From Halohasta litorea (GTDB lineage Archaea; Halobacteriota; Halobacteria; Halobacteriales; Haloferacaceae): DNA of 64,000 nucleotides. The stretch is from assembly GCF_024494645.1 (NCBI RefSeq), contig NZ_JANHDJ010000002.1:186001-250000 (forward strand), read 5' to 3'. The position numbers and the translations under genes were made by a program. How positions within the stretch are numbered: the first letter of the stretch is position 1; each line of letters begins with the position of its first letter. The notes under the pieces are model-generated. The model was not told the DNA's origin, made no database searches, and saw only the letters and a program-made list of their open reading frames with translations. Of the stretch, positions 1-64,000 are shown in pieces.

Positions 1-53
1 TCTCGTTCGCTAACTTGGTGCTCACGGCCATCATCGTGGGAGTGATAGCATGA
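1..53 (+). CDS. nuoH: NADH-quinone oxidoreductase subunit H, C-terminal end (partial)
   Basis: The frame starting at base 3 reads SFANLVLTAIIVGVIA and stops at TGA 51-53. It is a hydrophobic tail that runs in from outside the window. Its stop overlaps the nuoI start (ATGA), the usual H-I junction in complex I operons. The identity as NuoH rests on position and hydrophobicity only, because just 16 residues are visible. Confidence 0.75.
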   Translation, partial: SFANLVLTAIIVGVIA

Positions 54-511
54 TCGGACTACTCAAAGGCATGGCAACGACGATGAAACACGCACTCGAC
101 GGCAAGACGTTCACCGTCAAGTACCCGGAAACAGCCCCCGAAGTGAGCCCGCGGTTCCGCGGCGTCCACAAGTTCAGCCAGGAGCGCTGTATCTGGTGTC
201 GACAGTGCGAAAACGTCTGTCCGAACGACACGATTCAGATCGTGATGGACGACCAGCGCAACGGCGAGCAGTACAACTTGCATATCGGCCAGTGTATCTA
301 CTGCCGACTCTGCGAGGAGGTCTGCCCGGTCGACGCCATCCTGCTGACCCAGAACTTCGAGTTCACCGCGGACACCAAAGACGAGTTCGTCTACAACAAA
401 GAACAGCTCAAGAACGTTCCGTGGTACAAGGGGATCGACCCCCTCAACTCGCGGAACCCCGATCGCGGTGCATGGATCGGCGAGGGCGATGGCGAAGTCG
501 ATTATCAGTAA
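50..511 (+). CDS. nuoI: NADH-quinone oxidoreductase subunit I (2x[4Fe-4S] ferredoxin-type)
   Basis: This 153-aa peripheral-arm subunit carries electrons to the quinone site of the complex I-like (Fpo/Nuo) enzyme. Two ferredoxin motifs are visible: C47-x2-C50-x2-C53-x3-C57-P and C82-x2-C85-x2-C88-x3-C92-P, which hold clusters N6a/N6b in the family. The start ATG at 50 overlaps the preceding stop. Downstream genes follow in the canonical J-K-L-M-N order. A 54-nt gap to nuoJ1 contains CCTTAAGG (around 548-555), the only sizeable break in this part of the operon, so an internal promoter is possible. Confidence 0.96.
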   Translation: MIGLLKGMATTMKHALDGKTFTVKYPETAPEVSPRFRGVHKFSQERCIWCRQCENVCPNDTIQIVMDDQRNGEQYNLHIGQCIYCRLCEEVCPVDAILLTQNFEFTADTKDEFVYNKEQLKNVPWYKGIDPLNSRNPDRGAWIGEGDGEVDYQ

Positions 512-565
512 CTGGGCGGATCGTTCTCGAAATCTTCAAAGGGATACCTTAAGGATACACACACA

Positions 566-832
566 ATGGTTTATGAGACCATCGCGTTCGCGCTGTTCGC
601 CCTGATCACGTTGGGCTTCAGCATGGGTGTCGTCCTCGTCGACGACGTGTTTCACGCGTCGTTGCTGTTGGGCGGGGCCCTTCTGAGCGTCGCGGTGCAC
701 TACGTAATGCTGCAAGCCGAATTCATTGCAGCGATGCAGATCCTCGTCTACGTGGGCGGGGTTCTCATCCTGATTACGTTCGCCGTGATGCTGACGCGAC
801 GAGAGACGGAGACGGAGGTGAGTAGCGTATGA
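566..832 (+). CDS. nuoJ1: NADH-quinone oxidoreductase subunit J, N-terminal part (NuoJ1)
   Basis: This 88-aa membrane protein has three hydrophobic segments (about residues 5-25, 28-50, 55-77). It matches the N-terminal half of NuoJ, including the conserved stretch around QILVYVGGVLILITF. NuoJ is one protein in most bacteria; here the remainder is encoded by the next frame, and the split form is known in haloarchaea. The stop overlaps the nuoJ2 start by ATGA, so the two halves are translationally coupled and presumably assemble side by side in the membrane arm. Confidence 0.93.
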   Translation: MVYETIAFALFALITLGFSMGVVLVDDVFHASLLLGGALLSVAVHYVMLQAEFIAAMQILVYVGGVLILITFAVMLTRRETETEVSSV

Positions 833-1221
833 CTGACGATGGACCGGACAGTTCATCGCGCAAACCCGGGCTTGCGGCCATCGCACTGTTTGGCGTGTTA
901 GCCGCAGTCGTGCTCGGTTCGGCCAGTGGCTTTAGCGACCCCGCCACGGGCTTCCCCGCGGGCGAATCGATTATCCACAACATCGGCTACGCGCTGTTCG
1001 ATATCGACCTCGGCGAGATCCCATCGGAGGGCTTTCTCGCCGCCTTTTTGATTATCGCGATCGCGCTGGATGTCGCACTCGATAGTGCGGTCTACCTCGC
1101 CAAGCAGGAAGACGAGGGGACGATCGTCTCGGCGCTGACCGATGGCGGCCAGGATATCGTCGACGGCGATGTCGCAGCCACCGACGAGACCGACGAAACC
1201 AACCGCGGAGGTGACCGCTGA
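829..1221 (+). CDS. nuoJ2: NADH-quinone oxidoreductase subunit J, C-terminal part (NuoJ2)
   Basis: This 130-aa protein starts inside the nuoJ1 stop. It has hydrophobic segments near residues 15-35 and 63-85, and the region YALFDIDLGEIPSEGFLAAF corresponds to the C-terminal half of NuoJ. A hydrophilic acidic tail (about residues 90-130) is appended. A strong ribosome-binding sequence GGAGGTGA (1207-1214) near its end serves nuoK, whose ATG overlaps this stop. Confidence 0.9.
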   Translation: MTDDGPDSSSRKPGLAAIALFGVLAAVVLGSASGFSDPATGFPAGESIIHNIGYALFDIDLGEIPSEGFLAAFLIIAIALDVALDSAVYLAKQEDEGTIVSALTDGGQDIVDGDVAATDETDETNRGGDR

Positions 1222-1523
1222 TGGTGCCACCGGAGTACTATCTACTGTTGTCGTCGGGGCTGTTCTGTATCGGTCTCTTCGGCATCCTGACGCGGCGCAA
1301 TGCGCTGTACTTCCTGATGTCGGTCGAGTTGATGCTGAACGCCGCGAACATCAATCTGGTCGCTTTCTCCTTCTACTGGGGCAACCTGACCGGCCAGACG
1401 TTCGCGCTGTTCGCCATCGCCTTAGCGGCCGCCGAGGTCGCGGTCGGTATCGGCATCATCCTCGCGCTGTACCGCAACTTCGGAGATGTCGATGTCATGC
1501 AGGCAGCAACAATGAGGTGGTAA
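1221..1523 (+). CDS. nuoK: NADH-quinone oxidoreductase subunit K
   Basis: This 100-aa protein has three membrane helices, the size and topology expected of NuoK. The family-typical second helix is present (FLMSVELMLNAANINLVAF) with its conserved membrane glutamate in the proton pathway, and the third helix carries a second acidic residue (AAAEVAVGIGIILALY). The start ATG at 1221 is part of TGATG and sits 6 nt after GGAGGTGA. Confidence 0.95.
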   Translation: MVPPEYYLLLSSGLFCIGLFGILTRRNALYFLMSVELMLNAANINLVAFSFYWGNLTGQTFALFAIALAAAEVAVGIGIILALYRNFGDVDVMQAATMRW

Positions 1524-1527
1524 AGAT

Positions 1528-3558
1528 ATGGTAACCGCATTCGACTACGTTCCGGCAATCGTCCTGTTGCCGTTCGTCTCGTTCGTCGTCGCACTGTTCC
1601 TCGGGAAGTACCTCCCGAAGAAGGGTGCCTACGGTGGCATCGCCGCCACCGCAGGCTCGTTGCTGCTGTCGATCTGGGTGCTGTTGGCCGTCCGCAGCGG
1701 CAGTGCCCACCAGGAGACCTACTGGACGTGGGCCGAGGGCGTCGGTGCCCAACCCTTTACCTTGGAGTTCGGCGCACTGATCGACCCGTTGTCGGCGCTC
1801 ATGCTCGTCATCGTGACGCTGATCGCCACCCTCGTCCACGTCTTCAGTCTCGGCTATATGAACGACGAGGGCGAACGCGACCTGCCGCGCTACTACGCTG
1901 GCCTCGGGCTGTTTACGGCCAGTATGCTCGGCTTCGTCATCGCAGACAACCTGCTGATGGCGTTCATGTTCTTCGAGCTGGTGGGACTCTGTTCGTTCCT
2001 GCTGATCGGCTTCCACTTCCGCCAGGAAGGGCCGCCGTCGGCAGCCAAGAAGGCGTTCCTGGTCACCCGGTTCGGTGACTACTTCTTCCTCGTCGGCGTC
2101 GTCGCCGTCTTCGCCACCTTCGGCACAGCCGCCTTCTCCGGCGCGGAGTCGTTCCCGGCGCTCGCCGAGAGTGCGATCAACGGAACCACCGAAGGGATCA
2201 ACACCTTCGGCTTCGAGCCGACGACGTGGTTCACCATCGTCGGTCTGCTCGTTTTGGGCGGCGTGATCGGCAAATCCGCTCAGTTCCCGCTCCACACATG
2301 GCTACCTGACGCGATGGAAGGTCCGACCCCCGTTTCGGCGCTGATCCACGCAGCGACGATGGTTGCAGCCGGTGTCTACCTCGTCGCCCGGATGTACGGC
2401 TTCTACGTGCTGACGCCGACGACGATGGGGATCATCGCGCTAGTCGGTGGCTTTACGGCACTATTCGCGGCGACGATGGGGATCGTCAAAGAGGAGCTCA
2501 AACAGGTGCTCGCCTACTCGACGATCTCACAATACGGCTACATGATGCTCGCCCTCGGTTCGGGCGGCTACGTGGCCGCCGTCTTCCACCTGACCACCCA
2601 CGCCTTCTTCAAGGCGCTACTCTTCCTCGGTGCTGGCTCGGTCATCATCGCCATGCACCACAACGAGAATATGTGGGATATGGGTGGCCTGAAAAACAAG
2701 ATGCCCGTGACCTACTGGACGTTCCTCGCGGGGTCGCTCGCGCTGGCGGGGATCTTCCCGTTCGCCGGGTTCTGGTCGAAAGACGAGATCCTGTATGAGG
2801 CACTGATTCACGCTGGCAGCGAACCGCTGCTGTTCGCTGGCTACGCGATGGGGCTGCTCGCAGTCCCTGTCACTGCGTTCTACACCTTCCGGATGGTATT
2901 CCTCACCTTCCACGGCAATGCCCGCTCTGAGATCGCGCGCAACCCCGAACCCGTTCGCTGGAACGTCAAAGGGCCGCTGTCGGTCCTCGGCGTGCTCGCG
3001 GCGGTCACCGGCGTCATCAACATGGTGCCGGTCCAGAAGGTCCTCGGCCTGGAGGGAATCGACTACCTCCATCGCTGGCTCGACAACGAGTGGGGTGGCA
3101 TCGAGGGGCTATCGTCACACCACTACGCCGAAATCGGTCCCTACAGTTCGACCTACCCCTTCGGTACTGAGGTTGCAACCGTCCTCGCGGGCGCAGCCAT
3201 CTCGCTGGCGCTTGCACTCGTTGGCCTCGGCCTCGCGTGGAAACTCTACAACGTCGCCGAGCCGGTCGAACACACCGCCAAACTCGGTGGTGCCAAGGAG
3301 CTGCTGTACAACAACTACTACCAAGACGAGTTTCAGGTCTGGCTCGCCAACCGCACCCGAGGCGTCTCGGGGAACGCCGACACCTTCGATCAGGGCGTCG
3401 TCGACGGCGTCGTCAACGGCGTCTCCTCGGTCAGCCTCGTCAGCGGTGACCGGATCAAACGCATCCAGACCGGGGTCGTCGGCAACTACGCGCTGTTGCT
3501 CACGCTGAGCCTAACGGCGCTGCTTGTTGCCTTCGCGATCTTAGGAGGGTGGTTCTGA
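1528..3558 (+). CDS. nuoL: NADH-quinone oxidoreductase subunit L (antiporter-like)
   Basis: This 676-aa polytopic membrane protein belongs to the Mrp-antiporter-like proton-pumping subunits. It contains the characteristic KSAQFPLHTWLPDAMEGPTP region (about residues 249-268) with the discontinuous helix and conserved lysine, followed by SALIHAATMVAAGVYL. The long C-terminal extension with a final membrane anchor (about 650-676) distinguishes L from M and N. It starts 4 nt after the nuoK stop and ends TGATG into nuoM. Confidence 0.96.
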   Translation: MVTAFDYVPAIVLLPFVSFVVALFLGKYLPKKGAYGGIAATAGSLLLSIWVLLAVRSGSAHQETYWTWAEGVGAQPFTLEFGALIDPLSALMLVIVTLIATLVHVFSLGYMNDEGERDLPRYYAGLGLFTASMLGFVIADNLLMAFMFFELVGLCSFLLIGFHFRQEGPPSAAKKAFLVTRFGDYFFLVGVVAVFATFGTAAFSGAESFPALAESAINGTTEGINTFGFEPTTWFTIVGLLVLGGVIGKSAQFPLHTWLPDAMEGPTPVSALIHAATMVAAGVYLVARMYGFYVLTPTTMGIIALVGGFTALFAATMGIVKEELKQVLAYSTISQYGYMMLALGSGGYVAAVFHLTTHAFFKALLFLGAGSVIIAMHHNENMWDMGGLKNKMPVTYWTFLAGSLALAGIFPFAGFWSKDEILYEALIHAGSEPLLFAGYAMGLLAVPVTAFYTFRMVFLTFHGNARSEIARNPEPVRWNVKGPLSVLGVLAAVTGVINMVPVQKVLGLEGIDYLHRWLDNEWGGIEGLSSHHYAEIGPYSSTYPFGTEVATVLAGAAISLALALVGLGLAWKLYNVAEPVEHTAKLGGAKELLYNNYYQDEFQVWLANRTRGVSGNADTFDQGVVDGVVNGVSSVSLVSGDRIKRIQTGVVGNYALLLTLSLTALLVAFAILGGWF

Positions 3559-5081
3559 TGATTATCGAAGCACTACTTGCATTCACGTTCGCCGCCGCAC
3601 TGCTCGTCTTTGCCGTCCCGAACAAGTACGCACACAAACTCGCCTTCGGGCTGAGTCTGGTTCCCATCGCCGGGAGCCTTTATATGTGGTCGGCCTTCGA
3701 GACCGGCGGCAACGCGCTGACTGGCGGCCAGATCGCCTTTGAGACGGTCGCCCCGTGGCTCGAAATCGCTGGCTACCAACTGCAGTGGTACGTCGGCGTC
3801 GACGGAATCAGCCTGCCGCTGGTCGTCCTAACGACGTTCCTCACTGCGCTTGCGATCATGAGCGCGTGGACTCCTATCCAGGATCGCCAGAGCCAGTTCT
3901 ACGGCCTGATGCTCCTGATGGAGGCCAACCTGATCGGCGTCTTCACCGCACTGGACTTCTTCGTCTGGTTCATCTTCTGGGAGGCCGTCCTGGTGCCGAT
4001 GTACTTCCTCATCGGCGTCTGGGGTGGCCCGCGCCGGAAGTACGCCGCGATCAAGTTCTTCGTCTACACCAATATCGCCTCGCTGGTGATGTTCATCGCC
4101 TTCATGGCGCTGGTGTTCTCGCTGCCGGTCGAGACGTTCGGTCTGCCCGAGATCACCCAGTCGCTCGCGGCGGGTGAGCTCACTTCGTTCTACGGCCTGC
4201 CAGCCGACACGCTCGCGCTGGTCGTCTTCGCGGCGATGTTCGTCGGCTTTGCGGTCAAGGTGCCGGTCGTCCCGGTCCACACGTGGCTGCCGGACGCCCA
4301 CGTTGAGGCCCCCACGCCCGCCTCGGTCATGCTGGCTGGCGTACTCCTGAAGATGGGGACCTACGCCCTGCTCCGATTCAACTTCACGATGTTGCCCGAA
4401 CAGGCCAGTGTGTTCGCGATCCCGATCGGGATCATCGCGGTCGTCTCGGTGATCTACGGCGCGATGCTCGCACTCGCCCAGACGGACCTCAAGCGGATCG
4501 TCGCCTACTCCTCGGTCTCGTCGATGGGCTACGTCATCCTCGGACTGATCGCCTTTACCGAGTTCGGAATGGGTGGGGCGACGTTCCAGATGGTCGCCCA
4601 CGGCCTCATTTCGGGGCTGATGTTCATGGCGGTCGGCGTTATTTACAACGCGACCCACACCCGGATCGTCGACGATATGTCCGGACTCGCAGATCGGATG
4701 CCGGTCGCCGTCTGGATTCTCGTCGCCGGAGCCTTCGCCTACATGGGGCTGCCCCTGATGGCTGGCTTCGCCGGTGAGTTCTTCATCTTCGTCGGCTCCT
4801 TCGGCTCGACGGCGCTGCCGTATGCGCCGGTGTTCACCGCATTGGCGATGTTCGGTATCGTCATCGTCGCGGGCTACCTGCTGCTGGCGATGCAGAAGAC
4901 GCTGTTCGGTCCGTTCCGGCTGGAGACCGACTACGAACTCACGCGTGCACCGCTCCACGACATCGCGCCGCTGGTAGCGCTGCTCGGAGCGATCATCCTG
5001 CTTGGGGTCGCCCCATCGCTGTTCTTCGACATGATACTCGATGCAACCGTTCCGATCCTTGAACTGGGAGGTGGGCTCTGA
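3558..5081 (+). CDS. nuoM: NADH-quinone oxidoreductase subunit M (antiporter-like)
   Basis: This 507-aa membrane subunit is the second antiporter-like proton pump. The motif KVPVVPVHTWLPDAHVEAPTP lies near residues 233-253, with the family glutamate in the early helix segment FFVWFIFWEAVLVPMYF. A GTG at 3549 is possible, but ATG 3558 overlaps the nuoL stop and is preceded by GGAGG, so it is chosen. It is coupled to nuoN by TGATG. Confidence 0.95.
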   Translation: MIIEALLAFTFAAALLVFAVPNKYAHKLAFGLSLVPIAGSLYMWSAFETGGNALTGGQIAFETVAPWLEIAGYQLQWYVGVDGISLPLVVLTTFLTALAIMSAWTPIQDRQSQFYGLMLLMEANLIGVFTALDFFVWFIFWEAVLVPMYFLIGVWGGPRRKYAAIKFFVYTNIASLVMFIAFMALVFSLPVETFGLPEITQSLAAGELTSFYGLPADTLALVVFAAMFVGFAVKVPVVPVHTWLPDAHVEAPTPASVMLAGVLLKMGTYALLRFNFTMLPEQASVFAIPIGIIAVVSVIYGAMLALAQTDLKRIVAYSSVSSMGYVILGLIAFTEFGMGGATFQMVAHGLISGLMFMAVGVIYNATHTRIVDDMSGLADRMPVAVWILVAGAFAYMGLPLMAGFAGEFFIFVGSFGSTALPYAPVFTALAMFGIVIVAGYLLLAMQKTLFGPFRLETDYELTRAPLHDIAPLVALLGAIILLGVAPSLFFDMILDATVPILELGGGL

Positions 5082-6607
5082 TGAGCCTCCTTCAGATCGA
5101 ACCGACGAACTGGATCTACGCCATGTGGTCGCTCCAGCCGGTCGTCATCCTGGCTGTGACCGCCCTGCTGGTGTTGGGGATCGACAGTCTCTCGCCGGAT
5201 TCCCGCTCCAACCGGCTGCTGGCCGGGACGGCGACCGCTGGCACGCTCGTCGCACTCGGTGTGACGGTGTGGTATCTCGCGGCCGGAACCGGTGCTGCGG
5301 GCTCTGGCGGCCCGATCAGCCTCTTCAGCGACGCAATCGTCGTCGACGGGATGGGGCTGTTCTTCATCGCCATCTTCACCAGCGTCGCCGCTCTGGTCGT
5401 CGTCGCCAGCGTCGACTACCTCGAAGACGACGACAACCCGGCAGCGTTCTACTCGCTGCTGTTGTTCGCGACGACTGCGATGTCGCTGATGGCCGTCTCG
5501 AACTCCCTGGCAACGGTCTTCATCAGTCTGGAGATGGCCTCGCTGCCTTCGTACGCGTTGGTCGCCTACCTCAAGACCAACCGCGGCAGCGTCGAAGCCG
5601 GTCTCAAGTACTTCCTGATCGGGGCAGTGTCGGCGGCGGTCTTCGCCTTCGGTATCAGCCTCGTCTACGCCGCAACCGGCTCGCTGCTGCTGCCGGAGGT
5701 CGCCGCCGCGATCGGTGATGTAACCGATCTCGCAGGCATCCTCGGCGTGGGGATCCTGATGGTCGCCGGTGGGTTCCTGTTCAAGACGGCCTCGGTGCCG
5801 TTCCACTTCTGGGCACCCGAGGCCTACGAGGGCGCACCCGCTCCCGTGAGCGCGTTCCTCTCGTCGGCCTCGAAGGCCGCCGGGTTCGCCGTCGCCTTCC
5901 GCGTGTTCGCGGTCGCGTTCACGCCCGCCCTCGACGTGGCGATCAACTGGGGACTGCTGTTCGGTATTCTCGCGGTGGTCACGATGATCCTCGGCAACTT
6001 CGCCGCCGCGACCCAGACCAACGTCAAACGGATGTTGGCCTACTCCTCGATCGGTCACGCGGGCTACGCGCTGATCGGCCTCGCAGCGATTACCGCCGGT
6101 GCGAGCGCGGCCAACGCGACGGTGATGGGTGCGGCGATGGCCCACCTGTTCGTCTACGGCTTCATGAACACGGGCGCGTTCCTGTTCATCGCGATGGTCG
6201 AGTACTGGGGCGTCGGCCGGACCTTCGAGGATTATGCCGGACTCGGCCGGAAGGCTCCGATGGCCTCGATCGCGATGGCCGTCTTCATGTTCAGCCTCGC
6301 CGGACTGCCGGTGTTCGGCGGCTTCTTCTCGAAGTACTTCCTGTTCCTTGGGGCGATCAACGCCGGCTTCTGGTGGCTCGCAGCGGTCGGTGCGGTCACC
6401 AGCGCACTGTCGCTGTACTACTACAGCCGCGTCGTCAAGGCGCTGTGGTTCGAGGAGCCCAACGGGAATCTCGATGCCCTCGACAGCAAGCCAACCGGCC
6501 TCTACGCCGCGGTCATCGCCGCTGGCGTGATCACGATCCTGCTGCTGCCCGGCTTCGGTCCGGTCATCGAGACCGCGGAGGCCGCCGCCGCTGCCATCTT
6601 CGCCTAA
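5081..6607 (+). CDS. nuoN: NADH-quinone oxidoreductase subunit N (antiporter-like)
   Basis: This 508-aa third antiporter-like subunit is the last gene of the operon. Family signatures include SLEMASLPSYALVAY, FKTASVPFHFWAPEAYEGAPAP and KRMLAYSSIGHAGYALIG. The hydrophobicity and length fit NuoN. No NuoE/F/G NADH-input genes follow; the next gene is unrelated and has its own leader. Known haloarchaeal complexes lack the NADH module and probably use another donor. Confidence 0.95.
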   Translation: MSLLQIEPTNWIYAMWSLQPVVILAVTALLVLGIDSLSPDSRSNRLLAGTATAGTLVALGVTVWYLAAGTGAAGSGGPISLFSDAIVVDGMGLFFIAIFTSVAALVVVASVDYLEDDDNPAAFYSLLLFATTAMSLMAVSNSLATVFISLEMASLPSYALVAYLKTNRGSVEAGLKYFLIGAVSAAVFAFGISLVYAATGSLLLPEVAAAIGDVTDLAGILGVGILMVAGGFLFKTASVPFHFWAPEAYEGAPAPVSAFLSSASKAAGFAVAFRVFAVAFTPALDVAINWGLLFGILAVVTMILGNFAAATQTNVKRMLAYSSIGHAGYALIGLAAITAGASAANATVMGAAMAHLFVYGFMNTGAFLFIAMVEYWGVGRTFEDYAGLGRKAPMASIAMAVFMFSLAGLPVFGGFFSKYFLFLGAINAGFWWLAAVGAVTSALSLYYYSRVVKALWFEEPNGNLDALDSKPTGLYAAVIAAGVITILLLPGFGPVIETAEAAAAAIFA

Positions 6608-6744
6608 GCGGTAAGCGACACTGGCAGCTATTTTTAAGTAGTCGTCCGCTATCGAGCCGGTAGGGACCTCTTATTTGTGACATGACCCACGGTTCACGGG
6701 GCGACGACGGCACCGTTTTCCCGGTCGACCACCTCACGTAGGCT

Positions 6745-8202
6745 ATGATACGTCGGCTCGTTCTCGGGGACGGTGCGCTGGGACGCACCGTCACGGATCG
6801 CACGACCGACCAGCCCGGCGAGCTGTACGTCGTCACCGGTGACAGCGGTTGGGTGACGACGCTCCGCGAGAAGAAGATCGCGGCGATCGAAGGCGATCCA
6901 GCCGATCCCACTCACTACCCCTCGGCGGTCGATGTCGTCGTGGTTGCGGCCGACGACTCGATGCAGACCGAGCGAATCGCGGCTGTCGCCCGCGAGGAGT
7001 TCCCCGAAGCGACGATTATTGCAGCAGTCGGACTGGACGCCTCGACGCCGACGCGTGACCGACTCGCCGCGTTGGCCGACGAGCTCGTCGACCCTCGCGA
7101 GGAGATCACCGACAGGGTACTCGATGCGACCGCGAGCGGTCACGGCGGCCGGATGGGTCGGTTGCTGTCGGCCATCCGATCGCTTTCGAAACCGCTGGCG
7201 GTGGTCGCCCACGACAACCCCGATCCGGACGCGATCGCCAGCGCGGTCGGGCTCGTCGCGATCGCCGAGTCGGTCGGCGTTCCAGCCGATGCCTACTACT
7301 TCGGTGAGATCTCCCACCAGGAGAACAGAGCCCTCGTCAATCTGCTCGACCTCTCGCTGTACCCTGCCGACCCCGACAGTTTCGAGCCGTCGAACTACGG
7401 AACGGTCGCCTTGGTCGACCACTCCCAACCCGGCGTCAACGACAGTCTCCTGCCCGAGACGCCGGTCGGGATCGTCGTCGACCACCACCCGCCCCGAATG
7501 CCGATCGACGAAACCAACAGATACGTCGATATCCGCCCGGATGTCGGCTCAACGAGCACGATCATCACCGAATACTTCCGGCGGCTCGGACTCGTCCCCG
7601 AGCAGGCGCTGTCGACGGCACTGCTGTACGGTATCCAGACCGATACCAAACGGTTCACAAGAGAGGTCTCGGAGGCCGACTTCGAGGCCGCCGCCGTGCT
7701 CTCGGCGACGGCCAACGAGGACGATCTCGACCGGATCGAATCGCCGAGCGTAACCGCGTCGGTCGTCGAAACGCTGGCCACGGCGATCCAGCGACGTGAC
7801 GTCCGTGACTCCTCGCTGGCGACTTGCGTTGGACAGATCTCCGACCGGGACGCGCTCGCACAGGCGGCCGACGATCTGTTGAATATGGAGGGTGTTACGA
7901 CCGTCCTCGTCTACGGCTACACCGACGACATGATCTACGTCTCGGGGCGAACCCGTGGGGCGTCGATCGATCTCGGCGAGATCCTCCGTGAAGCGCTCGA
8001 CCGGATCGGCAGTGCGGGTGGTCACGCGAACATGGCGGGCGCACAGCTCCCGCTCGGCATCATCAGTGAGGTCGACGAAGACGAGTCACTCATTGATGTC
8101 GTCCACGAGCTGGTCGCCGGGCGGTTTTTTGCTGCCCTGGATGTCGCAAGCGAGCCCGCGGCCTATATGATCAACCCACCCCTTGGTGGACGCGAAGAGT
8201 AG
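6745..8202 (+). CDS. DHH-family phosphoesterase with N-terminal TrkA-N-like domain
   Basis: This 485-aa cytoplasmic protein has residues 1-130 that look like a Rossmann TrkA-N domain with a modified nucleotide loop (LVLGDGALGRTV). Residues 150-485 are a RecJ/NrnA-type DHH phosphoesterase: motif DNPDPDAIAS, then LVDHSQ, the eponymous VVDHHPP, and the C-terminal DHHA1 signature SAGGHANMAGAQ. The enzyme class cleaves short oligonucleotides or cyclic dinucleotides with Mn2+; the true substrate is unknown here. It follows nuoN after 137 bp containing TTTTTAAGTA, so it is probably transcribed separately. The ATG at 6745 is the first start in frame. Confidence 0.88.
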   Translation: MIRRLVLGDGALGRTVTDRTTDQPGELYVVTGDSGWVTTLREKKIAAIEGDPADPTHYPSAVDVVVVAADDSMQTERIAAVAREEFPEATIIAAVGLDASTPTRDRLAALADELVDPREEITDRVLDATASGHGGRMGRLLSAIRSLSKPLAVVAHDNPDPDAIASAVGLVAIAESVGVPADAYYFGEISHQENRALVNLLDLSLYPADPDSFEPSNYGTVALVDHSQPGVNDSLLPETPVGIVVDHHPPRMPIDETNRYVDIRPDVGSTSTIITEYFRRLGLVPEQALSTALLYGIQTDTKRFTREVSEADFEAAAVLSATANEDDLDRIESPSVTASVVETLATAIQRRDVRDSSLATCVGQISDRDALAQAADDLLNMEGVTTVLVYGYTDDMIYVSGRTRGASIDLGEILREALDRIGSAGGHANMAGAQLPLGIISEVDEDESLIDVVHELVAGRFFAALDVASEPAAYMINPPLGGREE

Positions 8203-8269
8203 TCGGCGAGCACGTACTCAATCGGTCACTGGCACTAGGTTTTTCCACGCGTTCGGCTTACCTCGCGGT

Positions 8270-9070
8270 ATGGATAGCAAGCCACGGGTCGAGGAGTATA
8301 TGACCCACGAGGTCTCGACCGTCTCGCCGGACGATACGGTCGCGGAAGTGACTCGCCGGATCGTCGAAAGCGACGGCCACAACGGGTTTCCGGTCTGCCG
8401 GGAGCTGACTGTCGAGGGGTTCGTCACCGCGCGTGATCTGCTTGCTGCCGACGGCCAAACACCCATCTCGGCGGTGATGACGCCGGATATCCTGGTTGCC
8501 GACCCCGAGATGTCAGTCACCGACGCCGCCCGCGTCATTCTCCGGTCGGGCATTCAAAAACTCCCGGTCGTCGACGACGAGGGGCGACTGATCGGCATTC
8601 TCTCGAACACGGATGTCGTCCGGAGCCAGATCGAGCGCGTCACACCTGAAAAAGTCGGCAAACTCCGGCGAAGCCTCGAACAGATCCACGAGGGGGTTGA
8701 GCTGAGCGAGGAGCGCCGACAGGTATCGCTGTCCGATCTCACACCGACCCAAGAGCGCGTGTATGCCGACGAGCTCGCGGGGCGACGCTACGAACTCGAA
8801 CGCGGCCTCGCCGAGCCGCTGGTGGTCATCGACAACACCGGCTCGGCCGATGACGCCGATCTGTATCTAGCCGACGGCCACCACCGCGTGCTGGCCGCCG
8901 ATAGCCTAGATATCCCTGAGATGGACGCCTACGTCATCGTTCTCAGCGAGTCGGTCGAGCTCGGAATCGCCGAGACGGCCGCCAAACACGACTTGACGAG
9001 AATCGAGGATATCGAGATCGTCGACTACGCCCGCCACCCGCTGGTCGAGACGACCGAGCGACTCCAGTGA
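8270..9070 (+). CDS. CBS-domain protein with ParB/Srx-like C-terminal domain
   Basis: This is a 266-aa protein. Residues 1-120 are a pair of CBS repeats (MTHEVSTVSPDDTVAEVTRR and VMTPDILVADPEMSVTDAAR), a module that senses adenosyl ligands. Residues 150-266 contain a ParB-like nuclease fold signature, YLADGHHRVLAADSL. The frame is open upstream to 8183, but that part overlaps the DHH gene; ATG 8270 gives a start right at the first CBS repeat. It may be a ligand-regulated enzyme or regulator; the substrate is not evident. Confidence 0.85.
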   Translation: MDSKPRVEEYMTHEVSTVSPDDTVAEVTRRIVESDGHNGFPVCRELTVEGFVTARDLLAADGQTPISAVMTPDILVADPEMSVTDAARVILRSGIQKLPVVDDEGRLIGILSNTDVVRSQIERVTPEKVGKLRRSLEQIHEGVELSEERRQVSLSDLTPTQERVYADELAGRRYELERGLAEPLVVIDNTGSADDADLYLADGHHRVLAADSLDIPEMDAYVIVLSESVELGIAETAAKHDLTRIEDIEIVDYARHPLVETTERLQ

Positions 9071-9144
9071 CCGAATCACTAAGTCGGTGGCAGACTCCCT
9101 GCGAGTATGTACACGACTCTCATCCGTTCTTGGGGTGACACGCA

Positions 9145-11160
9145 GTGAGTGGGGACACCGACGAGCGCCAGCCGGTGATCGGCGTCGATGTCGGCGGTAC
9201 CTTTACCGATGTTGTCCTCCTTGCCGATGGCGAGCTGACGACGACCAAGGTTCCGACGACAACGGACCAAAGCAGGGGCGTTATCCAGGGCCTCACGCGG
9301 GCCTGTTCGGTCGCCGATATCGACCCACGCGAGATCGAGGGGTTCAGCCACGCGATGACCGTCTCGGTCAACGCTCTCCTGGAGGAAACCGGAGCGACGA
9401 CCGCGCTCGTCACGACCGAGGGGTTTCGGGACGTCCTCGAAATCGGCCGCCAGGACCGCCCCGCGCTCTACGATCTGGACGCCGAGAAACCGACTCCGCT
9501 GGTTCCCAGACGGCGACGGTTCGAACTCGACGAGCGGGCGACGACCGAGGGGATCGAACGACCGGTCGAAGAAAGCGAGGTCGACGCACTCGCCGCCGAG
9601 CTCGCAGAGGGCGAGATCGAAAGCGTGGCAGTCTGTCTGCTTCATGCCTATGGGCATCCGGAAAACGAGAAACGGGTCGCCGATCGGCTCCGCGACCGCC
9701 TCGACCTACCGGTCTCTGCCTCCCACGAAGTGCTCGCGGAGTTCCGGGAGTACGAACGCACGTCGACGACAGTCGTCGACGCCTACGTCCGACCGCCTAT
9801 CCAGCGGTATCTCGCTCGGCTCGACGAGCGGGTCGCCGATATCGGCGTGCCGACCCCGCGTATCATGCAGTCCAACGGCGGAATCGCCGACTCGGCGGCT
9901 GTCCGCGAGCGCGCGGTCACGACGGTACTATCGGGACCGGCGGCAGGTGTCATTAGCGCGAACGCGGTCGAGACCGCCCGCGAGGGGCTGATCACCTTCG
10001 ATATGGGCGGGACATCGAGCGACGTGAGCCTGGTCAGAGAGGGCGGCGCGGAGATCACGACCGACGCCGAAATCGGCGGCCGACCGATCGGAACCCCAAT
10101 GGTCGACGTCCACACGGTCGGGGCGGGCGGCGGCTCGATCGGCTGGGTCGACGCCGGTGGCGCGCTCCGGGTCGGTCCCGAATCAGCGGGAGCTACGCCC
10201 GGCCCGGCAGCCTACGGGCGTGGCGGCACCGAGCCGACAGTCACCGATGCGGATCTCGTGTTGGGATACATCGGCGACGACGCCGAACTCGGGGGCGATC
10301 TCTCGCTCGATGTCGACGCCGCCCGGCGGGCGCTCGAATCGCTGGCCGAGGAGGCCGGGGTAGACGACGCACTGGCGGCCGCCCGCGGCGTCTATCGCGT
10401 TGCCAACGCGAACATGACGCGTGCGATACGCGCGGTCACGGTCGAACAGGGACACGATCCCCGACGATTCGGCCTCTGTGCCTTCGGTGGCGCTGGCCCG
10501 ATGCACGCCGCGGCGATCGCCGAGACGCTCGGCGTCGAGTCGGTCGTCGTTCCCTACGCAAGCGGCGTCCGGTCGGCGTTCGGGCTCCTGTCGGCCGACG
10601 AGAAACACGACGCCGCCCGGACGGTTCGAACACCGCTATCGGCACTCGGAGCTGAGGCCATCGACGAGACGCTCTCGACGCTTCGGAGCGAGGTGCTGTC
10701 ACGGATCGCCACCACGGAGACGGAACCAACCGTCGAGTATGCCGCGGATCTCCGCTACAGCGGGCAGAGTTTCGAACTCACGGTGCCGGTTTCACGGCCG
10801 GTCGACACCGAGACCGTTCGTGTCGCGTTCCACGATGTCCACGAGTCGATCTCGGGCTACCGGATGGACGAGCCGGTCGAATGCGTGACGCTGCGGGCGA
10901 CTGCGGTAGCCGAACGCGAGCCGCCTACCGTCGACTACGAGCCCGAGGGCCCAGCACGGACCGGCAGCCGGGAGGCGTTTTTCGACGGCGAGTTCGTCGC
11001 AACACCGATTTACAACCGCGATGGGCTGGGCGTCGATCAACCGATCGACGGTCCGGCGGTCCTGGAGGCCGACGAGTCGACGACAGTCGTTCCACCGGAC
11101 TGGACGGCGACCGTCAGCGCCGACGGAACGCTCAGACTCACACGGGAGGACACACGATGA
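9145..11160 (+). CDS. hyuA: Hydantoinase/5-oxoprolinase subunit A (ATPase)
   Basis: This 671-aa subunit is the ATP-binding half of the hydantoinase/oxoprolinase family that opens cyclic amides (hydantoins, 5-oxoproline or related carboxylation substrates). The phosphate-binding signature GVDVGGTFTDVV is at residues 12-23. The second ASKHA-type motif FDMGGTSSDVSLV is near 290, and GLCAFGGAGPMHA near 445. The start is GTG 9145 with GGGGTGA upstream at 9132-9138. It overlaps hyuB by ATGA, so the two subunits are made together. Substrate specificity cannot be read from sequence. Confidence 0.93.
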   Translation: MSGDTDERQPVIGVDVGGTFTDVVLLADGELTTTKVPTTTDQSRGVIQGLTRACSVADIDPREIEGFSHAMTVSVNALLEETGATTALVTTEGFRDVLEIGRQDRPALYDLDAEKPTPLVPRRRRFELDERATTEGIERPVEESEVDALAAELAEGEIESVAVCLLHAYGHPENEKRVADRLRDRLDLPVSASHEVLAEFREYERTSTTVVDAYVRPPIQRYLARLDERVADIGVPTPRIMQSNGGIADSAAVRERAVTTVLSGPAAGVISANAVETAREGLITFDMGGTSSDVSLVREGGAEITTDAEIGGRPIGTPMVDVHTVGAGGGSIGWVDAGGALRVGPESAGATPGPAAYGRGGTEPTVTDADLVLGYIGDDAELGGDLSLDVDAARRALESLAEEAGVDDALAAARGVYRVANANMTRAIRAVTVEQGHDPRRFGLCAFGGAGPMHAAAIAETLGVESVVVPYASGVRSAFGLLSADEKHDAARTVRTPLSALGAEAIDETLSTLRSEVLSRIATTETEPTVEYAADLRYSGQSFELTVPVSRPVDTETVRVAFHDVHESISGYRMDEPVECVTLRATAVAEREPPTVDYEPEGPARTGSREAFFDGEFVATPIYNRDGLGVDQPIDGPAVLEADESTTVVPPDWTATVSADGTLRLTREDTR

Positions 11161-12794
11161 CCGACGCCACCGACACCGCCAGTTCCGAGCCGGAGATCGA
11201 CCCAGTCTCCCTGGAGATCATGCGCAATCAGCTGGAGGGAGTCGCCGAGGAGATGGGCCAGGTGCTAGTAGCCGGTGCCTACTCCCCCAATATCAAGGAG
11301 CGGCGCGACTGCTCGACGGCGCTGTTCGACACCGCAGGGCGGCTCGTTGCCCAAGCCGAACACATCCCCGTTCATTTGGGAGCAATGCCCGAGGCCGTCG
11401 ACGCCGTCCGCAAACAGGACCCACAGCCGGGTGATGTCTGGCTCCTCAACGATCCCTTCGCTGGCGGTACTCACCTTCCGGATCTCACGATGGTGTCGCC
11501 GATCGTCGCCAACGGCGAAGGGATAGGGTATGCCGTCTCGCGGGCCCATCACGCCGATGTCGGTGGGATGGTACCCGGAAGTATGCCCGCCGGAGCCAGA
11601 GAGATCTTCCAGGAGGGCCTCCGAATCCCGCCGGTTCGGATCGTCGCCGACGGCGAGCGCAACGAGGAGCTACTCTCGCTGCTGTTGGCGAACGTCCGCA
11701 ACCCCGACGAGCGGCGGGCGGATCTCCGCGCCCAGATCGCCGCCAACGAACGAGCCGAAACACGACTCGCGGAGCTCCAGGCCGACCACGGCCGCGACCG
11801 GCTCCGGGCTGCCTTCGATGCCGTCATCGACTACTCCAGCGAGCGGATGGCAGCAGCGATCGCGGAACTCCCGAATGGCACGTTCGCCGCCGAGGATTTC
11901 CTCGAAGGCGACGGGATCACCGACGACGATATCCCGATTAGGGTGCGACTAACGATATCTGAGGGGTCGATTACGGTCGATTTTACCGACAGTGCCCCGC
12001 AGGTCCTGGGTAATGTCAACGCCCCGCGGGCAGTGACGAAGAGCGCGGTCTACTTCGTCGTCCGCGCGGTGACCGATCCGGATATTCCGCCGAACCACGG
12101 CTGTTACCAGCCCGTCTCAGTCGAGATACCGCCCGGAAGCCTGCTCGATCCGGAGCCGCCCGCGGCCGTGGTCGGCGGCAACGTCGAGACCAGCCAGCGG
12201 GTGACCGACACGGTGCTGTCGGCGTTTGCGTCGGCAATCCCCGACGAACTCCCGGCACAGGGACAGGGGACGATGAACAACCTCACGATCGGGAGCCGCA
12301 ACGGCGAGGGCTTTAGCTACTACGAGACGATCGGCGGCGGCTTCGGCGGGCGTCCGACCAAAGACGGGATGGACGCCGTTCAGGTCGGGATGACGAACAC
12401 GCTGAACACGCCGATCGAGGCCCTCGAAGCCGAGTATCCGCTTCGGGTCACTCGGTACGCGCTCCGCCCGGACAGCGGCGGCTGCGGCCGGTATCGCGGC
12501 GGCCACGGGATCGAACGCCAACTGGAGACCGAGGTACCAGCGACCGTCTCACTCCTGACCGAGCGCCGACGCCATCCCCCACGTGGCGTTGCTGGCGGCG
12601 AGCATGGAGCCACCGGGGAGAACCTCGTCGACGGCGAGCCGGTCGGGGCGAAAACGACGATCGAGGTCGAGGCTGGCACGACAGTGACGGTTCGGACGCC
12701 CGGCGGCGGGGGCCACGGGCCGCCGGAATCCCGGGAGGCAACGGCTGCCGGTACGGACGAGGAACGTGAGGACGATCCATCACACGACGAGTAG
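11157..12794 (+). CDS. hyuB: Hydantoinase/5-oxoprolinase subunit B
   Basis: This 545-aa partner of HyuA has the family signatures DPVSLEIMRNQLEGVAEEMG at the N-terminus, WLLNDPFAGGTHLPDLT (metal and substrate region), and the glycine-rich ETIGGGFGGRPTKDGMD. The ATG at 11157 overlaps the hyuA stop; the frame upstream of it is a shadow of hyuA. The C-terminal tail is polar and acidic. The A+B pair resembles bacterial N-methylhydantoinase/acetophenone-carboxylase-type systems. Confidence 0.93.
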   Translation: MTDATDTASSEPEIDPVSLEIMRNQLEGVAEEMGQVLVAGAYSPNIKERRDCSTALFDTAGRLVAQAEHIPVHLGAMPEAVDAVRKQDPQPGDVWLLNDPFAGGTHLPDLTMVSPIVANGEGIGYAVSRAHHADVGGMVPGSMPAGAREIFQEGLRIPPVRIVADGERNEELLSLLLANVRNPDERRADLRAQIAANERAETRLAELQADHGRDRLRAAFDAVIDYSSERMAAAIAELPNGTFAAEDFLEGDGITDDDIPIRVRLTISEGSITVDFTDSAPQVLGNVNAPRAVTKSAVYFVVRAVTDPDIPPNHGCYQPVSVEIPPGSLLDPEPPAAVVGGNVETSQRVTDTVLSAFASAIPDELPAQGQGTMNNLTIGSRNGEGFSYYETIGGGFGGRPTKDGMDAVQVGMTNTLNTPIEALEAEYPLRVTRYALRPDSGGCGRYRGGHGIERQLETEVPATVSLLTERRRHPPRGVAGGEHGATGENLVDGEPVGAKTTIEVEAGTTVTVRTPGGGGHGPPESREATAAGTDEEREDDPSHDE

Positions 12795-12801
12795 CTGGCG
12801 G

Positions 12802-13041
12802 CTACTCGGCTGTCTCGTCGGCGGTTGCCTCACGCTGCCAGTCGTCGACCAACGCCTCGGCGGCCTCGCGGGTCTCGACGACCTCGTAGGCGTAGCCGCG
12901 GTCTTCGTCGGCCTGATACAACCGGTCGAGCCGGACCGCAAACCGGCCGTCGGTGCGTCGGCGAAGCCGGATCGTGGCGTTCCCGTCGGCTCGGCTCCAC
13001 TCTTCGATCCCGTCTTCGACTGTCGTCTGGTCCCATTCCAT
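12802..13041 (-). CDS. Small conserved-looking haloarchaeal protein, unknown function
   Basis: This 79-aa acidic protein begins MEWDQTTVEDGIEEWSR and contains a beta-rich core (TIRLRRRTDGRFAVRLDR) and an amphipathic helix (TREAAEALVDDWQRE). Acidic, codon-biased and free of repeats, it looks like a real gene of the many small haloarchaeal DUF families. It converges on hyuB with a 7-nt gap. No catalytic motif is visible. Confidence 0.75.
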   Translation of the reverse strand: MEWDQTTVEDGIEEWSRADGNATIRLRRRTDGRFAVRLDRLYQADEDRGYAYEVVETREAAEALVDDWQREATADETAE

Positions 13042-13092
13042 ACTGTCACAACAGCCAGCGGCTACACGTAGGTTGCGGAATCAGAACCGGCG

Positions 13093-13254
13093 TTAGTCCG
13101 AGTGGGCGGCGGCGATCTGCTCGTCACCACCTTCCGACCGGATGATCGTCCCGCAGGACGGACAGACCGGATAGCCGAAGTCGTCGTAGTCGGCCGCACT
13201 TGGAATGACGGTACAGGAGGGACAGGCGTTCGCGGAGAGCCAATTGAAGCCCAT
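13093..13254 (-). CDS. Small zinc-ribbon protein (53 aa, two CPSC motifs)
   Basis: The reading frame from CAT 13252-13254 to TTA 13093-13095 encodes 53 aa. The sequence has two zinc knuckles, C11-P-S-C14 and C31-P-S-C34, separated by 16 residues, followed by an acidic tail. This is the layout of haloarchaeal CPxCG-type small zinc-finger proteins, several of which regulate motility, biofilm or gas vesicle genes. The specific role is unknown. It lies upstream of the 79-aa gene in the same orientation, so the two may be co-transcribed. Confidence 0.8.
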   Translation of the reverse strand: MGFNWLSANACPSCTVIPSAADYDDFGYPVCPSCGTIIRSEGGDEQIAAAHSD

Positions 13255-13371
13255 ACCCGGTGTTGTTCGATCATCCTACGTAAGTAATCGTCTCCTACTC
13301 ACCCTCTCGGCAGGTCTAGGGACTGTTTACTGGTCGACAGCTATACCAATACAGCCGCCCACCTCCCGCTT

Positions 13372-14478
13372 ATGTCACCATCTGCGGATCGACTGGCCGC
13401 CTGCCGACGCCGACTGGCAGAGCATCCCGCCGACGGGATCGTGCTTTGTCCGAGCCGGAACCTCGAATACCTCACCGGATTCGCCGACGAACCCAGCGAG
13501 CGGGCCCTGTTCCTGTTTCTCACGGTCGACCACGACCCCGTGTTTTTTGTGCCCGAACTGGCTGCCGAGCAGATCGCCGACCGAACGCCGGTCGACGACG
13601 TTCGAACATGGAGCGACGCCGAAGGACCGGCCGACCGGCTGGCTGAACTGTGTTCGGAGCTTGAACTCGACGGCGACCGGCTGCTTGTCGACGAGACGAT
13701 GTGGGCACGCTTCACACAGCTGTTGGAGTCAACGCTCCCGAAGACGACATTCGGGCTTGCCGACGAGCTGCTGGCCGACCTGAGGATGCGGAAGGACGAC
13801 GCCGAACTCGCTGCACTCCGAGCGGCGGCCGATGCTGCCGATACCGCGATGACAGCGGTTCGGGATCTCGGCTCGGAGGCGGTCGGGATGACCGAGGCCG
13901 AACTCGCCGCGCGAATCGACGCCGAACTCACCACGGCTGGCGGCGCGGAGCCCTCCTTCGAGCCGATCGCCGGCTCCGGACCCAACGGAGCGATGCCCCA
14001 CCACACCCACAGTAACCGTGTCATTGAGGCGGGTGAGCCGGTCGTCCTCGATTTCGGCACCCGCGTCGACGGATACCCCTCCGATCAGACCCGAACGGTC
14101 GTCTTCGACGGCGAGCCGGACGATGAGTTTCGGACCGTCCACGAACTGGTCCGCCGGGCCCAGACCGCGGCCATCGAGACGATCGAACCGGGTGTGACCG
14201 CGGGCGAGGTCGATGCGGCGGCCCGTGACGTGATCGAGACGGCAGGCTACGGCGAGCAGTTCATCCACCGAACGGGCCACGGCGTCGGCCTCGATATCCA
14301 CGAGGAGCCGACGATCGTCGACGGTAGTGAGCGGCTCCTGGAGCCCGACATGGTGTTTTCAGTCGAGCCCGGCATCTACATTCAAGGGGCTTTCGGCGTC
14401 CGAATCGAGGACCTGGTCGCGGTCACCACTGACGGTTGTGAACGACTGAATACGACTCCGCGTGAGTGGCGGGTTTAA
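13372..14478 (+). CDS. pepQ: M24-family Xaa-Pro aminopeptidase/dipeptidase
   Basis: This 368-aa cytosolic metallopeptidase has an N-terminal creatinase-like domain (1-130) with SRNLEYLTGF and a C-terminal pita-bread domain with all five metal ligands. The two aspartates are in VLDFGTRVDGYPSDQTRTV, the histidine in GHGVGLDIHEEP, and the glutamates in FSVEPGIYI and RIEDLVAV. It removes N-terminal residues before proline or cleaves X-Pro dipeptides. It converges on psmA with a hairpin between the stops. The choice between PepQ and PepP is not certain. Confidence 0.92.
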   Translation: MSPSADRLAACRRRLAEHPADGIVLCPSRNLEYLTGFADEPSERALFLFLTVDHDPVFFVPELAAEQIADRTPVDDVRTWSDAEGPADRLAELCSELELDGDRLLVDETMWARFTQLLESTLPKTTFGLADELLADLRMRKDDAELAALRAAADAADTAMTAVRDLGSEAVGMTEAELAARIDAELTTAGGAEPSFEPIAGSGPNGAMPHHTHSNRVIEAGEPVVLDFGTRVDGYPSDQTRTVVFDGEPDDEFRTVHELVRRAQTAAIETIEPGVTAGEVDAAARDVIETAGYGEQFIHRTGHGVGLDIHEEPTIVDGSERLLEPDMVFSVEPGIYIQGAFGVRIEDLVAVTTDGCERLNTTPREWRV

Positions 14479-14479
14479 A

Positions 14480-14496
14480 AGTAGTAGCTGACTACT
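14480..14496. terminator. Hairpin between convergent pepQ and psmA
   Basis: AGTAGT (14480-14485), loop AGCTG, ACTACT (14491-14496) forms a 6-bp stem right after the pepQ stop and reaching into the psmA stop codon. Its position between convergent genes suggests a shared transcription end, which is inference. Confidence 0.4.
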
Positions 14497-15247
14497 CGTC
14501 GCCTTCGGCGTCCTCGTCGGCCAGCAGGTCGTGTTCGTCGAGGACGGCCTCGACCTCGTCGACCGAGTACTGGTGGTAGGTCTCGTCGTCGACGGTCACC
14601 GTCGCCAGTCCGAGACCATCAGGTTCGAGCAGCTCGTCGGTGGCATCCGACAGCGCGCTCAATGCGAGTTCGAGCCCCTCGTCGAGGCTGAGCTCTTCGT
14701 CGTATCGCTCTTCGAGGTACTCCCGGATGTCGGCGCGGTTCTCGCCGATAGCCAGCGCCTTCCACTCGTAGGGCGTCCCCGAGGGGTCGGTCTCGAACAG
14801 TCGTGGCTCACCGTTCTCGATGCCGCCGACCATGAGGGCGACGCCGAACGGTCGGGCCCCGCCGATCTGGGTGTACTGCTGGATGTAGTCGGTGACCGTC
14901 TTGGTGAGCGTTTCGACGCCCATTGGCTCGCCGTAGCGGAGGCGTTCGACCTGGGCCTGGCGGCGCGAGAAGTCGATCAGCTGGCGGGCGTCGGCGACGT
15001 GGCCCGCCGAAGCGATGCCGACGTGGTCGTCGGCCTTGTGGAGCTTCTCGACGCTCTCGGGCTCCATGAGCGGCGAGTGGCTGCGTTTGTCTGCGAGCAG
15101 TACTACTCCCTCGGCGGTCCGAACACCAATCGACGCCGAGCCGCGTTTGACTGCTTCGCGGGCGTATTCGACCTGATACAGTCGACCGTCCGGCGAGAAG
15201 ATGGTGGTGCCGCGGTCATACGCCTGCTGTTGGGCTTGTCCCTGCAT
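14492..15247 (-). CDS. psmA: Proteasome subunit alpha
   Basis: This 251-aa subunit forms the outer alpha ring of the 20S proteasome, which gates substrate entry and docks PAN ATPases. The alpha-type N-terminus is typical (YDRGTTIFSPDGRLYQVEYAREAVKRG), with the RPFGVALMVGG region and an acidic C-terminal tail. An upstream in-frame ATG exists, but MQGQ at 15247 matches the family start and lies 7 nt after the rnp2 stop. It is the last gene of the folCP-rnp3-rnp2-psmA operon. Confidence 0.97.
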   Translation of the reverse strand: MQGQAQQQAYDRGTTIFSPDGRLYQVEYAREAVKRGSASIGVRTAEGVVLLADKRSHSPLMEPESVEKLHKADDHVGIASAGHVADARQLIDFSRRQAQVERLRYGEPMGVETLTKTVTDYIQQYTQIGGARPFGVALMVGGIENGEPRLFETDPSGTPYEWKALAIGENRADIREYLEERYDEELSLDEGLELALSALSDATDELLEPDGLGLATVTVDDETYHQYSVDEVEAVLDEHDLLADEDAEGDE

Positions 15248-15254
15248 ATATGTG

Positions 15255-15734
15255 TCACTCGAAATCGAGTTCCGTCGCACTCACGAACCCCGTCGGCATC
15301 GAAACCTCGACTGCGTCATCACGCGAAAACGCAGGCCGATCGGCGTCCGCGAACGCCACGTGTCTCTGGTCGAATCCTCCGGTCCGGCGTCCTAAATACC
15401 TTTCCTCACAGGCACGTACCGTCCCCGAAATCCCCAGTACGCTGAGGCCGACCGGCTCGCCGTCGACCGCGTCGACACAGGCCACTGCCGCCCGTGCGGG
15501 ATCGGTTTCGCCCCGGCGTACCCGGATGATCGTCTCGCCGGTGCCGTCCTCGAAGGCGAAGCTGTAGACGGTCAGATCGGCGTCGGCGCTCCCCGGATCG
15601 CCCAGCAGGTTCCCCGCGGCGTACCACAGCTCCCGCTGGAACGCCCCGCGGTCGATCTCGGCGTCGGGCGTCGACTCGATCTCGACCGCGAGATACCGCC
15701 ACCGCGGCCGGATGTGTTTTGGTAGGTGCTTCAT
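15255..15734 (-). CDS. rnp2: Ribonuclease P protein component 2 (Pop5/Rpp14)
   Basis: This 159-aa protein matches the archaeal Pop5 fold: N-terminal MKHLPKHIRPRWRYLAVEI, central RGAFQRELWYAAGNLLGDPG, then beta strands TGETIIRVRR and VGLSVLGISGTVRACEERYL. It binds the catalytic domain of RNase P RNA together with Rpp30 to process tRNA 5' ends. The start overlaps the stop of a 42-aa mini-ORF (ATGA), so its translation is coupled to that ORF and hence to rnp3. Confidence 0.94.
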   Translation of the reverse strand: MKHLPKHIRPRWRYLAVEIESTPDAEIDRGAFQRELWYAAGNLLGDPGSADADLTVYSFAFEDGTGETIIRVRRGETDPARAAVACVDAVDGEPVGLSVLGISGTVRACEERYLGRRTGGFDQRHVAFADADRPAFSRDDAVEVSMPTGFVSATELDFE

Positions 15735-15859
15735 AACGAGGTGTTTTCGGATTGATCACGGTCGACGAGCCAACGGTCATAATACTCGGGCTGCCTGTCG
15801 TCGTAGCTCGCCGCCGTCGCGGTGAACCGGGCGGCGTGTGCCTCACCCGTCTTCTTCAT
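15731..15859 (-). pseudogene. 42-aa mini-ORF, probable truncated SAM-methyltransferase N-terminus
   Basis: The frame from CAT 15857-15859 to TCA 15731-15733 encodes 42 aa. It begins MKKTGEAHAARFTATAASYD and continues DRQPEYYDRW before a short tail. The pattern HA-x-RF-x4-A-x2-YDD-x4-EY resembles the start of class I SAM-dependent methyltransferases, and a full-length one sits between rnp3 and rnp2 in other haloarchaea as I recall. The glycine-rich SAM site is absent. Its ATG lies inside the end of rnp3 and its stop overlaps the rnp2 start, so it still bridges translation between the two. Whether the peptide is functional is unknown. Confidence 0.6.
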
Positions 15860-16547
15860 GTTTCCCCCGTTTGACCCCCGGCGCAATGAACGATTCGTCG
15901 GTTCGCTCGCGGTTTCGTGCGGCGAGCCGTCCCCACTCGGCGAGGCCGGTTTCGACCTGTTCCGCGGAAAACCCGATCTGCTCGCCGAGGGCGATCAGTT
16001 CCCGCGGCGCGCGAAGGCCGAAGTGACTGGTCGCGTTCGCGCTGACGACGTAGGGGGTGTCGTACTGCTCGACCAGCTCGCGGAGTTTGCGGAGTCCCCG
16101 CAGTGCTTGGACGCGCTGGCCGCCGCTGGATCGGAGCACCGGGCCGAAATCGAACTCTACCCGGACGCCATGGGTTTCGGCTGCCCGCGCGAGCACGTGA
16201 TTGAAATCACCGTTTCCGGCCATCGGGCCCGTGAGAACGTCGATTCGGTCCTGCTCGACTGCATACCGGTTGACGGCGTTGGTCCCACCGCGGACCGAAA
16301 GCAGGGTACACTCCCCGCGGAAGTTGCCGATCGAGCCGGAAACACTGTCGGGGCTCTCGGCGTCGACCTCGATCCCGGCGACGATGTCGACGTCGTAGCG
16401 GTCGCCGATGGCCGCAGCGTCGTACTCGGCACCCCGCGTTCGGACGACGAGCCCGTCGTAGCCCTGGCTCGCAGCGGTTTTGGCGTAGCGGCTGACGGTG
16501 CTCGTCCCCTCGGGGTAGGCGGTGACTGCTTCGTAGTGTCCTGCCAT
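15843..16547 (-). CDS. rnp3: Ribonuclease P protein component 3 (Rpp30)
   Basis: This 234-aa TIM-barrel (PHP-like) subunit of RNase P pairs with Pop5 on the RNA catalytic domain. Visible family segments are the N-terminal YEAVTAYPEGTSTVSRYAKTA, the barrel strand YDVDIVAGIEVDAESP, HGVRVEFDFGPVLRSSGG and PYVVSANATSHFGLRAPRE. It starts 3 nt after the folCP stop. Its 3' end overlaps the mini-ORF by 17 nt. Confidence 0.94.
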   Translation of the reverse strand: MAGHYEAVTAYPEGTSTVSRYAKTAASQGYDGLVVRTRGAEYDAAAIGDRYDVDIVAGIEVDAESPDSVSGSIGNFRGECTLLSVRGGTNAVNRYAVEQDRIDVLTGPMAGNGDFNHVLARAAETHGVRVEFDFGPVLRSSGGQRVQALRGLRKLRELVEQYDTPYVVSANATSHFGLRAPRELIALGEQIGFSAEQVETGLAEWGRLAARNRERTDESFIAPGVKRGKHEEDG

Positions 16548-16550
16548 CGG

Positions 16551-19061
16551 TCACTCGCTCCGTGGGTCGTCGGTGGCCTCCTGGACACCGACCGCCGTCC
16601 GGTTCTCGGCGACATCGTGAACCCGGACGATATCGGCCCCCCGACCGGCCGCCAGCGCGGTCGCGGCGACGGTGGCCTCCAGTCTGTCGTCGGTTGGGTC
16701 GACGTGGTCGAACATCGATTTGTGGGAGTGGCCGATCAGGATCGGACAGCCAAGTGCCCGGAACTCATCGAGGCGGCCGAGGAGTTCGAAGCTCTCGGCG
16801 GCGGTTTTGCCGAAGCCGAGGCCGGGGTCGACGATGATGCGCTCGCGGGGAATCCCGGCCTTTTCGGCCAACAGCACCCGCTCGTTGAGCGATCGAATCA
16901 CGTCTTCGACCACGTCCTCGTAGTCCACATCCCGGTCGGGAACGACGGGGGTGTCGATCGAGTGCATGACGATCACCGGCACCTCGCGGTCGGCGGCCAA
17001 GAATCGCATCGCGGGGTCTTCGAGACCAGCCACGTCGTTGAGAATGTCCGCCCCGGCGTCGAGAGCGGCTTCAGCGACCGCCGCCTTTCGGGTGTCGACC
17101 GAAATCTGTACATCGAGGTCGGAGACGGCCTCGATCACCGGCACCACGCGGTCGATCTCCTCGTCGACGCCGACCGGATCGGCCCCCGGCCGGGTGCTTT
17201 CGCCGCCGATATCGATGATATCCGCCCCCTCCTCGACCAACGCTTTCGCGCCGTCGATGGCGGCCTCGCGGTCGAAGAAGTCCCCGCCGTCGTGGAAACT
17301 GTCGGGAGTGACATTGAGAATCCCCATGACGGCAGTTCTCTCGTCCCATGGATACTGGTGGGAGTCGGCTCCCCCGCCAGTATCGTTTATAAGCCCAACC
17401 TGCCTGCGGATCTCGTCGGCGATCCCCGAAAGGCCGAACGGCTGGCTGTCGAGGGTGGCGGTCAGTTGGCGGAACTGGGCGAGCGTTCCCATGAGGACGA
17501 CATCGTGGAGTTCGCCCGCCGCGGTGACGCCGGAAGTGCCACAGCTCCCGCCGAGGGATCGGAGTTCCCGGTCGAGGATCGTCGCCTGTCGGCCTTCGAC
17601 CTGCATCGAGACGACTCGGTGGACCGCCCGCTCGGACTCGGTGTCGGTCTCACAGTCGGTGACGTGAGCGTTCGACAGCACGTCGCGGGCCGTTTCGGTG
17701 TCGTCGACCTGCTTGGGAACGGCCCGCCGGGTCAGCGTTGTCCGAGCCTCGCCGACCGCGAACAGCGAGCCACAGACGAGCAGACAGTCCTCGGGGTCGG
17801 TGCGCTCGCGGGCTGTGTCGAAGGCCTCGTCGACCGACGAGCCCGCGGTCACGTCGTCCGCACCTGTCTTTTCGAACACGCGAGCCAACACGTCGGGGTC
17901 CTCGGCGCGGTGGTGGTCGGGCCGACAGGTGACCACGGAGTCGGGGACCGGCAGCGTCTCGGCCATCTCGACATAGCTCTTGTCGCCCATTGCGCCGAAG
18001 ACGAGATGGAGGTCGTCGTACTCGAACGTCGAGAGCGTCTCGGCCAGCGTCGCGGTCGCCTCGGGATTGTGCGCACCGTCCAGGACGACAAGCGGCTCCT
18101 CGCCCATGACCTCGAAGCGCCCCGGCCAGTGGGCGTTGCGGAGCCCGCGGCCGATGGTCTCGGCATCGAAGTCGACTGCGTCGGTGTCGTCGAACGAGCC
18201 GACGACCTGTCCGGCCAGCGTCGTGGCGATCCCCGCGTTGAGCGCCTGGTGTTCGCCGAGTAGGGGGAGCCTCACATCGAGTGTGTCCGCGTCGAGCGGA
18301 GCCCACGGGCCACGGTCGACCGCGGGGAGATCGATCCGGGCGCTGGCTTCGGTGTGGTTGACCCGCCCCTCGTAGCTCACTGTGCAGTCGGCGGCCTCAC
18401 CGTCTCCCGTCCCGACTGTCAGGAGGTCGCCTGCCTCGGCCCGGATGGCCTCGCGGGCCTCGCCGGTCGCGCCGGTGACCAGTGGCGTCTCACCCTCGGG
18501 GGTGACCTTGGCTTTCGTCGTGGCGATCTCCTGGATCGTGTCGCCGAGGACGTCGGTGTGTTCGAGGGTGACCGTCGTCACGCAGCTCGCCACTGGGTCG
18601 ACCACACTCGTCGCGTCGTACTCGCCACCGAGGCCGACCTCCAGAACCGCAACGTCGACGTCCTCGCGGTCGAAATACCAGACCCCCATCATCGTCACCA
18701 CCTCGAAGAACGTCAGCGGCTCGCCGTTGGCCGCGCGGTCGACCAGCCACGGTTTCGTGCGCTCGATGAACTCGGTGATCGCACTGGCGGTGATCGGCCG
18801 CCCGTCGACCTGGATACGTTCGTCCAGCGAGGAGAGATGCGGCGACGTGTAGAGGCCGACCGACAGACCGCTTTCTCTGAGGATCGATTCGACCATTTTT
18901 GCCGTACTGCCCTTGCCGTTCGAGCCAGCGATCTGGACGAACGGGAGGTCATCGCCGGGATCGCCGAGTGCCGCCCGGAGGGCCGCGGTCGACTCGGTGC
19001 CGGGGCGAACCGCAAAACGGCGGAGATCGAAGAGAAAGTCTGCCGCCTCGTGGTAGTCCAT
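16551..19061 (-). CDS. folCP: Bifunctional folylpolyglutamate synthase/dihydropteroate synthase
   Basis: This 836-aa fusion has a FolC part at about residues 1-450, with P-loop AGSNGKGSTAK, TSPHLSSLDERI and DGAHNPEA. A linker follows, then a FolP part at about 565-836 with MGILNVTPDSFHDGG, DIGGESTRPGADPVG, VDPGLGFGKT, LIGHSHKSMF and RVHDV. It condenses pterin with pABA and adds glutamate to folates. Such fusions are known in haloarchaea. In the DHPS loop normally read as S-R-K-S the second residue is H here. It heads the minus-strand operon, divergent from the channel gene. Confidence 0.95.
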   Translation of the reverse strand: MDYHEAADFLFDLRRFAVRPGTESTAALRAALGDPGDDLPFVQIAGSNGKGSTAKMVESILRESGLSVGLYTSPHLSSLDERIQVDGRPITASAITEFIERTKPWLVDRAANGEPLTFFEVVTMMGVWYFDREDVDVAVLEVGLGGEYDATSVVDPVASCVTTVTLEHTDVLGDTIQEIATTKAKVTPEGETPLVTGATGEAREAIRAEAGDLLTVGTGDGEAADCTVSYEGRVNHTEASARIDLPAVDRGPWAPLDADTLDVRLPLLGEHQALNAGIATTLAGQVVGSFDDTDAVDFDAETIGRGLRNAHWPGRFEVMGEEPLVVLDGAHNPEATATLAETLSTFEYDDLHLVFGAMGDKSYVEMAETLPVPDSVVTCRPDHHRAEDPDVLARVFEKTGADDVTAGSSVDEAFDTARERTDPEDCLLVCGSLFAVGEARTTLTRRAVPKQVDDTETARDVLSNAHVTDCETDTESERAVHRVVSMQVEGRQATILDRELRSLGGSCGTSGVTAAGELHDVVLMGTLAQFRQLTATLDSQPFGLSGIADEIRRQVGLINDTGGGADSHQYPWDERTAVMGILNVTPDSFHDGGDFFDREAAIDGAKALVEEGADIIDIGGESTRPGADPVGVDEEIDRVVPVIEAVSDLDVQISVDTRKAAVAEAALDAGADILNDVAGLEDPAMRFLAADREVPVIVMHSIDTPVVPDRDVDYEDVVEDVIRSLNERVLLAEKAGIPRERIIVDPGLGFGKTAAESFELLGRLDEFRALGCPILIGHSHKSMFDHVDPTDDRLEATVAATALAAGRGADIVRVHDVAENRTAVGVQEATDDPRSE

Positions 19062-19173
19062 ACACCGGTTTCCGACTGCCGCAGGTTATCTGCTTCGGTG
19101 CAGGGTGGCCGCCGGGGAGCCTGTGGCTCCGGTCTAGCCGAGAAACTAAGACCGGGCGACGAGAGGCACGTAT

Positions 19174-20811
19174 ATGCGGGCTCCAACGCGTCGCACCGGC
19201 TTTTATTTCCTCCTGGTGATCGTGACGACGCTGCTGTTCACGGTCGTTTATAATACCGGGATGGCCGTCTGGGAGGGTCGTCCACAGCCGCTGTATCGGT
19301 CGCTCGAAGTCGTGGTCCAGAGCTTTACGACGACGGGATACGGCGAGGACGCGGGGTGGTCGAGTCCCCAGATGAATTTCCTCGTGATTTTGATGCAGTT
19401 CGCCGGGATCGGGCTCATCCTGACCGCGGTCGACATCTTCGCCGTCCCGTGGCTCCGGGATACGCTCTCGCCGACGGTCCCCGAGGTCGCTCCCGAGATC
19501 ACCGGCCACGTCGTCGTCTGTGCCCACACCTCGCGGACGGAGACTTTTATAAGTGAGCTCGACGCCCGCGATCAGCCCTACGTGCTCGTCGAACCCGACA
19601 TCGAGACCGCCACCGAACTCCACGAGAGCGGCTACCGGGTTATCCACGGCGACCCGGAGTCGACAGACGTCCTGACTAACGCACAGATTGGCGAGGCGGT
19701 CGCGGTCGTCGCCGATGGGGGTGACGATACCAACGCGAGCATCGCGCTGTCGGCCCATGATGTCGCTCCCGAGGTTCGGGTCATTACGCTTGTTTCGGAT
19801 GCGTCACTCCGCCGCTACCATCTGGCGGCTGGCGTCGACGCGGTGTTGTCGCCCCGCCAGCTGCTCGGCGAGAGCCTCGCCGCACAGATCCCCACGACGG
19901 TCACCACCGAGATCGAGTCCGGTATCCCCATCGGCGACGATCTCGAACTGATCGAGCTCACGATCGACGACGAAAGCGAGTTCGACAGCCAGCGGTTCGA
20001 GGAGGCGCGGCTCCGCGAGCGGTTCGGCATCACCGTGATCGGGGCGTGGTTCGGCGGCGAGTTCGTGACGCCGGTCGGTCGGGACGACACACTCGTCCCC
20101 GGAACCCGGCTGTTGGTCACCGGCGAGCCGACACAGGTCGAGGAGCTTCAGGCGGCGACTGCTGCCACGGTCCGTGAGTTCACCACGCCGCGAGTAGTGT
20201 TAGCTGGCTATGGCGACTCGGGGGCGGCCGCGGCAGCTCCCTTGCGAGAGGCGGGCACCGAGGTGACCGTCCTGGATATCGAACCGAGCGGAGCGGTCGA
20301 CACTGTCGGCGACGCCCGGGAGCCCGAGGTGCTGGCGGCTGCGGGGATCGAGACCGCCGACGCGCTGGTGTTGACCGTTAGCGACGATACGACGGCGATC
20401 CTTGCGACGCTGATCGCCCGCGAGTTACACCCCGAACTCAAAATCCTCGTCCGGGCCAACGAGCGGGCCAGCGTCGACAAACTCTACCGGGCGGGCGCGG
20501 ACTACGTCCAGTCGCTGGCGGCTATCAGCGGCCGAATGCTGGCCGACACCGTCTTCGAGGACGAGGAGGTGTTGGCCTACAGCAAACAGGTCAGTGTCGT
20601 TCGACTCCCCGCTGGCGGGTTGGCTGGCACCACGCTCGCGGCCGAACGGCTCCGCACCGAGACCGGGAGCACAGTGATCGCGATCGAGCGTGACGGCGAG
20701 ACGATCACCGACTTCGACCCCCAGCGGTTCACGTTCACCGACGACGACGAGGTCATCATCGCCGGAACTGACGACGCTATCAGACGGTTCGAGGATCGGT
20801 ACAGTCGGTAG
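19174..20811 (+). CDS. Potassium channel with two TrkA-N (RCK) domains
   Basis: This 545-aa two-helix K+ channel has TM1 at about residues 9-32, a pore helix and selectivity filter TTTGYGED at about 54-61, and TM2 at about 70-92. The cytoplasmic part has one TrkA-N domain from about 107 (HVVVCAHTSRTE), a TrkA-C-like domain at about 250-330, and a second TrkA-N from about 335 (VVLAGYGDSGAAAAAPL). The MthK-like plan predicts ligand- or nucleotide-gated K+ flux. The ATG 19174 follows a TATA-like ACGTATATG. The next gene encodes a likely partner. Confidence 0.9.
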   Translation: MRAPTRRTGFYFLLVIVTTLLFTVVYNTGMAVWEGRPQPLYRSLEVVVQSFTTTGYGEDAGWSSPQMNFLVILMQFAGIGLILTAVDIFAVPWLRDTLSPTVPEVAPEITGHVVVCAHTSRTETFISELDARDQPYVLVEPDIETATELHESGYRVIHGDPESTDVLTNAQIGEAVAVVADGGDDTNASIALSAHDVAPEVRVITLVSDASLRRYHLAAGVDAVLSPRQLLGESLAAQIPTTVTTEIESGIPIGDDLELIELTIDDESEFDSQRFEEARLRERFGITVIGAWFGGEFVTPVGRDDTLVPGTRLLVTGEPTQVEELQAATAATVREFTTPRVVLAGYGDSGAAAAAPLREAGTEVTVLDIEPSGAVDTVGDAREPEVLAAAGIETADALVLTVSDDTTAILATLIARELHPELKILVRANERASVDKLYRAGADYVQSLAAISGRMLADTVFEDEEVLAYSKQVSVVRLPAGGLAGTTLAAERLRTETGSTVIAIERDGETITDFDPQRFTFTDDDEVIIAGTDDAIRRFEDRYSR

Positions 20812-20861
20812 CCGACCGAGAGCACTGAACGCTTTTGTAGCCGGACGGAGTCGTTCTCTGT

Positions 20862-22070
20862 ATGGACCTGCCAGCAGGTGAGACATCGTCGACGCCGGTC
20901 GAATACGAACCAGTGAGCGTCAAAGACCTGCTCGTCGAGATGAAAGACACCGCCGAGCTGTTGATCGATCTCGCCTACTCGGCAGTCCTCCACCGCAACG
21001 AGGAGCTCGCCGCCGAAGTGCTCCGGCTCGAACACACGATGGACGTCCTGGAGATCCGGGCCCAGATGAGCCTGCTGATGGCCGCCCGGAGCCCCTCGGA
21101 CGCCGAGGCACTGGCTCCCGTGTTGAGCATCGTCACCGCGACCGATCAGATCAGCGACGCGGCGGGCGATATCGCCAAGATCGTCCTCGAAGACATCGGC
21201 CTCCCCGAGGCGATGCGGGCGGCCCTTCCCGATGCCGTCGAGACGCTCGTCCGGGGGGTAATCGACGACCGGTCGGCGTACGCCGACCGGACGCTCGGCG
21301 AGATCGATCTCGAATCCGAAACCGGCGTGCGCGTGATCGCCCTCCGGCGGGGCGACGACTGGCTGCTCAACCCCGGCCCCACCACCGAGATTCACGGCGA
21401 AGACATCGCGTTTCTCCGCGGGCCCGAATCCGAGATAGGTGACGTCTACGAGACGCTCTCCGGGAGACCCTACGACCCACAGCTCCCGGATGCCGCCAGG
21501 ATCGAGGATCTCGAACGCGCGGTCGATACCATCCTCCACATGAAGAACCTCTCGGAGCTCGCAGTCGATCTCGCCTACAGCAGCGTGCTGTTCGATGACG
21601 CCGAACTCGCCGAAGAGGTCAGCAACCTCGAAGTCGAAGTCGACGCGCTGGAATCCAGATTCGAGGCGTGGGTGCTGCAGGCCGCCGCCGACGCTGCCGA
21701 CCCCGTGACGCTCCGCGGCCTCATCCATCTCGGCACCAGCACCGAAGTGATCAGCGACGCCGCCGTCGACATCAGCGAGGGCGTCCTCCGGGAGATCGAG
21801 GTCCACCCCGTGGTTCAGTTGGCCGTCCAGGAGAGCGACGAGATCATCACCCGACTCGCGGTCGCCGCCGGGAGCGATCTCGACGGCACCGCAGTCAGCG
21901 AGGGCGTGCCGGACGCCGACGTGACCATGTCGGTCATTGCGATCCGTCGACCCGGCGACGGCTGGATTCTGGTCGCCGATGCGGATGCCGAACTCCGGGG
22001 TGGTGACATCGTGATCGCCAAAGGCACCCGGACGGCCGCCGAGCAGTTCGACGGGTTAGCCGACGCCTAA
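20862..22070 (+). CDS. PhoU-like/TrkA-C double-repeat potassium regulatory protein
   Basis: This 402-aa soluble protein is built from an internal duplication. Two PhoU-like helical segments (KDTAELLIDLAYSAVLHRNE near 25 and KNLSELAVDLAYSSVLFDD near 225) are each followed by a TrkA-C-like domain (GVRVIALRRGDDW near 150 and VTMSVIAIRRPGDGW near 345). This family associates with K+ channels and transporters as a ligand-binding regulator. It lies 50 nt after the channel gene, so co-expression is likely. Confidence 0.87.
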   Translation: MDLPAGETSSTPVEYEPVSVKDLLVEMKDTAELLIDLAYSAVLHRNEELAAEVLRLEHTMDVLEIRAQMSLLMAARSPSDAEALAPVLSIVTATDQISDAAGDIAKIVLEDIGLPEAMRAALPDAVETLVRGVIDDRSAYADRTLGEIDLESETGVRVIALRRGDDWLLNPGPTTEIHGEDIAFLRGPESEIGDVYETLSGRPYDPQLPDAARIEDLERAVDTILHMKNLSELAVDLAYSSVLFDDAELAEEVSNLEVEVDALESRFEAWVLQAAADAADPVTLRGLIHLGTSTEVISDAAVDISEGVLREIEVHPVVQLAVQESDEIITRLAVAAGSDLDGTAVSEGVPDADVTMSVIAIRRPGDGWILVADADAELRGGDIVIAKGTRTAAEQFDGLADA

Positions 22071-22106
22071 CGAACCATTTATTGGAAGAGCGGTCCCGTT
22101 GTAACT

Positions 22107-23354
22107 ATGAACTACGAGCAGGTGCGGTCGGTCGACCCGGCGGTCGCAGACGCCCTCGAAGGCGAGGATTCCCGGCAGGAAGGGACGCTGGCGATGATCG
22201 CCAGCGAGAACCACGTCAGCAAAGCCGTGCTTGAGGCACAGGGAAGCGCGCTCACCAACAAGTATGCCGAGGGTTACCCCGGCAAGCGCTATTATGCGGG
22301 GTGTGAGTACGCCGACGACATCGAACAGCTCGCCATCGACCGCGCCAAGGAACTCTGGGGTGCCGAACACGTCAACGTCCAGCCCCACTCCGGCACCCAG
22401 GCCAACCAGTCGGTCTACTTTGCGACCCTCGAACCGGGCGACAAGATCCTCTCGCTGGACTTGACCCATGGCGGCCACCTGAGCCACGGCCACCCCGCCA
22501 ACTTCGTCGGCCAGTTCTACGAGGTCGAACAGTACGAGGTCGATCCCGAGACGGGCTACATCGACTACGAGGGCCTCGCCGAGATGGCCGACGAGTTCGA
22601 GCCCGACATGATCGTCTCGGGCTACTCCGCCTACCCGCGTGAGGTCGAGTGGGAGACGATCCAGGACGTCGCCGACGACGTCGGAGCCTACCACCTCGCC
22701 GACATCGCCCACATCACCGGCCTCGTCGCCGCGGGTGCCCACCGCTCGCCGGTCGGCGTCGCCGACTTCGTCACTGGCTCGACCCACAAAACGATCCGTG
22801 CGGGTCGTGGTGGGATCGTGATGACGAGCGAGGAACACGCCGACGACATCGACAACGCCGTCTTCCCCGGTGGCCAGGGCGGCCCGCTCATGCACAACAT
22901 CGCAGGCAAAGCCGTCGGCTTCGGCGAGGCCTTAGAGCCAGAGTTCGAGGAGTACGCCCAGCAGGTCGTCGACAACGCCGAGGTGCTTTCCGACACCTTC
23001 GCCGACCACGGCTTCGAGGTCGTCTCCGGCGGCACCGACACGCACCTCGTCCTCGTGGACCTCCGCGAATCGCACCCGGATCTGCCGGGCGGCGACGCCG
23101 AGGACGCGCTGGCCGAGGCTGGCATCGTGCTGAACGCGAACACGGTGCCGGGCGAGACGCGCTCGCCGTTCAACCCTAGTGGCATCCGCGCCGGAACCCC
23201 CGCGCTCACCACGCGCGGCTTCGACGAGGAGGCCATCGCCGAGGTCGGCGATCTGATCTACAAGGTCGTCGACAACCACGACGACGAGGCGGTCATTGCC
23301 GAGGTCAGCGAGCGCGTCGACGAACTCTGCGACGAGCATCCGCTGTACGAATAG
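22107..23354 (+). CDS. glyA: Serine hydroxymethyltransferase
   Basis: This 415-aa PLP enzyme interconverts serine and glycine while charging tetrahydrofolate with a C1 unit. Family marks are IASENHVSKAVLEAQGS near the N-terminus, the substrate region YPGKRYYAGC, and the PLP lysine in GSTHKTIRAGRGG (about 230-242). The C-terminal end has the standard fold. A TATA-like ATTTATTGG lies at 22077-22085. Together with folD and folCP it forms a local C1 metabolism cluster. Confidence 0.97.
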   Translation: MNYEQVRSVDPAVADALEGEDSRQEGTLAMIASENHVSKAVLEAQGSALTNKYAEGYPGKRYYAGCEYADDIEQLAIDRAKELWGAEHVNVQPHSGTQANQSVYFATLEPGDKILSLDLTHGGHLSHGHPANFVGQFYEVEQYEVDPETGYIDYEGLAEMADEFEPDMIVSGYSAYPREVEWETIQDVADDVGAYHLADIAHITGLVAAGAHRSPVGVADFVTGSTHKTIRAGRGGIVMTSEEHADDIDNAVFPGGQGGPLMHNIAGKAVGFGEALEPEFEEYAQQVVDNAEVLSDTFADHGFEVVSGGTDTHLVLVDLRESHPDLPGGDAEDALAEAGIVLNANTVPGETRSPFNPSGIRAGTPALTTRGFDEEAIAEVGDLIYKVVDNHDDEAVIAEVSERVDELCDEHPLYE

Positions 23355-23503
23355 CTCATAGAGCCCCAACCGTAGTTGTCGCTGTTTCGATTGTTTCCAC
23401 CGGTCGTCCGTTTTCGATCCGATGAGAGTCCAGCGTCGGTCCGACTCAGACACCTTCGGCAGATACATAATCGCTGTGGCTCTCATGTCGAGACAACGAA
23501 CTG

Positions 23504-23812
23504 ATGGAACACAGGAACTTCCACATCGTTGGCTACGGACTGGCACTGTGTGGGTGTCTCACAATCGGTATCAGTGTTGTCCTCTCTGAGAGTCCTGTGG
23601 GCTCCGAGGTAGCCCCCTTCGGTGTCATCATTCTTGGAGGGGCACTGGCCCTCGTCCTCGGGCTCAGGAACGTCCTCGCAAAGACGAGGGCAGAATACGA
23701 TCTGGAGCACTCGGTTGCCTACCGAGTCGCCAACTGGGGCGCTGCGATCATCGTCGTCAGTTCCGGGCTGCTGCTGTTTGCAGTCGGCACCGCCTCTCTC
23801 GTATTCGGGTGA
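23504..23812 (+). CDS. Small membrane protein, three predicted helices, unknown function
   Basis: This 102-aa protein has hydrophobic stretches at about residues 7-27, 37-54 and 74-99, and a polar loop with LAKTRAEYDLEHSVAYR. It lies between glyA and folD but has no motif linking it to folate metabolism. The 149 bp upstream hold no gene. It is probably a haloarchaeal-specific membrane protein. Confidence 0.7.
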   Translation: MEHRNFHIVGYGLALCGCLTIGISVVLSESPVGSEVAPFGVIILGGALALVLGLRNVLAKTRAEYDLEHSVAYRVANWGAAIIVVSSGLLLFAVGTASLVFG

Positions 23813-23927
23813 GTCCTCACCCCGATTTGCGACCAGTCGGGGCCCGCTGATTCCTCACGGACTCAGCCACCCCCAGGTCCAATTGGCTTCCGAATCCTTT
23901 TGCCGATTGCCCGCCGTCTATCGCCTA

Positions 23928-24821
23928 ATGACCGAGATTATCGACGGCAAGGCCGTCGCCAGCGACATCCGCGAGGAGATCACCGGCTGTGTCGAGAGCC
24001 TCGAAGCCGAGGGCGTGACTCCTGGACTCGCCACCGTCCTGATGAGCGACGACGCCGCCAGCGAGACCTACGTCTCGATGAAACAACGCGACTGCGAGGA
24101 GGTCGGAATTAATGGCATCCACGTCGAGATCGACCCAGAGGCCCCTGCCGAGGAACTGTTCGAGACGATCGACGATCTCAACAACGACCCCGAGGTCCAC
24201 GGTATTCTCGTCCAGTTGCCGGTCCCCGATCACGTCGACAAACGCGAGGTCATCCGTGCGATCGACCCCGCCAAGGACGTCGACGGCTTCCATCCCGAGA
24301 ACGTCGGCCGCCTCGTCGCTGGCGACGCCCGATTCAAACCCTGTACCCCCCACGGCGTCCAGAAGCTCCTGGAGTACTACGAGATCGAAACCGAGGGCGC
24401 GGACGCGGTGGTCGTCGGCCGGTCGGATATCGTCGGCAAACCGCTGGCGAACCTCCTCATTCAGAAGGCCCCGCAGGGCAACGCCACGACGACGGTCTGT
24501 CACTCCCGCACGGACGATCTCGCTGCGAAGACAGGCGACGCCGATATCGTCGTTGCCGCCGCGGGCGTCCCGGAGTTTATCGATGGGTCGATGCTCCAGG
24601 AGGGAGCGACGGTCATCGACGTGGGTGTCAACCGCGTGGATGCGGACACCGACAAAGGCTACGCGCTCGTGGGCGATGTCGACTACGAGAGTGCCGAGGA
24701 GGTCGCGGGTGCGATCACGCCGGTCCCCGGCGGTGTCGGTCCGATGACCCGTGCAATGCTCCTGTACAATACCGTCAAAGCCGCAGGCGAACAGGCTGGC
24801 GTCGACATCGAACTCCCCTAA
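23928..24821 (+). CDS. folD: Methylenetetrahydrofolate dehydrogenase/cyclohydrolase
   Basis: This 297-aa bifunctional enzyme converts 5,10-methylene-THF to 10-formyl-THF. Signatures are ETYVSMKQRDCEEVGI (catalytic lysine in YxxxK), GILVQLPVPDHVD, VVGRSDIVGKPLANLL (NADP site) and the C-terminal PVPGGVGPMTRAMLL. The frame is open upstream to 23622, but ATG 23928 gives the normal MTEIIDGKAVA start. It is functionally paired with glyA. Confidence 0.96.
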   Translation: MTEIIDGKAVASDIREEITGCVESLEAEGVTPGLATVLMSDDAASETYVSMKQRDCEEVGINGIHVEIDPEAPAEELFETIDDLNNDPEVHGILVQLPVPDHVDKREVIRAIDPAKDVDGFHPENVGRLVAGDARFKPCTPHGVQKLLEYYEIETEGADAVVVGRSDIVGKPLANLLIQKAPQGNATTTVCHSRTDDLAAKTGDADIVVAAAGVPEFIDGSMLQEGATVIDVGVNRVDADTDKGYALVGDVDYESAEEVAGAITPVPGGVGPMTRAMLLYNTVKAAGEQAGVDIELP

Positions 24822-24833
24822 GAACAGTCGGCC

Positions 24834-25064
24834 TCAGTGCCGAAACAGATAGAGTGCGTCCTCTTGGTTCAACAGACAGAAACGCGCGCCGTCGTTTTCG
24901 GGGAACGTCGTTCCGCGTTTTTTCGTGAGGAACAGCCGGTCGAATACGTCGCTACAGACCGGACACGGGACGTCCTTCCGGTTGTCGTAGAGCCCCGTTT
25001 TGCCCGTGTCTTTCAGCTGTTTCATCTCGTGTCTGTGGTCGTGAACGTCGAACGGCTCGGGCAT
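24834..25064 (-). CDS. Small zinc-knuckle protein (76 aa)
   Basis: This 76-aa protein has a single C34-P-V-C37 knuckle preceded by a His-rich N-terminus (DVHDHRHEMK) and a later Cys in ARFCLLNQEDALYLFRH. I associate this pattern with the haloarchaeal group sometimes labelled flagella cluster protein, but that label rests on recollection. It converges on folD with a 12-nt gap. Function is unknown; zinc binding by Cys and His residues is likely. Confidence 0.75.
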   Translation of the reverse strand: MPEPFDVHDHRHEMKQLKDTGKTGLYDNRKDVPCPVCSDVFDRLFLTKKRGTTFPENDGARFCLLNQEDALYLFRH

Positions 25065-25125
25065 ACCGCACCGAACACAGCCGACCGATTTGGTGTTTTC
25101 GACGCCGGGGGTCGTCGCTGTCGGC

Positions 25126-25836
25126 TCAGCCCAGTCGCTTCAGTCGGTCACGGGCCGACGGCAGCGCGTCGTCGTCGCCGCGGAGGTGGTCGCCGATTTC
25201 GCGGGTCGCCGCGACCAGTTGATCGGCGGTGTCGGCCGGGATCTCCCCCTGGAGGGCCTCAGCACGTTTGAGTTGGTCTCGGAGTGTGCCGAGGGTTTTG
25301 GCGGCTTCGGGGTCGGGATGGTCTTCAAGCCACGTCCGCAGATCCCGGCGGTAGGCCGCGACCGCGTCGGCGACTGCCAACCCTCTGGCGGCCGAAAGCG
25401 AGTCGGGGAGGTCGGTCTCCGGCGGCCACTCGCCGGATTCCGCCCCGCCCAGCAGTTCGAGGACGTACAGCTCCTCGGCCTCGCTCGGTCCGTGGCTTCG
25501 GGCGGCGAGATCCGCGGCGTGGAGCAGCTCTCTGGCGGCGAGATACCGGTTGTCGAGCGGCTGCAGCTCGCCGCCGTTTATAAATCCGCGCTTGCGGGTG
25601 TAGGTTCGGAGTCGCTCTTTGAGGTCGTCGACGACGTGGTCGAGCGGCTCGGTCGCCAGCGTTCGCCGTACCGGCTCCAGATCGAGTTCGGCTGGCGAAT
25701 CCGTGTGAGTTCGTCGGGCCTCGTCGACGCCGACGCTTCGCATCGCCCCGCAGTTCGGGCAGGTGATGCTCCCAGTCTCGTAGTAGGACCACTGTGTCTC
25801 ACAGGACTGACACTCCCGTGTTCCCCGTATTTTCAT
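25126..25836 (-). CDS. Zinc-ribbon protein with helical C-terminal domain
   Basis: This 236-aa protein has an N-terminal zinc ribbon with C10-x2-C13 (ECQSCETQWSYY) and C26-x2-C29 (CPNCGAM). A long alpha-helical acidic region with no recognised catalytic motif follows (residues 60-236). The size and plan match an uncharacterised haloarchaeal TFIIB-ribbon-like family. The minus-strand TATA-like GCTTATAAATATG lies at about 25939-25951, roughly 100 nt upstream. Confidence 0.78.
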   Translation of the reverse strand: MKIRGTRECQSCETQWSYYETGSITCPNCGAMRSVGVDEARRTHTDSPAELDLEPVRRTLATEPLDHVVDDLKERLRTYTRKRGFINGGELQPLDNRYLAARELLHAADLAARSHGPSEAEELYVLELLGGAESGEWPPETDLPDSLSAARGLAVADAVAAYRRDLRTWLEDHPDPEAAKTLGTLRDQLKRAEALQGEIPADTADQLVAATREIGDHLRGDDDALPSARDRLKRLG

Positions 25837-26099
25837 AGGCTGGGTTGAGCCGGTAGCCCGAAAAACCGTTCGTCGTCAGCGGGTCAACACGACAGCCGAT
25901 GTGACAATCTGGTATCAACTGTGATATCTTCATGAACATATTTATAAGCATGTGGCAACGAATACAGGATGACGCTTCGCTTTGGAGGGCCGAAGCGTCA
26001 GCGGGGACCACAACGGAACGGATGCGCACAATTTGTGTCGCTTACGTTCCCCTTTTCAAACGACGCCAAACAAAGAGCGACGGCGCTGTGATCGGTCGG
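25837..26099. other. Intergenic region with a 10-bp perfect hairpin
   Basis: This 263-bp gap between two minus-strand genes contains a perfect inverted repeat, TGACGCTTCG (25970-25979) and CGAAGCGTCA (25991-26000), with an 11-nt loop. A TATA-like ATTTATAAGC lies about 28 bp before it on the plus strand. Short open frames here have no coding character. The repeat could end transcription or be part of a small RNA; the sequence does not decide. Confidence 0.45.
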
Positions 26100-26387
26100 C
26101 TACTCGATACTGAGCGACCCGCTTTTGCCTGCTGACGAGCCGTTTTCGTCCCACTCGATTTCGAGTTCGAGCGATTTCTCGGGGTTTCGACCACCCTTGT
26201 CCGTTTCGCGTTCGGCCTTGACCTCGAAGGTCGGTCGGTCCGGTACCTCGAGGGTCACGTTCTCGCTGCCAGCCGACAGCGTCACCGCCTCGCCAGCCGA
26301 GAGCTTGTCGGCGACCGCTCGCAGGTAGTCGGCGATCTCTTGGCGGGACTGTGTCGACTCCGATTTGAATAGTACTTCTTCGGGCAT
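26100..26387 (-). CDS. Amphi-Trp domain-containing protein
   Basis: This 95-aa protein follows the amphi-Trp domain plan: MPEEVLFKSESTQSRQEIAD, then LRAVADKLSAGEAVTLSAG, then alternating strands ending LELEIEWDENG. The domain is common in haloarchaea and is a short beta-rich module of unknown function, probably ligand- or membrane-surface-associated. A related domain is fused to DUF1508 in the gene at 59322-59927. Confidence 0.85.
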   Translation of the reverse strand: MPEEVLFKSESTQSRQEIADYLRAVADKLSAGEAVTLSAGSENVTLEVPDRPTFEVKAERETDKGGRNPEKSLELEIEWDENGSSAGKSGSLSIE

Positions 26388-26542
26388 ATCTTCCTAAAGG
26401 GTCGGCTAGATTATAAATGATTGTCACGGGACCAATCCCATCGATGGTTGCTGTGACAATGGTCTGTTGTCCGGATACACCCGCAGTCGACCGCAAATCC
26501 TGCCGGAAAACGTCCCGAGTGGCAACTACGTTCGGTGTCAGG

Positions 26543-26593
26543 TCGGTAAATTTATTTATTTTAGAGAATAACCTGAAATCGGATATTACCGAT
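26543..26593. promoter_or_regulatory. Putative PadR autoregulatory operator
   Basis: TCGGTAA (26543-26549) and its inverse TTACCGA (26586-26592) flank the TATA-like AATTTATTTATTTTA and the start codon of the PadR gene. The second half also forms ATCGG-N6-CCGAT (26578-26593). PadR proteins commonly repress their own promoter through inverted repeats, so autoregulation is inferred. Confidence 0.45.
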
Positions 26594-26867
26594 GTACGAC
26601 TTAACCGGATTCCAACGTGATCTGCTCTACGTCATCGCGGGGCTGGAGGAGCCACACGGGCTGGCGATCAAAGAGGAGCTCGAAGACTACTACGAAAAGG
26701 AGATCCACCACGGGCGGCTGTATCCGAACCTCGACACGCTCGTCGACAAGGGGCTCGTCGAGAAGGGCCAACAGGACCGCCGCACCAACTTCTATACGAT
26801 GACCCGACGCGGCCGCCGGGAGATCGACGCCCGCTCGGACTGGGAAGAACAGTACCTTCCGGCCTGA
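26592..26867 (+). CDS. PadR-family transcriptional regulator
   Basis: This 91-aa winged-helix protein follows the PadR plan: DLTGFQRDLLYVIAGLEEPHGLAIKEELEDYY, the recognition segment IHHGRLYPNLDTLVDKGLVEKG, then the wing TNFYTMTRRGRREI. It is a short (PadR-s2-like) form without a long dimerisation helix. The start codon lies within an inverted repeat. It converges with the AI-2E-type transporter gene. Confidence 0.92.
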   Translation: MYDLTGFQRDLLYVIAGLEEPHGLAIKEELEDYYEKEIHHGRLYPNLDTLVDKGLVEKGQQDRRTNFYTMTRRGRREIDARSDWEEQYLPA

Positions 26868-26885
26868 CGGCCGAGGGAGACGGGG

Positions 26886-28061
26886 TTATTCTGCCGACTC
26901 GGCTGGCCCGGCCGGTGGCTGGTCGTCGGTCGTCTCGACTGCATCTGGCACACGAAGCGGCGTTCCGACTAGTGGTATCGTTGGGGGCTCGTCGGCCGCG
27001 AGGAGGTCCGGCAGGACGATTCTGGCGAACTGAAGCACCAACACCAACAGGACGGGCATGAGGAACAGCCCGTACCAGCCGAACAGCAGTGGCCCCAGCG
27101 TGTAGGCAAGCATTAGCGCGCCGACGTGGACGTTCTGCCCCGAGACGTAGGGCCGCAAGACGAGATCCGGAATCGAGTCGACGATCACCAGCGACACGAC
27201 AAAAAAGACGGCGACGAACCAGAGGCTCTCGGTTGCAGCCGTCGTGAGACTCTGGACTGCCATGTAGATGCCGACCGGAATATACACCAGTTTCATGCCG
27301 ACGACCGGAATGAGGCTCGCGACGCCTGCCAGCAGGCCGACCAGCGCCGCCGCCGGGATCGCCACGTCGCTTGGGGCGACAATATTTAACAGCGAGTAGG
27401 TGATCACCCCGATCGTACCGGTGAACACCGCGTTGAGGATGTTCCCGAAGAAAATATCCTTGAGGTCTCGATCGACGGCGACGAGATACCGCCGGAACAG
27501 CGTGCCTTTCTCGCCGAAGGCATCCAGGAGCCACGCGGCGATCCGGTGGTCGTCCCGCAGCAGGTAGAACGCGAGTGCGACCATCACGAACAGGTTGATG
27601 AGCGCGATCGCCAGCACGGTCAGCGTCTCGACCGCGGAGGTCAGCGAGTCGAGCACCGATCCCACCAGTTCGGTGCTCATGAACTGGGTGAGATCGGTCG
27701 ACAGGAGCGTTGCCGGATCGGCGAGCCGGTCGAAGGTCGTCGGATCGAGGCCGAAATCCTCGGGGTCGAGCGCCGTCGACTGGGTGAGGTCGTTGAGCTG
27801 TCGGAAGACGATCAACAGTGCGTAGCCCACCAGCGCGAGGGCAGGGAGTGCGAGGGCGAAAATCGAGATGCCCGCGGCGACACTCGGCTCGCCGATCCGG
27901 CCCTCGATCCGGTTGTACACCGGCCGGGTCGCATAGTAGAGGAACAGCCCGAAGACGAGCGTCCCGATAAACGCCTGGACGACGTAGGCGACCGCACCGA
28001 GGAGGGCGATCCCGACGAGCACCCAGACGGGATGCTGGCGGAGCGTCGATTGAATCGACAT
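26886..28061 (-). CDS. AI-2E-family (PerM-like) membrane transporter
   Basis: This 391-aa membrane protein has about eight helices and the family layout: two N-terminal helix pairs (VWVLVGIALLGAVAYVVQAFIG, LFGLFLYYATRPVYNRIE), a large central helical region, and the C-terminal VYIPVGIYMAVQSLTT, DLVLRPYVSGQNVHVGALMLAYTLGPLLFGW. Members export autoinducers or act as ion antiporters; the substrate is unknown here. ATG 28061 is preferred over the upstream in-frame start at 28154 because it gives a normal N-terminus. Repeats occupy its upstream region. Confidence 0.88.
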   Translation of the reverse strand: MSIQSTLRQHPVWVLVGIALLGAVAYVVQAFIGTLVFGLFLYYATRPVYNRIEGRIGEPSVAAGISIFALALPALALVGYALLIVFRQLNDLTQSTALDPEDFGLDPTTFDRLADPATLLSTDLTQFMSTELVGSVLDSLTSAVETLTVLAIALINLFVMVALAFYLLRDDHRIAAWLLDAFGEKGTLFRRYLVAVDRDLKDIFFGNILNAVFTGTIGVITYSLLNIVAPSDVAIPAAALVGLLAGVASLIPVVGMKLVYIPVGIYMAVQSLTTAATESLWFVAVFFVVSLVIVDSIPDLVLRPYVSGQNVHVGALMLAYTLGPLLFGWYGLFLMPVLLVLVLQFARIVLPDLLAADEPPTIPLVGTPLRVPDAVETTDDQPPAGPAESAE

Positions 28062-28097
28062 AACTAGCGTCCAACGGGATAGGTGAAAAAGGATACT

Positions 28098-28166
28098 GAC
28101 TCGATGTCGGCGCAGTGACCAGAGATGTTGACTCGCTGTCGGCGTAGTGGCCAACCGCTGTCGGCG
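28098..28166. repeat. Three phased direct repeats in a divergent promoter region
   Basis: Two 24-bp copies (28098-28121 and 28130-28153) agree at 21 positions around the core TGTCGGCG. A third partial copy, CCGCTGTCGGCG, is at 28155-28166. Core spacings are 32 and 22 bp, near whole helical turns. They lie between the divergent AI-2E-type and MgtC-type genes and could be regulator binding sites for either. Confidence 0.55.
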
Positions 28167-28201
28167 GTGTGTTCAAACCGCTGGCGGTCCAACGGTCGAG
28201 A

Positions 28202-29497
28202 ATGGTTGGGGTACTCCTCCAGACGGGGACGTTTTTCGGAGTCTCCTTCGACGAGCCGGTGGTCCAGCTGGCGATGGCCGCAGCCCTCGGGCTCTTTCTC
28301 GGCCTCGAACGCGAATGGTCCGACAAACCCGCCGGAATCCGCACCTTCTCGTTGACCAGCCTGCTCGGTGCGGTGTTCACAATTGTCGCCACCGAAACGC
28401 CGTACGGATCGCTCCTGCTTGCTGTCGGGGGGCTGTTCGTCATCTCACAGACGCTGTTGATCGGGGCACTTGGGCTCCTCCCGGATCGCTCGCCCGCCTC
28501 GCTGTCGCTGACGACTGCCGTCTCGCTTTTCGTCAGCTACGGCGTCGGCGTGTTGGTCGCCTCGGGGTTCGTCCTGGAAGGCGTCACAGTCGCCATCCTC
28601 TCGTCGACGCTGCTGGTGCTCAAACGCGAACTCCACGGGATCGCGGGCGGGCTCTCACGCGAAGAGCTCCAGTCGGCCATCGAGTTCGCCATCCTCGCGT
28701 TCGTCGTCTATCCGCTGCTTCCGGTGGGTGTCCTGGAGGTCGGACCAGTCCCCTTCGAGCCGCGGATCGCGTGGCTGATGGTCGTCACGGTCGCAGGGAT
28801 CGGGATCGTCAACTACGCGCTGGTCCGGACCTACGGCGGACGAGGTATCGCAGTGACCGGCTTCTTCGGCGGGTTGGCCTCCTCGGCGGCGGTCGTCGGC
28901 GCGATGCTCGACCACGTCCAACAGGAGGCCGAAGCCGTTCAGTACGGCGTCGCAGCAGTGCTGTTGGCCAACGCCGCGATGGCCCTCCGGAACCTCGGTA
29001 TCGCGGTCGCCTTCACCGTCTCGGCGGGCTCCGTCCTTTACGATGTGGTCGCCCCGCTCGGCGTCCTCGTGGTCGGGAGTTTCCTCGTCGCATGGCTGAT
29101 CGCCGACTGGGACCAACAGGTCGACATGGAGTTCGCCAGCCCGTTTTCGCTCCGTAATGCGCTGGCCTTTGGCTCGGTGTTCCTCTTCATCCTCGCCGGG
29201 AGCACGGTCGCACAGGCGACGTTCGGCACCGCCGGGCTCTACGTCAGCGCGCTCGTCTCGGGGTTGGTTTCCTCTGCGGGCGTGACGACCTCGGCAGTGT
29301 TGCTGTTTCGGTCCGGAACGATCGATTCGCCCGAGACCGTGGTGGCGATCCTGCTTGCGACCGGCGCAAGCGTCCTCGTGAAGGTCGGCCTGTCGACGGC
29401 TGGCCCCAGACGGTTCGCCCGCGATGTCACGCTCTGGAGTAGCGTCCTCTTGGGACTGTCGGGGCTCGTCGCAGTCGCCGTGGTCGTCTGGCCGTAG
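28202..29497 (+). CDS. MgtC/SapB-family membrane protein with DUF4010-like C-terminus
   Basis: This 431-aa polytopic membrane protein starts with the MgtC signature AMAAALGLFLGLEREWSDKPAGIRTFSLTSLLGAVFTIV. A long C-terminal membrane domain resembling DUF4010 follows (GGLASSAAVVGAMLDHVQ; GLVSSAGVTTSAVLLF). MgtC-type proteins are linked to Mg2+ stress and membrane potential. ATG 28202 is chosen; an upstream in-frame start at 28169 would extend into the repeat region. Confidence 0.88.
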   Translation: MVGVLLQTGTFFGVSFDEPVVQLAMAAALGLFLGLEREWSDKPAGIRTFSLTSLLGAVFTIVATETPYGSLLLAVGGLFVISQTLLIGALGLLPDRSPASLSLTTAVSLFVSYGVGVLVASGFVLEGVTVAILSSTLLVLKRELHGIAGGLSREELQSAIEFAILAFVVYPLLPVGVLEVGPVPFEPRIAWLMVVTVAGIGIVNYALVRTYGGRGIAVTGFFGGLASSAAVVGAMLDHVQQEAEAVQYGVAAVLLANAAMALRNLGIAVAFTVSAGSVLYDVVAPLGVLVVGSFLVAWLIADWDQQVDMEFASPFSLRNALAFGSVFLFILAGSTVAQATFGTAGLYVSALVSGLVSSAGVTTSAVLLFRSGTIDSPETVVAILLATGASVLVKVGLSTAGPRRFARDVTLWSSVLLGLSGLVAVAVVVWP

Positions 29498-29595
29498 CGG
29501 CCGTTCCGGTTGGGTGACTATCAGATCGAAAGGTACGTTTATCCCTCCGAGGCGGCTACTGTTGGTGTTGGGTTACTAAGCGAAGTTATAATACT

Positions 29596-31320
29596 ATGAT
29601 TGATATGTTGTCGCTCGGTCAGGGGACTCTGGTTACCCACTCCTACCTGTTCGAGATCTATCTGTTCGTCTTCGGAGCCGCCGCGGTCGCCTGTTTCGGA
29701 AGCATCGGTCGGGCTATGGAGATATCGAACGACGACACGCGCAGAGGAATCGTCGCGCTGCTCGTGACAAGCGGGCTGTGGGCGGCCTTTCACGTCGGCT
29801 ATCTGGCCGCGCCGACCCCGAGTCTCCAGTACGGCTTTTATATTGCAGGGCTCGTCGTCGGGCTGAGTACCGTCGGGCCATGGCTGTATTTCTGTTCGGC
29901 CTACACCGGTAGAACGCTCCATCGGAACCCGACCTACCAGCGGGCCGCCGTCGGCACCTATCTCTCGATCGTCGCGGTGAAACTCACTAACCCGCTCCAC
30001 GGGCTGTACTTCTCTGTGCGGTCCGTCGAGACACCGTTTCCCCACCTGCTGATCGAGCACGGGGCGCTCCACTGGGCGGTGATGGGGCTGGCCTATGCGC
30101 TCGCGGTCGTGGGGATCTTCATGCTGTTCGAACTGTTCGTCCAGGTCGACTACGATACCCGGCCGTTTGCGGTACTGGTCGGGCTGACTGCGTTACCGGT
30201 CGTCCTGGATATCGTTGGCTTCGTCAGTTCGACGTTTCTCGACGTGTCCTACTCGTCGATCGGGGTGGCGATCTTCGCCGTCGGCGTCCTGTTCATCTAT
30301 ATCGAACAGTTCGAGACGATCCAACTGGCTGGCCAGTACGACGATCCGGTGATCGTCGTCGATGACGAAGGCGAGATTCGGGACTACAACCAGGCCGCTT
30401 TGGCGCTGTTTCCCGAACTCGGTGACGCCATCGACGAGGAGCTTTCGAGTGTCGCCCCGAAGGTCGCAGTCGGCCTCACGACCGACGAGCCCCTGGAGTG
30501 TACACTGAGCGGCGAGACCCACTACTACAGCGTCTCGGCGAACCAGTTTTCGACCGGCAAGGCCAAACTCGGCCAGCTCATCCTGTTGAAGGACGTCACC
30601 GAACAGGAACGCTACCGCCTAGAGCTCGAAGACCAAAACGCTCGCCTCGAACAGTTCACCGGGATGGTCTCCCACGACCTGCGGAACCCGCTCAACATCG
30701 CTCAGGGAAACATCGACCTCGCCCGCGAGACCGGCGAGGACGAACCGCTCGACACCGTGAAAACCGCTCTCGACCGGATGGAAGAGCTCATCGAAGACCT
30801 GCTCTCGCTGGCCCGACAGGGAAAACCGATCGACGAAACTGACCGTGTCTCGCTGGCCGACGTCGTCCGCTCCTGCTGGGAGATGGTCGACGTTGCCGAC
30901 GCCGAACTCGTCGTCGACGGCGACAGTGAACTCGATGCCGACCGCGACCGGCTCCAACAACTGTTCGAGAACCTCTTTCGCAATGCGGTCGAACACGGCG
31001 GCGAGGACGTCACCATCTCGGTGGGGCCGCTCGATGCGGGTGGCTTCTACGTCGAAGACAACGGCCCCGGGATTCCCGACGACAAACACCACGAAATCTT
31101 CGAGTCGGGCTATACGACCTCACGGCAGGGCACCGGTTTCGGCCTGAGTATCGTCTCCGAGATCGTCGACGCCCACGGCTGGTCGATCACTGTGACGAAC
31201 GGCGAGACCGGCGGCGCGCGCTTCGAGATCGACACCCGCGATGGATCTCCGGATGTGGCTGGGAGTGAAAACGAACCGGACGAGGGGACGGAAGCGAGTG
31301 CGGACGTAGACCGGATCTAA
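29596..31320 (+). CDS. Membrane histidine kinase with 7TM N-terminal domain and PAS
   Basis: This 574-aa protein has seven hydrophobic segments in residues 10-235 (7TM sensor type), a PAS domain at about 245-345 (DPVIVVDDEGEIRDYNQAAL), a HisKA box with phospho-acceptor H360 (MVSHDLRNPL), then HATPase N-box LFRNAVEHG, G1 VEDNGPGIPDD and G2 GTGFGLSIV. The C-terminal tail is acidic. No response regulator gene is adjacent, as is common in haloarchaea. The stop overlaps the convergent tfb gene by 4 nt. Confidence 0.93.
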   Translation: MIDMLSLGQGTLVTHSYLFEIYLFVFGAAAVACFGSIGRAMEISNDDTRRGIVALLVTSGLWAAFHVGYLAAPTPSLQYGFYIAGLVVGLSTVGPWLYFCSAYTGRTLHRNPTYQRAAVGTYLSIVAVKLTNPLHGLYFSVRSVETPFPHLLIEHGALHWAVMGLAYALAVVGIFMLFELFVQVDYDTRPFAVLVGLTALPVVLDIVGFVSSTFLDVSYSSIGVAIFAVGVLFIYIEQFETIQLAGQYDDPVIVVDDEGEIRDYNQAALALFPELGDAIDEELSSVAPKVAVGLTTDEPLECTLSGETHYYSVSANQFSTGKAKLGQLILLKDVTEQERYRLELEDQNARLEQFTGMVSHDLRNPLNIAQGNIDLARETGEDEPLDTVKTALDRMEELIEDLLSLARQGKPIDETDRVSLADVVRSCWEMVDVADAELVVDGDSELDADRDRLQQLFENLFRNAVEHGGEDVTISVGPLDAGGFYVEDNGPGIPDDKHHEIFESGYTTSRQGTGFGLSIVSEIVDAHGWSITVTNGETGGARFEIDTRDGSPDVAGSENEPDEGTEASADVDRI

Positions 31321-32312
31321 ACGAGCATCTCTTCTTCGGCTTCGAGCAGCTCGTGGTACCGGTTGCGGATCGTGACTTCGGAGATGTCGGCGACCTCCGA
31401 GACTGCGGCTTGGGTGGTCTTCTCGTTGGTCAGCAGCGCGGCGGCGTAGACGGCGGCGGCCGCGAGGCCGACCGGCGATTTGCCGCTGTGGACGCCCTGT
31501 TCTTTGGCATTCTTCAGCAGCTGTTTGGCACGCATCTCCGATTCCTCCGAGAGTTCCAGGGAGGAGGCGAACCGGGGAACGTACTGCTCTGGGTCGGCCG
31601 GGCGGACCTCAAGGGAGAGCTCGCGGACGACGTAGCGGTAGGTCCGGGCGATCTCGCTTTTTTCGACCCGCGAGACGTCGGCGATCTCGTCGAGGCTGCG
31701 GGGGACGCCAGCCATTCGCGCGGCGGCGTAGACACACGACGTCGAGACGCCCTCGATGGAGCGGCCCGGCAGCAGATCCTCGTTGAGTGCCCGGCGGTAG
31801 ATGACCGAGGCGGTCTCCCGGACGTTGTCCGGCAGCCCAAGGGCACTGGCCATCCGGTCGATTTCGCCGAGGGCCTGCTTGAGGTTGCGCTCCTTGCTGT
31901 CGCGGGTACGGAACCGCTCGTTCCATTTGCGGAGTCGCTGCATCTTCTGGCGCTGGCGTGCGCCCAGCGAGCGACCGTAGGCGTCCTTGTTCCGCCAGTC
32001 GATGTTGGTCGACAGCCCCTTGTCGTGCATCGTGTTGGTGGTCGGCGCACCGACACGGGATTTCTGGTCTTTTTCGGCGCTGTCGAAGGCGCGCCACTCG
32101 GGACCACGGTCGACTGAGTCCTCGGTGATTACGAGGCCACAGTCGTCACAGACGGTTTCGCCGTGTTCGTCGTCGGTGATGACGTTGCCGCTGCATTCGG
32201 GACACTGGAGCGTGTCGCTTTCGTTTTCGGTCTCGGATTCGGTTTCGGAGGCAGTTCCTTGCCGCTCTCGGGACCGTGAGCGGCTGGTCGAGGTAAACGT
32301 TCGTTCACTCAT
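31317..32312 (-). CDS. tfb: Transcription initiation factor IIB (TFB)
   Basis: This 331-aa general transcription factor recruits RNA polymerase to TBP-bound promoters. It has an N-terminal zinc ribbon (CPECSGNVITDDEHGETVCDDCG), a B-finger/linker (RGPEWRAFDSAEKDQKSRVGAP) and two cyclin-like repeats (LGLPDNVRETASVIYRRAL; SPVGLAAAAVYAAALLTNEK). An acidic-serine N-terminal tail precedes the ribbon. Haloarchaea carry several tfb paralogues, so the number cannot be assigned. Confidence 0.96.
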   Translation of the reverse strand: MSERTFTSTSRSRSRERQGTASETESETENESDTLQCPECSGNVITDDEHGETVCDDCGLVITEDSVDRGPEWRAFDSAEKDQKSRVGAPTTNTMHDKGLSTNIDWRNKDAYGRSLGARQRQKMQRLRKWNERFRTRDSKERNLKQALGEIDRMASALGLPDNVRETASVIYRRALNEDLLPGRSIEGVSTSCVYAAARMAGVPRSLDEIADVSRVEKSEIARTYRYVVRELSLEVRPADPEQYVPRFASSLELSEESEMRAKQLLKNAKEQGVHSGKSPVGLAAAAVYAAALLTNEKTTQAAVSEVADISEVTIRNRYHELLEAEEEMLV

Positions 32313-32548
32313 TGTGTGCTAATCGCTCCCGTCATACTGGATAAAAACACGGGAACGGTCGTTGCCAATAGGAAGACAGAATATTACTTAAGCAGTTTGG
32401 TATTGAACGGAGAGCCGCGCGAACGCCGCCGACTGCAGGGAACGACCCTGATAGTTTGTGGTCATAACTGTGATAACTCCTGGCTTGTCATGGACACTGT
32501 CACGGTGTCGACCGCGTTGTTTTCAACCATGTAGCATCGAGTCGACCT

Positions 32549-33301
32549 ATGTCCAGTTCCCGTATCGTCTCACTGGCACCGAGTGCGACCGCCACACTGG
32601 CGGCTCTCGGCGTCGAAGACCAAGTCGTCGGTGTCACGGCCCATTGCGAACTCGACCGCCCCACTGTCGGCGGCTGGCTGAACCCCGACTACGAGACGCT
32701 CGCCGACCTCTCGCCGGATCTCGTCTGCACCAGCGACGGGCTCCAGGAGGAGATCCGCGACGAACTCCGCGACCGAGGATACAGCCTCCACCACCACGAA
32801 CCCGGCCGACTCGATGACGTACTCGCGGGCTTCGAGTCGCTGGCCGACGCTGTCGGCTGTCCCGAGGCAGGGGCCGACCTCCGGGCCGACGCCGAGCGCC
32901 GACTGGCGGCGGTCGACGAGCGCGTCGAGCGAGCCCTCGCCGACTCCGACCACGACCAAGCGCGGCCGGTCGTCTACTGCGAGGAGTGGTCCGACCCACC
33001 GATGGCCGCCGGCAACTGGGTGCCCGACGCGGTCGAGGCAGCCGGGGGTCGCTATCCCTTCGTCGATCCCGGCGATCGTTCACAGGAAGTCGACCGCGAA
33101 ACCGTCGCGGCGGCCGACCCCGACCACGCCGTCCTCCACATCTGCGGCACCGGAGATCAGGTCTCGCCAGACCGCCTCGCCGACCGAGGGTGGGAACTCG
33201 ATGCCACGGTCCACGTCGTCGACGACTCGCTTTTGAATCAGCCGAGCCCGCGGCTGCTCGACGGGATCGAACTGCTCGCCGAGCGGCTGTTTTCTCGCTA
33301 A
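32549..33301 (+). CDS. Cobalamin-binding (BtuF-like) protein lacking a signal peptide
   Basis: This 250-aa protein has the class III solute-binding fold of BtuF: RIVSLAPSATATLAALGV at the N-terminus, DYETLADLSPDLVCTSDGLQEE, and EEWSDPPMAAGNWVPDAVEAAGG. No signal peptide or lipobox is present, unlike transport-associated BtuF, so it is likely cytoplasmic or exported otherwise. No btuC or btuD gene lies beside it. Binding of corrinoids is inferred from the family. Confidence 0.82.
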   Translation: MSSSRIVSLAPSATATLAALGVEDQVVGVTAHCELDRPTVGGWLNPDYETLADLSPDLVCTSDGLQEEIRDELRDRGYSLHHHEPGRLDDVLAGFESLADAVGCPEAGADLRADAERRLAAVDERVERALADSDHDQARPVVYCEEWSDPPMAAGNWVPDAVEAAGGRYPFVDPGDRSQEVDRETVAAADPDHAVLHICGTGDQVSPDRLADRGWELDATVHVVDDSLLNQPSPRLLDGIELLAERLFSR

Positions 33302-33475
33302 CTGATTGCCCTCCCTCTCGAACAGTCTGCTCGTCGAATTCAGCAGGCATGAACGGTCGGCGTAGAGAAAAACGATTAGCGATGGTTAGAAACGTTTTCG
33401 AGCGGTCTCATGGATGGATTCACACCCACGGAGATAACCCCTACACCCCCATAGGACGACATGAGGCCAAGGACA

Positions 33476-33787
33476 ATGACCAACAGAACCCTCGGATGGT
33501 GGCTGCTCGTGGCGTTTGCGATCGTCGGACTCGCGGTTACAGCCCCGGTGGTCAGCGCACACGGTGGCGACCCAACCCACGGGACGACAGCAGACGGGAT
33601 AGTAACCGAAGGTGACACGACGGGCTGGGCGGGCTGGATGAACGACCACATGACCGATCAGATGGGTCTGGATGCTATCGATGAGATGGAATCGCACATG
33701 GGCGTGACCGTCGATGAACTGCCCCACGATCCGCCGGAGGACAATCACACACCGACCGGACTGAACGGGCAAGGATACGGTTGCTAA
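33476..33787 (+). CDS. Small exported His/Met-containing protein, probable copper module
   Basis: This 103-aa protein has an N-terminal signal segment (LGWWLLVAFAIVGLAVTAPVVSA) and a mature part rich in H, M, D and W (MNDHMTDQMGLDAIDEMESHM), ending GQGYGC. ATG 33476 is taken; ATG 33461 would add five residues. The Met/His pairs and the neighbouring SHOCT protein and multicopper oxidase suggest a periplasmic-side metal-binding role, which is inference. No known family is recognised. Confidence 0.7.
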   Translation: MTNRTLGWWLLVAFAIVGLAVTAPVVSAHGGDPTHGTTADGIVTEGDTTGWAGWMNDHMTDQMGLDAIDEMESHMGVTVDELPHDPPEDNHTPTGLNGQGYGC

Positions 33788-33827
33788 GCTCACGATTCGG
33801 TTCGCACCGTTGGACCGGCTTCAAAAC

Positions 33828-34202
33828 ATGACCCACGAACACACGATCACAATGACACACGACACCGACATCATCGGGCGAACGGCTCGTCGAACCGCGA
33901 TGGTTGCGATTCCGCTCCTGGTCGCAGTACCAAGCACGGCAGCCGCTCAGGCTGGCGGCTATGGCGGCGGTATGATGGGCGGGGGGTGGGGTCTCTTCGG
34001 CGTCGGGATGGGCCTCTGGGGCCTTCTCTGGATGGGGCTCCTGGTCGCCATCCCGGTTTATATCGTCTACGCGCTCCTGGATCGATCTGCTACCGAGACC
34101 GAAACACGACCGCTCTCGGTGCTGCGGGAGCGCTACGCCCGCGGTGAACTCACCGACGAGGAGTTCGAACAGCGACGGAAACAACTCGAAGAGTCGAGAT
34201 GA
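33828..34202 (+). CDS. SHOCT-domain membrane protein
   Basis: This protein of about 124 aa has an Ala-rich signal or first helix (MVAIPLLVAVPSTAAAQ), a Gly/Met-rich stretch (GGYGGGMMGGGWGLFG), a second helix (WGLLWMGLLVAIPVYIVYALL) and a C-terminal SHOCT module (VLRERYARGELTDEEFEQRRKQLEE). The start is uncertain: ATG 33828 or 33852 fit, whereas TTG 33810 is unlikely. Such proteins accompany metal-handling loci, in keeping with the next gene. Confidence 0.78.
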   Translation: MTHEHTITMTHDTDIIGRTARRTAMVAIPLLVAVPSTAAAQAGGYGGGMMGGGWGLFGVGMGLWGLLWMGLLVAIPVYIVYALLDRSATETETRPLSVLRERYARGELTDEEFEQRRKQLEESR

Positions 34203-34233
34203 ACGATCCCAGCGTACCGCAATCACACACATC

Positions 34234-35664
34234 ATGACGAACCTCTCTGACCGGCTCACCCGGCGTCGCGTACTCAAAACTGGCGCTCTCACGAGTGGCG
34301 CGCTCCTGGCGGGCTGCATAGGGACCGATCTCGGCGGCAGTCTACAGTCGAGCGACGGCTTTCCGGAGCCGGAGTATGGTGATCCGGACCGGACCTATCG
34401 CCTGACTGCAACCGAGAGCACTATCGCGGTATCCGAGACCGAAACCCACGACGGGTGGACCTACAACGGCCAGTATCCGGGTCCCGAACTCCGTGCAACC
34501 GAGGGTGAACGCGTACGCGTTGTCGTCGAGAACGACCTCCCTGCGGAGACGACTGTTCACTGGCACGGCATGGCAGTCGACGGCGACAATGCGATGGATG
34601 GGGTTCCAGGACTCACGCAGCCACCGATCGAACCGGGTGAGGAGTTCGTCTACGAGTTCGATGCGGAACCGGCTGGCACACACTGGTATCACAGCCACGT
34701 GGGGCTCCAGTTGGACCGGGAACTGCTCGGCCCGCTGATTGTCGAAGAACGAGAACCCCATGTCGAGTACGATACTGAGGCAACACTCGTCCTCGATGAT
34801 TACCGGTCGGCGGAGCCCCGAGTCGAATACGCAAACAGTCGAAGGGGTGGCATGGGTGGAATGGGCGGGATGGGCGGTGGCGGATTCCCGGAAGCGCCAC
34901 CCGCAGACGGCACACTGGTAAATGGACAGCCCCCGACAGAACCGACACACGTCGACGTCGCCGAGGGCGACCGAATCCGACTTCGGCTTATCAATGCGGC
35001 TGCAGCAACCACCTACGAAGTCGGGATCGATGACCACGAACTCGTTGTCACTCACTCCGATGGCCCAGCCGTCGACCCCGTGGCCGTCGACACGCTGGAA
35101 CTCGGGATGGGAGAACGGTACGATGTCGTCGTCGAGGCCACCTCGCCGGGTCGGTGGCCGATTCGGGTCAGCCCTGTCGGTTCGACAACTCCGGCTGGGT
35201 TGGCAGTGCTCGATTACGACGCCTCCGGTGGAGAGCTTTCGACGGGGTCGATCGGGCCCCGACAGCTCCGCCTCTCGGATCTCGATTCGGTCGCGTCGTT
35301 AGACCCATACCAAGGGCGACCGGATCGAACGATCGACCTCACGCTCTCAGGCGGGCCAATGGGGGGCGACGAGTGGACGATCAACGGTCAGGCGTATCCG
35401 GATGCCGATTCGATCCGGATCGAATCCGGCGAGCACGTCCGGTTCCGCATGCGTAATCAGAGCCCGATGCGCCATCCGATGCATCTCCACGGCCATCATT
35501 TCAGGGTCGGCAACGCACTGAAAGATACGGTTACGGTCCCCGGCCATATGGGCTCGGTGACGGTTGACTTCATTGCAGAGAATCCTGGACAGTGGTTGTT
35601 CCACTGTCACCACCTCTATCATATGGACACTGGCATGGCACGGTCGGTGCGGTATCCCGAGTGA
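34234..35664 (+). CDS. Tat-exported multicopper oxidase
   Basis: This 476-aa protein has a twin-arginine lipoprotein signal (TRRRVLKTGALTSGALLAGC, Cys 28). All four copper-ligand motifs of laccase-type oxidases are present: HWHGMAVDG, HWYHSHVG, HPMHLHGHH and HCHHLYHMDTGM. The last supplies type 1 ligands including the axial Met. A Gly-Met-rich loop (RGGMGGMGGMGG, about residue 205) resembles Met-rich loops in cuprous oxidases. The likely role is Cu(I) oxidation or phenol oxidation on the cell surface. ATG 34234 follows the SHOCT gene by 31 nt. Confidence 0.93.
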   Translation: MTNLSDRLTRRRVLKTGALTSGALLAGCIGTDLGGSLQSSDGFPEPEYGDPDRTYRLTATESTIAVSETETHDGWTYNGQYPGPELRATEGERVRVVVENDLPAETTVHWHGMAVDGDNAMDGVPGLTQPPIEPGEEFVYEFDAEPAGTHWYHSHVGLQLDRELLGPLIVEEREPHVEYDTEATLVLDDYRSAEPRVEYANSRRGGMGGMGGMGGGGFPEAPPADGTLVNGQPPTEPTHVDVAEGDRIRLRLINAAAATTYEVGIDDHELVVTHSDGPAVDPVAVDTLELGMGERYDVVVEATSPGRWPIRVSPVGSTTPAGLAVLDYDASGGELSTGSIGPRQLRLSDLDSVASLDPYQGRPDRTIDLTLSGGPMGGDEWTINGQAYPDADSIRIESGEHVRFRMRNQSPMRHPMHLHGHHFRVGNALKDTVTVPGHMGSVTVDFIAENPGQWLFHCHHLYHMDTGMARSVRYPE

Positions 35665-35777
35665 GATCCCGATGCGGTCTCGAATACGTCACAGCACTCG
35701 GGCCAACCCCTCGGGATCAGTCTCGAAATGGCAGATAACAGTCGGCTCCGACAACTGGGACCCAAACCCGAGCTTCA

Positions 35778-36836
35778 TCAGTGCTCACCCCTCCGGACTG
35801 GCTGCCAGACGCCGTCGGTGAGATCAAGCCACGTTACGACGACGACGTGCGGCGCGGTCACCACGGCAATGCCGACCAAATACACCGCGAAGAGATCCGG
35901 CCCGGAGCCTGGGTCGACGGGCACCGCCAGTGCCAGCCCGCCGAAGACGAGGAGTGCACCGACGGTCAGCGGCGTGGCCAGTCGACCGAACCGAGCGAGT
36001 GCGCTCCAGAGCTCACCCTCGTCGAGGCGGGCAGCCGCGGCATCATCGAGCAACAGCAGCCGCGTGATGTGGCGCACCGAGTGCCAACACGGGAAGAACA
36101 TCCCGATGGCGAGGATCGGCGGCACGACGAGGAAGTACGCGCTTAAAAAGACGAGCTCCCCGGAGTCGACCAGCCACGACTCGCGGCCCTCGCCGCTCCG
36201 ATAGCCGACGGCGAGCGAGGCGACGAGCAGCGTGGCGACGACCGCGGCAGCGGCCCCGCGACCCACCGGCGAAAAAACGGGATCGAGGGCGGCGAGATCG
36301 ACCGTCCCGAACAGCCCGACGAGCCGGGCGGCGACCCAGCGATACTCCTCGGGAAACGCCACGAGCGGAACCACCATCGGCAGCGCGCCGCGGGCGGCGA
36401 CCGTCAGTGCCCGCGCCGTCCGCGTCCGGAGGTGGGTCGGATCGACCAGTTCGACGAGCGGATGGAGCTCACCTTGGCCCCAGTGGAACCATGTGATGAG
36501 GATGAACAGGGCGAAGGCGGCGATGGGTGCAACAAACCAGATCATCGCGTACGCGAGGCCGACGAGGAGGTAGAGCCCCCCGACGATCGCCAGCCACCGC
36601 CGGGTCGGCGGCTCGTCGTAGGCCCACGGCAGCGTGAGGTGGTCGACCGCACCGTGCGGCAGGCCGAAGAGGACGATGCTCACGGCGAACGGCAGCAGTT
36701 GGACCTCTCGTGAGGGGGCTCCGAAGACGAGTACGGCAGCCGCGGTCGACGCGAGAGCGATCCACGGCCCGAGAAACGCGAGCCGGAAGACGGTTCGCTC
36801 CCGCGTCGACTCGTGGCTCCCCACTCGGCTGTTCAT
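35778..36836 (-). CDS. blh: Brp/Blh-family beta-carotene 15,15'-dioxygenase
   Basis: This 352-aa integral membrane protein cleaves beta-carotene to two retinals, the chromophore of rhodopsins. Conserved His motifs are visible: GLPHGAVDHL, WFHWGQGELH, CWHSVRHITRL and TAPHVVVVTWLDL. These supply the iron ligands in the family. ATG 36836 overlaps the crtY stop (ATGA), so both retinal-synthesis steps are coupled. No opsin gene is in the window. Confidence 0.93.
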   Translation of the reverse strand: MNSRVGSHESTRERTVFRLAFLGPWIALASTAAAVLVFGAPSREVQLLPFAVSIVLFGLPHGAVDHLTLPWAYDEPPTRRWLAIVGGLYLLVGLAYAMIWFVAPIAAFALFILITWFHWGQGELHPLVELVDPTHLRTRTARALTVAARGALPMVVPLVAFPEEYRWVAARLVGLFGTVDLAALDPVFSPVGRGAAAAVVATLLVASLAVGYRSGEGRESWLVDSGELVFLSAYFLVVPPILAIGMFFPCWHSVRHITRLLLLDDAAAARLDEGELWSALARFGRLATPLTVGALLVFGGLALAVPVDPGSGPDLFAVYLVGIAVVTAPHVVVVTWLDLTDGVWQPVRRGEH

Positions 36837-37570
36837 CCCGACCACTCTCTCCATCTATCGAGCAACCACCAGTAGAGCACCAACCCCTGGACGACGAAGA
36901 GGTTCGTCACGAGGAAGAAGACCGCCTCCTCGATCGGTAGACCGACGGGGGCGATACCGATGGTCGTCTCGGGGGCAATCGTCCACAGCCCCAGCGAGAT
37001 GGCCGTCCGATCGACGATCCACAGATAGACCGTCGGCAGTCCGACCGCCAGTGCAACCGCTCTGCGGGCTCCCCAGAGCTGTGTCCAGCCGAACCCCCAC
37101 TGGAGGGCGAGGATCGGCGCGGCCCACGCCAAAATTGCCCCGAGGTAGAACGTCGATTCACTGGGTAGCAACAGACCTCCCACGACACCGAGCCCGAGAC
37201 CCGTGCCGACGCCCATCGCGCGCTGGCGGGCCGACAGTGCGAGCGGTTGATCGGTCGGGATCGACAGTCGGCTGAGCCACAGTGCAGTCAGGATCGGTTG
37301 GAGGCCGAAAAATAGCACCTCACCGATCGGCACGTGCCAGAGTCGCCCGGCGACGACGCCCTCGCCGTAGCTCCAGACGCCGCGTTTGATGAGGTAGCTG
37401 TCCCACGGCAGCGTGTACACCACTGCCAGTGCCGTGATGATGGCAAGACCGCTGACGACGCCGCTTCGCCCGTGGTCGGTGGGGCGGAGCCACGCCAGCA
37501 GGGCCAGCCCCGCAATCGGTGGCAGCATGGCGACGGTATGGAACTGGAGGTAGGTTTCCGGTGGAATCAT
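36833..37570 (-). CDS. crtY: Lycopene beta-cyclase (CrtYcd-type)
   Basis: This 245-aa membrane protein has two tandem lycopene cyclase domains of about 100 residues each. Each carries the PIGE/PIEE-type motif: HVPIGEVLFFGLQP and GLPIEEAVFFLVTN. It converts lycopene to beta-carotene, which the downstream Blh cleaves. ATG 37570 is chosen over ATG 37579, which would add only MVR. Haloarchaea encode the two domains as one protein. Confidence 0.93.
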   Translation of the reverse strand: MIPPETYLQFHTVAMLPPIAGLALLAWLRPTDHGRSGVVSGLAIITALAVVYTLPWDSYLIKRGVWSYGEGVVAGRLWHVPIGEVLFFGLQPILTALWLSRLSIPTDQPLALSARQRAMGVGTGLGLGVVGGLLLPSESTFYLGAILAWAAPILALQWGFGWTQLWGARRAVALAVGLPTVYLWIVDRTAISLGLWTIAPETTIGIAPVGLPIEEAVFFLVTNLFVVQGLVLYWWLLDRWREWSG

Positions 37571-37746
37571 GCGAACCACGCTGCAAGGGCCCCGCTGGCA
37601 CTTCCAGTCGATGTCGACCGTAGATGGTGAACGAATATACCGGTTCGGTCTCCTGGTGGTAACGATCGCTCAGCAGTACTTCCAGTTTATAATCGTATCG
37701 ACGAAGGGAAAACGGTCCCTGGAGAGATGAGAACGAAGTCGGCGAT

Positions 37747-37911
37747 CTACCGCGACAGCGTGACAATCAGATCGGTCGCAATCCAGCCGTCACAGTTGCC
37801 CTCTTCGGTGAATACGGTTCGATCCGGGGTGGATTTGAGCGCGGAGATACAGGGCCCGCTCTCGGTCTCCTCGTCCCCCCGACGCGGCTCGCGTGTGTCC
37901 GTTACTTCCAT
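37747..37911 (-). CDS. Small haloarchaeal protein (54 aa)
   Basis: The frame from CAT 37909-37911 to CTA 37747-37749 encodes 54 aa. It has an acidic N-terminal half and a conserved-looking end, RTVFTEEGNCDGWIATDLIV. I recall many haloarchaeal mini-proteins with the same DGWIATD ending (possibly DUF7331), but I cannot confirm the family. A DtxR-like palindrome lies 9 nt before its start codon. Confidence 0.68.
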   Translation of the reverse strand: MEVTDTREPRRGDEETESGPCISALKSTPDRTVFTEEGNCDGWIATDLIVTLSR

Positions 37912-37919
37912 GTCACGAG

Positions 37920-37933
37920 TTAGGCGGGCCTAA
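37920..37933. promoter_or_regulatory. DtxR/IdeR-like palindrome
   Basis: TTAGGC-GG-GCCTAA is a perfect 6+6 inverted repeat. A second half-like sequence, TTGGCCTAAG, is at 37951-37960. Metal-dependent DtxR-family repressors (SirR/Idr in haloarchaea) bind TTAGG-N-CCTAA-type sites. It sits in the divergent promoter of the 54-aa ORF and the coiled-coil gene. Binding is inferred from motif similarity. Confidence 0.45.
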
Positions 37934-38060
37934 ACTCATATAGGTTTTGGTTGGCCTAAGACGGATCGGGCTTGTGGGTCGACTGCTGGGCTGGGTGCTC
38001 GGTCGCGATAGCGTCGAACGTTACCACACCCTTATTCTCCCCGCGGTCCAACAGGCGGCT

Positions 38061-38840
38061 ATGAGCCCTTCTCGTGATCGGCCGCGGGACCGCGACGAGC
38101 TGGAGGAGCGTCTCGACGAGTTGGAGTCGACACTCACTGAGCTCCGTCAGGAACTCCGGTCGGAGCGCCGCCGTGGCCCACCCAAACCACCGAGTCTCGG
38201 CGAGCTGCTCCGGTTTACCGAGCAGTATACGATTCCGACCGTGATTGCCCTGTTGGAGGCGACCGTCCAGTCGCTCGAACTGCTCCGCCGGACCCTCCGG
38301 CTGGCCGACCCCGAACGGGCCGTCCGCGAGGAAAGCGAGGCCGCCCGCAGCCGACTCGATCGGGTCGGTGCCGAAGCCGGAACCCAGCTGGCGGGAGCCC
38401 TCTCGGAGCTTCGGACCGCGCTCTCTGAGGCCGACCTCCCCGAGAATCCCGAATCGCGTCGACTGATCGAAGACGCCCGTAATCTGACCGGCGAGATCGA
38501 AACTCGGCTCCAGGATGCCGAAGGAACGGTCCGCGAGCAGCGCGACCGGGAGCGCCGAACCGAGACCGGTCGGCAGGACGACGACTCGACCTCTCGGGAC
38601 CGTGGCGTGATGATCGACGTGACAGATGCGGCCGCCGACGGGCAGGACGAGCAGTCGGCTGACGATGCTGCGGCTGATGACGAGCCACCAGAGGTCGACG
38701 TCGAATCCGAACTCGAATCGATCAAAGACGAACTCGACCGCTCACAGCAGGCCCTCGACGAGGCCGACAAGCCTGATGCTGACACGTCGCCGGACTCACA
38801 ACAATCGGACGAGGACACGGACGAACCCGAAAACGAGTAA
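38061..38840 (+). CDS. Coiled-coil acidic protein, unknown function
   Basis: This 259-aa hydrophilic protein has an N-terminal coiled coil (DELEERLDELESTLTELRQEL) and a central conserved-looking segment (SLGELLRFTEQYTIPTVIALLEATVQSLELLRRTLRL) that could lie along the membrane. A second helical region and a very acidic low-complexity tail follow (about 200-259). ATG 38061 is chosen; the longer frame to 37947 runs into the promoter palindrome. Haloarchaea carry similar uncharacterised proteins. Confidence 0.75.
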   Translation: MSPSRDRPRDRDELEERLDELESTLTELRQELRSERRRGPPKPPSLGELLRFTEQYTIPTVIALLEATVQSLELLRRTLRLADPERAVREESEAARSRLDRVGAEAGTQLAGALSELRTALSEADLPENPESRRLIEDARNLTGEIETRLQDAEGTVREQRDRERRTETGRQDDDSTSRDRGVMIDVTDAAADGQDEQSADDAAADDEPPEVDVESELESIKDELDRSQQALDEADKPDADTSPDSQQSDEDTDEPENE

Positions 38841-38857
38841 TTATATTTAATTTTCCC

Positions 38858-38875
38858 TTAATTATATATAATTAA
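38858..38875. terminator. 18-bp AT palindrome between convergent genes
   Basis: TTAATTATA-TATAATTAA is a perfect 18-bp palindrome in a 94-bp AT-rich gap between the coiled-coil gene and the DUF35 gene. It is preceded by the T-rich run TTTAATTTTCCC. It probably acts as a bidirectional termination region. Confidence 0.45.
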
Positions 38876-38934
38876 AACACGTCAGAGAGATATTCTACCG
38901 TGTGCAATCGGCCCGAACCACGACCGGAGAGTGG

Positions 38935-39315
38935 CTACTCGACGGGCTGGAACCGGTAGCCGTCCCATGCTTGACTCTCGGGTTCGCGGATTCCGGCCCC
39001 CGGTTCACGGAGTTCTTCGGCGTAGATCGCCTCGACCGTCTCGCCGATTTCAACCTCGTCGGTTGTCAGCTGGCCAATCGCTCGGACCGGCTCGCCCTCG
39101 ACATCGAACTCGACGATGCCGAGATGGTTGGGCTGACGAACCCCTGGCGGGGTCGCCGTCGAGGAGGTCCACGTAATCAGCGTCGCCGTGTACTCGCTGA
39201 GGTCGACCGTCCCGACCGGCTCGTTGCCGTCCGGTCCGACCGGATGGGCCGGGTAGAGAATGCTGCCATCGGGATATCGCGCTGCTTCCATTGCTGGTTG
39301 GTTTTCGTCGCTCAT
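38935..39315 (-). CDS. DUF35-type OB-fold protein without zinc-ribbon cysteines
   Basis: This 126-aa protein matches the OB-fold half of DUF35 acyl-CoA-associated proteins: YTATLITWTSSTATPPGVRQPNHLGIVEFDVEGEPVRAIGQL in alternating strands. Such proteins bind thiolase and bridge acyl-CoA transfer. It has no cysteine at all, so the usual rubredoxin-like zinc ribbon is absent. It overlaps the thiolase gene by ATGA and is made after it. Confidence 0.8.
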   Translation of the reverse strand: MSDENQPAMEAARYPDGSILYPAHPVGPDGNEPVGTVDLSEYTATLITWTSSTATPPGVRQPNHLGIVEFDVEGEPVRAIGQLTTDEVEIGETVEAIYAEELREPGAGIREPESQAWDGYRFQPVE

Positions 39316-40466
39316 TGGCTTGCCTCCAGGATCGTCGTAATCACACAGTTGCCGAAGCCACCCACGTTACAGGCCAGTCCGGTGTCGGCCTCGACCTGTC
39401 GCGGCCCGGCGGTGCCCATGAGCTGCTGATACACCTCGTAGATCTGGGCGACGCCGCTCGCGCCGAGCGGGTGGCCCTTCGATTTCAGGCCGCCCGAGGT
39501 GTTGATCGGCAGCTCGCCGTCCCGATCCGTAACTCCCTCCTCGACGGCCTTCCAGCCCTCTCCCTGCTCGAAGAAGCCCAGCCCCTCCGACTGGAGAAAC
39601 TCCAGGATCGTGAACATATCGTGAAGCTCCGCCATATCGATATCGTCGGGCCCGAGTCCGGCCATCTCGTAGGCGTCCTCGCCGGAGTCAACCACGCCGC
39701 CCATCACGGTCGGATCGGCCCGCTCGTGAACGACGTGGGTGTCGGTCGCCCCGCCGATACCGGCGATGGTGACGTAGTCGTCGGTGTACTCTTTGGCAAC
39801 TGATTCGGGGCATAGCATGAGCGCCGCCGAACCATCCGTAATGGGACAGAAGTCGTACAGTCGCAGTGGGTCGGCGATGATCGGCGACTCCATGACGGTT
39901 TCGAGGTCGACTTCCTTCTGGAACTGGGCGTGAGGGTTGTCGACGCCGTTTTTGTGGTTTTTCACGGCGACCTTGGCGAGACTCTCCCGCGGAGCGTCGT
40001 GGACGTGGAGATACCGCCGGGCAGTGAGTCCGGCGAACGACGGGAGCGTGACGCCGTGTTTGTACTCCGCGGGATGCGTGAGGGAAGCGATCACGTCGGT
40101 CGCCTCCGCCGTGGTTCGGTGGGTCATCTTCTCGCCGCCGACCAACATTGTGAGGTCGCTGGCTCCGGAAGCGACCGACTGCCAGGCGCTGTAGACGCCC
40201 GCGCCGCCCGAGGAGCTGGTCTGGTCGATCCGGGCGGTGTAGGCCGGGATCGCGTTCAGATCGTGGGCGACCGCGTTGGCGATCCCCGTCTGGCCTTCGA
40301 ACTCGCCGCTCGCCATGTTCGACACGTAGAGATGATCGACCTCGGAGCCCTCGACACCAGCGTCGTCCAGACAGGCTTGCCCGGCCTCCGCGAGCAGTTC
40401 GCGGATCCAGGAGTCCCGCTGGCCGAACTGGGTCATCGATGCCCCGATGATCGCTACACGTTCCAT
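39312..40466 (-). CDS. Thiolase-family protein with Ser in place of nucleophilic Cys
   Basis: This 384-aa thiolase fold starts MERVAIIGASMTQFGQRD and keeps the later motifs MAELHDMFTILE, NTSGGLKSKGHPLGASG and CNVGGFGNCVITTILE. Where archaeal acetyl-CoA acetyltransferases have a Cys in a C-x-S-G-G segment, this protein reads RIDQTSSSGGAGVY, with serines. The distal Cys and the His of GHPLG remain. It may be a non-catalytic or altered acyl-CoA enzyme acting with the coupled DUF35 protein. No HMG-CoA synthase gene is present. Confidence 0.85.
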   Translation of the reverse strand: MERVAIIGASMTQFGQRDSWIRELLAEAGQACLDDAGVEGSEVDHLYVSNMASGEFEGQTGIANAVAHDLNAIPAYTARIDQTSSSGGAGVYSAWQSVASGASDLTMLVGGEKMTHRTTAEATDVIASLTHPAEYKHGVTLPSFAGLTARRYLHVHDAPRESLAKVAVKNHKNGVDNPHAQFQKEVDLETVMESPIIADPLRLYDFCPITDGSAALMLCPESVAKEYTDDYVTIAGIGGATDTHVVHERADPTVMGGVVDSGEDAYEMAGLGPDDIDMAELHDMFTILEFLQSEGLGFFEQGEGWKAVEEGVTDRDGELPINTSGGLKSKGHPLGASGVAQIYEVYQQLMGTAGPRQVEADTGLACNVGGFGNCVITTILEASQ

Positions 40467-40567
40467 ATGCCCCCTGCCTACGGCCAGCCGCTTACCGATT
40501 TCCCTTTGTCGAGCACCCCGCGATCGGTCTCGGGTGATTTAATGTTCCGTCGACCGAACGGGCCGAT

Positions 40568-40981
40568 ATGGAACGCGAACGGATCGCCCCCTATATCGGG
40601 GCTGTCGGCTGTCTCGTCCTCGCAGTCGTGTTGTCGGCTCCCTACTTCGCGATTACCACACAAACACAGCTCTTGGGCGACTACTACAGTGCCGGTCCCC
40701 TCGGGGTCATCGGCGCGATCTTTCTCGCCACGCTCGGCGTCGTGATCTTCCTCTCCAGTGTCCGTGGCCGGGCCGACCCCGAACTCGTTGCCGGGATCAT
40801 GCTTGTCGTCGGCGTGGCGATCTTCGGGATCACGGCGCTCTGGGCGGTTTCGATCGACTCGGTCGTACTGTTCAGTTTCCCCTCGAACGCCTCCTGGATC
40901 GAGTACCATCGCTGGGTGAGTCTCGCGGTTAGCGGCGTCGTCGCTGCTGCGGCCGGGATCTATGCGGCTGCCGTCTACTGA
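40568..40981 (+). CDS. Four-helix membrane protein, unknown function
   Basis: This 137-aa protein has hydrophobic helices at about residues 8-28, 42-63, 72-94 and 113-135, with short polar loops (SSVRGRADPELV). The N-terminus is MERERIAPYIGAVG. No catalytic or binding motif is seen. It looks like one of the haloarchaeal-specific 4TM families. It diverges from the thiolase gene. Confidence 0.75.
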   Translation: MERERIAPYIGAVGCLVLAVVLSAPYFAITTQTQLLGDYYSAGPLGVIGAIFLATLGVVIFLSSVRGRADPELVAGIMLVVGVAIFGITALWAVSIDSVVLFSFPSNASWIEYHRWVSLAVSGVVAAAAGIYAAAVY

Positions 40982-41053
40982 TTTTTCGCCCCCGTTTGCT
41001 CGACCGCTTCGACTGAGACGAAAGGCCCTTAAGGTCGACTGGTCTACCTATGG

Positions 41054-41362
41054 ATGGACTAGGTCGGGCAGTTAGGCCCTGCCCCTCGCCCGTGAGACAG
41101 TCTTCAGCGGGGACCGAACGCCGAGTGCGTCGGGTCGAACCGACGCAGGCCTCGGACGCCAACGTCGAAACCTCGTCCACCGGGGACAGTGGTCCGGTGT
41201 CGACACCCGCAGGGGTGTTGGACGCCGGTTTACCGGCGGTAGTGGGTCAGGCGCGGAAGCGAGCAGCCCACCGCTGGACACCCGTCGCTCGTTGGATCGC
41301 GGGGTGGAGGAGGCACCCGAGATTCCCTGTGTCCGGAACGCCCGGCAACCTCGGTCTCGTCC
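41054..41362 (+). ncRNA. ffs: Signal recognition particle (7S) RNA
   Basis: A GC-rich, highly paired sequence of about 305 nt has the invariant SRP54-binding helix 8: GTCAGG-CGC-GGAA-GCGAGCAG within 41245-41267, where GGAA 41255-41258 is the tetraloop. Just upstream, GCCGG-TTTA-CCGGC (41223-41236) is the helix 6 hairpin bound by SRP19. The 5' part, GGGCAGTTAGGCCCTGCCC, fits the Alu domain. A TATA-like CCCTTAAGG at 41027-41035 lies about 25 bp before the proposed 5' end. Ends are approximate by 10 nt. Confidence 0.9.
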
Positions 41363-41433
41363 GCCATTCATACCTGTTTTATAAACGGAAAGCGACCGCT
41401 CTCGAGCGGGCGACTCGGCGGAGAAACGCGACG

Positions 41434-42927
41434 TTATTGCTCGTTTTCGTACAGGTGGCCGCCAGCGGGCATCTCTACTCGAACATAGGGTTTCTCGTCG
41501 ATCGGGTTGAGCAGCGCCGTCGAGCCGACGTTGCCGGTCGGCGACTTCCGGAGCGTCAGATACCGCATCCCCTCGCTTTGTTGGGTGGTTTCGATGATCT
41601 GCTCGGCTGAATCCCGGTAGAACGCGGCGATCGAATCGTCGACGACCTCCGGGTTCAACAGGTGGACGAGCAGTTCTGAATCCTCCAGGAAGCGCAACTC
41701 CTCGTCGTACCGCAACGTTCGGGCGGTCTCGGCCCCCAGCGTGTGGGCCATCACCGTCGCGCCCTCGATCGTGATCCAGTCGTCGCACTGTCGGTCGATC
41801 GCCTCGAAGTGCCCTCTGGCCTCGGCGACCGTCGTCGCCTGTGGGAAGACGTTGGAGCGAGTGGTGTCCCAGCTGCCGATCTGGTCGATCACGAACAGCG
41901 CGTCGTTGTCGAACAGTGCCGACAGCGAGAGTCCAAAGCGGTCGAGCAGCGCTTCGAGGCGGTGTTCCCGGAGTTCGAGCGTGGGGACCAGTGCGACTGC
42001 CTTCCCCTCGTCGGTGACCCGGTCGACGAGCCCGCCGACAAGTTCGGTGAGGTTCGTCCGGCTGTCGTGGGTCAGAAGCGTCCCCGCACCACGAACCAGC
42101 CCGCCGCCGGTCAGCGCGTCGAGGCCGTCGATCCCCGTCGGGGCCAGTCGCTCTTCGGGCAGCGTCGTCAGGTGGTTCCGCTGCCGGGGCGCGGTCCCGA
42201 GCCTGTCGTCGCGGATCGTGAGTTCGACCCGCCTGCGGTCGTGGTCGACGCCGCGCATCTTCGGCACCGAGAGGAACCGCCGGGGGTTGTTCTCGACGGT
42301 GTCGGTTTCGAGCTGGATCACGCCGTGGGCGGTGAACTGCAGCACGTCGCCCCGTTTGTGGCCGGGGTAATCCTCTGCCGTGAAGACGGTCGTCGCCTCG
42401 ATCTCATCGGTGAAAAACCGGATCAGATCGAAGACGAGCCGCCGGTAGCGCTCGATGTCTTCGGTGATGACCGCCAGCCCGGAGGTGCTGTCGAAGACGA
42501 CTCGATCACACGGCGCGTACTTGTGGAGATGGTCCTCGATGTATGACCCCGTGAAGGGGGCATCGAACCCCCGGTCAAGCCGCTCGTTGTCCTCCTGTGT
42601 CTGGAGCGTGTAGGTGTCGTTGTCCTCGATCGTCTCCCCGCGACGGGCGTGGATCGTCGCGTAGCCGAGGTTCTCGTGATCGAGATCGAAATTGAACCCC
42701 GAAAACGCATCCTGGAGCTCCTCGACAGTCTGTTCGGTGCTGACGTAGAGACACCGCTCCCCCTCGGCGAGCCCCGCCTGCAGGAACTGCATACCCAGCG
42801 TCGATTTCCCGGTTCCTGGACCGCCCGTAATGAGTGTCGCCCTGTTTCGCGGGAGGCCACCGCCCAACATCCCGTCGAGTACGTCGACGCCCGTCGATGC
42901 GGGCTCCGTGGGAGTACGTGTCATCAA
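41434..42927 (-). CDS. KaiC/RadA-like double-domain ATPase
   Basis: This 497-aa protein has two RecA-fold halves, as in KaiC. The first has an intact Walker A (GGPGTGKST, residues 35-43), the STEQTVEEL segment with a catalytic-type glutamate, and the Walker B strand DRVVFDSTSG. The second starts near residue 265 (GIDGLDALTGGGLVRGAGTLLTHDSRTNL), where the Walker A is degraded. Such haloarchaeal proteins are described as circadian-clock-like or HTR-like regulators. No kaiA or kaiB gene is nearby. An inverted repeat overlaps its promoter. Confidence 0.87.
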   Translation of the reverse strand: MMTRTPTEPASTGVDVLDGMLGGGLPRNRATLITGGPGTGKSTLGMQFLQAGLAEGERCLYVSTEQTVEELQDAFSGFNFDLDHENLGYATIHARRGETIEDNDTYTLQTQEDNERLDRGFDAPFTGSYIEDHLHKYAPCDRVVFDSTSGLAVITEDIERYRRLVFDLIRFFTDEIEATTVFTAEDYPGHKRGDVLQFTAHGVIQLETDTVENNPRRFLSVPKMRGVDHDRRRVELTIRDDRLGTAPRQRNHLTTLPEERLAPTGIDGLDALTGGGLVRGAGTLLTHDSRTNLTELVGGLVDRVTDEGKAVALVPTLELREHRLEALLDRFGLSLSALFDNDALFVIDQIGSWDTTRSNVFPQATTVAEARGHFEAIDRQCDDWITIEGATVMAHTLGAETARTLRYDEELRFLEDSELLVHLLNPEVVDDSIAAFYRDSAEQIIETTQQSEGMRYLTLRKSPTGNVGSTALLNPIDEKPYVRVEMPAGGHLYENEQ

Positions 42928-42962
42928 GTTAGTGACCGACTAACACGACAACTGTATAAATA
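42928..42962 (-). promoter_or_regulatory. Promoter with inverted-repeat operator of the KaiC-like gene
   Basis: On the minus strand TATTTATACAG (about 42952-42962) is a good haloarchaeal TATA box 25-35 bp before the ATG at 42927. Between the two lies GTTAGT-GACCG-ACTAAC (42928-42944), a 6+6 inverted repeat at the expected transcription start. This layout fits a repressor site. Confidence 0.45.
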
Positions 42963-43036
42963 CTTTCTATCTATCAAACAGGTAGTGATGACCGATCGAC
43001 CGACAACTTCGATTATCCGGGGTCCGTAGCACGAAT

Positions 43037-43315
43037 ATGACCGACGACGCGACTCACTCGGCCCACGAGATCGATGCGACCTACACCGAGACCGACGGCG
43101 AGCGCCAACTCAGGTTCGACCGCGATGGGCGGACTGCCGTCGTTGCCCAGAACATCGATGGCTACGCGATGGTGGCCGTTCGGCCTGCCGTCGGAGGGAC
43201 CGAACTCGAACGCTACTACGGGTTCGATATGGCGCTGGATCACGCCGCCGAGTTGCTGAACGTCGACCCTGCTGCTCTCCCGATTCCCGACGAGGCAACT
43301 GACATGGGGATGTGA
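43037..43315 (+). CDS. Small acidic haloarchaeal protein, unknown function
   Basis: This 92-aa protein begins MTDDATHSAHEIDATYTETD, with strands QLRFDRDGRTAVVAQNIDGYAMVAVRP and a helical end (DMALDHAAELLNVDPAALP). The even, acidic, codon-biased sequence supports a real gene. It diverges from the KaiC-like gene and converges on pssA. No motif is known to me. Confidence 0.75.
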   Translation: MTDDATHSAHEIDATYTETDGERQLRFDRDGRTAVVAQNIDGYAMVAVRPAVGGTELERYYGFDMALDHAAELLNVDPAALPIPDEATDMGM

Positions 43316-43327
43316 GTGCGGTAGTGG

Positions 43328-44071
43328 CTACGCGCCGCGAAACAGGTATCTGAGTCGATCGCTGTCTAGCCCGTCCTGCCAGTAGAACCGCGGGGCGAGC
43401 GTGAGATAGCCGAGTGCCAAAAACAGCAACGCAAAGGCGAACACGCGGCCGGATCTCCCCGCCAAGAGCACCGTCAGCCCCTGGACGATCCCCATTACGG
43501 CAGCGTCCTGGGCGTGGAGATCCGGATAGGTGATCGTCGAGACCATCAACACGGCGAGCACGCCGACCAACGGGACGAGGACTTCGGGGGCCGTGTACCC
43601 TGCGAGGACCGCCGACGAGAGGATCGTCGCCGCCAGCGTCGTCTGGACGCCCTCGGTTTCGTCGATTTCGGTGTCGTAGGCCGTATACAGCCCGAGCCGA
43701 GTGACCGCCATCGCCACGAACAGCGCCGGAACGAGAAACCCCGCACAGAAGACTACGGGATCGTCAAGCAGCATCGCGGGGTCGGCGGCTGGCATCCACT
43801 GCTCGATGACAACGGCGACCACCAACACGGCGGGGGCGACGCCGAAGGAAGCCACGTCGGCCAGCGAGTCGAGATACGGCCCGACCGGCGTCCCGCCGCG
43901 GTAGCGGGCGACCACCCCGTCGAGTGCGTCGGCCATCGCACCCAGCAGGATGAGACGGGCGGCGAGGCCGATGTCGACCAGCGCGACGGCCGCGGCTAGA
44001 AAGCCGAGGGCGGCGTTGGCGATCGTGACCGTATCGGCCAGTCCCAGTCGGCCGACGAACCGCGGTTGCAT
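43328..44071 (-). CDS. pssA: CDP-alcohol phosphatidyltransferase (archaetidylserine synthase)
   Basis: This 247-aa polytopic membrane protein has the full signature D-x2-DG-x2-AR-x8-G-x3-D-x3-D, read as DALDGVVAR then GPYLDSLAD. The last two Asp coordinate metal and the CDP-lipid. It probably joins serine to CDP-archaeol. In haloarchaea this type is needed for archaeosortase-dependent lipid anchoring of surface proteins, as known from Haloferax. The start ATG 44071 gives the standard N-terminus. Confidence 0.85.
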   Translation of the reverse strand: MQPRFVGRLGLADTVTIANAALGFLAAAVALVDIGLAARLILLGAMADALDGVVARYRGGTPVGPYLDSLADVASFGVAPAVLVVAVVIEQWMPAADPAMLLDDPVVFCAGFLVPALFVAMAVTRLGLYTAYDTEIDETEGVQTTLAATILSSAVLAGYTAPEVLVPLVGVLAVLMVSTITYPDLHAQDAAVMGIVQGLTVLLAGRSGRVFAFALLFLALGYLTLAPRFYWQDGLDSDRLRYLFRGA

Positions 44072-44197
44072 AGTTCTCGGTCGGAGGGGGGCGGTTTACG
44101 CTTTTATGTTCTCCGACTCGCTGCCGCGGTCGGCGGTCCGGCTGGCAGCTATCGGCGAAACCGCAGGCCTATATGCCGCAGTTGCCTACTGAAACGT

Positions 44198-44623
44198 ATG
44201 CAGGGGCCACGTTCTCGCCGGGAGTTTCTCGCCGTCGCAGGGACGACAGCAACCGCCGGACTGGCTGGCTGTCTCGGCCTTTTCGAACCCAACGACTACG
44301 ACATCGGGATGACCGCCGTCGCATTCACCCCGGAGACGATCACGGTCTCGGCGGGGACGACGGTCGTCTGGAGAAACACCAGCAGCCGCGGCCATACCGT
44401 CACCGCCTACGAGGGAACGCTGCCCGAGAATGCGGCGTTCTTCGCTACCGGTGGCTACGAAACGGAAGCCGATGCTCGGGAGGCCTGGGAGTCCGAGGGC
44501 GCGGGGATTATTGGAACCAGCGAGACGTTCGAACACACCTTTGAAATTCCTGGCGAGTATGGCTACGTCTGTCTCCCTCACGAGACTGGCGGCATGGTTG
44601 GGACGATCGAAGTCACGGAATAG
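44198..44623 (+). CDS. Halocyanin-like blue copper lipoprotein
   Basis: This 141-aa Tat lipoprotein has RSRREFLAVAG at the start and lipobox LAGC with Cys 25. The cupredoxin domain (about 36-141) shows type 1 copper ligands H66 (GHTV), C125 and H128 (VCLPH) and M133 (GGM). It transfers single electrons on the outer face of the membrane. ATG 44198 is chosen because the upstream in-frame ATG at 44066 lies in the pssA leader. It diverges from pssA. Confidence 0.92.
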   Translation: MQGPRSRREFLAVAGTTATAGLAGCLGLFEPNDYDIGMTAVAFTPETITVSAGTTVVWRNTSSRGHTVTAYEGTLPENAAFFATGGYETEADAREAWESEGAGIIGTSETFEHTFEIPGEYGYVCLPHETGGMVGTIEVTE

Positions 44624-44671
44624 CTGTCACTGGTTAGCAGTGCGTGAAAGAAAATCGGACTGTGAGTGCCG

Positions 44672-45322
44672 TTAGTCGTCGGCGACGTCGTCGGCAACGT
44701 CTTCTTCGTCGACATCGACGGCCGTGGCTTCCTCTTCGGCCAGCTCTTCGGGACGGGCTTCGAGTTCGTACTTCTGGATCTCGACGCGTCGCAGCGGGTA
44801 GATCGTTTTGGCCTCGCCGTAGATCGCCGAGGAGAGTCGCCCCTCGATGACGCTGTCGGCCAGCTCCTCGAAGGTGCGCTCTTCGGCGGCCTCTTTGACG
44901 AGGTCGATCATCACGCGACGGATGGCGTGTTCCTGGCTATTGTCGGCCTTCTTCGTGGTGAAGGCGACGGGCTGGAGTTTCACGCGGTAGTCGTCGGTCG
45001 TGACGACCGTGATCGTCGCGGCGGCCTTCGAGGCCCCGCGGCGGACGAGACTCCGCAGGTAGTCCCGCGTGAGTTCGTGTTTGATGAACTCCGTGTAGGC
45101 GGAGTCCGAGCCCACGTCCGTGATCTTGAACGTGAGTTTGGTGTTGTTCGCCCCGGCGTCGTTGTTGATGTCGCCGAGGGTGGTCTCGATCGTGCGACCG
45201 ATGACCTGGTCCGGTTCTTCGGCAATGGTCGAGCCGATTTCCGCCCGGTCGAACTGCTCGGGGGCGAAGACGGTGTACCATCGCTTGCCACTCTTCTGCT
45301 TGGTTACTGATCGTTCACTCAT
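44672..45322 (-). CDS. rps1e: 30S ribosomal protein eS1 (S3Ae)
   Basis: This 216-aa protein matches eS1/S3Ae: KQKSGKRWYTVFAPEQF, IGRTIETTLGDI, TKLTFKITDV, ELTRDYLRSLVRRGASKA and YPLRRVEIQKYEL, with an acidic C-terminal tail. ATG 45322 gives the family start MSERSVTKQKSGKRW; a farther in-frame ATG at 45391 lies inside pcc1. It is the last gene of the rps15-DHH-pcc1-rps1e operon, overlapping pcc1 by 8 nt. Confidence 0.96.
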   Translation of the reverse strand: MSERSVTKQKSGKRWYTVFAPEQFDRAEIGSTIAEEPDQVIGRTIETTLGDINNDAGANNTKLTFKITDVGSDSAYTEFIKHELTRDYLRSLVRRGASKAAATITVVTTDDYRVKLQPVAFTTKKADNSQEHAIRRVMIDLVKEAAEERTFEELADSVIEGRLSSAIYGEAKTIYPLRRVEIQKYELEARPEELAEEEATAVDVDEEDVADDVADD

Positions 45323-45623
45323 GATGTAGTGTGTCGTCTGCTTGTTGGTTGGCTGCTGTACTGCTGTCGGCCTCGCCGGGCGATCGGTCATCGACCGCTT
45401 CGATGACCGCCTGTGCGACGCCGAGGTTCACGACGTAGTCGTCGACTGTCGTCTGGAGTCCACCAGTGGTCTCCCGTGTGATCTCGGTTCGAACCGCTGT
45501 TCCCTCGACCGTCGTCGCCATCGAATCGGTGTTGTCCGGTGTGACCGCCGCGGCGACCCACTCGGCGCGGGTCGGCGTGCCGTGGTCGGTCCGGAGCGTC
45601 GCCGTTCGTGGCTCGTCGGTCAT
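45315..45623 (-). CDS. pcc1: KEOPS complex subunit Pcc1
   Basis: This 102-aa protein has the two-strand plus helix Pcc1 fold: ATLRTDHGTPTRAEWVAAAVTPDN, then VEGTAVRTEITRETTGGLQTTVDDYVVNLGVAQAVIEA. KEOPS makes the t6A modification of ANN-decoding tRNAs together with Kae1-Bud32. The start overlaps the stop of the DHH gene by ATGA and its own stop overlaps rps1e, so it sits fully within a translation operon. Confidence 0.9.
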   Translation of the reverse strand: MTDEPRTATLRTDHGTPTRAEWVAAAVTPDNTDSMATTVEGTAVRTEITRETTGGLQTTVDDYVVNLGVAQAVIEAVDDRSPGEADSSTAANQQADDTLHHE

Positions 45624-46849
45624 TCGAGGGCCTCCCTGACTGCGGCGATGAGGTCGCCGTCCGAGACATCGCCACCGACCGAGCAGGTCGCCTGCGTCGG
45701 CGTCCCGCCAGCGGTACCACCGAACTCGGTGGCCACCGACGCCACCGACTCGGCGAGTCCCTGTGGGTCGTCGGCTGCGGCCGCCGCGGCCGCGTGTCGC
45801 TGGCCGTCGACCGGATCGGCGGTCACGACGAGCGCGACCGGTTCCGGCGAGCGGAACTGCTGGGCGAGTCGGGCGACTGTCGGCAGCGCAGCCGGGCGGT
45901 CGGTCTCGACTCGCAGGACGAACACGCCCTCGTAGCGGCCGGTAATCGGCTCCTGGAGGGCGCGGTGGGCGGCATTCGCGTGGTCGCGCCACGTGTCGAG
46001 TGCCTCGTCCGTTACGTTGGCCGCTCCAAGCGCGAGACTGATCGCCAGCCCCGGCGTCTCGGCGGCGAGTGCCGACAGTACGTCGGCGTAGCCGCCCAGC
46101 GTTGCGAACGGGCCGTTGGGTGTGGCGTACGGTCGCAGCACGGTCTCGACTGCATCGGCGGCTTTCGGCGTCGACGTCTCGGCGGTCGACGTTTCGAGTG
46201 CGACGACAGAGGCCACTCGCGTGTGGTCCTCGTCATCGAACTCGGCTGGCTCCGCTGGCAGATCAAGTTCCGCCAGCAGTGCCTCACCCGCGTCGGTGTC
46301 GCCCGAAAACGGCCCAGAGAGCAGCGTCGAGTGGGCCACCCCGTCGGCGAGGTCCGCGGTTGGGACCGCAACGCCGGGGCGGCGCTCGACGAGGCCGGAC
46401 TGTTCGGCCTGCTCTAAGAGGCTCCCGCTGCCATCCGTCCCGGGCAGTGACCCCGCCGCGATCGTGCCCGCGAGTGCGAGCAGTGGGTCAGGATCGACGC
46501 CGAGTTCGCGGCTGACTGCGGCGGCGACCACGCTGGCCGGGCGGCTGTCGTCAGCCGGTGGCATGGCGTGGTCGGCGACATCTCGCCGACCCGATGTGAC
46601 GAGCACCGTTTGACTGTCATCGTCGACGGGCTCGGTGTCTGGGTCGGTGAGGTCGCCAGCCGGGTCGTCGGAGACGTGGATCTGGAACGGGACGCTCCGC
46701 GAGCGGAGCGCGACCGCCAGCAACCCGGCCGCGGCGAGGCTGTCGCCGTCGGCATGGCCGTAGACCCGGACGAACGGCGCGGTCGCTAGCTCGGTGGCCA
46801 GCGTGGCCGCGGCGTCCGGATCGACGGTCTGGGTGTGTGTCTCCGACAT
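45620..46849 (-). CDS. DHH-like phosphoesterase (RecJ/GAN-related), degenerate motifs
   Basis: This 409-aa acidic protein has the RecJ-type N-terminal motif VYGHADGDSLAAAGLLAVAL and a late DHHA1-like segment (TAGGTPTQATCSVGGDVSDGD). The central DHH triad is not clear; RRDVADHAMPP is the nearest match. Homologues occur between rps15 and rps1e in archaea, where GINS-associated nuclease (GAN) relatives are found. A role at the replisome or in RNA turnover is possible. Catalytic activity is doubtful given the weak motif. Confidence 0.82.
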   Translation of the reverse strand: MSETHTQTVDPDAAATLATELATAPFVRVYGHADGDSLAAAGLLAVALRSRSVPFQIHVSDDPAGDLTDPDTEPVDDDSQTVLVTSGRRDVADHAMPPADDSRPASVVAAAVSRELGVDPDPLLALAGTIAAGSLPGTDGSGSLLEQAEQSGLVERRPGVAVPTADLADGVAHSTLLSGPFSGDTDAGEALLAELDLPAEPAEFDDEDHTRVASVVALETSTAETSTPKAADAVETVLRPYATPNGPFATLGGYADVLSALAAETPGLAISLALGAANVTDEALDTWRDHANAAHRALQEPITGRYEGVFVLRVETDRPAALPTVARLAQQFRSPEPVALVVTADPVDGQRHAAAAAAADDPQGLAESVASVATEFGGTAGGTPTQATCSVGGDVSDGDLIAAVREALE

Positions 46850-46890
46850 TAGTGGGTCCGGTGGGTCAGGGTTTGGTGGGAGTCAGTCGA

Positions 46891-47355
46891 TTACTCCAGG
46901 AATTCGACGGCGTTGTCGTAGGTGTAGGTGAACTCCTCGTCGAGCTCGTCGCCGCGGTAGTAGTTGACGAGGCGTCGGATCTTCGACTCCGTGTTCTGGA
47001 GTGCGCGTTTGTTCGAATGGTCTTGGCCATTCTCGTCGACGTGCTCGCGGAGCCCGACGGCGCGCTCCATGAGGTTCCGGAGGTCTTCCGGGATCTCGGG
47101 GCTGGCATCGTGGTCTTCGAGGATCTCGGTGACCTTCTTGCCAGTCGCGAGTTTGACGTTCGGGATCGGCGTACCCTTCACGCCTTCGTCGCGCAGTTTC
47201 AGGCCGATGACGCTGGGGTCGTGGCCCTGCTCTGCGAGTTCGACGACGCGGGCTTCGATGTCGTCGCTGTCTACGTCACTCCACTCCGGGGGTTCGTCTG
47301 CCGCCGGGCGGTCCGATCCGGACGAGCCACGGCGACGGGTATGCATTCGTGCCAT
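46891..47355 (-). CDS. rps15: 30S ribosomal protein uS15
   Basis: This 154-aa archaeal/eukaryal-type uS15 (S13e) starts MARMHTRRRGSSGSDRP. It has EWSDVDSDDIEARVVELAEQGHDPSVIGLKLRDEGV, then the S15 core SKIRRLVNYYRGDELDEEFTYTYDNAVEFLE. ATG 47355 is chosen; the frame is open further upstream but loses similarity. It is first in the operon, 41 nt ahead of the DHH gene. Confidence 0.96.
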   Translation of the reverse strand: MARMHTRRRGSSGSDRPAADEPPEWSDVDSDDIEARVVELAEQGHDPSVIGLKLRDEGVKGTPIPNVKLATGKKVTEILEDHDASPEIPEDLRNLMERAVGLREHVDENGQDHSNKRALQNTESKIRRLVNYYRGDELDEEFTYTYDNAVEFLE

Positions 47356-47668
47356 TATTGAATTGGAACGGCACAGGCCGCAAAACGACGTGTCTGTCAG
47401 TCCCGCGATGGGGCGATTGAGTCGATATCGACTCGCGTGTCGACCGCCACCGGGGGCTGGCAGCGCACTGTCGCAATCCCAAGCCCCGAGGGGCGAGTCA
47501 GAGTTACGACTGTGCTGTTCCCATCGGTGTCTGGTCGACGCGGGCGTTAAGGGTTTTCTATTCTCTCGTGTGGGTGGTCGACCGTCCAACACCGGCTCAA
47601 GCAAGGTCCAACCTCCGGATTATACCGGGTGCCAGCATTCTCATACTGCTGGCGAGCCACACAGAAGT
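47356..47668. other. Intergenic region between divergent rps15 and cupin genes
   Basis: The 313 bp carry the promoters of rps15 (minus) and the cupin gene (plus; TATA-like ATTATACC at 47618-47625). No RNA gene, strong inverted repeat or small ORF with coding character is seen. Confidence 0.6.
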
Positions 47669-48421
47669 GTGTCACAGCCCTCCGAAATTACAGTCGTCGA
47701 CGGCGATGCACTCTCACCCATCGACACCCCCGTTGCGGGACTGACCGCCCACTGTGCGCTGTCGACCGGACAGGCCACCGTCGGCCGGTGCTCGGTCGAC
47801 GCCGCCTCCTCGGCCGACTGGTATCGGCATCCCGACCGCGAGGCCTACGGGTTCGTCCATGATGGGCCACTCGAACTGCGATACCGGTCGACCGATGGAT
47901 CAACCGAGAGCATCGAGGCCGGTGAGACGGATTGCGTTCGCGTGCCCGCGGGCGTCGACCACCAGTTGGCCGCTCTCGACGGGGGGCCTGCGGTCGTTTT
48001 GATCGCGCTGGTCGGCTCTGGCCCGCTGTTCGAGGCGGTCGACGAACCGGAGTCTACCACGACCGCCCCGCAGATCGCCAGCCGGGACGCGTTCGTTGAA
48101 ACCGCCCAGTTGGCGAACCTGACGCGGTTGACGCCGTTTCCCGATGCGCCAGTCCAGCAGGTGGTTGGCCACGCCGACGGCGAGATGGCCTCGGAGTGGC
48201 ACCATCACGGCGACAACGACGTGTTCGGCCATCTGATCGCGGGGGAGGGGTATGTCGACGATGGCTCCGCGGAGCCGCCGGTGGCGACCGCCGGCTCGTG
48301 GTTCCACATCCCGGCGGGGGTCGTCCACCGCGATGTGAACCCCCAAGACGCCCCGCAGGAGTACGTGCTCTGGCTGACGGGGTCGGAGCCGCGACTCGTC
48401 TCCGTCGAGGGGCCATCGTGA
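47669..48421 (+). CDS. Double-cupin protein
   Basis: This 250-aa protein has two beta-barrel cupin domains. The first (about 20-110) has ERYR-like strands and VRVPAGVDHQLAAL. The second (about 145-245) has ASEWHHHGDNDVFGHLIAGEGYV and FHIPAGVVHRDVNP, with His residues placed for a metal. It may be a dioxygenase, isomerase or sugar-binding protein; no specific substrate is indicated. GTG 47669 is the best in-frame start, but start confidence is low. Confidence 0.8.
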   Translation: MSQPSEITVVDGDALSPIDTPVAGLTAHCALSTGQATVGRCSVDAASSADWYRHPDREAYGFVHDGPLELRYRSTDGSTESIEAGETDCVRVPAGVDHQLAALDGGPAVVLIALVGSGPLFEAVDEPESTTTAPQIASRDAFVETAQLANLTRLTPFPDAPVQQVVGHADGEMASEWHHHGDNDVFGHLIAGEGYVDDGSAEPPVATAGSWFHIPAGVVHRDVNPQDAPQEYVLWLTGSEPRLVSVEGPS

Positions 48422-48507
48422 GTTGGGCTGGTGTGTCGTCGACTGACTCGGAGCTATCGAGTCGAAGGCCTTAATAACAGAACCGGGAAAGGGTCTGATG
48501 CGAACGA

Positions 48508-48579
48508 GGGCTCGTAGATCAGTGGTAGATCACCCCCCTGGCACGGGGGAGGCCGCGGGTTCAAATCCCGCCGAGTCCA
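48508..48579 (+). tRNA. tRNA-Ala (anticodon GGC)
   Basis: The acceptor stem GGGCTCG pairs with CGAGTCC, including the G3-U70 pair that identifies tRNA-Ala. The anticodon stem is CCCCC-CTGGCAC-GGGGG with GGC as anticodon. The T arm is CGGGTTCAAATCCCG. Discriminator A 48579 is followed by CTT, so CCA is not encoded. No intron is present. TATA-like CCTTAATAAC lies at 48468-48477. Its 3' end is the attachment core of the downstream element. Confidence 0.97.
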
Positions 48580-48582
48580 CTT
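48567..48582 (+). repeat. attL: 16-bp direct repeat at the 3' end of tRNA-Ala
   Basis: CCCGCCGAGTCCACTT covers the last 13 bases of the tRNA plus three following bases. The same 16 bases occur at 58346-58361. The flanking bases differ on both sides, which defines the repeat limits. Confidence 0.92.
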
Positions 48583-48589
48583 GTAATTA

Positions 48590-48713
48590 AACGCCATAGA
48601 GAGGGTTCCTTACCTCTCGTATTTGGCGTTCTCAGTGGTTCTTTCGACTCTTTAGGGTTTGAGATACTTCCCTTGCTGATAGCAGTAGCACTCGGTAACA
48701 GTGCCGAGTCTAC
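48590..48713. other. Two hairpins just inside attL
   Basis: Hairpin 1 pairs AACGCCA (48590-48596) with TGGCGTT (48624-48630) and, inside it, GAGAGG (48599-48604) with CCTCTC (48613-48618). Hairpin 2 pairs GTAG-ACTCGG (48685-48695, one bulged base) with CCGAGTCTAC (48704-48713). No gene fits in 48583-48755. They could be integrase or excisionase arm sites, or terminators shielding the tRNA from element transcription. Confidence 0.5.
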
Positions 48714-48755
48714 GCTGTCGGCTGATTACATAGAGGGAATCGGGGGTGTTGCCTC

Positions 48756-48995
48756 ATGCCGATGAGGCTGCCGGAAACCGACGAATCCCGGTGTGCCAAC
48801 TGTGACGCACACGTTACGCGGGGGTTCCGCCGGGTCTACGGTGACGAGGACAACCGCGCCCATCGGTGTCACGAGTGCGATACGCTGGTTCGGTTGCGTG
48901 CGGGGAGTGCAGCCGGACTTGAGGTGCCGATTCCGGAACCCGGTGAGGGATCGGGTCGACACGGCAACACGACAGCCAAGGAGTGGTCGCTGTGA
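48756..48995 (+). CDS. Small zinc-finger protein of the element
   Basis: This 79-aa protein has C13-x2-C16 (RCANCDAHVTRGFRRVYGDED) and C38-x2-C41 (HRCHECDTLVRL), a four-Cys zinc finger followed by a Gly-rich tail. The HVT-x3-RV form resembles small zinc-finger proteins of haloarchaeal viruses and plasmids. It is likely a nucleic-acid-binding regulator. It is first in a four-gene operon and overlaps the next gene by GTGA. Confidence 0.78.
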   Translation: MPMRLPETDESRCANCDAHVTRGFRRVYGDEDNRAHRCHECDTLVRLRAGSAAGLEVPIPEPGEGSGRHGNTTAKEWSL

Positions 48996-49465
48996 GTACC
49001 GCATCCTCGAAGCGTGCCGGGGAGAACGCCGAGAGCGCGGTCATTCAGCGACATCCAGAACTCGAATACGTCGGTGACTCCGAGGCTCAGCACTACGACG
49101 CGCGGGTGTCGGAACTGCTCAGCCCATCGCCCATGCTGCCGTTCGTCGGGCTGTGCCTGCTCGAAGTCGGCACCGCTGTCGAAATCAAGTCGACCATGGC
49201 GGTCTACGGCGAAGCGCAGGCACGCGGGCGGTTCTACCTTCGCCGGAAGCAACACCAGCGACTCGTTGATGAGGCTGGTGTCTACCTGTTCGCAGTCTGT
49301 GAACCGCGACCGACACGCCCGGTGATCGCGGCGAAGATCGTCCCGGCGACCACGGTCGGCGGGCTGGTGTCGTCGTGGATTGACGGCGGCGACCGGGCGG
49401 ACTACGCACAACTGACGTGGGGGCGGATTTTCGACGAAAGCGAACTCCGGGGGCCGTCGCCATGA
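48992..49465 (+). CDS. Putative PD-(D/E)XK nuclease of the element
   Basis: This 157-aa protein has a nuclease-like order of motifs: an early helix with Glu (GENAESAVIQRHPELEYVG), Asp in QHYDARVSEL, then LEVGTAVEIKST, a typical E-x-K strand. RFYLRRKQHQRLVDEAGVYLFAVCE follows, as in resolvase/Hjc-like nucleases. The start is GTG 48992 inside the previous stop; GTG 48983 is an alternative. A role in DNA replication or resolution of the element is plausible. Confidence 0.68.
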   Translation: MSTASSKRAGENAESAVIQRHPELEYVGDSEAQHYDARVSELLSPSPMLPFVGLCLLEVGTAVEIKSTMAVYGEAQARGRFYLRRKQHQRLVDEAGVYLFAVCEPRPTRPVIAAKIVPATTVGGLVSSWIDGGDRADYAQLTWGRIFDESELRGPSP

Positions 49466-50061
49466 CGGTTCGAACAACGTACTTCTGGGCGTTGTCGAAC
49501 CAGCAGGTCGAACCCGCTGCCGACGACGTGGTGTATTCGGTCGTTCGGTACACGCAGGACTGGATAGACGACCTCGTAGAGCGAAATATCGACGCCCTCG
49601 CGCCACCATCTGACCTGCTCGATGCCTACAAGACGGTTGAGGATGCTGCCGAGGAAGACGGCCACTCGAATCCCTCACAGATTGCGTGGGAGTCGGTGAG
49701 CTTCGAGGAACGATACCGGCAGTACCTCAACACCGTCGACAACGTGGTCGAAGCGGTGGCCGAGCAAGCCGCCGAAACGACGGTGTGGCTGGTGTGTTGG
49801 GAGAAAGACGACCGCTACTGCCACCGTCGACTACTGGCCGACGAACTCCTCGACCGACTCGGCGAGAGCAGCCTGCGACTCACGTCGACAGGGATCGGTC
49901 GAACCTGTCCGGAGTGCGGCGTCGACGCGATCTGTTCGACCAGAGAGTTCGAACGGACGTTCCGGTTGGCCGCCCGTGAACCCGACGCCCGGCGGGTGCT
50001 CGACAGCGATGCTGAGCATATCTGTTCGAACTGCTTCACCGGGTTCGGGGGTTCGGAATGA
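49462..50061 (+). CDS. DUF488-like protein with C-terminal zinc finger
   Basis: This 199-aa protein has its middle (TTVWLVCWEKDDRYCHRRLLADELL) carrying the CWE-x3-CHR-x2-LA signature of DUF488. The C-terminus adds a zinc finger of the type C-P-E-C (RTCPECGVDAIC) and a late C-S-N-C (HICSNCFTGF). Start ATG 49462 overlaps the nuclease stop. DUF488 function is not established; a nucleic-acid or stress role is suggested by context only. Confidence 0.7.
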   Translation: MTVRTTYFWALSNQQVEPAADDVVYSVVRYTQDWIDDLVERNIDALAPPSDLLDAYKTVEDAAEEDGHSNPSQIAWESVSFEERYRQYLNTVDNVVEAVAEQAAETTVWLVCWEKDDRYCHRRLLADELLDRLGESSLRLTSTGIGRTCPECGVDAICSTREFERTFRLAAREPDARRVLDSDAEHICSNCFTGFGGSE

Positions 50062-51788
50062 CCGTCGACACGTTCGTGCAGTGTGCTCCTCACGAGGGAG
50101 ATCTTCACCTCATCTTCGACGAGTATGGGCTTGGGCCGTACTATGCGATGGACCGGATTCGGAAGGACCACGACAGCTGGCAGACCGAGGGGAAACCGAC
50201 GCGGGGCATCGAATTCGACGGTGACCGATGGGCACTGTGTTACGACTACGACACGGACAATCCGCTCGACCCGTGGAACCACGAGGAGTACCGACTACAG
50301 ACGGTCCCCGAGTTCCGGTTCTATTTCGTAGCGAAGGACGACCTGTATAGCGGGAATCAGGCCGACCAGAGTCGCCGAGTTCGGGGTGGAACGATCACGG
50401 TCCGCCCACGGTGGCCGGGGATGACCGCCAACGGTGAGCCGGTTCGGGGTGTACCGAATCTCGGCGGGCCGTATATCGATGTGCAGATTCAGGCAAGCAA
50501 CATCCGCCACGACCTGTACAACCAGCTTGCCCTGGAAGTCATCACGGCTTTCGACGTGAACCCGAAGTATCTCCGGAATCCCCACGAGGTGAGCAACTGG
50601 AACGACGCGGCAGTATACGTCCGAATTCGACGGTCGGAAAGCGGGCCGGTGTACGCGGCGGACGGACCGATAGCACGGACTCATCAGTTGCTCGAAGGTG
50701 ACCGCGAAGGCTACCGTGAGCACAAGGAAGATCACCGGAAACTGCCGGGCTACTATGTGTCGACGCAAATCAGCGACCAGCGTTCACACGACCTCATCAA
50801 AGGCCACATATTCGGGAAAGAGATCAAGCACTACTACCCGCAGTATCCGGAGAATCGGGAGCCGGACGACCCGCTGTACCATCCGAAAGTCGAAGTCTCG
50901 TACCAGACCAAGATCACCGAGGAAACGATCTACTGGGACGACACCGACGACATGGTTCGGGAGTTGGAGGAAACCCTACTGAATACGCTCGACTGGGCGG
51001 AACTACCGATTCGTGGCGGTGAACCGTTCTATCCGGACCCCTACTTCACAGCCGAGGATGGTCGACGACGATCTCGGAAGTTGGTCGACTGTCCGCTGCC
51101 GGAGATCGCGGATGCTCAGGAAGCGGCGGTGATGTCGCTGTGGGGGTCGTCAACCCAGAGTGACAAGGACGTAGTTGAGTACCTGTTGACTGACGGCGGC
51201 AAGGTATCACCCTCGAAGGCTGCCGAGGAAACCGGCTACTCGTACCGAACCATCCGCGAAGTGGTGAATCGGTGCGAGTCGGTGCTCCGGCACACCTACG
51301 GGAAGATCGAGATAGCGAGCAAGCACCAGCGAGAGATGTTGCTCAGTCGAGTTCGCGCTGCCGAGGAAGGCTTTCGAGAGGCTGTTGAGGATGCTGTTCT
51401 GACGGCAGCAGAGGCCGCCAGAGGACGCTCACGGTCGAAGTGGTCGGAAGCCCGCCGAAAGTACAACATCACGGTCAACAGCGACCCAGACGACTGCCGG
51501 AAGCTGTTGACGGTCGCCTACCAGCCCGAAGACACCTACGAAGCCAGAGAGGTAATCAGGGAGATCAAGACTGCGTATCTGGCGACCCACGACGACCGCG
51601 GTGGTGCCCATGGTGTACACGCCGTACTCGAGCTCGAAGATGGAACGAAGAAGCGATACAAGAGCCTCGAAGCGAAGACGGTTGCTCCAAAGAAGGGTTC
51701 GAGTGCTGCCCGACAGTTCCGAGACGCCATTGAGTCGGTGACACAGGACGAATGGGAGGCGTGGAAAAACGGGAGTTCGACGACCTGA
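50058..51788 (+). CDS. Large element protein with winged-helix segment, candidate replication protein
   Basis: This 576-aa protein has an N-terminal 350 residues that are beta-rich and mixed (FVQCAPHEGDLHLIFDEYGLGPYYAMDR at the start) with no motif known to me. Residues about 370-430 form a helix-turn-helix (VVEYLLTDGGKVSPSKAAEETGYSYRTIREVV). It resembles proteins I recall from haloarchaeal integrated elements (DUF7845-type), some placed where a replication initiator would be. No ATPase or Rep HUH motif is visible. It is the last gene of the four-gene operon. Confidence 0.65.
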   Translation: MTVDTFVQCAPHEGDLHLIFDEYGLGPYYAMDRIRKDHDSWQTEGKPTRGIEFDGDRWALCYDYDTDNPLDPWNHEEYRLQTVPEFRFYFVAKDDLYSGNQADQSRRVRGGTITVRPRWPGMTANGEPVRGVPNLGGPYIDVQIQASNIRHDLYNQLALEVITAFDVNPKYLRNPHEVSNWNDAAVYVRIRRSESGPVYAADGPIARTHQLLEGDREGYREHKEDHRKLPGYYVSTQISDQRSHDLIKGHIFGKEIKHYYPQYPENREPDDPLYHPKVEVSYQTKITEETIYWDDTDDMVRELEETLLNTLDWAELPIRGGEPFYPDPYFTAEDGRRRSRKLVDCPLPEIADAQEAAVMSLWGSSTQSDKDVVEYLLTDGGKVSPSKAAEETGYSYRTIREVVNRCESVLRHTYGKIEIASKHQREMLLSRVRAAEEGFREAVEDAVLTAAEAARGRSRSKWSEARRKYNITVNSDPDDCRKLLTVAYQPEDTYEAREVIREIKTAYLATHDDRGGAHGVHAVLELEDGTKKRYKSLEAKTVAPKKGSSAARQFRDAIESVTQDEWEAWKNGSSTT

Positions 51789-52132
51789 GCAGCCGACTGA
51801 ATAGATACTTCTCTTTCGTTTTACTTTATTTCTGAAACTGTGGTTGTTCTGTTTTCCTGGTAGTGAAATGCTAGTTTATTCGTGAATGGGTGAGAGTCAC
51901 GATCTTCGCTATGGGCATGGGCCGGGTCGAGATCGAACCGGAACCGCCGGTTCCGATTATTGCTTAGCAGGTGTGGCTAAGGCCACATCAACAAAATACC
52001 ACAGCCCCCTTCGACGGGCTCCGGTCGACGCGTACGGAAGACTGGTTGATGAGCTACTCACTGTCAAGTCGATGGCTTAGCCCTCCACCTCCGGTGCATT
52101 AATTTATGTATTTGATTTACTTGCTGTATAGT
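51789..52132. other. Structured non-coding region within the element
   Basis: These 344 bp follow the large protein gene. They contain CGGAACC-GCC-GGTTCCG (51939-51955) and, further on, mutually exclusive pairs CTTAGC/GCTAAG and TGTGGC/GCCACA (51964-51990). An open frame at 51886-52080 has no coding character. It may be a terminator, an antisense-type RNA or an origin; the last 40 bp are AT-rich and hold the next gene's promoter. Confidence 0.4.
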
Positions 52133-52918
52133 ATGTCAGTACAAAATGCGGACAAATCTATATTCGAATCCTTTCGAGAGTCAGGATGGTATGCAGCAAT
52201 TACAGCTTGGGTCTTCGGAGTAATTGTTGTCGTATTTCTATCTCTACTTGGTGGTGCCATCAGTTCCTCAACCGATTTAATCAACATTTCAGGTGAACAG
52301 ATTACGGTAGTCAGAATGGCTTCTGTCGGTTTGGGTACTGGCTACTATATTGGTTTGTCCTTGAAAAATAGAGAGGCAGGTAAGAGTTGGTTTATGTTCG
52401 GGATTTTTTCGGCATTATCTGTAATTTCTTATTTCACTGTCGACACAGTAGTATTTGAGCAGATTCCAGCATATGCGATCCTGATTGTAGGATCTGTACT
52501 TACTATGTTTGCACATGGTACCCCAGTAGTGACGAACAATGAGCAATATCTCAAGCTTCTTAAATACATATCCGGCTATACATCTACAGTAGTCGTTGTT
52601 ATTCTGGCTACCTCGAAATACATTCTATCATTAATTAGATTTGGGATAAACTGGTATGATAGCTTACCATTCCCTCAACAATTACTTCTCATTGTACTTG
52701 TGTTGGTAATCTCGTATTTTCTGAAGATTTTTTCTGAAGATATAGATGAAAGAGAGGTCAATCGATTGGCTCATAAAAAAGCAGCTAAGTCCTTGTCAAG
52801 CCTTATCAATTCAGATGATGCAGAATGGGACGATTTGGATATGCAAGAGAAGAACGAAATAATAGGAAATCTAATTGACCAGATGGAATTTCAGAAGGAA
52901 GAAAGAGATAATAACTAA
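52133..52918 (+). CDS. AT-rich six-helix membrane protein, element cargo
   Basis: This protein of about 261 aa, after the short N-terminus MSVQNADKSIFESFRESGWY, has six hydrophobic helices (from AAITAWVFGVIVVVFLSL to QQLLLIVLVLVISYFLKIF). A charged cytosolic tail with LAHKKAAKSLSSLINSDDAEWDDLDMQEK completes it. ATG 52133 is preferred to ATG 52106. Codon use is AT-rich, unlike the flanking operon, so it was acquired separately. No family is recognised. It converges on the HEPN-like gene. Confidence 0.7.
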   Translation: MSVQNADKSIFESFRESGWYAAITAWVFGVIVVVFLSLLGGAISSSTDLINISGEQITVVRMASVGLGTGYYIGLSLKNREAGKSWFMFGIFSALSVISYFTVDTVVFEQIPAYAILIVGSVLTMFAHGTPVVTNNEQYLKLLKYISGYTSTVVVVILATSKYILSLIRFGINWYDSLPFPQQLLLIVLVLVISYFLKIFSEDIDEREVNRLAHKKAAKSLSSLINSDDAEWDDLDMQEKNEIIGNLIDQMEFQKEERDNN

Positions 52919-52959
52919 ATTGAGAATTGGCTGATTCACGCGCGCAATTATATATAGAA

Positions 52960-53007
52960 CTGCGGCCCGCAGCCCATGGAATCAGACGCGCAGCGTCGCC
53001 ATGGGCT
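52960..53007. other. Nested hairpins between convergent cargo genes
   Basis: AGCCCATGG (52971-52979) pairs with CCATGGGCT (52999-53007). Inside it GACGC-GCA-GCGTC (52985-52997) forms a second stem, and CTGCG-GCC-CGCAG (52960-52972) competes for the outer left arm. A TATA-like AATTATATATAG lies at 52947-52958. It is GC-rich within AT-rich DNA. It may be a terminator, a small structured RNA or a relic inverted repeat. Confidence 0.55.
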
Positions 53008-53130
53008 ACGGGTGGGGGTGTCTGGACACGGACAGTCGACGAGGTCGACGCGGGCTTGCAGAATGTTATGTTAGAGTGTCCGCGATATTGGCCGGAGTTG
53101 ACTGGTGATGTAGTGATCTTGTCCTATATT

Positions 53131-53823
53131 TCATCGAATTTTAGAGTCATCCGGAAGAATAGATTCAGCCTTTTCTAAAAATATTAAGCTTCTATTATCA
53201 TCTATCTTCCTCTGGAATTCTTCCACGAACGCAATGGCAGAGGACATAGACCATTCGCAACAGCTGTAACTTGAAGCCATGCGTGGTAGGTATGTTTCAT
53301 TTCCATTTTCATACAGTGGATTTGGTTCTACTCGATCTCGTAATGCACCTTCTAGATTGCTCTCTTTTTCTTCTGGTGCGCTATCATCAGTAATTACGTC
53401 TGGTTCAAAATGCACCCAGTAATTTCGCAATTTCCGAAGCCAATTGAGATCTTGATAAGGCTGTCTACCTTTTTCGAATGGATCATGACCCATTGCAATT
53501 AGTAATGCTTGATATTTTCTCAGCGTGCTAAAACGAGTGAAATTTGATCCAGTGAGTTCTTCGTTTACCGCAAAAACCCGCTCAACATCCTCGATGCGAT
53601 TTATCATATCATATGTCTCGTTTACAAATGCTTCTACAAACGCGAATGAACTAATCACACATGAACTCACCATTGCAGTATGCTCTACATTGGGTGGAAT
53701 CTCTGGATATGCGCCCGGATCATCTGATCCATTCTTATACTTTTTTTCAATCTGTGCCACATGCTCTGCAGCCAGAACTGCAGATATCATATGATTGTCT
53801 GAATGGTGGACTTTTATTTCCAT
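53131..53823 (-). CDS. HEPN-like protein (R-N-x3-H motif), putative ribonuclease
   Basis: This 230-aa all-helical protein has the HEPN RNase signature intact in WLRKLRNYWVHFEPD (R133, N134, H138). The N-terminal helices include HMISAVLAAEHVAQIEKKY and VISSFAFVEAFVNETYDMI. HEPN RNases act in toxin-antitoxin and antiviral abortive systems. The gene is AT-rich, lies alone on the minus strand, and has no obvious MNT antitoxin partner. Short AbrB-like genes follow on the other strand. Identification rests on one motif and fold plausibility. Confidence 0.6.
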   Translation of the reverse strand: MEIKVHHSDNHMISAVLAAEHVAQIEKKYKNGSDDPGAYPEIPPNVEHTAMVSSCVISSFAFVEAFVNETYDMINRIEDVERVFAVNEELTGSNFTRFSTLRKYQALLIAMGHDPFEKGRQPYQDLNWLRKLRNYWVHFEPDVITDDSAPEEKESNLEGALRDRVEPNPLYENGNETYLPRMASSYSCCEWSMSSAIAFVEEFQRKIDDNRSLIFLEKAESILPDDSKIR

Positions 53824-53890
53824 GAATTAATGATATTTCGCATTGGCATATGCATTAATATTATTTTCCAGCGGATAGCTGACTTGCTCA

Positions 53891-54106
53891 ATGATCCGAA
53901 CGCTTCGAGAACACGACGGCACGCCACTGGTGGCATTGGACAGAGACGAGCTGGTGATGGACGGGATTCTTCCTGAGGATGAAGATGAGTCGGTCGACCA
54001 GTTGATGCACATTAAGCGAATGAGCGAAGGTGCGTGGTTGATCCGTCCAGTTGTCGACGGTGGGCCGCCGGATCTCGGTCCAATACGAGATCTCTACGAG
54101 TCGTAG
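53891..54106 (+). CDS. AbrB-like small protein
   Basis: This 71-aa protein begins MIRTLREHDGTPLVALDRDELVMDGI. The strand-turn-strand with TPLVALDRDELVMDG follows the swapped-hairpin AbrB/MazE plan in which a rigid polarised loop precedes a helix-like turn; the C-terminal half is divergent (SEGAWLIRPVVDGG). It probably binds DNA as a dimer. It lies 67 nt from the divergent HEPN-like gene, so it may control it. Confidence 0.6.
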   Translation: MIRTLREHDGTPLVALDRDELVMDGILPEDEDESVDQLMHIKRMSEGAWLIRPVVDGGPPDLGPIRDLYES

Positions 54107-54268
54107 ATCCGTGCAAGGGGGTTCCTGGGACCGACGCCACGGGGTAACACTCAGATGTTCTCAGAATCTTTATCTCCGTTTCGCCGAGTTGGTAAGGTCT
54201 AATTGAAATACAGGATTGAATGTGATTAGGTCCATAGATTGAATATTTAGCGGATGACCTGCCGGGAT

Positions 54269-54448
54269 ATGGAACGGGAAATCAGGAAGCTGCGCGACCT
54301 CGGCAACGGCTCCGGCGGGATTACGCTGCCCAAGGAGTTCTTGCGAGATCTCGAACTGATGGACGACAACGACGAACTGGCCGATGCTCACATCATCATC
54401 GAGAAGGACGAAGACGACGACGGACTATCTCTACTGCCGTTTCACTGA
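54269..54448 (+). CDS. AbrB/SpoVT-type small DNA-binding protein
   Basis: This 59-aa protein reads MEREIRKLRDLGNGSGGITL then PKEFLRDLELMDDNDEL, the classic AbrB/MazE strand plus LPKEF helix turn, with an acidic haloarchaeal tail. ATG 54269 is chosen over 54254. Its 3' end overlaps a convergent 53-aa ORF by 7 nt. With the preceding paralogue it forms a likely regulator pair for the cargo region. Confidence 0.75.
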   Translation: MEREIRKLRDLGNGSGGITLPKEFLRDLELMDDNDELADAHIIIEKDEDDDGLSLLPFH

Positions 54449-54603
54449 CGACCGACGGATACGGACACCTCACACCGAACCGGAAGTTCGTCAGTGTCCA
54501 GTATCTCGGCGATCTCTTCCGGTGTGAGTGATCCGCGATTTTGTGCGGCGGTCATCAACTCGGCGAGCTGGCCCTTCGGGACGGCCGTGGTGTCGCCCCG
54601 CAT
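54442..54603 (-). CDS. Small element protein (53 aa)
   Basis: The frame from CAT 54601-54603 to TCA 54442-54444 encodes 53 aa. It starts MRGDTTAVPKGQLAELMTAA and contains a helix LTPEEIAEILDTDELPV. It abuts the stop of the upstream 37-aa ORF with no gap, as in a two-gene transcript. Codon use is haloarchaeal (GC-rich), unlike the neighbouring cargo. Function is unknown. Confidence 0.6.
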   Translation of the reverse strand: MRGDTTAVPKGQLAELMTAAQNRGSLTPEEIAEILDTDELPVRCEVSVSVGRQ

Positions 54604-54717
54604 TCAAAGGTAGTAGTCCGCTGCACAGTCGAGGGCCTTCGAAGTAGCGTCTTCGCCGGTCGCCTCTTTCAGATACTCCCACTTCTGTGCCCTCGCATCA
54701 GTCTTTTCGATCCGCAT
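54604..54717 (-). CDS. Small element protein (37 aa), first of a two-ORF transcript
   Basis: The frame from CAT 54715-54717 to TCA 54604-54606 encodes 37 aa. It begins MRIEKTDARAQKWEYLKEAT and ends with ALDCAADYYL. The KTDAR-x3-W-x-YLKEA pattern is one I recall from mini-proteins of haloarchaeal viruses and plasmids, possibly ribbon-helix-helix-like. Its promoter region has a TATA-like TTTATATAC (minus strand, about 54771-54780) overlapped by a palindrome. Confidence comes from the recalled pattern, the operon layout and regulation. Confidence 0.65.
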   Translation of the reverse strand: MRIEKTDARAQKWEYLKEATGEDATSKALDCAADYYL

Positions 54718-54719
54718 AG

Positions 54720-54877
54720 TTGCACAACCCCCCGCGATTCCTAGGATTTTGCGGTGACTGAATCGGATTCAGTATATAAAGAGCGACTGAATCGCCCCCG
54801 GTGTCGACGAGATCGGCATGGGCATGGACCGATCTAAGGAGAGAATTGCACAACCCCACCACCGAGTAGTTGTGCAA
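54720..54877. promoter_or_regulatory. Intergenic control region with two operator-motif families
   Basis: TTGCACAAC occurs three times: 54720-54728, 54846-54854, and inverted as GTTGTGCAA at 54869-54877. The last two form an inverted repeat with a 14-bp spacer. The palindrome ACTGAATC-G-GATTCAGT (54757-54773) abuts the TATA-like TATATAAAG; another half, ACTGAATCG, is at 54786-54794. The first TTGCACAAC lies 2 bp before the start of the 37-aa ORF. Two different repressors are suggested. Confidence 0.6.
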
Positions 54878-54954
54878 AAACGGGGAAGCCGATCTTTCGA
54901 CGTGCAACCGCTGGATTACAAATTATTATCTGGTTTGATGAGAGCACATTGGTT

Positions 54955-56178
54955 ATGTCTCAACGTCCTCTTTCTAGCAGACAACTGGATTTCGTAATTA
55001 AGTTCACCGTTGTTGTGTCGCTTGGGTCTGCTCTTTCGATGGGACTCGTAGCAATTTATGGATCATACACTAGTGTTAGAATTCCAACATTCTCTGAGGC
55101 GGTTGGTTTTGTATTTATATACATTCTCTGGACCGGTGTTGCGTTTGTATTTGCTCTTGTTACACAGTCGGATATAGATGATATTGGCGTTTATGACAAA
55201 CTATCAGACATTCCGTCAACACTATTGTATGTTAGTGTGATAATGGTGCTACTAATCATTGACTATGCATTATTTTTGTCAAAAGTCTTCACAACTGTTA
55301 CTTCAGTTGCAAGTGCAAATCAGGCATTAATCTCGCTCATATTTTCCGGTCTGCTTGTGCTTCTGTACTACGATCAGCACCGGACTCAACGGCAACAGGC
55401 CGAATTGATGAATCAACAAATTGCGATTGAAGAGCGACGGGTTGCTTGGCGTGAAACTCAGGAACGACCGCGGCTAACGATCAGCAATTGGGCGTTTTTC
55501 GAAGATGAAAAAGCGCTTCCTAATGACTCTGATAATGAGGACTCTAACACTCCACTTGCAGCATTCTTGACTGGCGACCTTGTTGATACTCAAACCGGAG
55601 TCTTCACTGCACAGTTGTCTAATCGTGGAGAGGGTGTAGCGCGATCACTCCATCTGCAAATTGAGGTACTCGTTCAAAATGAAGAATTCTCAAATAAATA
55701 TTACCACCTGAATGGATCCTTTTTATTTGTTGTAACTGATGTTTTTGGTTTAGATTCAGATGTAATAGATCAATATCTGAATAATAAGGACCTTCTTATA
55801 CGACCAGACGATCTAACGAATGTTTTCGGTGCCATGTCGATTCGGATGATGATTCAAACAGACTCTTCAATAAATTCTCTTAGAGAATATCTTGATCACC
55901 TTCCTTTTGGAGTTCAGAACGTAGTACTCCGTGCTTCTCTCAAATATGAGGGCCCGGCTGAATCAGAGTATACTGAACCGATAGCTGCTGTTCGTCTTCC
56001 CATAGCTGAGGTAGATTCTCTCGCCACCGCATTTACTGATGGGCGGTTAGTAGGATTTGAGGGTGTACCAACGGTCGGTGCAGAAGCGAGCAGGAAGTTC
56101 TTTGAAGACAATTTTGCCGATGTAACGTGGCAAAATCGAGACGTAGCTAAAATCACATATAACAAATCAAGTGAGTAG
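54955..56178 (+). CDS. AT-rich membrane protein with soluble C-terminal domain, element cargo
   Basis: This 407-aa protein has four N-terminal helices (about 12-35, 50-72, 86-107, 120-140), then a coiled coil (TQRQQAELMNQQIAIEERRVAW). A soluble beta-rich domain beginning RPRLTISNWAFFED follows, with QLSNRGEGVARSLHLQIEVL. The order 4TM-coiled coil-sensor/effector recurs in membrane-bound immune effectors, but no known effector motif is seen. ATG 54955 is chosen because 54949 is TTG. AT-rich like the other cargo genes. Confidence 0.68.
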   Translation: MSQRPLSSRQLDFVIKFTVVVSLGSALSMGLVAIYGSYTSVRIPTFSEAVGFVFIYILWTGVAFVFALVTQSDIDDIGVYDKLSDIPSTLLYVSVIMVLLIIDYALFLSKVFTTVTSVASANQALISLIFSGLLVLLYYDQHRTQRQQAELMNQQIAIEERRVAWRETQERPRLTISNWAFFEDEKALPNDSDNEDSNTPLAAFLTGDLVDTQTGVFTAQLSNRGEGVARSLHLQIEVLVQNEEFSNKYYHLNGSFLFVVTDVFGLDSDVIDQYLNNKDLLIRPDDLTNVFGAMSIRMMIQTDSSINSLREYLDHLPFGVQNVVLRASLKYEGPAESEYTEPIAAVRLPIAEVDSLATAFTDGRLVGFEGVPTVGAEASRKFFEDNFADVTWQNRDVAKITYNKSSE

Positions 56179-56320
56179 TTGTAACCGTAATTTCGACAGA
56201 TGAGTGTTGATTTTGGAGAGTTCTAACTATGGGGGATTAAGCCGGTGATCCTGTCCAGCGGTTGGCATAGGATCTAATTATTCGATCCAAAGAAACGGAG
56301 TGCAGGTATTCACCGCGAGA

Positions 56321-56605
56321 TCAGTCTTCGAGATCGGGAGGCGTGTGTTCACCCTCAAGATACGCGGAACCATCCTCGGAGATGAGATACCATTTGTCGT
56401 ATTCTTCGAGCTGGTCAATCAGCCCTGCCTCAACAAGTTTCGGGACTCTCCTCTGTATCGTAGGGTACGGAATCGTGTTACCAAGAACGTAGGAATTCAC
56501 TTCGATCCCTTTCATACTCAGAGCGGAATCCGACTCTTCGAGGACCTCAAGGATAGAATCATCACTGCCTGTCATCCATTGGGTCCCTTTTCGCATCTTG
56601 TCCAA
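56321..56605 (-). CDS. Winged-helix transcriptional regulator of the element
   Basis: This 94-aa protein contains a wHTH: DSILEVLEESDSALSMKGIEVNSYVLGNTIPYPTIQRRVPKLVEAGLIDQ, then wing EEYDKWYLISEDGSAYLEGE. It resembles element-encoded repressors of haloviruses. The start may be at M4 (MRKGTQWM). A perfect 18-bp palindrome lies upstream, so it is probably autoregulated and controls integrase or cargo. Confidence 0.78.
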   Translation of the reverse strand: MDKMRKGTQWMTGSDDSILEVLEESDSALSMKGIEVNSYVLGNTIPYPTIQRRVPKLVEAGLIDQLEEYDKWYLISEDGSAYLEGEHTPPDLED

Positions 56606-56670
56606 ACGCTAATTCCATACTGCATAGAATCATCGGATGCGTTCAAGTGTGATTTTAATCCACATCGTAT

Positions 56671-56688
56671 TGATGTGAATTCACATCA
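56671..56688. promoter_or_regulatory. 18-bp palindromic operator
   Basis: TGATGTGAA-TTCACATCA is a perfect palindrome. A flanking half-site, CACATC, is at 56661-56666. It lies 66 bp upstream of the winged-helix regulator and before the integrase region, a natural position for a switch operator. Confidence 0.6.
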
Positions 56689-56757
56689 AAATTTATCATC
56701 ATGTACTCCAACAGGTCTGGCAGCGGAAGATAATCGCGGACCCGTCGCTCGTCGATG

Positions 56758-56975
56758 GGTCCACTGGAAAACGAAGCGGACCCCGCTGTTAGGGCAGCGG
56801 GTCCGCGTGGACTTCCGTGAGATAGGCACGAAAGCCATGATAGCGAACCATCTCGGGAGTAATCAAACTCCCGCACGTCGACTGACAGCACCGCATTCAA
56901 GTACCCAAGAGTTTCACTTTCGCCGATACCTTCACTTTCACTCTGCGCACGTGGATTCGATCTTTTATCAACCAT
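56758..56975 (-). pseudogene. Possible tnpB 3'-end relic with structured RNA
   Basis: On the minus strand this region reads ESEGIGESETLGYLNAVLSVDVREF and then GSPRGP, similar in form to the variable tails of haloarchaeal IS200/IS605-type TnpB proteins. The 3' part folds strongly: GTCCAC/GTGGAC (56759-56764 with 56807-56812) encloses GCGGACCCCGCTG/CAGCGGGTCCGC (56776-56806). CGGGAGT/ACTCCCG (56854-56873) adds a second hairpin. This suits an omega-RNA-like tail. No catalytic TnpB part exists here, so it is a relic or an unrelated structured RNA. Confidence 0.4.
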
Positions 56976-57061
56976 TCCGTCAACGAGACTTGATGTCGAC
57001 GCAGGCTACACCGTTCCTCGATCTGCGTGATCGGGGGATAGACGACTCAGTACGAACCCGT

Positions 57062-57150
57062 CGACCGGAACCGACCGGAACACCTTCCGGAACAACTCAA
57101 ATTGGCTCCCGTCCGTGGGTTTGCCACCGACCGGAACCGACCGGAACACC
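57062..57150. repeat. Paired 23-bp repeats upstream of the integrase
   Basis: The 23 bases at 57062-57084 are repeated exactly at 57128-57150; each contains two CGACCGGAAC units. The 66-bp spacing is about six helical turns. The place between structured RNA and integrase suits integrase arm sites or origin iterons. No gene is seen in 56976-57255. Confidence 0.7.
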
Positions 57151-57255
57151 CTGCGGGAAATTAAACAACCGGTACTGTGCAGCGGGCGGTATGGGCACCA
57201 ACCGACGACCTACCCGACGTATCGCACAGGCAGCCCGCCGAGGGAGGGCCGACCG

Positions 57256-58275
57256 ATGAGCGGGTTAGATCCGATTACCCCACCGGAAGCGATTGACCTG
57301 TATCTCGAACACCGTCGACCGGAAGTCGCCGAGAAGACGCTGCAGAATCAGCAGTACCGCTTGGCTCGGTTTCGAGAATGGACCGAGGAGTACGATCTCG
57401 AAAACATGAACGACCTCACGGGTCGGAAACTCCACCAGTATCGAACGTGGCGGTCGGACAAGATCAAGCGGATTACGCTGGTCAACGAGCTGCGGACGCT
57501 GCAGAAGTTCTTGGAGTTCTGTGCCTCAATCGATGCGGTCGAACGTGGGCTTAGAGAGCAGGTACTGATTCCAACGCTTGAGCCGGGAGACGAAGCCAGT
57601 GACGTTGAACTGCACACCGACCGCGCCGAGGAGATCCTGAAGTACCTGAAACGATTCCACTACGCGAGCCGTCAGCACGTCATTTTTGCGCTGCTGTGGC
57701 ACACCGGAATTCGACTCGGTACGCTGCAGTCGATGGACGTGGAGGACTTCGACCCCGATAACCGGTGTATCGATGTGAAACACCGGCCAGACGGGGATAC
57801 GCCACTCAAGAACAAGGACGCTGCCGAGCGGTCGATCAGCGTTTCCAAGCAGTACTGCGAGATTATTCAGGACTACATCGAGCACCACCGTCACCCGGTG
57901 ACCGACGATCACGGGCGGGAGCCACTGATTACCAGCGAACAGGGTCGACTGACGGCCACACCGATCCGCCGGATCGTCAACCGACTCACCCAGCCGTGTC
58001 ACGTCGGTGAGTGTCCGCACGACAAGGACCCCGACACCTGCGAGTATCGCCATTACGAGAACCTCGCAAACTGCCCATCGTCACGGAGTCCGCACACGAT
58101 TCGACGCGGTTCGATCACTCACCACCTTCGAAAAGGTGCACCGCAAGTCGTCGTCGAAGGCCGCTGTAACGTATCCTCTGACGTGCTCGAAAAGCACTAC
58201 GACGAGCGAACTGACCGCGAAAAGATGGAGGCCCGCCGGGAATGGCTCGACGATGCCCTCCACGAGGAATACTAA
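57256..58275 (+). CDS. int: Tyrosine-family integrase
   Basis: This 339-aa protein has an N-terminal SAM-like domain (1-95: ITPPEAIDLYLEHRRPEVAEKT) and a catalytic domain with R153 (HTGIRLGTL), H280-x2-R283 (SPHTIRRGS) and the nucleophile Y315 (LEKHYDERT). The enzyme would recombine the 16-bp core within tRNA-Ala. The start ATG 57256 gives the usual length; the frame open to 57115 crosses a repeat. It ends 70 bp before attR. Confidence 0.93.
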   Translation: MSGLDPITPPEAIDLYLEHRRPEVAEKTLQNQQYRLARFREWTEEYDLENMNDLTGRKLHQYRTWRSDKIKRITLVNELRTLQKFLEFCASIDAVERGLREQVLIPTLEPGDEASDVELHTDRAEEILKYLKRFHYASRQHVIFALLWHTGIRLGTLQSMDVEDFDPDNRCIDVKHRPDGDTPLKNKDAAERSISVSKQYCEIIQDYIEHHRHPVTDDHGREPLITSEQGRLTATPIRRIVNRLTQPCHVGECPHDKDPDTCEYRHYENLANCPSSRSPHTIRRGSITHHLRKGAPQVVVEGRCNVSSDVLEKHYDERTDREKMEARREWLDDALHEEY

Positions 58276-58320
58276 TGAACTGGAATCAGGGAGTTACGTC
58301 GATCAGCAGTGTAGCACAGT

Positions 58321-58339
58321 CGCGTCTCTCGCAGACGCG
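58321..58339. other. Hairpin beside attR
   Basis: CGCGTCT-CTCGC-AGACGCG is a perfect 7-bp stem with a 5-nt loop, 6 bp before the attR core. It may be the integrase terminator or a recombination arm site. Confidence 0.5.
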
Positions 58340-58345
58340 TCACGA

Positions 58346-58361
58346 CCCGCCGAGTCCACTT
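58346..58361 (+). repeat. attR: 16-bp copy of the tRNA-Ala 3' end
   Basis: CCCGCCGAGTCCACTT is identical to 48567-48582. It is preceded by unrelated sequence, so no tRNA is rebuilt here, as expected for the distal end of an element inserted in a tRNA gene. Confidence 0.92.
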
Positions 58362-58463
58362 CTCTATATTATGCCTCGTTAGATTCATATGTGACCTGCT
58401 ATTCGAGCCAAAGACGTACGTTTAGTAAATAATTTTAATACGAATATGTGTGATCCAGATATA

Positions 58464-58982
58464 ATGACTAAAGACGAGTATTCGTATTCTGCGAAATTCA
58501 TTGGAAGCCTCTTTGATACACCTGCGCTACATCGTTTTCGGGAGGATTTTAGGCTTATAATTGAGAAAACTGACCGTTTTCAGAACTGGGATGATGACAA
58601 AGCTACTTTGAGAAGGCAAATAATTGATGGGAGAGATGCTGCAAGAAATTCTCGTATTCACTTATATTCAGATTTTATTGGTATTGTAGGAGCAGTGCTT
58701 AGTCTGATTCCTAGTTCACCATTTTCTGTATTAACGGCTATTGCTGGTCTTTTATTCATACTCTTGGGACGTATTCAGCAGGGAATGGTAGAGATACTAG
58801 TCTATGACGACCCATACGATGAGCGACAAATTAACCGATTAAAATTCATGAGTGCTTGGAATCGTGGTGCTATGGGTACTTGGAAGTCCTATCTGATTTT
58901 GATTATTGGCCCACTGATTCGGTTCGAGTTTGCAGGGTACTTAGTAGCACTTCTGATCATCGATGCGGAAGTCAACGAATGA
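58464..58982 (+). CDS. AT-rich membrane protein just outside attR
   Basis: This protein of about 172 aa starts MTKDEYSYSAKFIGSLFDTP. A charged N-terminal helical part with RRQIIDGRDAARNSR leads to two helices (FIGIVGAVLSLIPSSPFSVLTAIAGLLFILLG) and a third hydrophobic stretch (SYLILIIGPLIRFEFAGYLVALLII). ATG 58464 is chosen over 58446. AT content and type match the element cargo, though the gene lies beyond the attR core. SLATT-like 2TM effectors are a loose comparison only. Confidence 0.68.
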   Translation: MTKDEYSYSAKFIGSLFDTPALHRFREDFRLIIEKTDRFQNWDDDKATLRRQIIDGRDAARNSRIHLYSDFIGIVGAVLSLIPSSPFSVLTAIAGLLFILLGRIQQGMVEILVYDDPYDERQINRLKFMSAWNRGAMGTWKSYLILIIGPLIRFEFAGYLVALLIIDAEVNE

Positions 58983-58994
58983 AAATAAAAGGTT

Positions 58995-59258
58995 CTATCC
59001 GAACAATTGACGCGCATAGCGATTGATCGGAGCCCCAATCCAGTCGCGCTGTTCGTCAATCGCGTCGACCACCCCTATCGCCTCCTCCGTAGTAACCACA
59101 CCCCACTTCACTGACGCCCGGAGCACAATCACCGAGAGCGCAACTTCGGTCGACACCAGCACCTGCAACTCCGGCAGGGCCCGGTAATCGTCCGTAATAA
59201 GAAACGCCGCCTCGGTCTCGTCGACCGCCGTCACACAACTCGCCTCGCCGTCGTCCAC
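58995..59258 (-). pseudogene. C-terminal fragment of a PIN-domain (VapC-like) gene
   Basis: The 87-aa frame starts at GTG 59258 with DDGEASCVTAVDETEAAFLITDDYRALPEL, the C-terminal half of haloarchaeal PIN nucleases (D-x-GEAS then TDD). The expected N-terminal strand with the first Asp is absent: a stop codon lies a few codons upstream and the next gene ends 63 bp away. GC-rich, unlike its AT-rich neighbour. Probably a truncated toxin gene left by rearrangements beside the integration site. Confidence 0.65.
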
Positions 59259-59321
59259 CCGAAATCAAAAGCGTGTTGATTGTGTGAATAGCCCCTGCAT
59301 CTCGGCTACACCCTCGGTCGA

Positions 59322-59927
59322 TCAGTCGACGTCTTCGACCACACTCGCCCCGGATGCATTTCGCATCACGCTCTCCAATCCCTTGCGCGCGGTTGCCTTC
59401 CGGCTGTACCCCTCGCCGCTGTCGGCGATGATGTTGCCGTTGTTGTGGACGAGCCGCCAGCGCCACTCGCTGGCGCGGTCCTGATACAGTTCGAACTGTG
59501 CCTTGCTCGCTGGAGCCGCGATGCCGACTACCCCTTCAACATCCAATGCCTCCGCGTCGACCGCCTCGGTATCTGCCGCCGCGTCATCTGCAGTATCTGC
59601 CGCCGCTTCATCCTCAGCGTCCGCCCCATCGCTAGCATCGACCACCTCAGGCTCACCGTCGACGAGTGGCCACTCCAACTCGACCTCCAGTTCGGCCTCG
59701 TCGTCGCTCTCCTCGTACTCGACTTCCAGCTCGAACTGGCTCGGCACGGCTACCGTCATCGCGTCGTCGCCGGTAAACCCAACCTCGCCGGTTGCGATCC
59801 CGTCGGCCAGTCGACGTAGCGTCGCCGCCCCAACCTCGCGGCTCACGACGCGGTCGACTTCGTACTCCTCGTCGTCGTCATCGTCGAAATCATCGCTATC
59901 TGGTCGGTCGTGATCTGTCACAGCCAT
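59322..59927 (-). CDS. Amphi-Trp plus DUF1508 (HVO_2922-type) protein
   Basis: This 201-aa protein begins with an acidic segment, then an amphi-Trp domain (VVSREVGAATLRRLADGIATGEVGF; FELEVEYEESDDEAELEVELEW). An Ala/Asp linker follows, then DUF1508 (ASKAQFELYQDRASEWRWRLVHNNGNIIADSGEGYSRKATARKGLESV). The second domain is the YegP fold of unknown function. ATG 59927 is taken because an upstream ATG at 60017 lacks acidic coding character. Confidence 0.87.
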   Translation of the reverse strand: MAVTDHDRPDSDDFDDDDDEEYEVDRVVSREVGAATLRRLADGIATGEVGFTGDDAMTVAVPSQFELEVEYEESDDEAELEVELEWPLVDGEPEVVDASDGADAEDEAAADTADDAAADTEAVDAEALDVEGVVGIAAPASKAQFELYQDRASEWRWRLVHNNGNIIADSGEGYSRKATARKGLESVMRNASGASVVEDVD

Positions 59928-60097
59928 TAGTATGAGCCGTGCTGGCATAACTCTATAGTGCTGAGTCAAGCCCGGACTGCGCCCCGGAGCCAGCGTCGAC
60001 CGATGGTCACCAATCATGGCTAGCTGGCTGAAATGCGGTGTACAAACTGGATCGATCGATAGCTACCGATTGCCAACACACATCTATTTGTTGTCAT

Positions 60098-60107
60098 GAC
60101 TTAAGTC
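60098..60107. promoter_or_regulatory. Palindrome at the TATA position of the phosphatase gene
   Basis: GACTTAAGTC is a perfect 10-bp palindrome about 24-33 bp before the ATG at 60131. It covers the TATA-like CTTAAG. Regulation by phosphate is a possible reading because of the downstream gene, without direct evidence. Confidence 0.35.
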
Positions 60108-60130
60108 GTAGCTTTCGAAGACAGTAGCTG

Positions 60131-61969
60131 ATGACTGACCGATTCACACGACGGACTGTCATGCTCGGGTTAGCAAGCGCAGCCGCGTCGACCTCCCTCC
60201 CGGCGGTCGCCGCCGAACCCCCGGAAGGCCACGGGATCGAACGCGAGGGCGCGACGCTCACCCGGTTTGCGACGGGCCTCCCCGGGGCCGAGATGACGGG
60301 GCTGTTCATCACCGCCGACGGGCAGTTCTTTTTCAATATTCAGCATCCCGACGTCGACGCTGACGACGAATACGAGCCGGGCATCGTCGGCGCGGTGACG
60401 GGCGTCGACATGACCCAACTCCCCGCGGACTTCCCGAGCGTCCAGGTTCCCGATGACGACGGCGAAGCGGGAGTCCGAACAGCAGTCGGCGACTACCAAC
60501 GGCTCGCCCGCGGCGGCGACGAGACGAGCGACGGTGAGGAACTCGGGTCGATCTACACGCCCGACGGCGAGTATCTGGTCGGCCAAACCCATCCCGATTT
60601 CAACGGCTTCGTCCCGTCGAGCACAGCCGACGACGAGGGGTATCTGTTCACCAACTGGGAGCACTGGCCGGGAACTGTCTCGCGGCTCCACCTCAAACAG
60701 CGTGGTCGAAACGGTCGCTGGGAGGTCCTGGACAGCGAGAACCTCGACTTCTCCGACGTCGAGGGCACCTGGCAGAACTGTTTCGGCACCGTCTCGCCGT
60801 GGGGGACGCCCCTCACCTCGGAGGAGAACTACCTCATCACCGACACGGCCGACTGGAACAACCCCGACTGGGCCGACGACGAGGAGCGCGACAACGTCGA
60901 CCGGTTGGCCCGCCATCTCGGCTACGAGGACGAGGACGGCGTCTTCGAGGATGGGTTCCCGAACCCCTACCGTTACGGCTACATCGTCGAGATCCAGGAC
61001 CCCGAAGGCGAACCCCGACCAGTCAAACGGTTCGGCCTCGGGCGGTCGACCCACGAAAACGCCGTCGTGATGCCCGATCGGCGGACCGCCTACACGACCT
61101 CCGACGGCTCGGCCCGCGGTTTTTATAAGTTCGTCGCCGACGAGCCGGGCGATCTCTCGGCGGGGACGCTGTATGCGGCCAGGGCCAGTCAAAACGGTCC
61201 CGAGGGTGGCGACACCGCGCGGGTCAGTTTCGGCATCGAGTGGATCGAACTCGCCCACGGCAGCGACGAGGAAATCGAATCCTGGATCACCGACTACGAC
61301 GAGATCACCCAGGCCGACTACGAGGAGGGTGAGACGTCCTATATCACCGACGAGGAGATCGAGGCGTGGGCCGACGGCGAGGCTGACGACGACCGCGTGG
61401 CGTTCCTCGAAACCCGCGCCGCAGCCGAAGCCAAGGGCGCGACCGTCGAGTTCCGGAAGATGGAGGGGGTCAACGCCCGCCGGAATGCCGAGGCTGGCGA
61501 CTACCTCTATGTCGCCATGTCGAACACCAACGAGACGATGAGCGACGACGAGGGCGACATCCGGATCAGCGACGAGGGCGGCGAATGGGGTGCGGTCTAC
61601 CGCCTGCCCCTGCAGGTCGACTACGACGTCAGCGAGATGGAGCCGATCATCACCGGCGGCCCCGAGGCGAACATCTGCGGCGGCTGTCCCTACGACGCGA
61701 ATCCGAACTCGAACGACAGGGCTTGCCGGTCGTGTGCGTTTAATCCGACCGTCAACGATGACGAAGCCACGGGCCGTTTAAAAGGGACGATGAATCTCGC
61801 CACATCGATGGCCCTCAGCGGCCAGACCTCACTCGACCCCGAAAACACGATCGCCGAACCCGACAACATCGTCGTCATGGACGACGGCCGCGTGGTCATC
61901 GGCGAGGACACGGGCAACGAGGGCCACGAGCGCAACATGATCTGGGTGTTCGATCCCGGCGACGCCTGA
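60131..61969 (+). CDS. phoX: Tat-exported PhoX-family phosphatase
   Basis: This 612-aa protein has a twin-arginine signal (TDRFTRRTVMLGLASAAAS) and a DUF839/PhoX beta-propeller. Landmarks are PDFNGFVPSSTADDEGYLFTNWEHWPG, YGYIVEIQDPEGEPRPVKRFGLGRSTHENAVVMPDRRTAYTTSDG, ICGGCPYDANPN and IAEPDNIVVMDDGRVVIGED. PhoX enzymes are Ca2+/Fe3+-dependent secreted alkaline phosphatases. The mature part is strongly acidic, fitting an extracellular halophilic enzyme. Some relatives lack activity, so the catalytic call is moderate. Confidence 0.85.
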   Translation: MTDRFTRRTVMLGLASAAASTSLPAVAAEPPEGHGIEREGATLTRFATGLPGAEMTGLFITADGQFFFNIQHPDVDADDEYEPGIVGAVTGVDMTQLPADFPSVQVPDDDGEAGVRTAVGDYQRLARGGDETSDGEELGSIYTPDGEYLVGQTHPDFNGFVPSSTADDEGYLFTNWEHWPGTVSRLHLKQRGRNGRWEVLDSENLDFSDVEGTWQNCFGTVSPWGTPLTSEENYLITDTADWNNPDWADDEERDNVDRLARHLGYEDEDGVFEDGFPNPYRYGYIVEIQDPEGEPRPVKRFGLGRSTHENAVVMPDRRTAYTTSDGSARGFYKFVADEPGDLSAGTLYAARASQNGPEGGDTARVSFGIEWIELAHGSDEEIESWITDYDEITQADYEEGETSYITDEEIEAWADGEADDDRVAFLETRAAAEAKGATVEFRKMEGVNARRNAEAGDYLYVAMSNTNETMSDDEGDIRISDEGGEWGAVYRLPLQVDYDVSEMEPIITGGPEANICGGCPYDANPNSNDRACRSCAFNPTVNDDEATGRLKGTMNLATSMALSGQTSLDPENTIAEPDNIVVMDDGRVVIGEDTGNEGHERNMIWVFDPGDA

Positions 61970-62044
61970 GACAGCCCTTGGCCGATAACTAACCGGTCGA
62001 CACGTCGCCACGAGGCTTTCCCAACTGGGCGGTGAGGTGCCGAT

Positions 62045-62305
62045 ATGACCGAGATAGAGTCAGTCGACACCGAAGACGACTACATTCACGTCAGATTCAA
62101 CGACCCCGACCGCTACGAGACGATTCGGACGCCCGACTGGGCCGAAAACGCTGCCCAGTCCGTCTCTGAGAACGCCGAGGTCAGGACGGGCAAGCAGAAA
62201 GGGGGCGACGAGTGGGAGGTCCAGAGCGTCCTGATCGAGAAGAGTGTCGGCGAAGAGAAGGCCACAGCGCAGGCCCACCGGATCGTCGACAAGATCGAAT
62301 CGTAG
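62045..62305 (+). CDS. Small haloarchaeal protein, unknown function
   Basis: This 86-aa acidic protein begins MTEIESVDTEDDYIHVRFND, with RYETIRTPDWAENAAQSVSENAEVRTGKQKGGDEWEVQSVLIEK and a helical end. The alpha/beta pattern looks like a compact fold. It follows phoX by 75 bp and may be separately expressed. No family function is known to me. Confidence 0.72.
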   Translation: MTEIESVDTEDDYIHVRFNDPDRYETIRTPDWAENAAQSVSENAEVRTGKQKGGDEWEVQSVLIEKSVGEEKATAQAHRIVDKIES

Positions 62306-62372
62306 TCGTCCCCCGTCGGACGGTAGTCGACAGGCTCGGTAGGCGAGCCACAGATCGGATGGGACTGTCACC

Positions 62373-63338
62373 ATGGTTCTACACACCTACTGGCGACGCG
62401 CTGTGAAGTGGTTCCTGCTCAGCGGGGATCGGATTCGTATCGCCGTCGGACTCGTGGTGTTGTTCGGCATGGCCTTCGGCGCAGTCATCGCCGTCGGAAT
62501 CAGCCCACTGTTCTCGATGCAAGCGTTGTTTTATGCCTACGGTGGTCTGATCTCCGGCAATCTCACGCTGATTACGGTCGTCGTCTCGATCAACCAACTG
62601 CTGTTGTCACGCGAGCTGAACACCCCCGGTGAACTCGAAACCCAGATCGAACACGTCATCGAGTACCGGACGGCTATCGAGGACGCAACCGATCAGATCG
62701 CCCCAGTGACGCCCCTGGAGTTCCTCCAGTTGCTCGTCGAGGCCACTCGTGAAGAGGCCCAACGGCTGGGTGGCTTCGGTCGGGACGGTGTGGTCGGTGC
62801 TGGCGGCGATGACGTTCGGCAGGTCGCTACGACGCTCACCGACCAGATGGATCAGATCGACCACCTTCTGCGGCAGTCGGATTCGGGAACGTTTAGCGTG
62901 CTCTCGGTGATGTTCGAGACCAACTACGCCCAACAGATCAACCGCCTCCGGCGACTCCGAGCACGACACGACACGGATTTCCCCGCGGTCGTCGACGAGT
63001 CGATCCAGACACTGATCGACCGGTTGCAGGAGATCGATATCGCACGCCAGTACTTCAAGACGATCTACTTCCAGCAGGAGTTGTCGACGCTCACCCGTTG
63101 GCTCCTGTATACTGGGGTTCCCGCGGAGGCCGTGTTGATCGCAACGCTGTTGGTGCTGACGGTGCCTGCAGACCGGCCTGCGGATATCCCGGTCCCGCCG
63201 GAGACTCTCGTGCCGCTGACGATCACGATTGGGCTCGTGCCGCTGGCGGTTCTCGGGTCGTTCTTCTGGCGGACTGCCACCGTAACGAGTCTCACCGCGG
63301 CCACGCTGCCGTTTACGACACCGGAACAGGAACGCTGA
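62373..63338 (+). CDS. Membrane protein with four helices and central helical domain
   Basis: This 321-aa protein has two helices near the N-terminus (IRIAVGLVVLFGMAFGAVIAVG, FYAYGGLISGNLTLITVVVSI), a long helical cytosolic region (about 85-240, TQIEHVIEYRTAIEDATDQIAP; QEIDIARQYFKTIYFQQEL) and two C-terminal helices. It looks like a haloarchaeal membrane family of unknown function. The start ATG 62373 gives a plausible basic N-terminus (HTYWRRAVKWF). Confidence 0.75.
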   Translation: MVLHTYWRRAVKWFLLSGDRIRIAVGLVVLFGMAFGAVIAVGISPLFSMQALFYAYGGLISGNLTLITVVVSINQLLLSRELNTPGELETQIEHVIEYRTAIEDATDQIAPVTPLEFLQLLVEATREEAQRLGGFGRDGVVGAGGDDVRQVATTLTDQMDQIDHLLRQSDSGTFSVLSVMFETNYAQQINRLRRLRARHDTDFPAVVDESIQTLIDRLQEIDIARQYFKTIYFQQELSTLTRWLLYTGVPAEAVLIATLLVLTVPADRPADIPVPPETLVPLTITIGLVPLAVLGSFFWRTATVTSLTAATLPFTTPEQER

Positions 63339-63427
63339 GACCACGTCGCCGACTCACCGACCGAGGCTGTAACGATCCCGTCTGTCGTCGCAAGACCGGC
63401 ATCAATACGCTGTCATTTAAATACCCA

Positions 63428-64000
63428 TCAGTATGCCGGGCGTCGACTCCCGGTCGTGTCGGCCACACGACTCACCGGCACGTCGATCTCCGGCTGTCGA
63501 CCGCTGCTGGCAGCCGTTCGCCACGCGCCGTCGACGAAGTACTTGATCGCCCGATCATCGTGGTCGTCGTGGTCGAGGAACCACTCGCCGACGCGGAGGT
63601 GGAGCAACACCTCACAGTCCGTACAGTACCGATAGCCACTCGACCCGTTGCCGCCGTGGGCGGCCTGCCGGACGCTCTTGCAGAGGCGGTGTTTGCCCCA
63701 CCAACTGCCGCAGTCGGGACACTCATAGACGTAGGCGAAATCCGACCGACGGCGCTCGTAGTAGCTCGACGTCCGCCCCGGCAGTTCGAGGGGTTCGACC
63801 CACGCCAGAAAGGAGTCACCATGGCCCGTCTCGATGGTGAATCCGGCCTCGACCGCTGTACTCGCGCCGGTGGTCGAGGGCTCCGTGTCGGCGTGATCGC
63901 TGTGGTCCTGGGCGGCAGTCGGAGCCGGGCCGTCGGCCCGGAGTTCGATCCCCGTCTCGCCGACGACAGCCCGCTGGCCCTGGTGTTGGTACTGCCAGGC
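63428..64000 (-). CDS. Zinc-ribbon protein, N-terminus beyond the window (partial)
   Basis: A continuous frame of 190 residues runs from the window edge to TCA 63428-63430. It contains FAYVYECPDCGSWWGKHRLC (four cysteines), then YRYCTDCEVLLHLRVGEWFL and DDRAIKYFVDGAWRTAASS. Two Cys pairs make a zinc ribbon likely. The upstream part (AVVGETGIELRADGPAPTAA) is acidic. No start codon with coding support is visible inside the window. Function is unknown. Confidence 0.72.
   Translation of the reverse strand, partial: AWQYQHQGQRAVVGETGIELRADGPAPTAAQDHSDHADTEPSTTGASTAVEAGFTIETGHGDSFLAWVEPLELPGRTSSYYERRRSDFAYVYECPDCGSWWGKHRLCKSVRQAAHGGNGSSGYRYCTDCEVLLHLRVGEWFLDHDDHDDRAIKYFVDGAWRTAASSGRQPEIDVPVSRVADTTGSRRPAY

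Follow-up and report, generated by a model that had tools for sequence, protein, structure and literature searches.

Two neighbouring open reading frames face each other in a haloarchaeal contig: a membrane protein gene (52106-52918, + strand) and a gene for a HEPN-like protein (53131-53823, − strand). All positions refer to the window, the whole stretch of 64,000 nucleotides that was analysed (G000:C23:186001-250000). The original prediction correctly recognised these two convergent genes and read them as one module, either a membrane sensor with an RNA-cleaving effector or an addiction pair. The locus poses two questions: whether the genes belong together, and what each of them may do.

The integrative element and its cargo slots

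The genes lie downstream of a tRNA-Ala(GGC) gene (48508-48580, + strand; ARAGORN; Rfam tRNA, 1.7e-14), the sole match in the Rfam scan that reached the gathering score of its family. This gene is the integration target. A 16-bp direct repeat, CCCGCCGAGTCCACTT, made up of the terminal 14 tRNA bases plus the 2 bases that follow, occurs in two exactly identical copies, attL at the 3' end of the tRNA gene (48567-48582, + strand) and attR (58346-58361, + strand), and the gene for the tyrosine integrase of the element (57256-58275, + strand; PF00589, 1.6e-11) ends beside attR. The block is an insertion, because a congener (G173) has a near-empty site in which the tRNA end is followed, with 47 bp intervening, by the equivalent of window position 58994. 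With a tyrosine integrase, a tRNA target, direct repeats and an empty site in a relative, this is a tRNA-targeted integrative element, and the two genes are part of its cargo, as had been predicted. The element proper measures 9.8 kb. G173 also lacks about 630 bp to the right of attR. This stretch (58362-58993), which is probably a separate insertion or the remnant of an earlier element, contains an AT-rich gene for a 178-aa protein (58446-58982, GC 0.40).

The foreign base composition of the two genes was borne out, with GC contents of 0.38 (GC3 0.36) for the membrane gene and 0.40 (GC3 0.31) for the HEPN gene against 0.58-0.65 for neighbouring genes of the element. It does not single them out as a pair, since the gene for a 409-aa membrane-anchored protein (54949-56178) is similarly AT-rich (GC 0.42), as is the 178-aa gene beyond attR; AT-richness marks all of the cargo. 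A further gene of the element (56321-56605) encodes a 94-aa protein, possibly of the winged-helix type, whose relatives are found near the integrases of several elements (L038, L040).

How this cargo is organised becomes apparent from a second, sister copy of the element elsewhere in this genome (L077; G000:C11:892500-902778), which is located at a tRNA-Ala(CGC) gene and whose contig ends within its integrase. The backbone of the two elements is 85-89% identical over window positions 48508-52032, 52940-53063 and 53862-54910. It comprises genes with a DUF488 domain (49417-50061, + strand) and a DUF7845 domain (50058-51788, + strand), both 85% identical to the sister at the DNA level, a gene for a 71-aa protein that by eye is possibly AbrB-like (53891-54106, + strand; in a stretch 89% identical to the sister), and one for a 64-aa MazE/AbrB-like protein (54254-54448, + strand; PF04014 with E=0.008, below the cut-off), which the sister also has.

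Three slots interrupt this backbone. Slot 1 of the window element (52033-52939) holds the membrane gene, and the corresponding stretch of the sister (L077 4861-5753) consists of unrelated AT-rich DNA with a 262-aa gene on the opposite strand and no membrane gene. Slot 2 (53064-53861) holds the HEPN gene; in the sister it is reduced to 75 bp (L077 5878-5952), and the HEPN gene is absent. Slot 3 (54911-56720) carries the 409-aa gene, and its counterpart in the sister has two overlapping genes, one for a soluble protein of 332 aa and one for a multi-pass membrane protein of 165 aa (L077:7039-8531, GC 0.38). These two proteins gave no family match and are possibly a two-gene system; a Kiwa-like identity of the pair was tested and found unsupported.

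Between slots 1 and 2 lies a 124-bp spacer (52940-53063) with a TATA-like sequence and a strong hairpin. It is 85% identical to the sister and must be assigned to the backbone, because it is kept in an element that has neither of the two genes. Since the sister retains this spacer and has other contents on either side of it, the membrane and HEPN genes occupy separate slots. The spacer was also considered as a mobile repeat and rejected, as the sister copy shows it to be backbone and no copies were found in the window, the plasmids, the viral contigs or the other loci compared. The stretch 52976-53074, which folds into a strong hairpin, includes a possible small leaderless ORF of 32 aa that is preceded, at a distance of about 25 bp, by the TATA-like sequence. 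In the sister this ORF reads 57 aa, and the insertion in slot 2 may have shortened the window copy.

Like the haloarchaeal tyrosine-integrase elements described previously (PMC8371274), the window element targets a tRNA gene, is bounded by direct repeats and has a tyrosine recombinase at one end. It is unlike them in that one genome harbours two sister copies at two tRNA-Ala genes, with three AT-rich slots that differ between them.

The HEPN-type protein

According to a 2013 survey (PMC3710099), HEPN RNases carry at the end of helix 3 an Rx4-6H motif in which the arginine is followed by a polar residue (N, D or H), and helix 2 contributes a supporting acidic residue. The 230-aa protein encoded in slot 2 (53131-53823, − strand) shows this arrangement, the motif being R133 N134 Y W V H138. 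An R-N-x3-H motif by itself could be a product of chance. Its conservation was counted over 13 aligned, divergent members from haloarchaea, proteobacteria, actinobacteria, a gemmatimonad and a phage contig, the window protein included: R133, H138 and E64 are present in 13/13, N134 in 12/13 (the exception has H) and N68 likewise in 12/13.

Structure prediction, which had been suggested as a check of the HEPN fold, agreed with that assignment in part. In an AlphaFold model based on five sequences (mean pLDDT 70), R133 and N134 are placed at the end of a helix formed by residues 121-137, H138 follows just after, and the conserved acidic residue E64 lies within a helix spanning residues 44-74, as expected for HEPN positions. 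Comparison of the model with the PDB by Foldseek leans towards HEPN without reaching significance: 8 HEPN chains were among the 43 best matches, the best of them with an E value of about 1, and the highest probability among the matches listed (0.66) belonged to a HEPN chain. A comparison with a viral library yielded nothing informative.

The relatives of the protein, approximately 21-36% identical to it, are rare and widely scattered. Five other haloarchaeal genomes encode one (6/392 when the own genome is counted), and others were found in Labedaea, Rhodococcoides and a Gemmatimonadaceae MAG. Plasmids of Streptomyces, Achromobacter and Methylovirgula carry further ones, as does one IMG/VR contig, where the gene is flanked by genes of a phage. 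The family is not covered by any Pfam, NCBIfam or PADLOC model; eight members searched against PADLOC gave no match at E<=1. The closest Pfam model, PF18730 (HEPN_Cthe2314), reached one of eight members at a sub-threshold E=0.05; the window protein gave no match to it, and the model found nothing in the own genome or in the actinobacterial sample. Taken together, the product of slot 2 is very likely a HEPN ribonuclease that travels as mobile cargo.

Some of the relatives have genes of a defensive kind nearby. At one locus (L046:6090-9968), only 27 bp separate a HEPN relative from the end of a convergent gene for an Eco57I-type restriction-methylase, others lie near Mrr and HNH nucleases, and one is close to an AbiEii-type gene. 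Several have no obvious defence neighbours, as in Labedaea and in the Gemmatimonadaceae, where the gene lies beside pilin genes. Across the loci compared, no neighbour recurs beside the HEPN relatives. The 409-aa membrane-anchored protein of slot 3 has weak similarity (E ~1e-6) to the product of a gene that adjoins a different HEPN relative (L047:10838-11716).

HEPN proteins are common as toxins, HepT being an example. A rival reading of the locus is a toxin-antitoxin pair in which the HEPN protein would be the toxin, and the antitoxin would be either one of the small AbrB/MazE-like proteins or an RNA transcribed from the spacer with the hairpin. The 64-aa MazE-like gene and the 71-aa gene do lie beside the HEPN gene, the start of the latter being 68 bp from the HEPN gene start, and the spacer folds strongly (z -4.4). 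However, the small genes and the spacer are all kept in the sister without a HEPN gene, which makes them backbone and eliminates them as dedicated antitoxins. The lack of a recurrent neighbour likewise speaks against a fixed partner, and we regard a toxin-antitoxin pair as unlikely.

We also see little probability in a HEPN fold that serves the element other than as a nuclease, whether in housekeeping or, for instance, in RNA binding or element regulation. The relatives without defence-like neighbours would be compatible with such a role, but the catalytic arginine and histidine and the supporting glutamate are fully conserved across archaea and bacteria, and the distribution of the family is patchy and mobile.

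The membrane protein and its relation to the HEPN gene

For the membrane gene of slot 1, the inner ATG at 52133 fits the start of a 43%-identical relative better than the ATG at 52106 and is the more likely start on this comparison, giving a multi-pass protein of 261 aa (52133-52918, + strand) as opposed to 270 aa. The six transmembrane helices originally assigned to it were recovered in three relatives, whereas the hydropathy scan found five in the window protein itself. It was rightly described as a membrane protein of no known family, with neither a Pfam family nor a PADLOC match, and a model predicted from its single sequence had a pLDDT of 47, too low to be informative.

Relatives of the membrane protein are encoded in nine other haloarchaeal genomes (10/392 with the own genome), and none was found in the viral contigs, plasmids and phages searched. 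An integrase of the same type lies within 10 kb of the gene in 7/9 of these genomes and is adjacent to it in three (L034, L035, L039). With about 2.7 such integrases per genome, the chance that a random gene has one within 10 kb is, by a rough estimate, approximately 1.5%. The proximity of integrases at seven of nine loci indicates that the membrane family belongs to the gene pool of integrative elements. The protein perhaps acts alone, as an exclusion or effector protein.

If the two genes formed a functional unit, their families should be found together. The survey of 392 genomes, a check that the original prediction had itself put forward, gave the opposite result: only the own genome holds both families, the membrane gene being present in 0/5 of the other genomes with a HEPN gene and the HEPN gene in 0/9 of the other genomes with a membrane gene. 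Since an overlap of only about 0.1 is expected by chance for five and nine genomes, the absence of shared genomes does not indicate avoidance; complete overlap is, however, what an obligate pair would be expected to show. The membrane and HEPN genes are independent cargo, carried as separate passengers.

A single two-gene module comparable to HEPN-TM, with the membrane protein as sensor or anchor and the HEPN RNase as effector, is accordingly a very unlikely reading, and the pair was rejected as such on the missing co-occurrence and the sister element. The reading draws on the adjacency of the genes, their similarly AT-rich composition and the precedent of systems that combine HEPN and transmembrane proteins. 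Against it, the two families never meet elsewhere, the genes are convergent and therefore not an operon, and backbone DNA common to the sister divides them into two slots.

Other haloarchaeal HEPN relatives do often adjoin some membrane gene: at 3/5 of the other loci, the immediate neighbour encodes a different multi-pass membrane protein, in two cases upstream on the same strand. These neighbours match neither one another nor the window membrane protein. About 28% of dark-matter proteins in such islands are membrane proteins (PMC4158269). Because membrane genes are this common there, a loose functional link between HEPN relatives and membrane proteins is not more than a lead.

Discussion

We propose that the two genes are independent AT-rich passengers in exchangeable slots and that the HEPN protein is a stand-alone, metal-independent RNase acting in abortive defence in a manner similar to Tha, a reading to which we assign a probability of roughly 0.7. 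An RNase that works by abortive infection is the best guess for the HEPN protein because of its catalytic residues, the mobile and patchy spread of the family and the defence genes next to some relatives. From this we infer an RNase activity, a dimeric state, a trigger and a defence role, which would combine into the following hypothetical sequence: (i) the HEPN protein would be present as a dimer that is silent until triggered; (ii) an invading virus or element would supply the signal that switches the dimer on; (iii) the active protein would cut RNA via R133 and H138, aided by N134 and E64; (iv) RNA cutting would halt growth before the invader spreads, as with Tha in Staphylococcus prophages.

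Tha, encoded by S. aureus prophages, is an anti-phage HEPN system that is activated by a tail protein and acts by abortive infection (PMC11087260). Compared by description, Tha and the window HEPN protein are both single proteins with an R-N-x3-H motif (RNSIMH in Tha-1), without a nuclease partner and located on a mobile element. They differ in that Tha has 301 aa, a C-terminal HEPN domain, the inhibitor Ith and a tail protein as trigger, whereas the window protein has 230 aa with the motif in mid-protein, and no inhibitor candidate was identified for it. The Cthe_2314-like HEPN family (PF18730; PMC3710099) is comparable in its intact motif and in having no conserved operon partner. HEPN-TM of phage-inducible chromosomal islands (PMC12948488) likewise places a HEPN protein and a transmembrane domain on a small integrated element; by the same kind of comparison it is unlike the window genes, which are convergent, occupy a slot each and are not found together elsewhere. 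HepT chains (7bxo, 6m6w) were the best HEPN fold matches (E ~1), which recalls the type VII toxin-antitoxin system HepT-MntA. In contrast to that system, neither the window HEPN gene nor its relatives were seen to adjoin an MNT nucleotidyltransferase partner, and no NTase domain was detected in the scanned window neighbours.

More tentatively, the element could serve as a carrier with three or more defined slots that picks up AT-rich anti-virus genes singly. The solo HEPN and six-helix membrane families might then represent two distinct defence components of haloarchaea that have so far escaped recognition, with the HEPN family also present in bacteria and a phage.

In summary, adjacency and a common base composition are insufficient to define a two-gene system, which corrects a tempting reading of this locus. 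The two sister elements in one genome provide a clear example of small archaeal integrative elements that swap their cargo slot by slot. With the HEPN protein, an unnamed, rare and widely scattered family of solo HEPN proteins, with members in archaea, in bacteria and on a phage contig, joins the likely RNA-cutting defence proteins.
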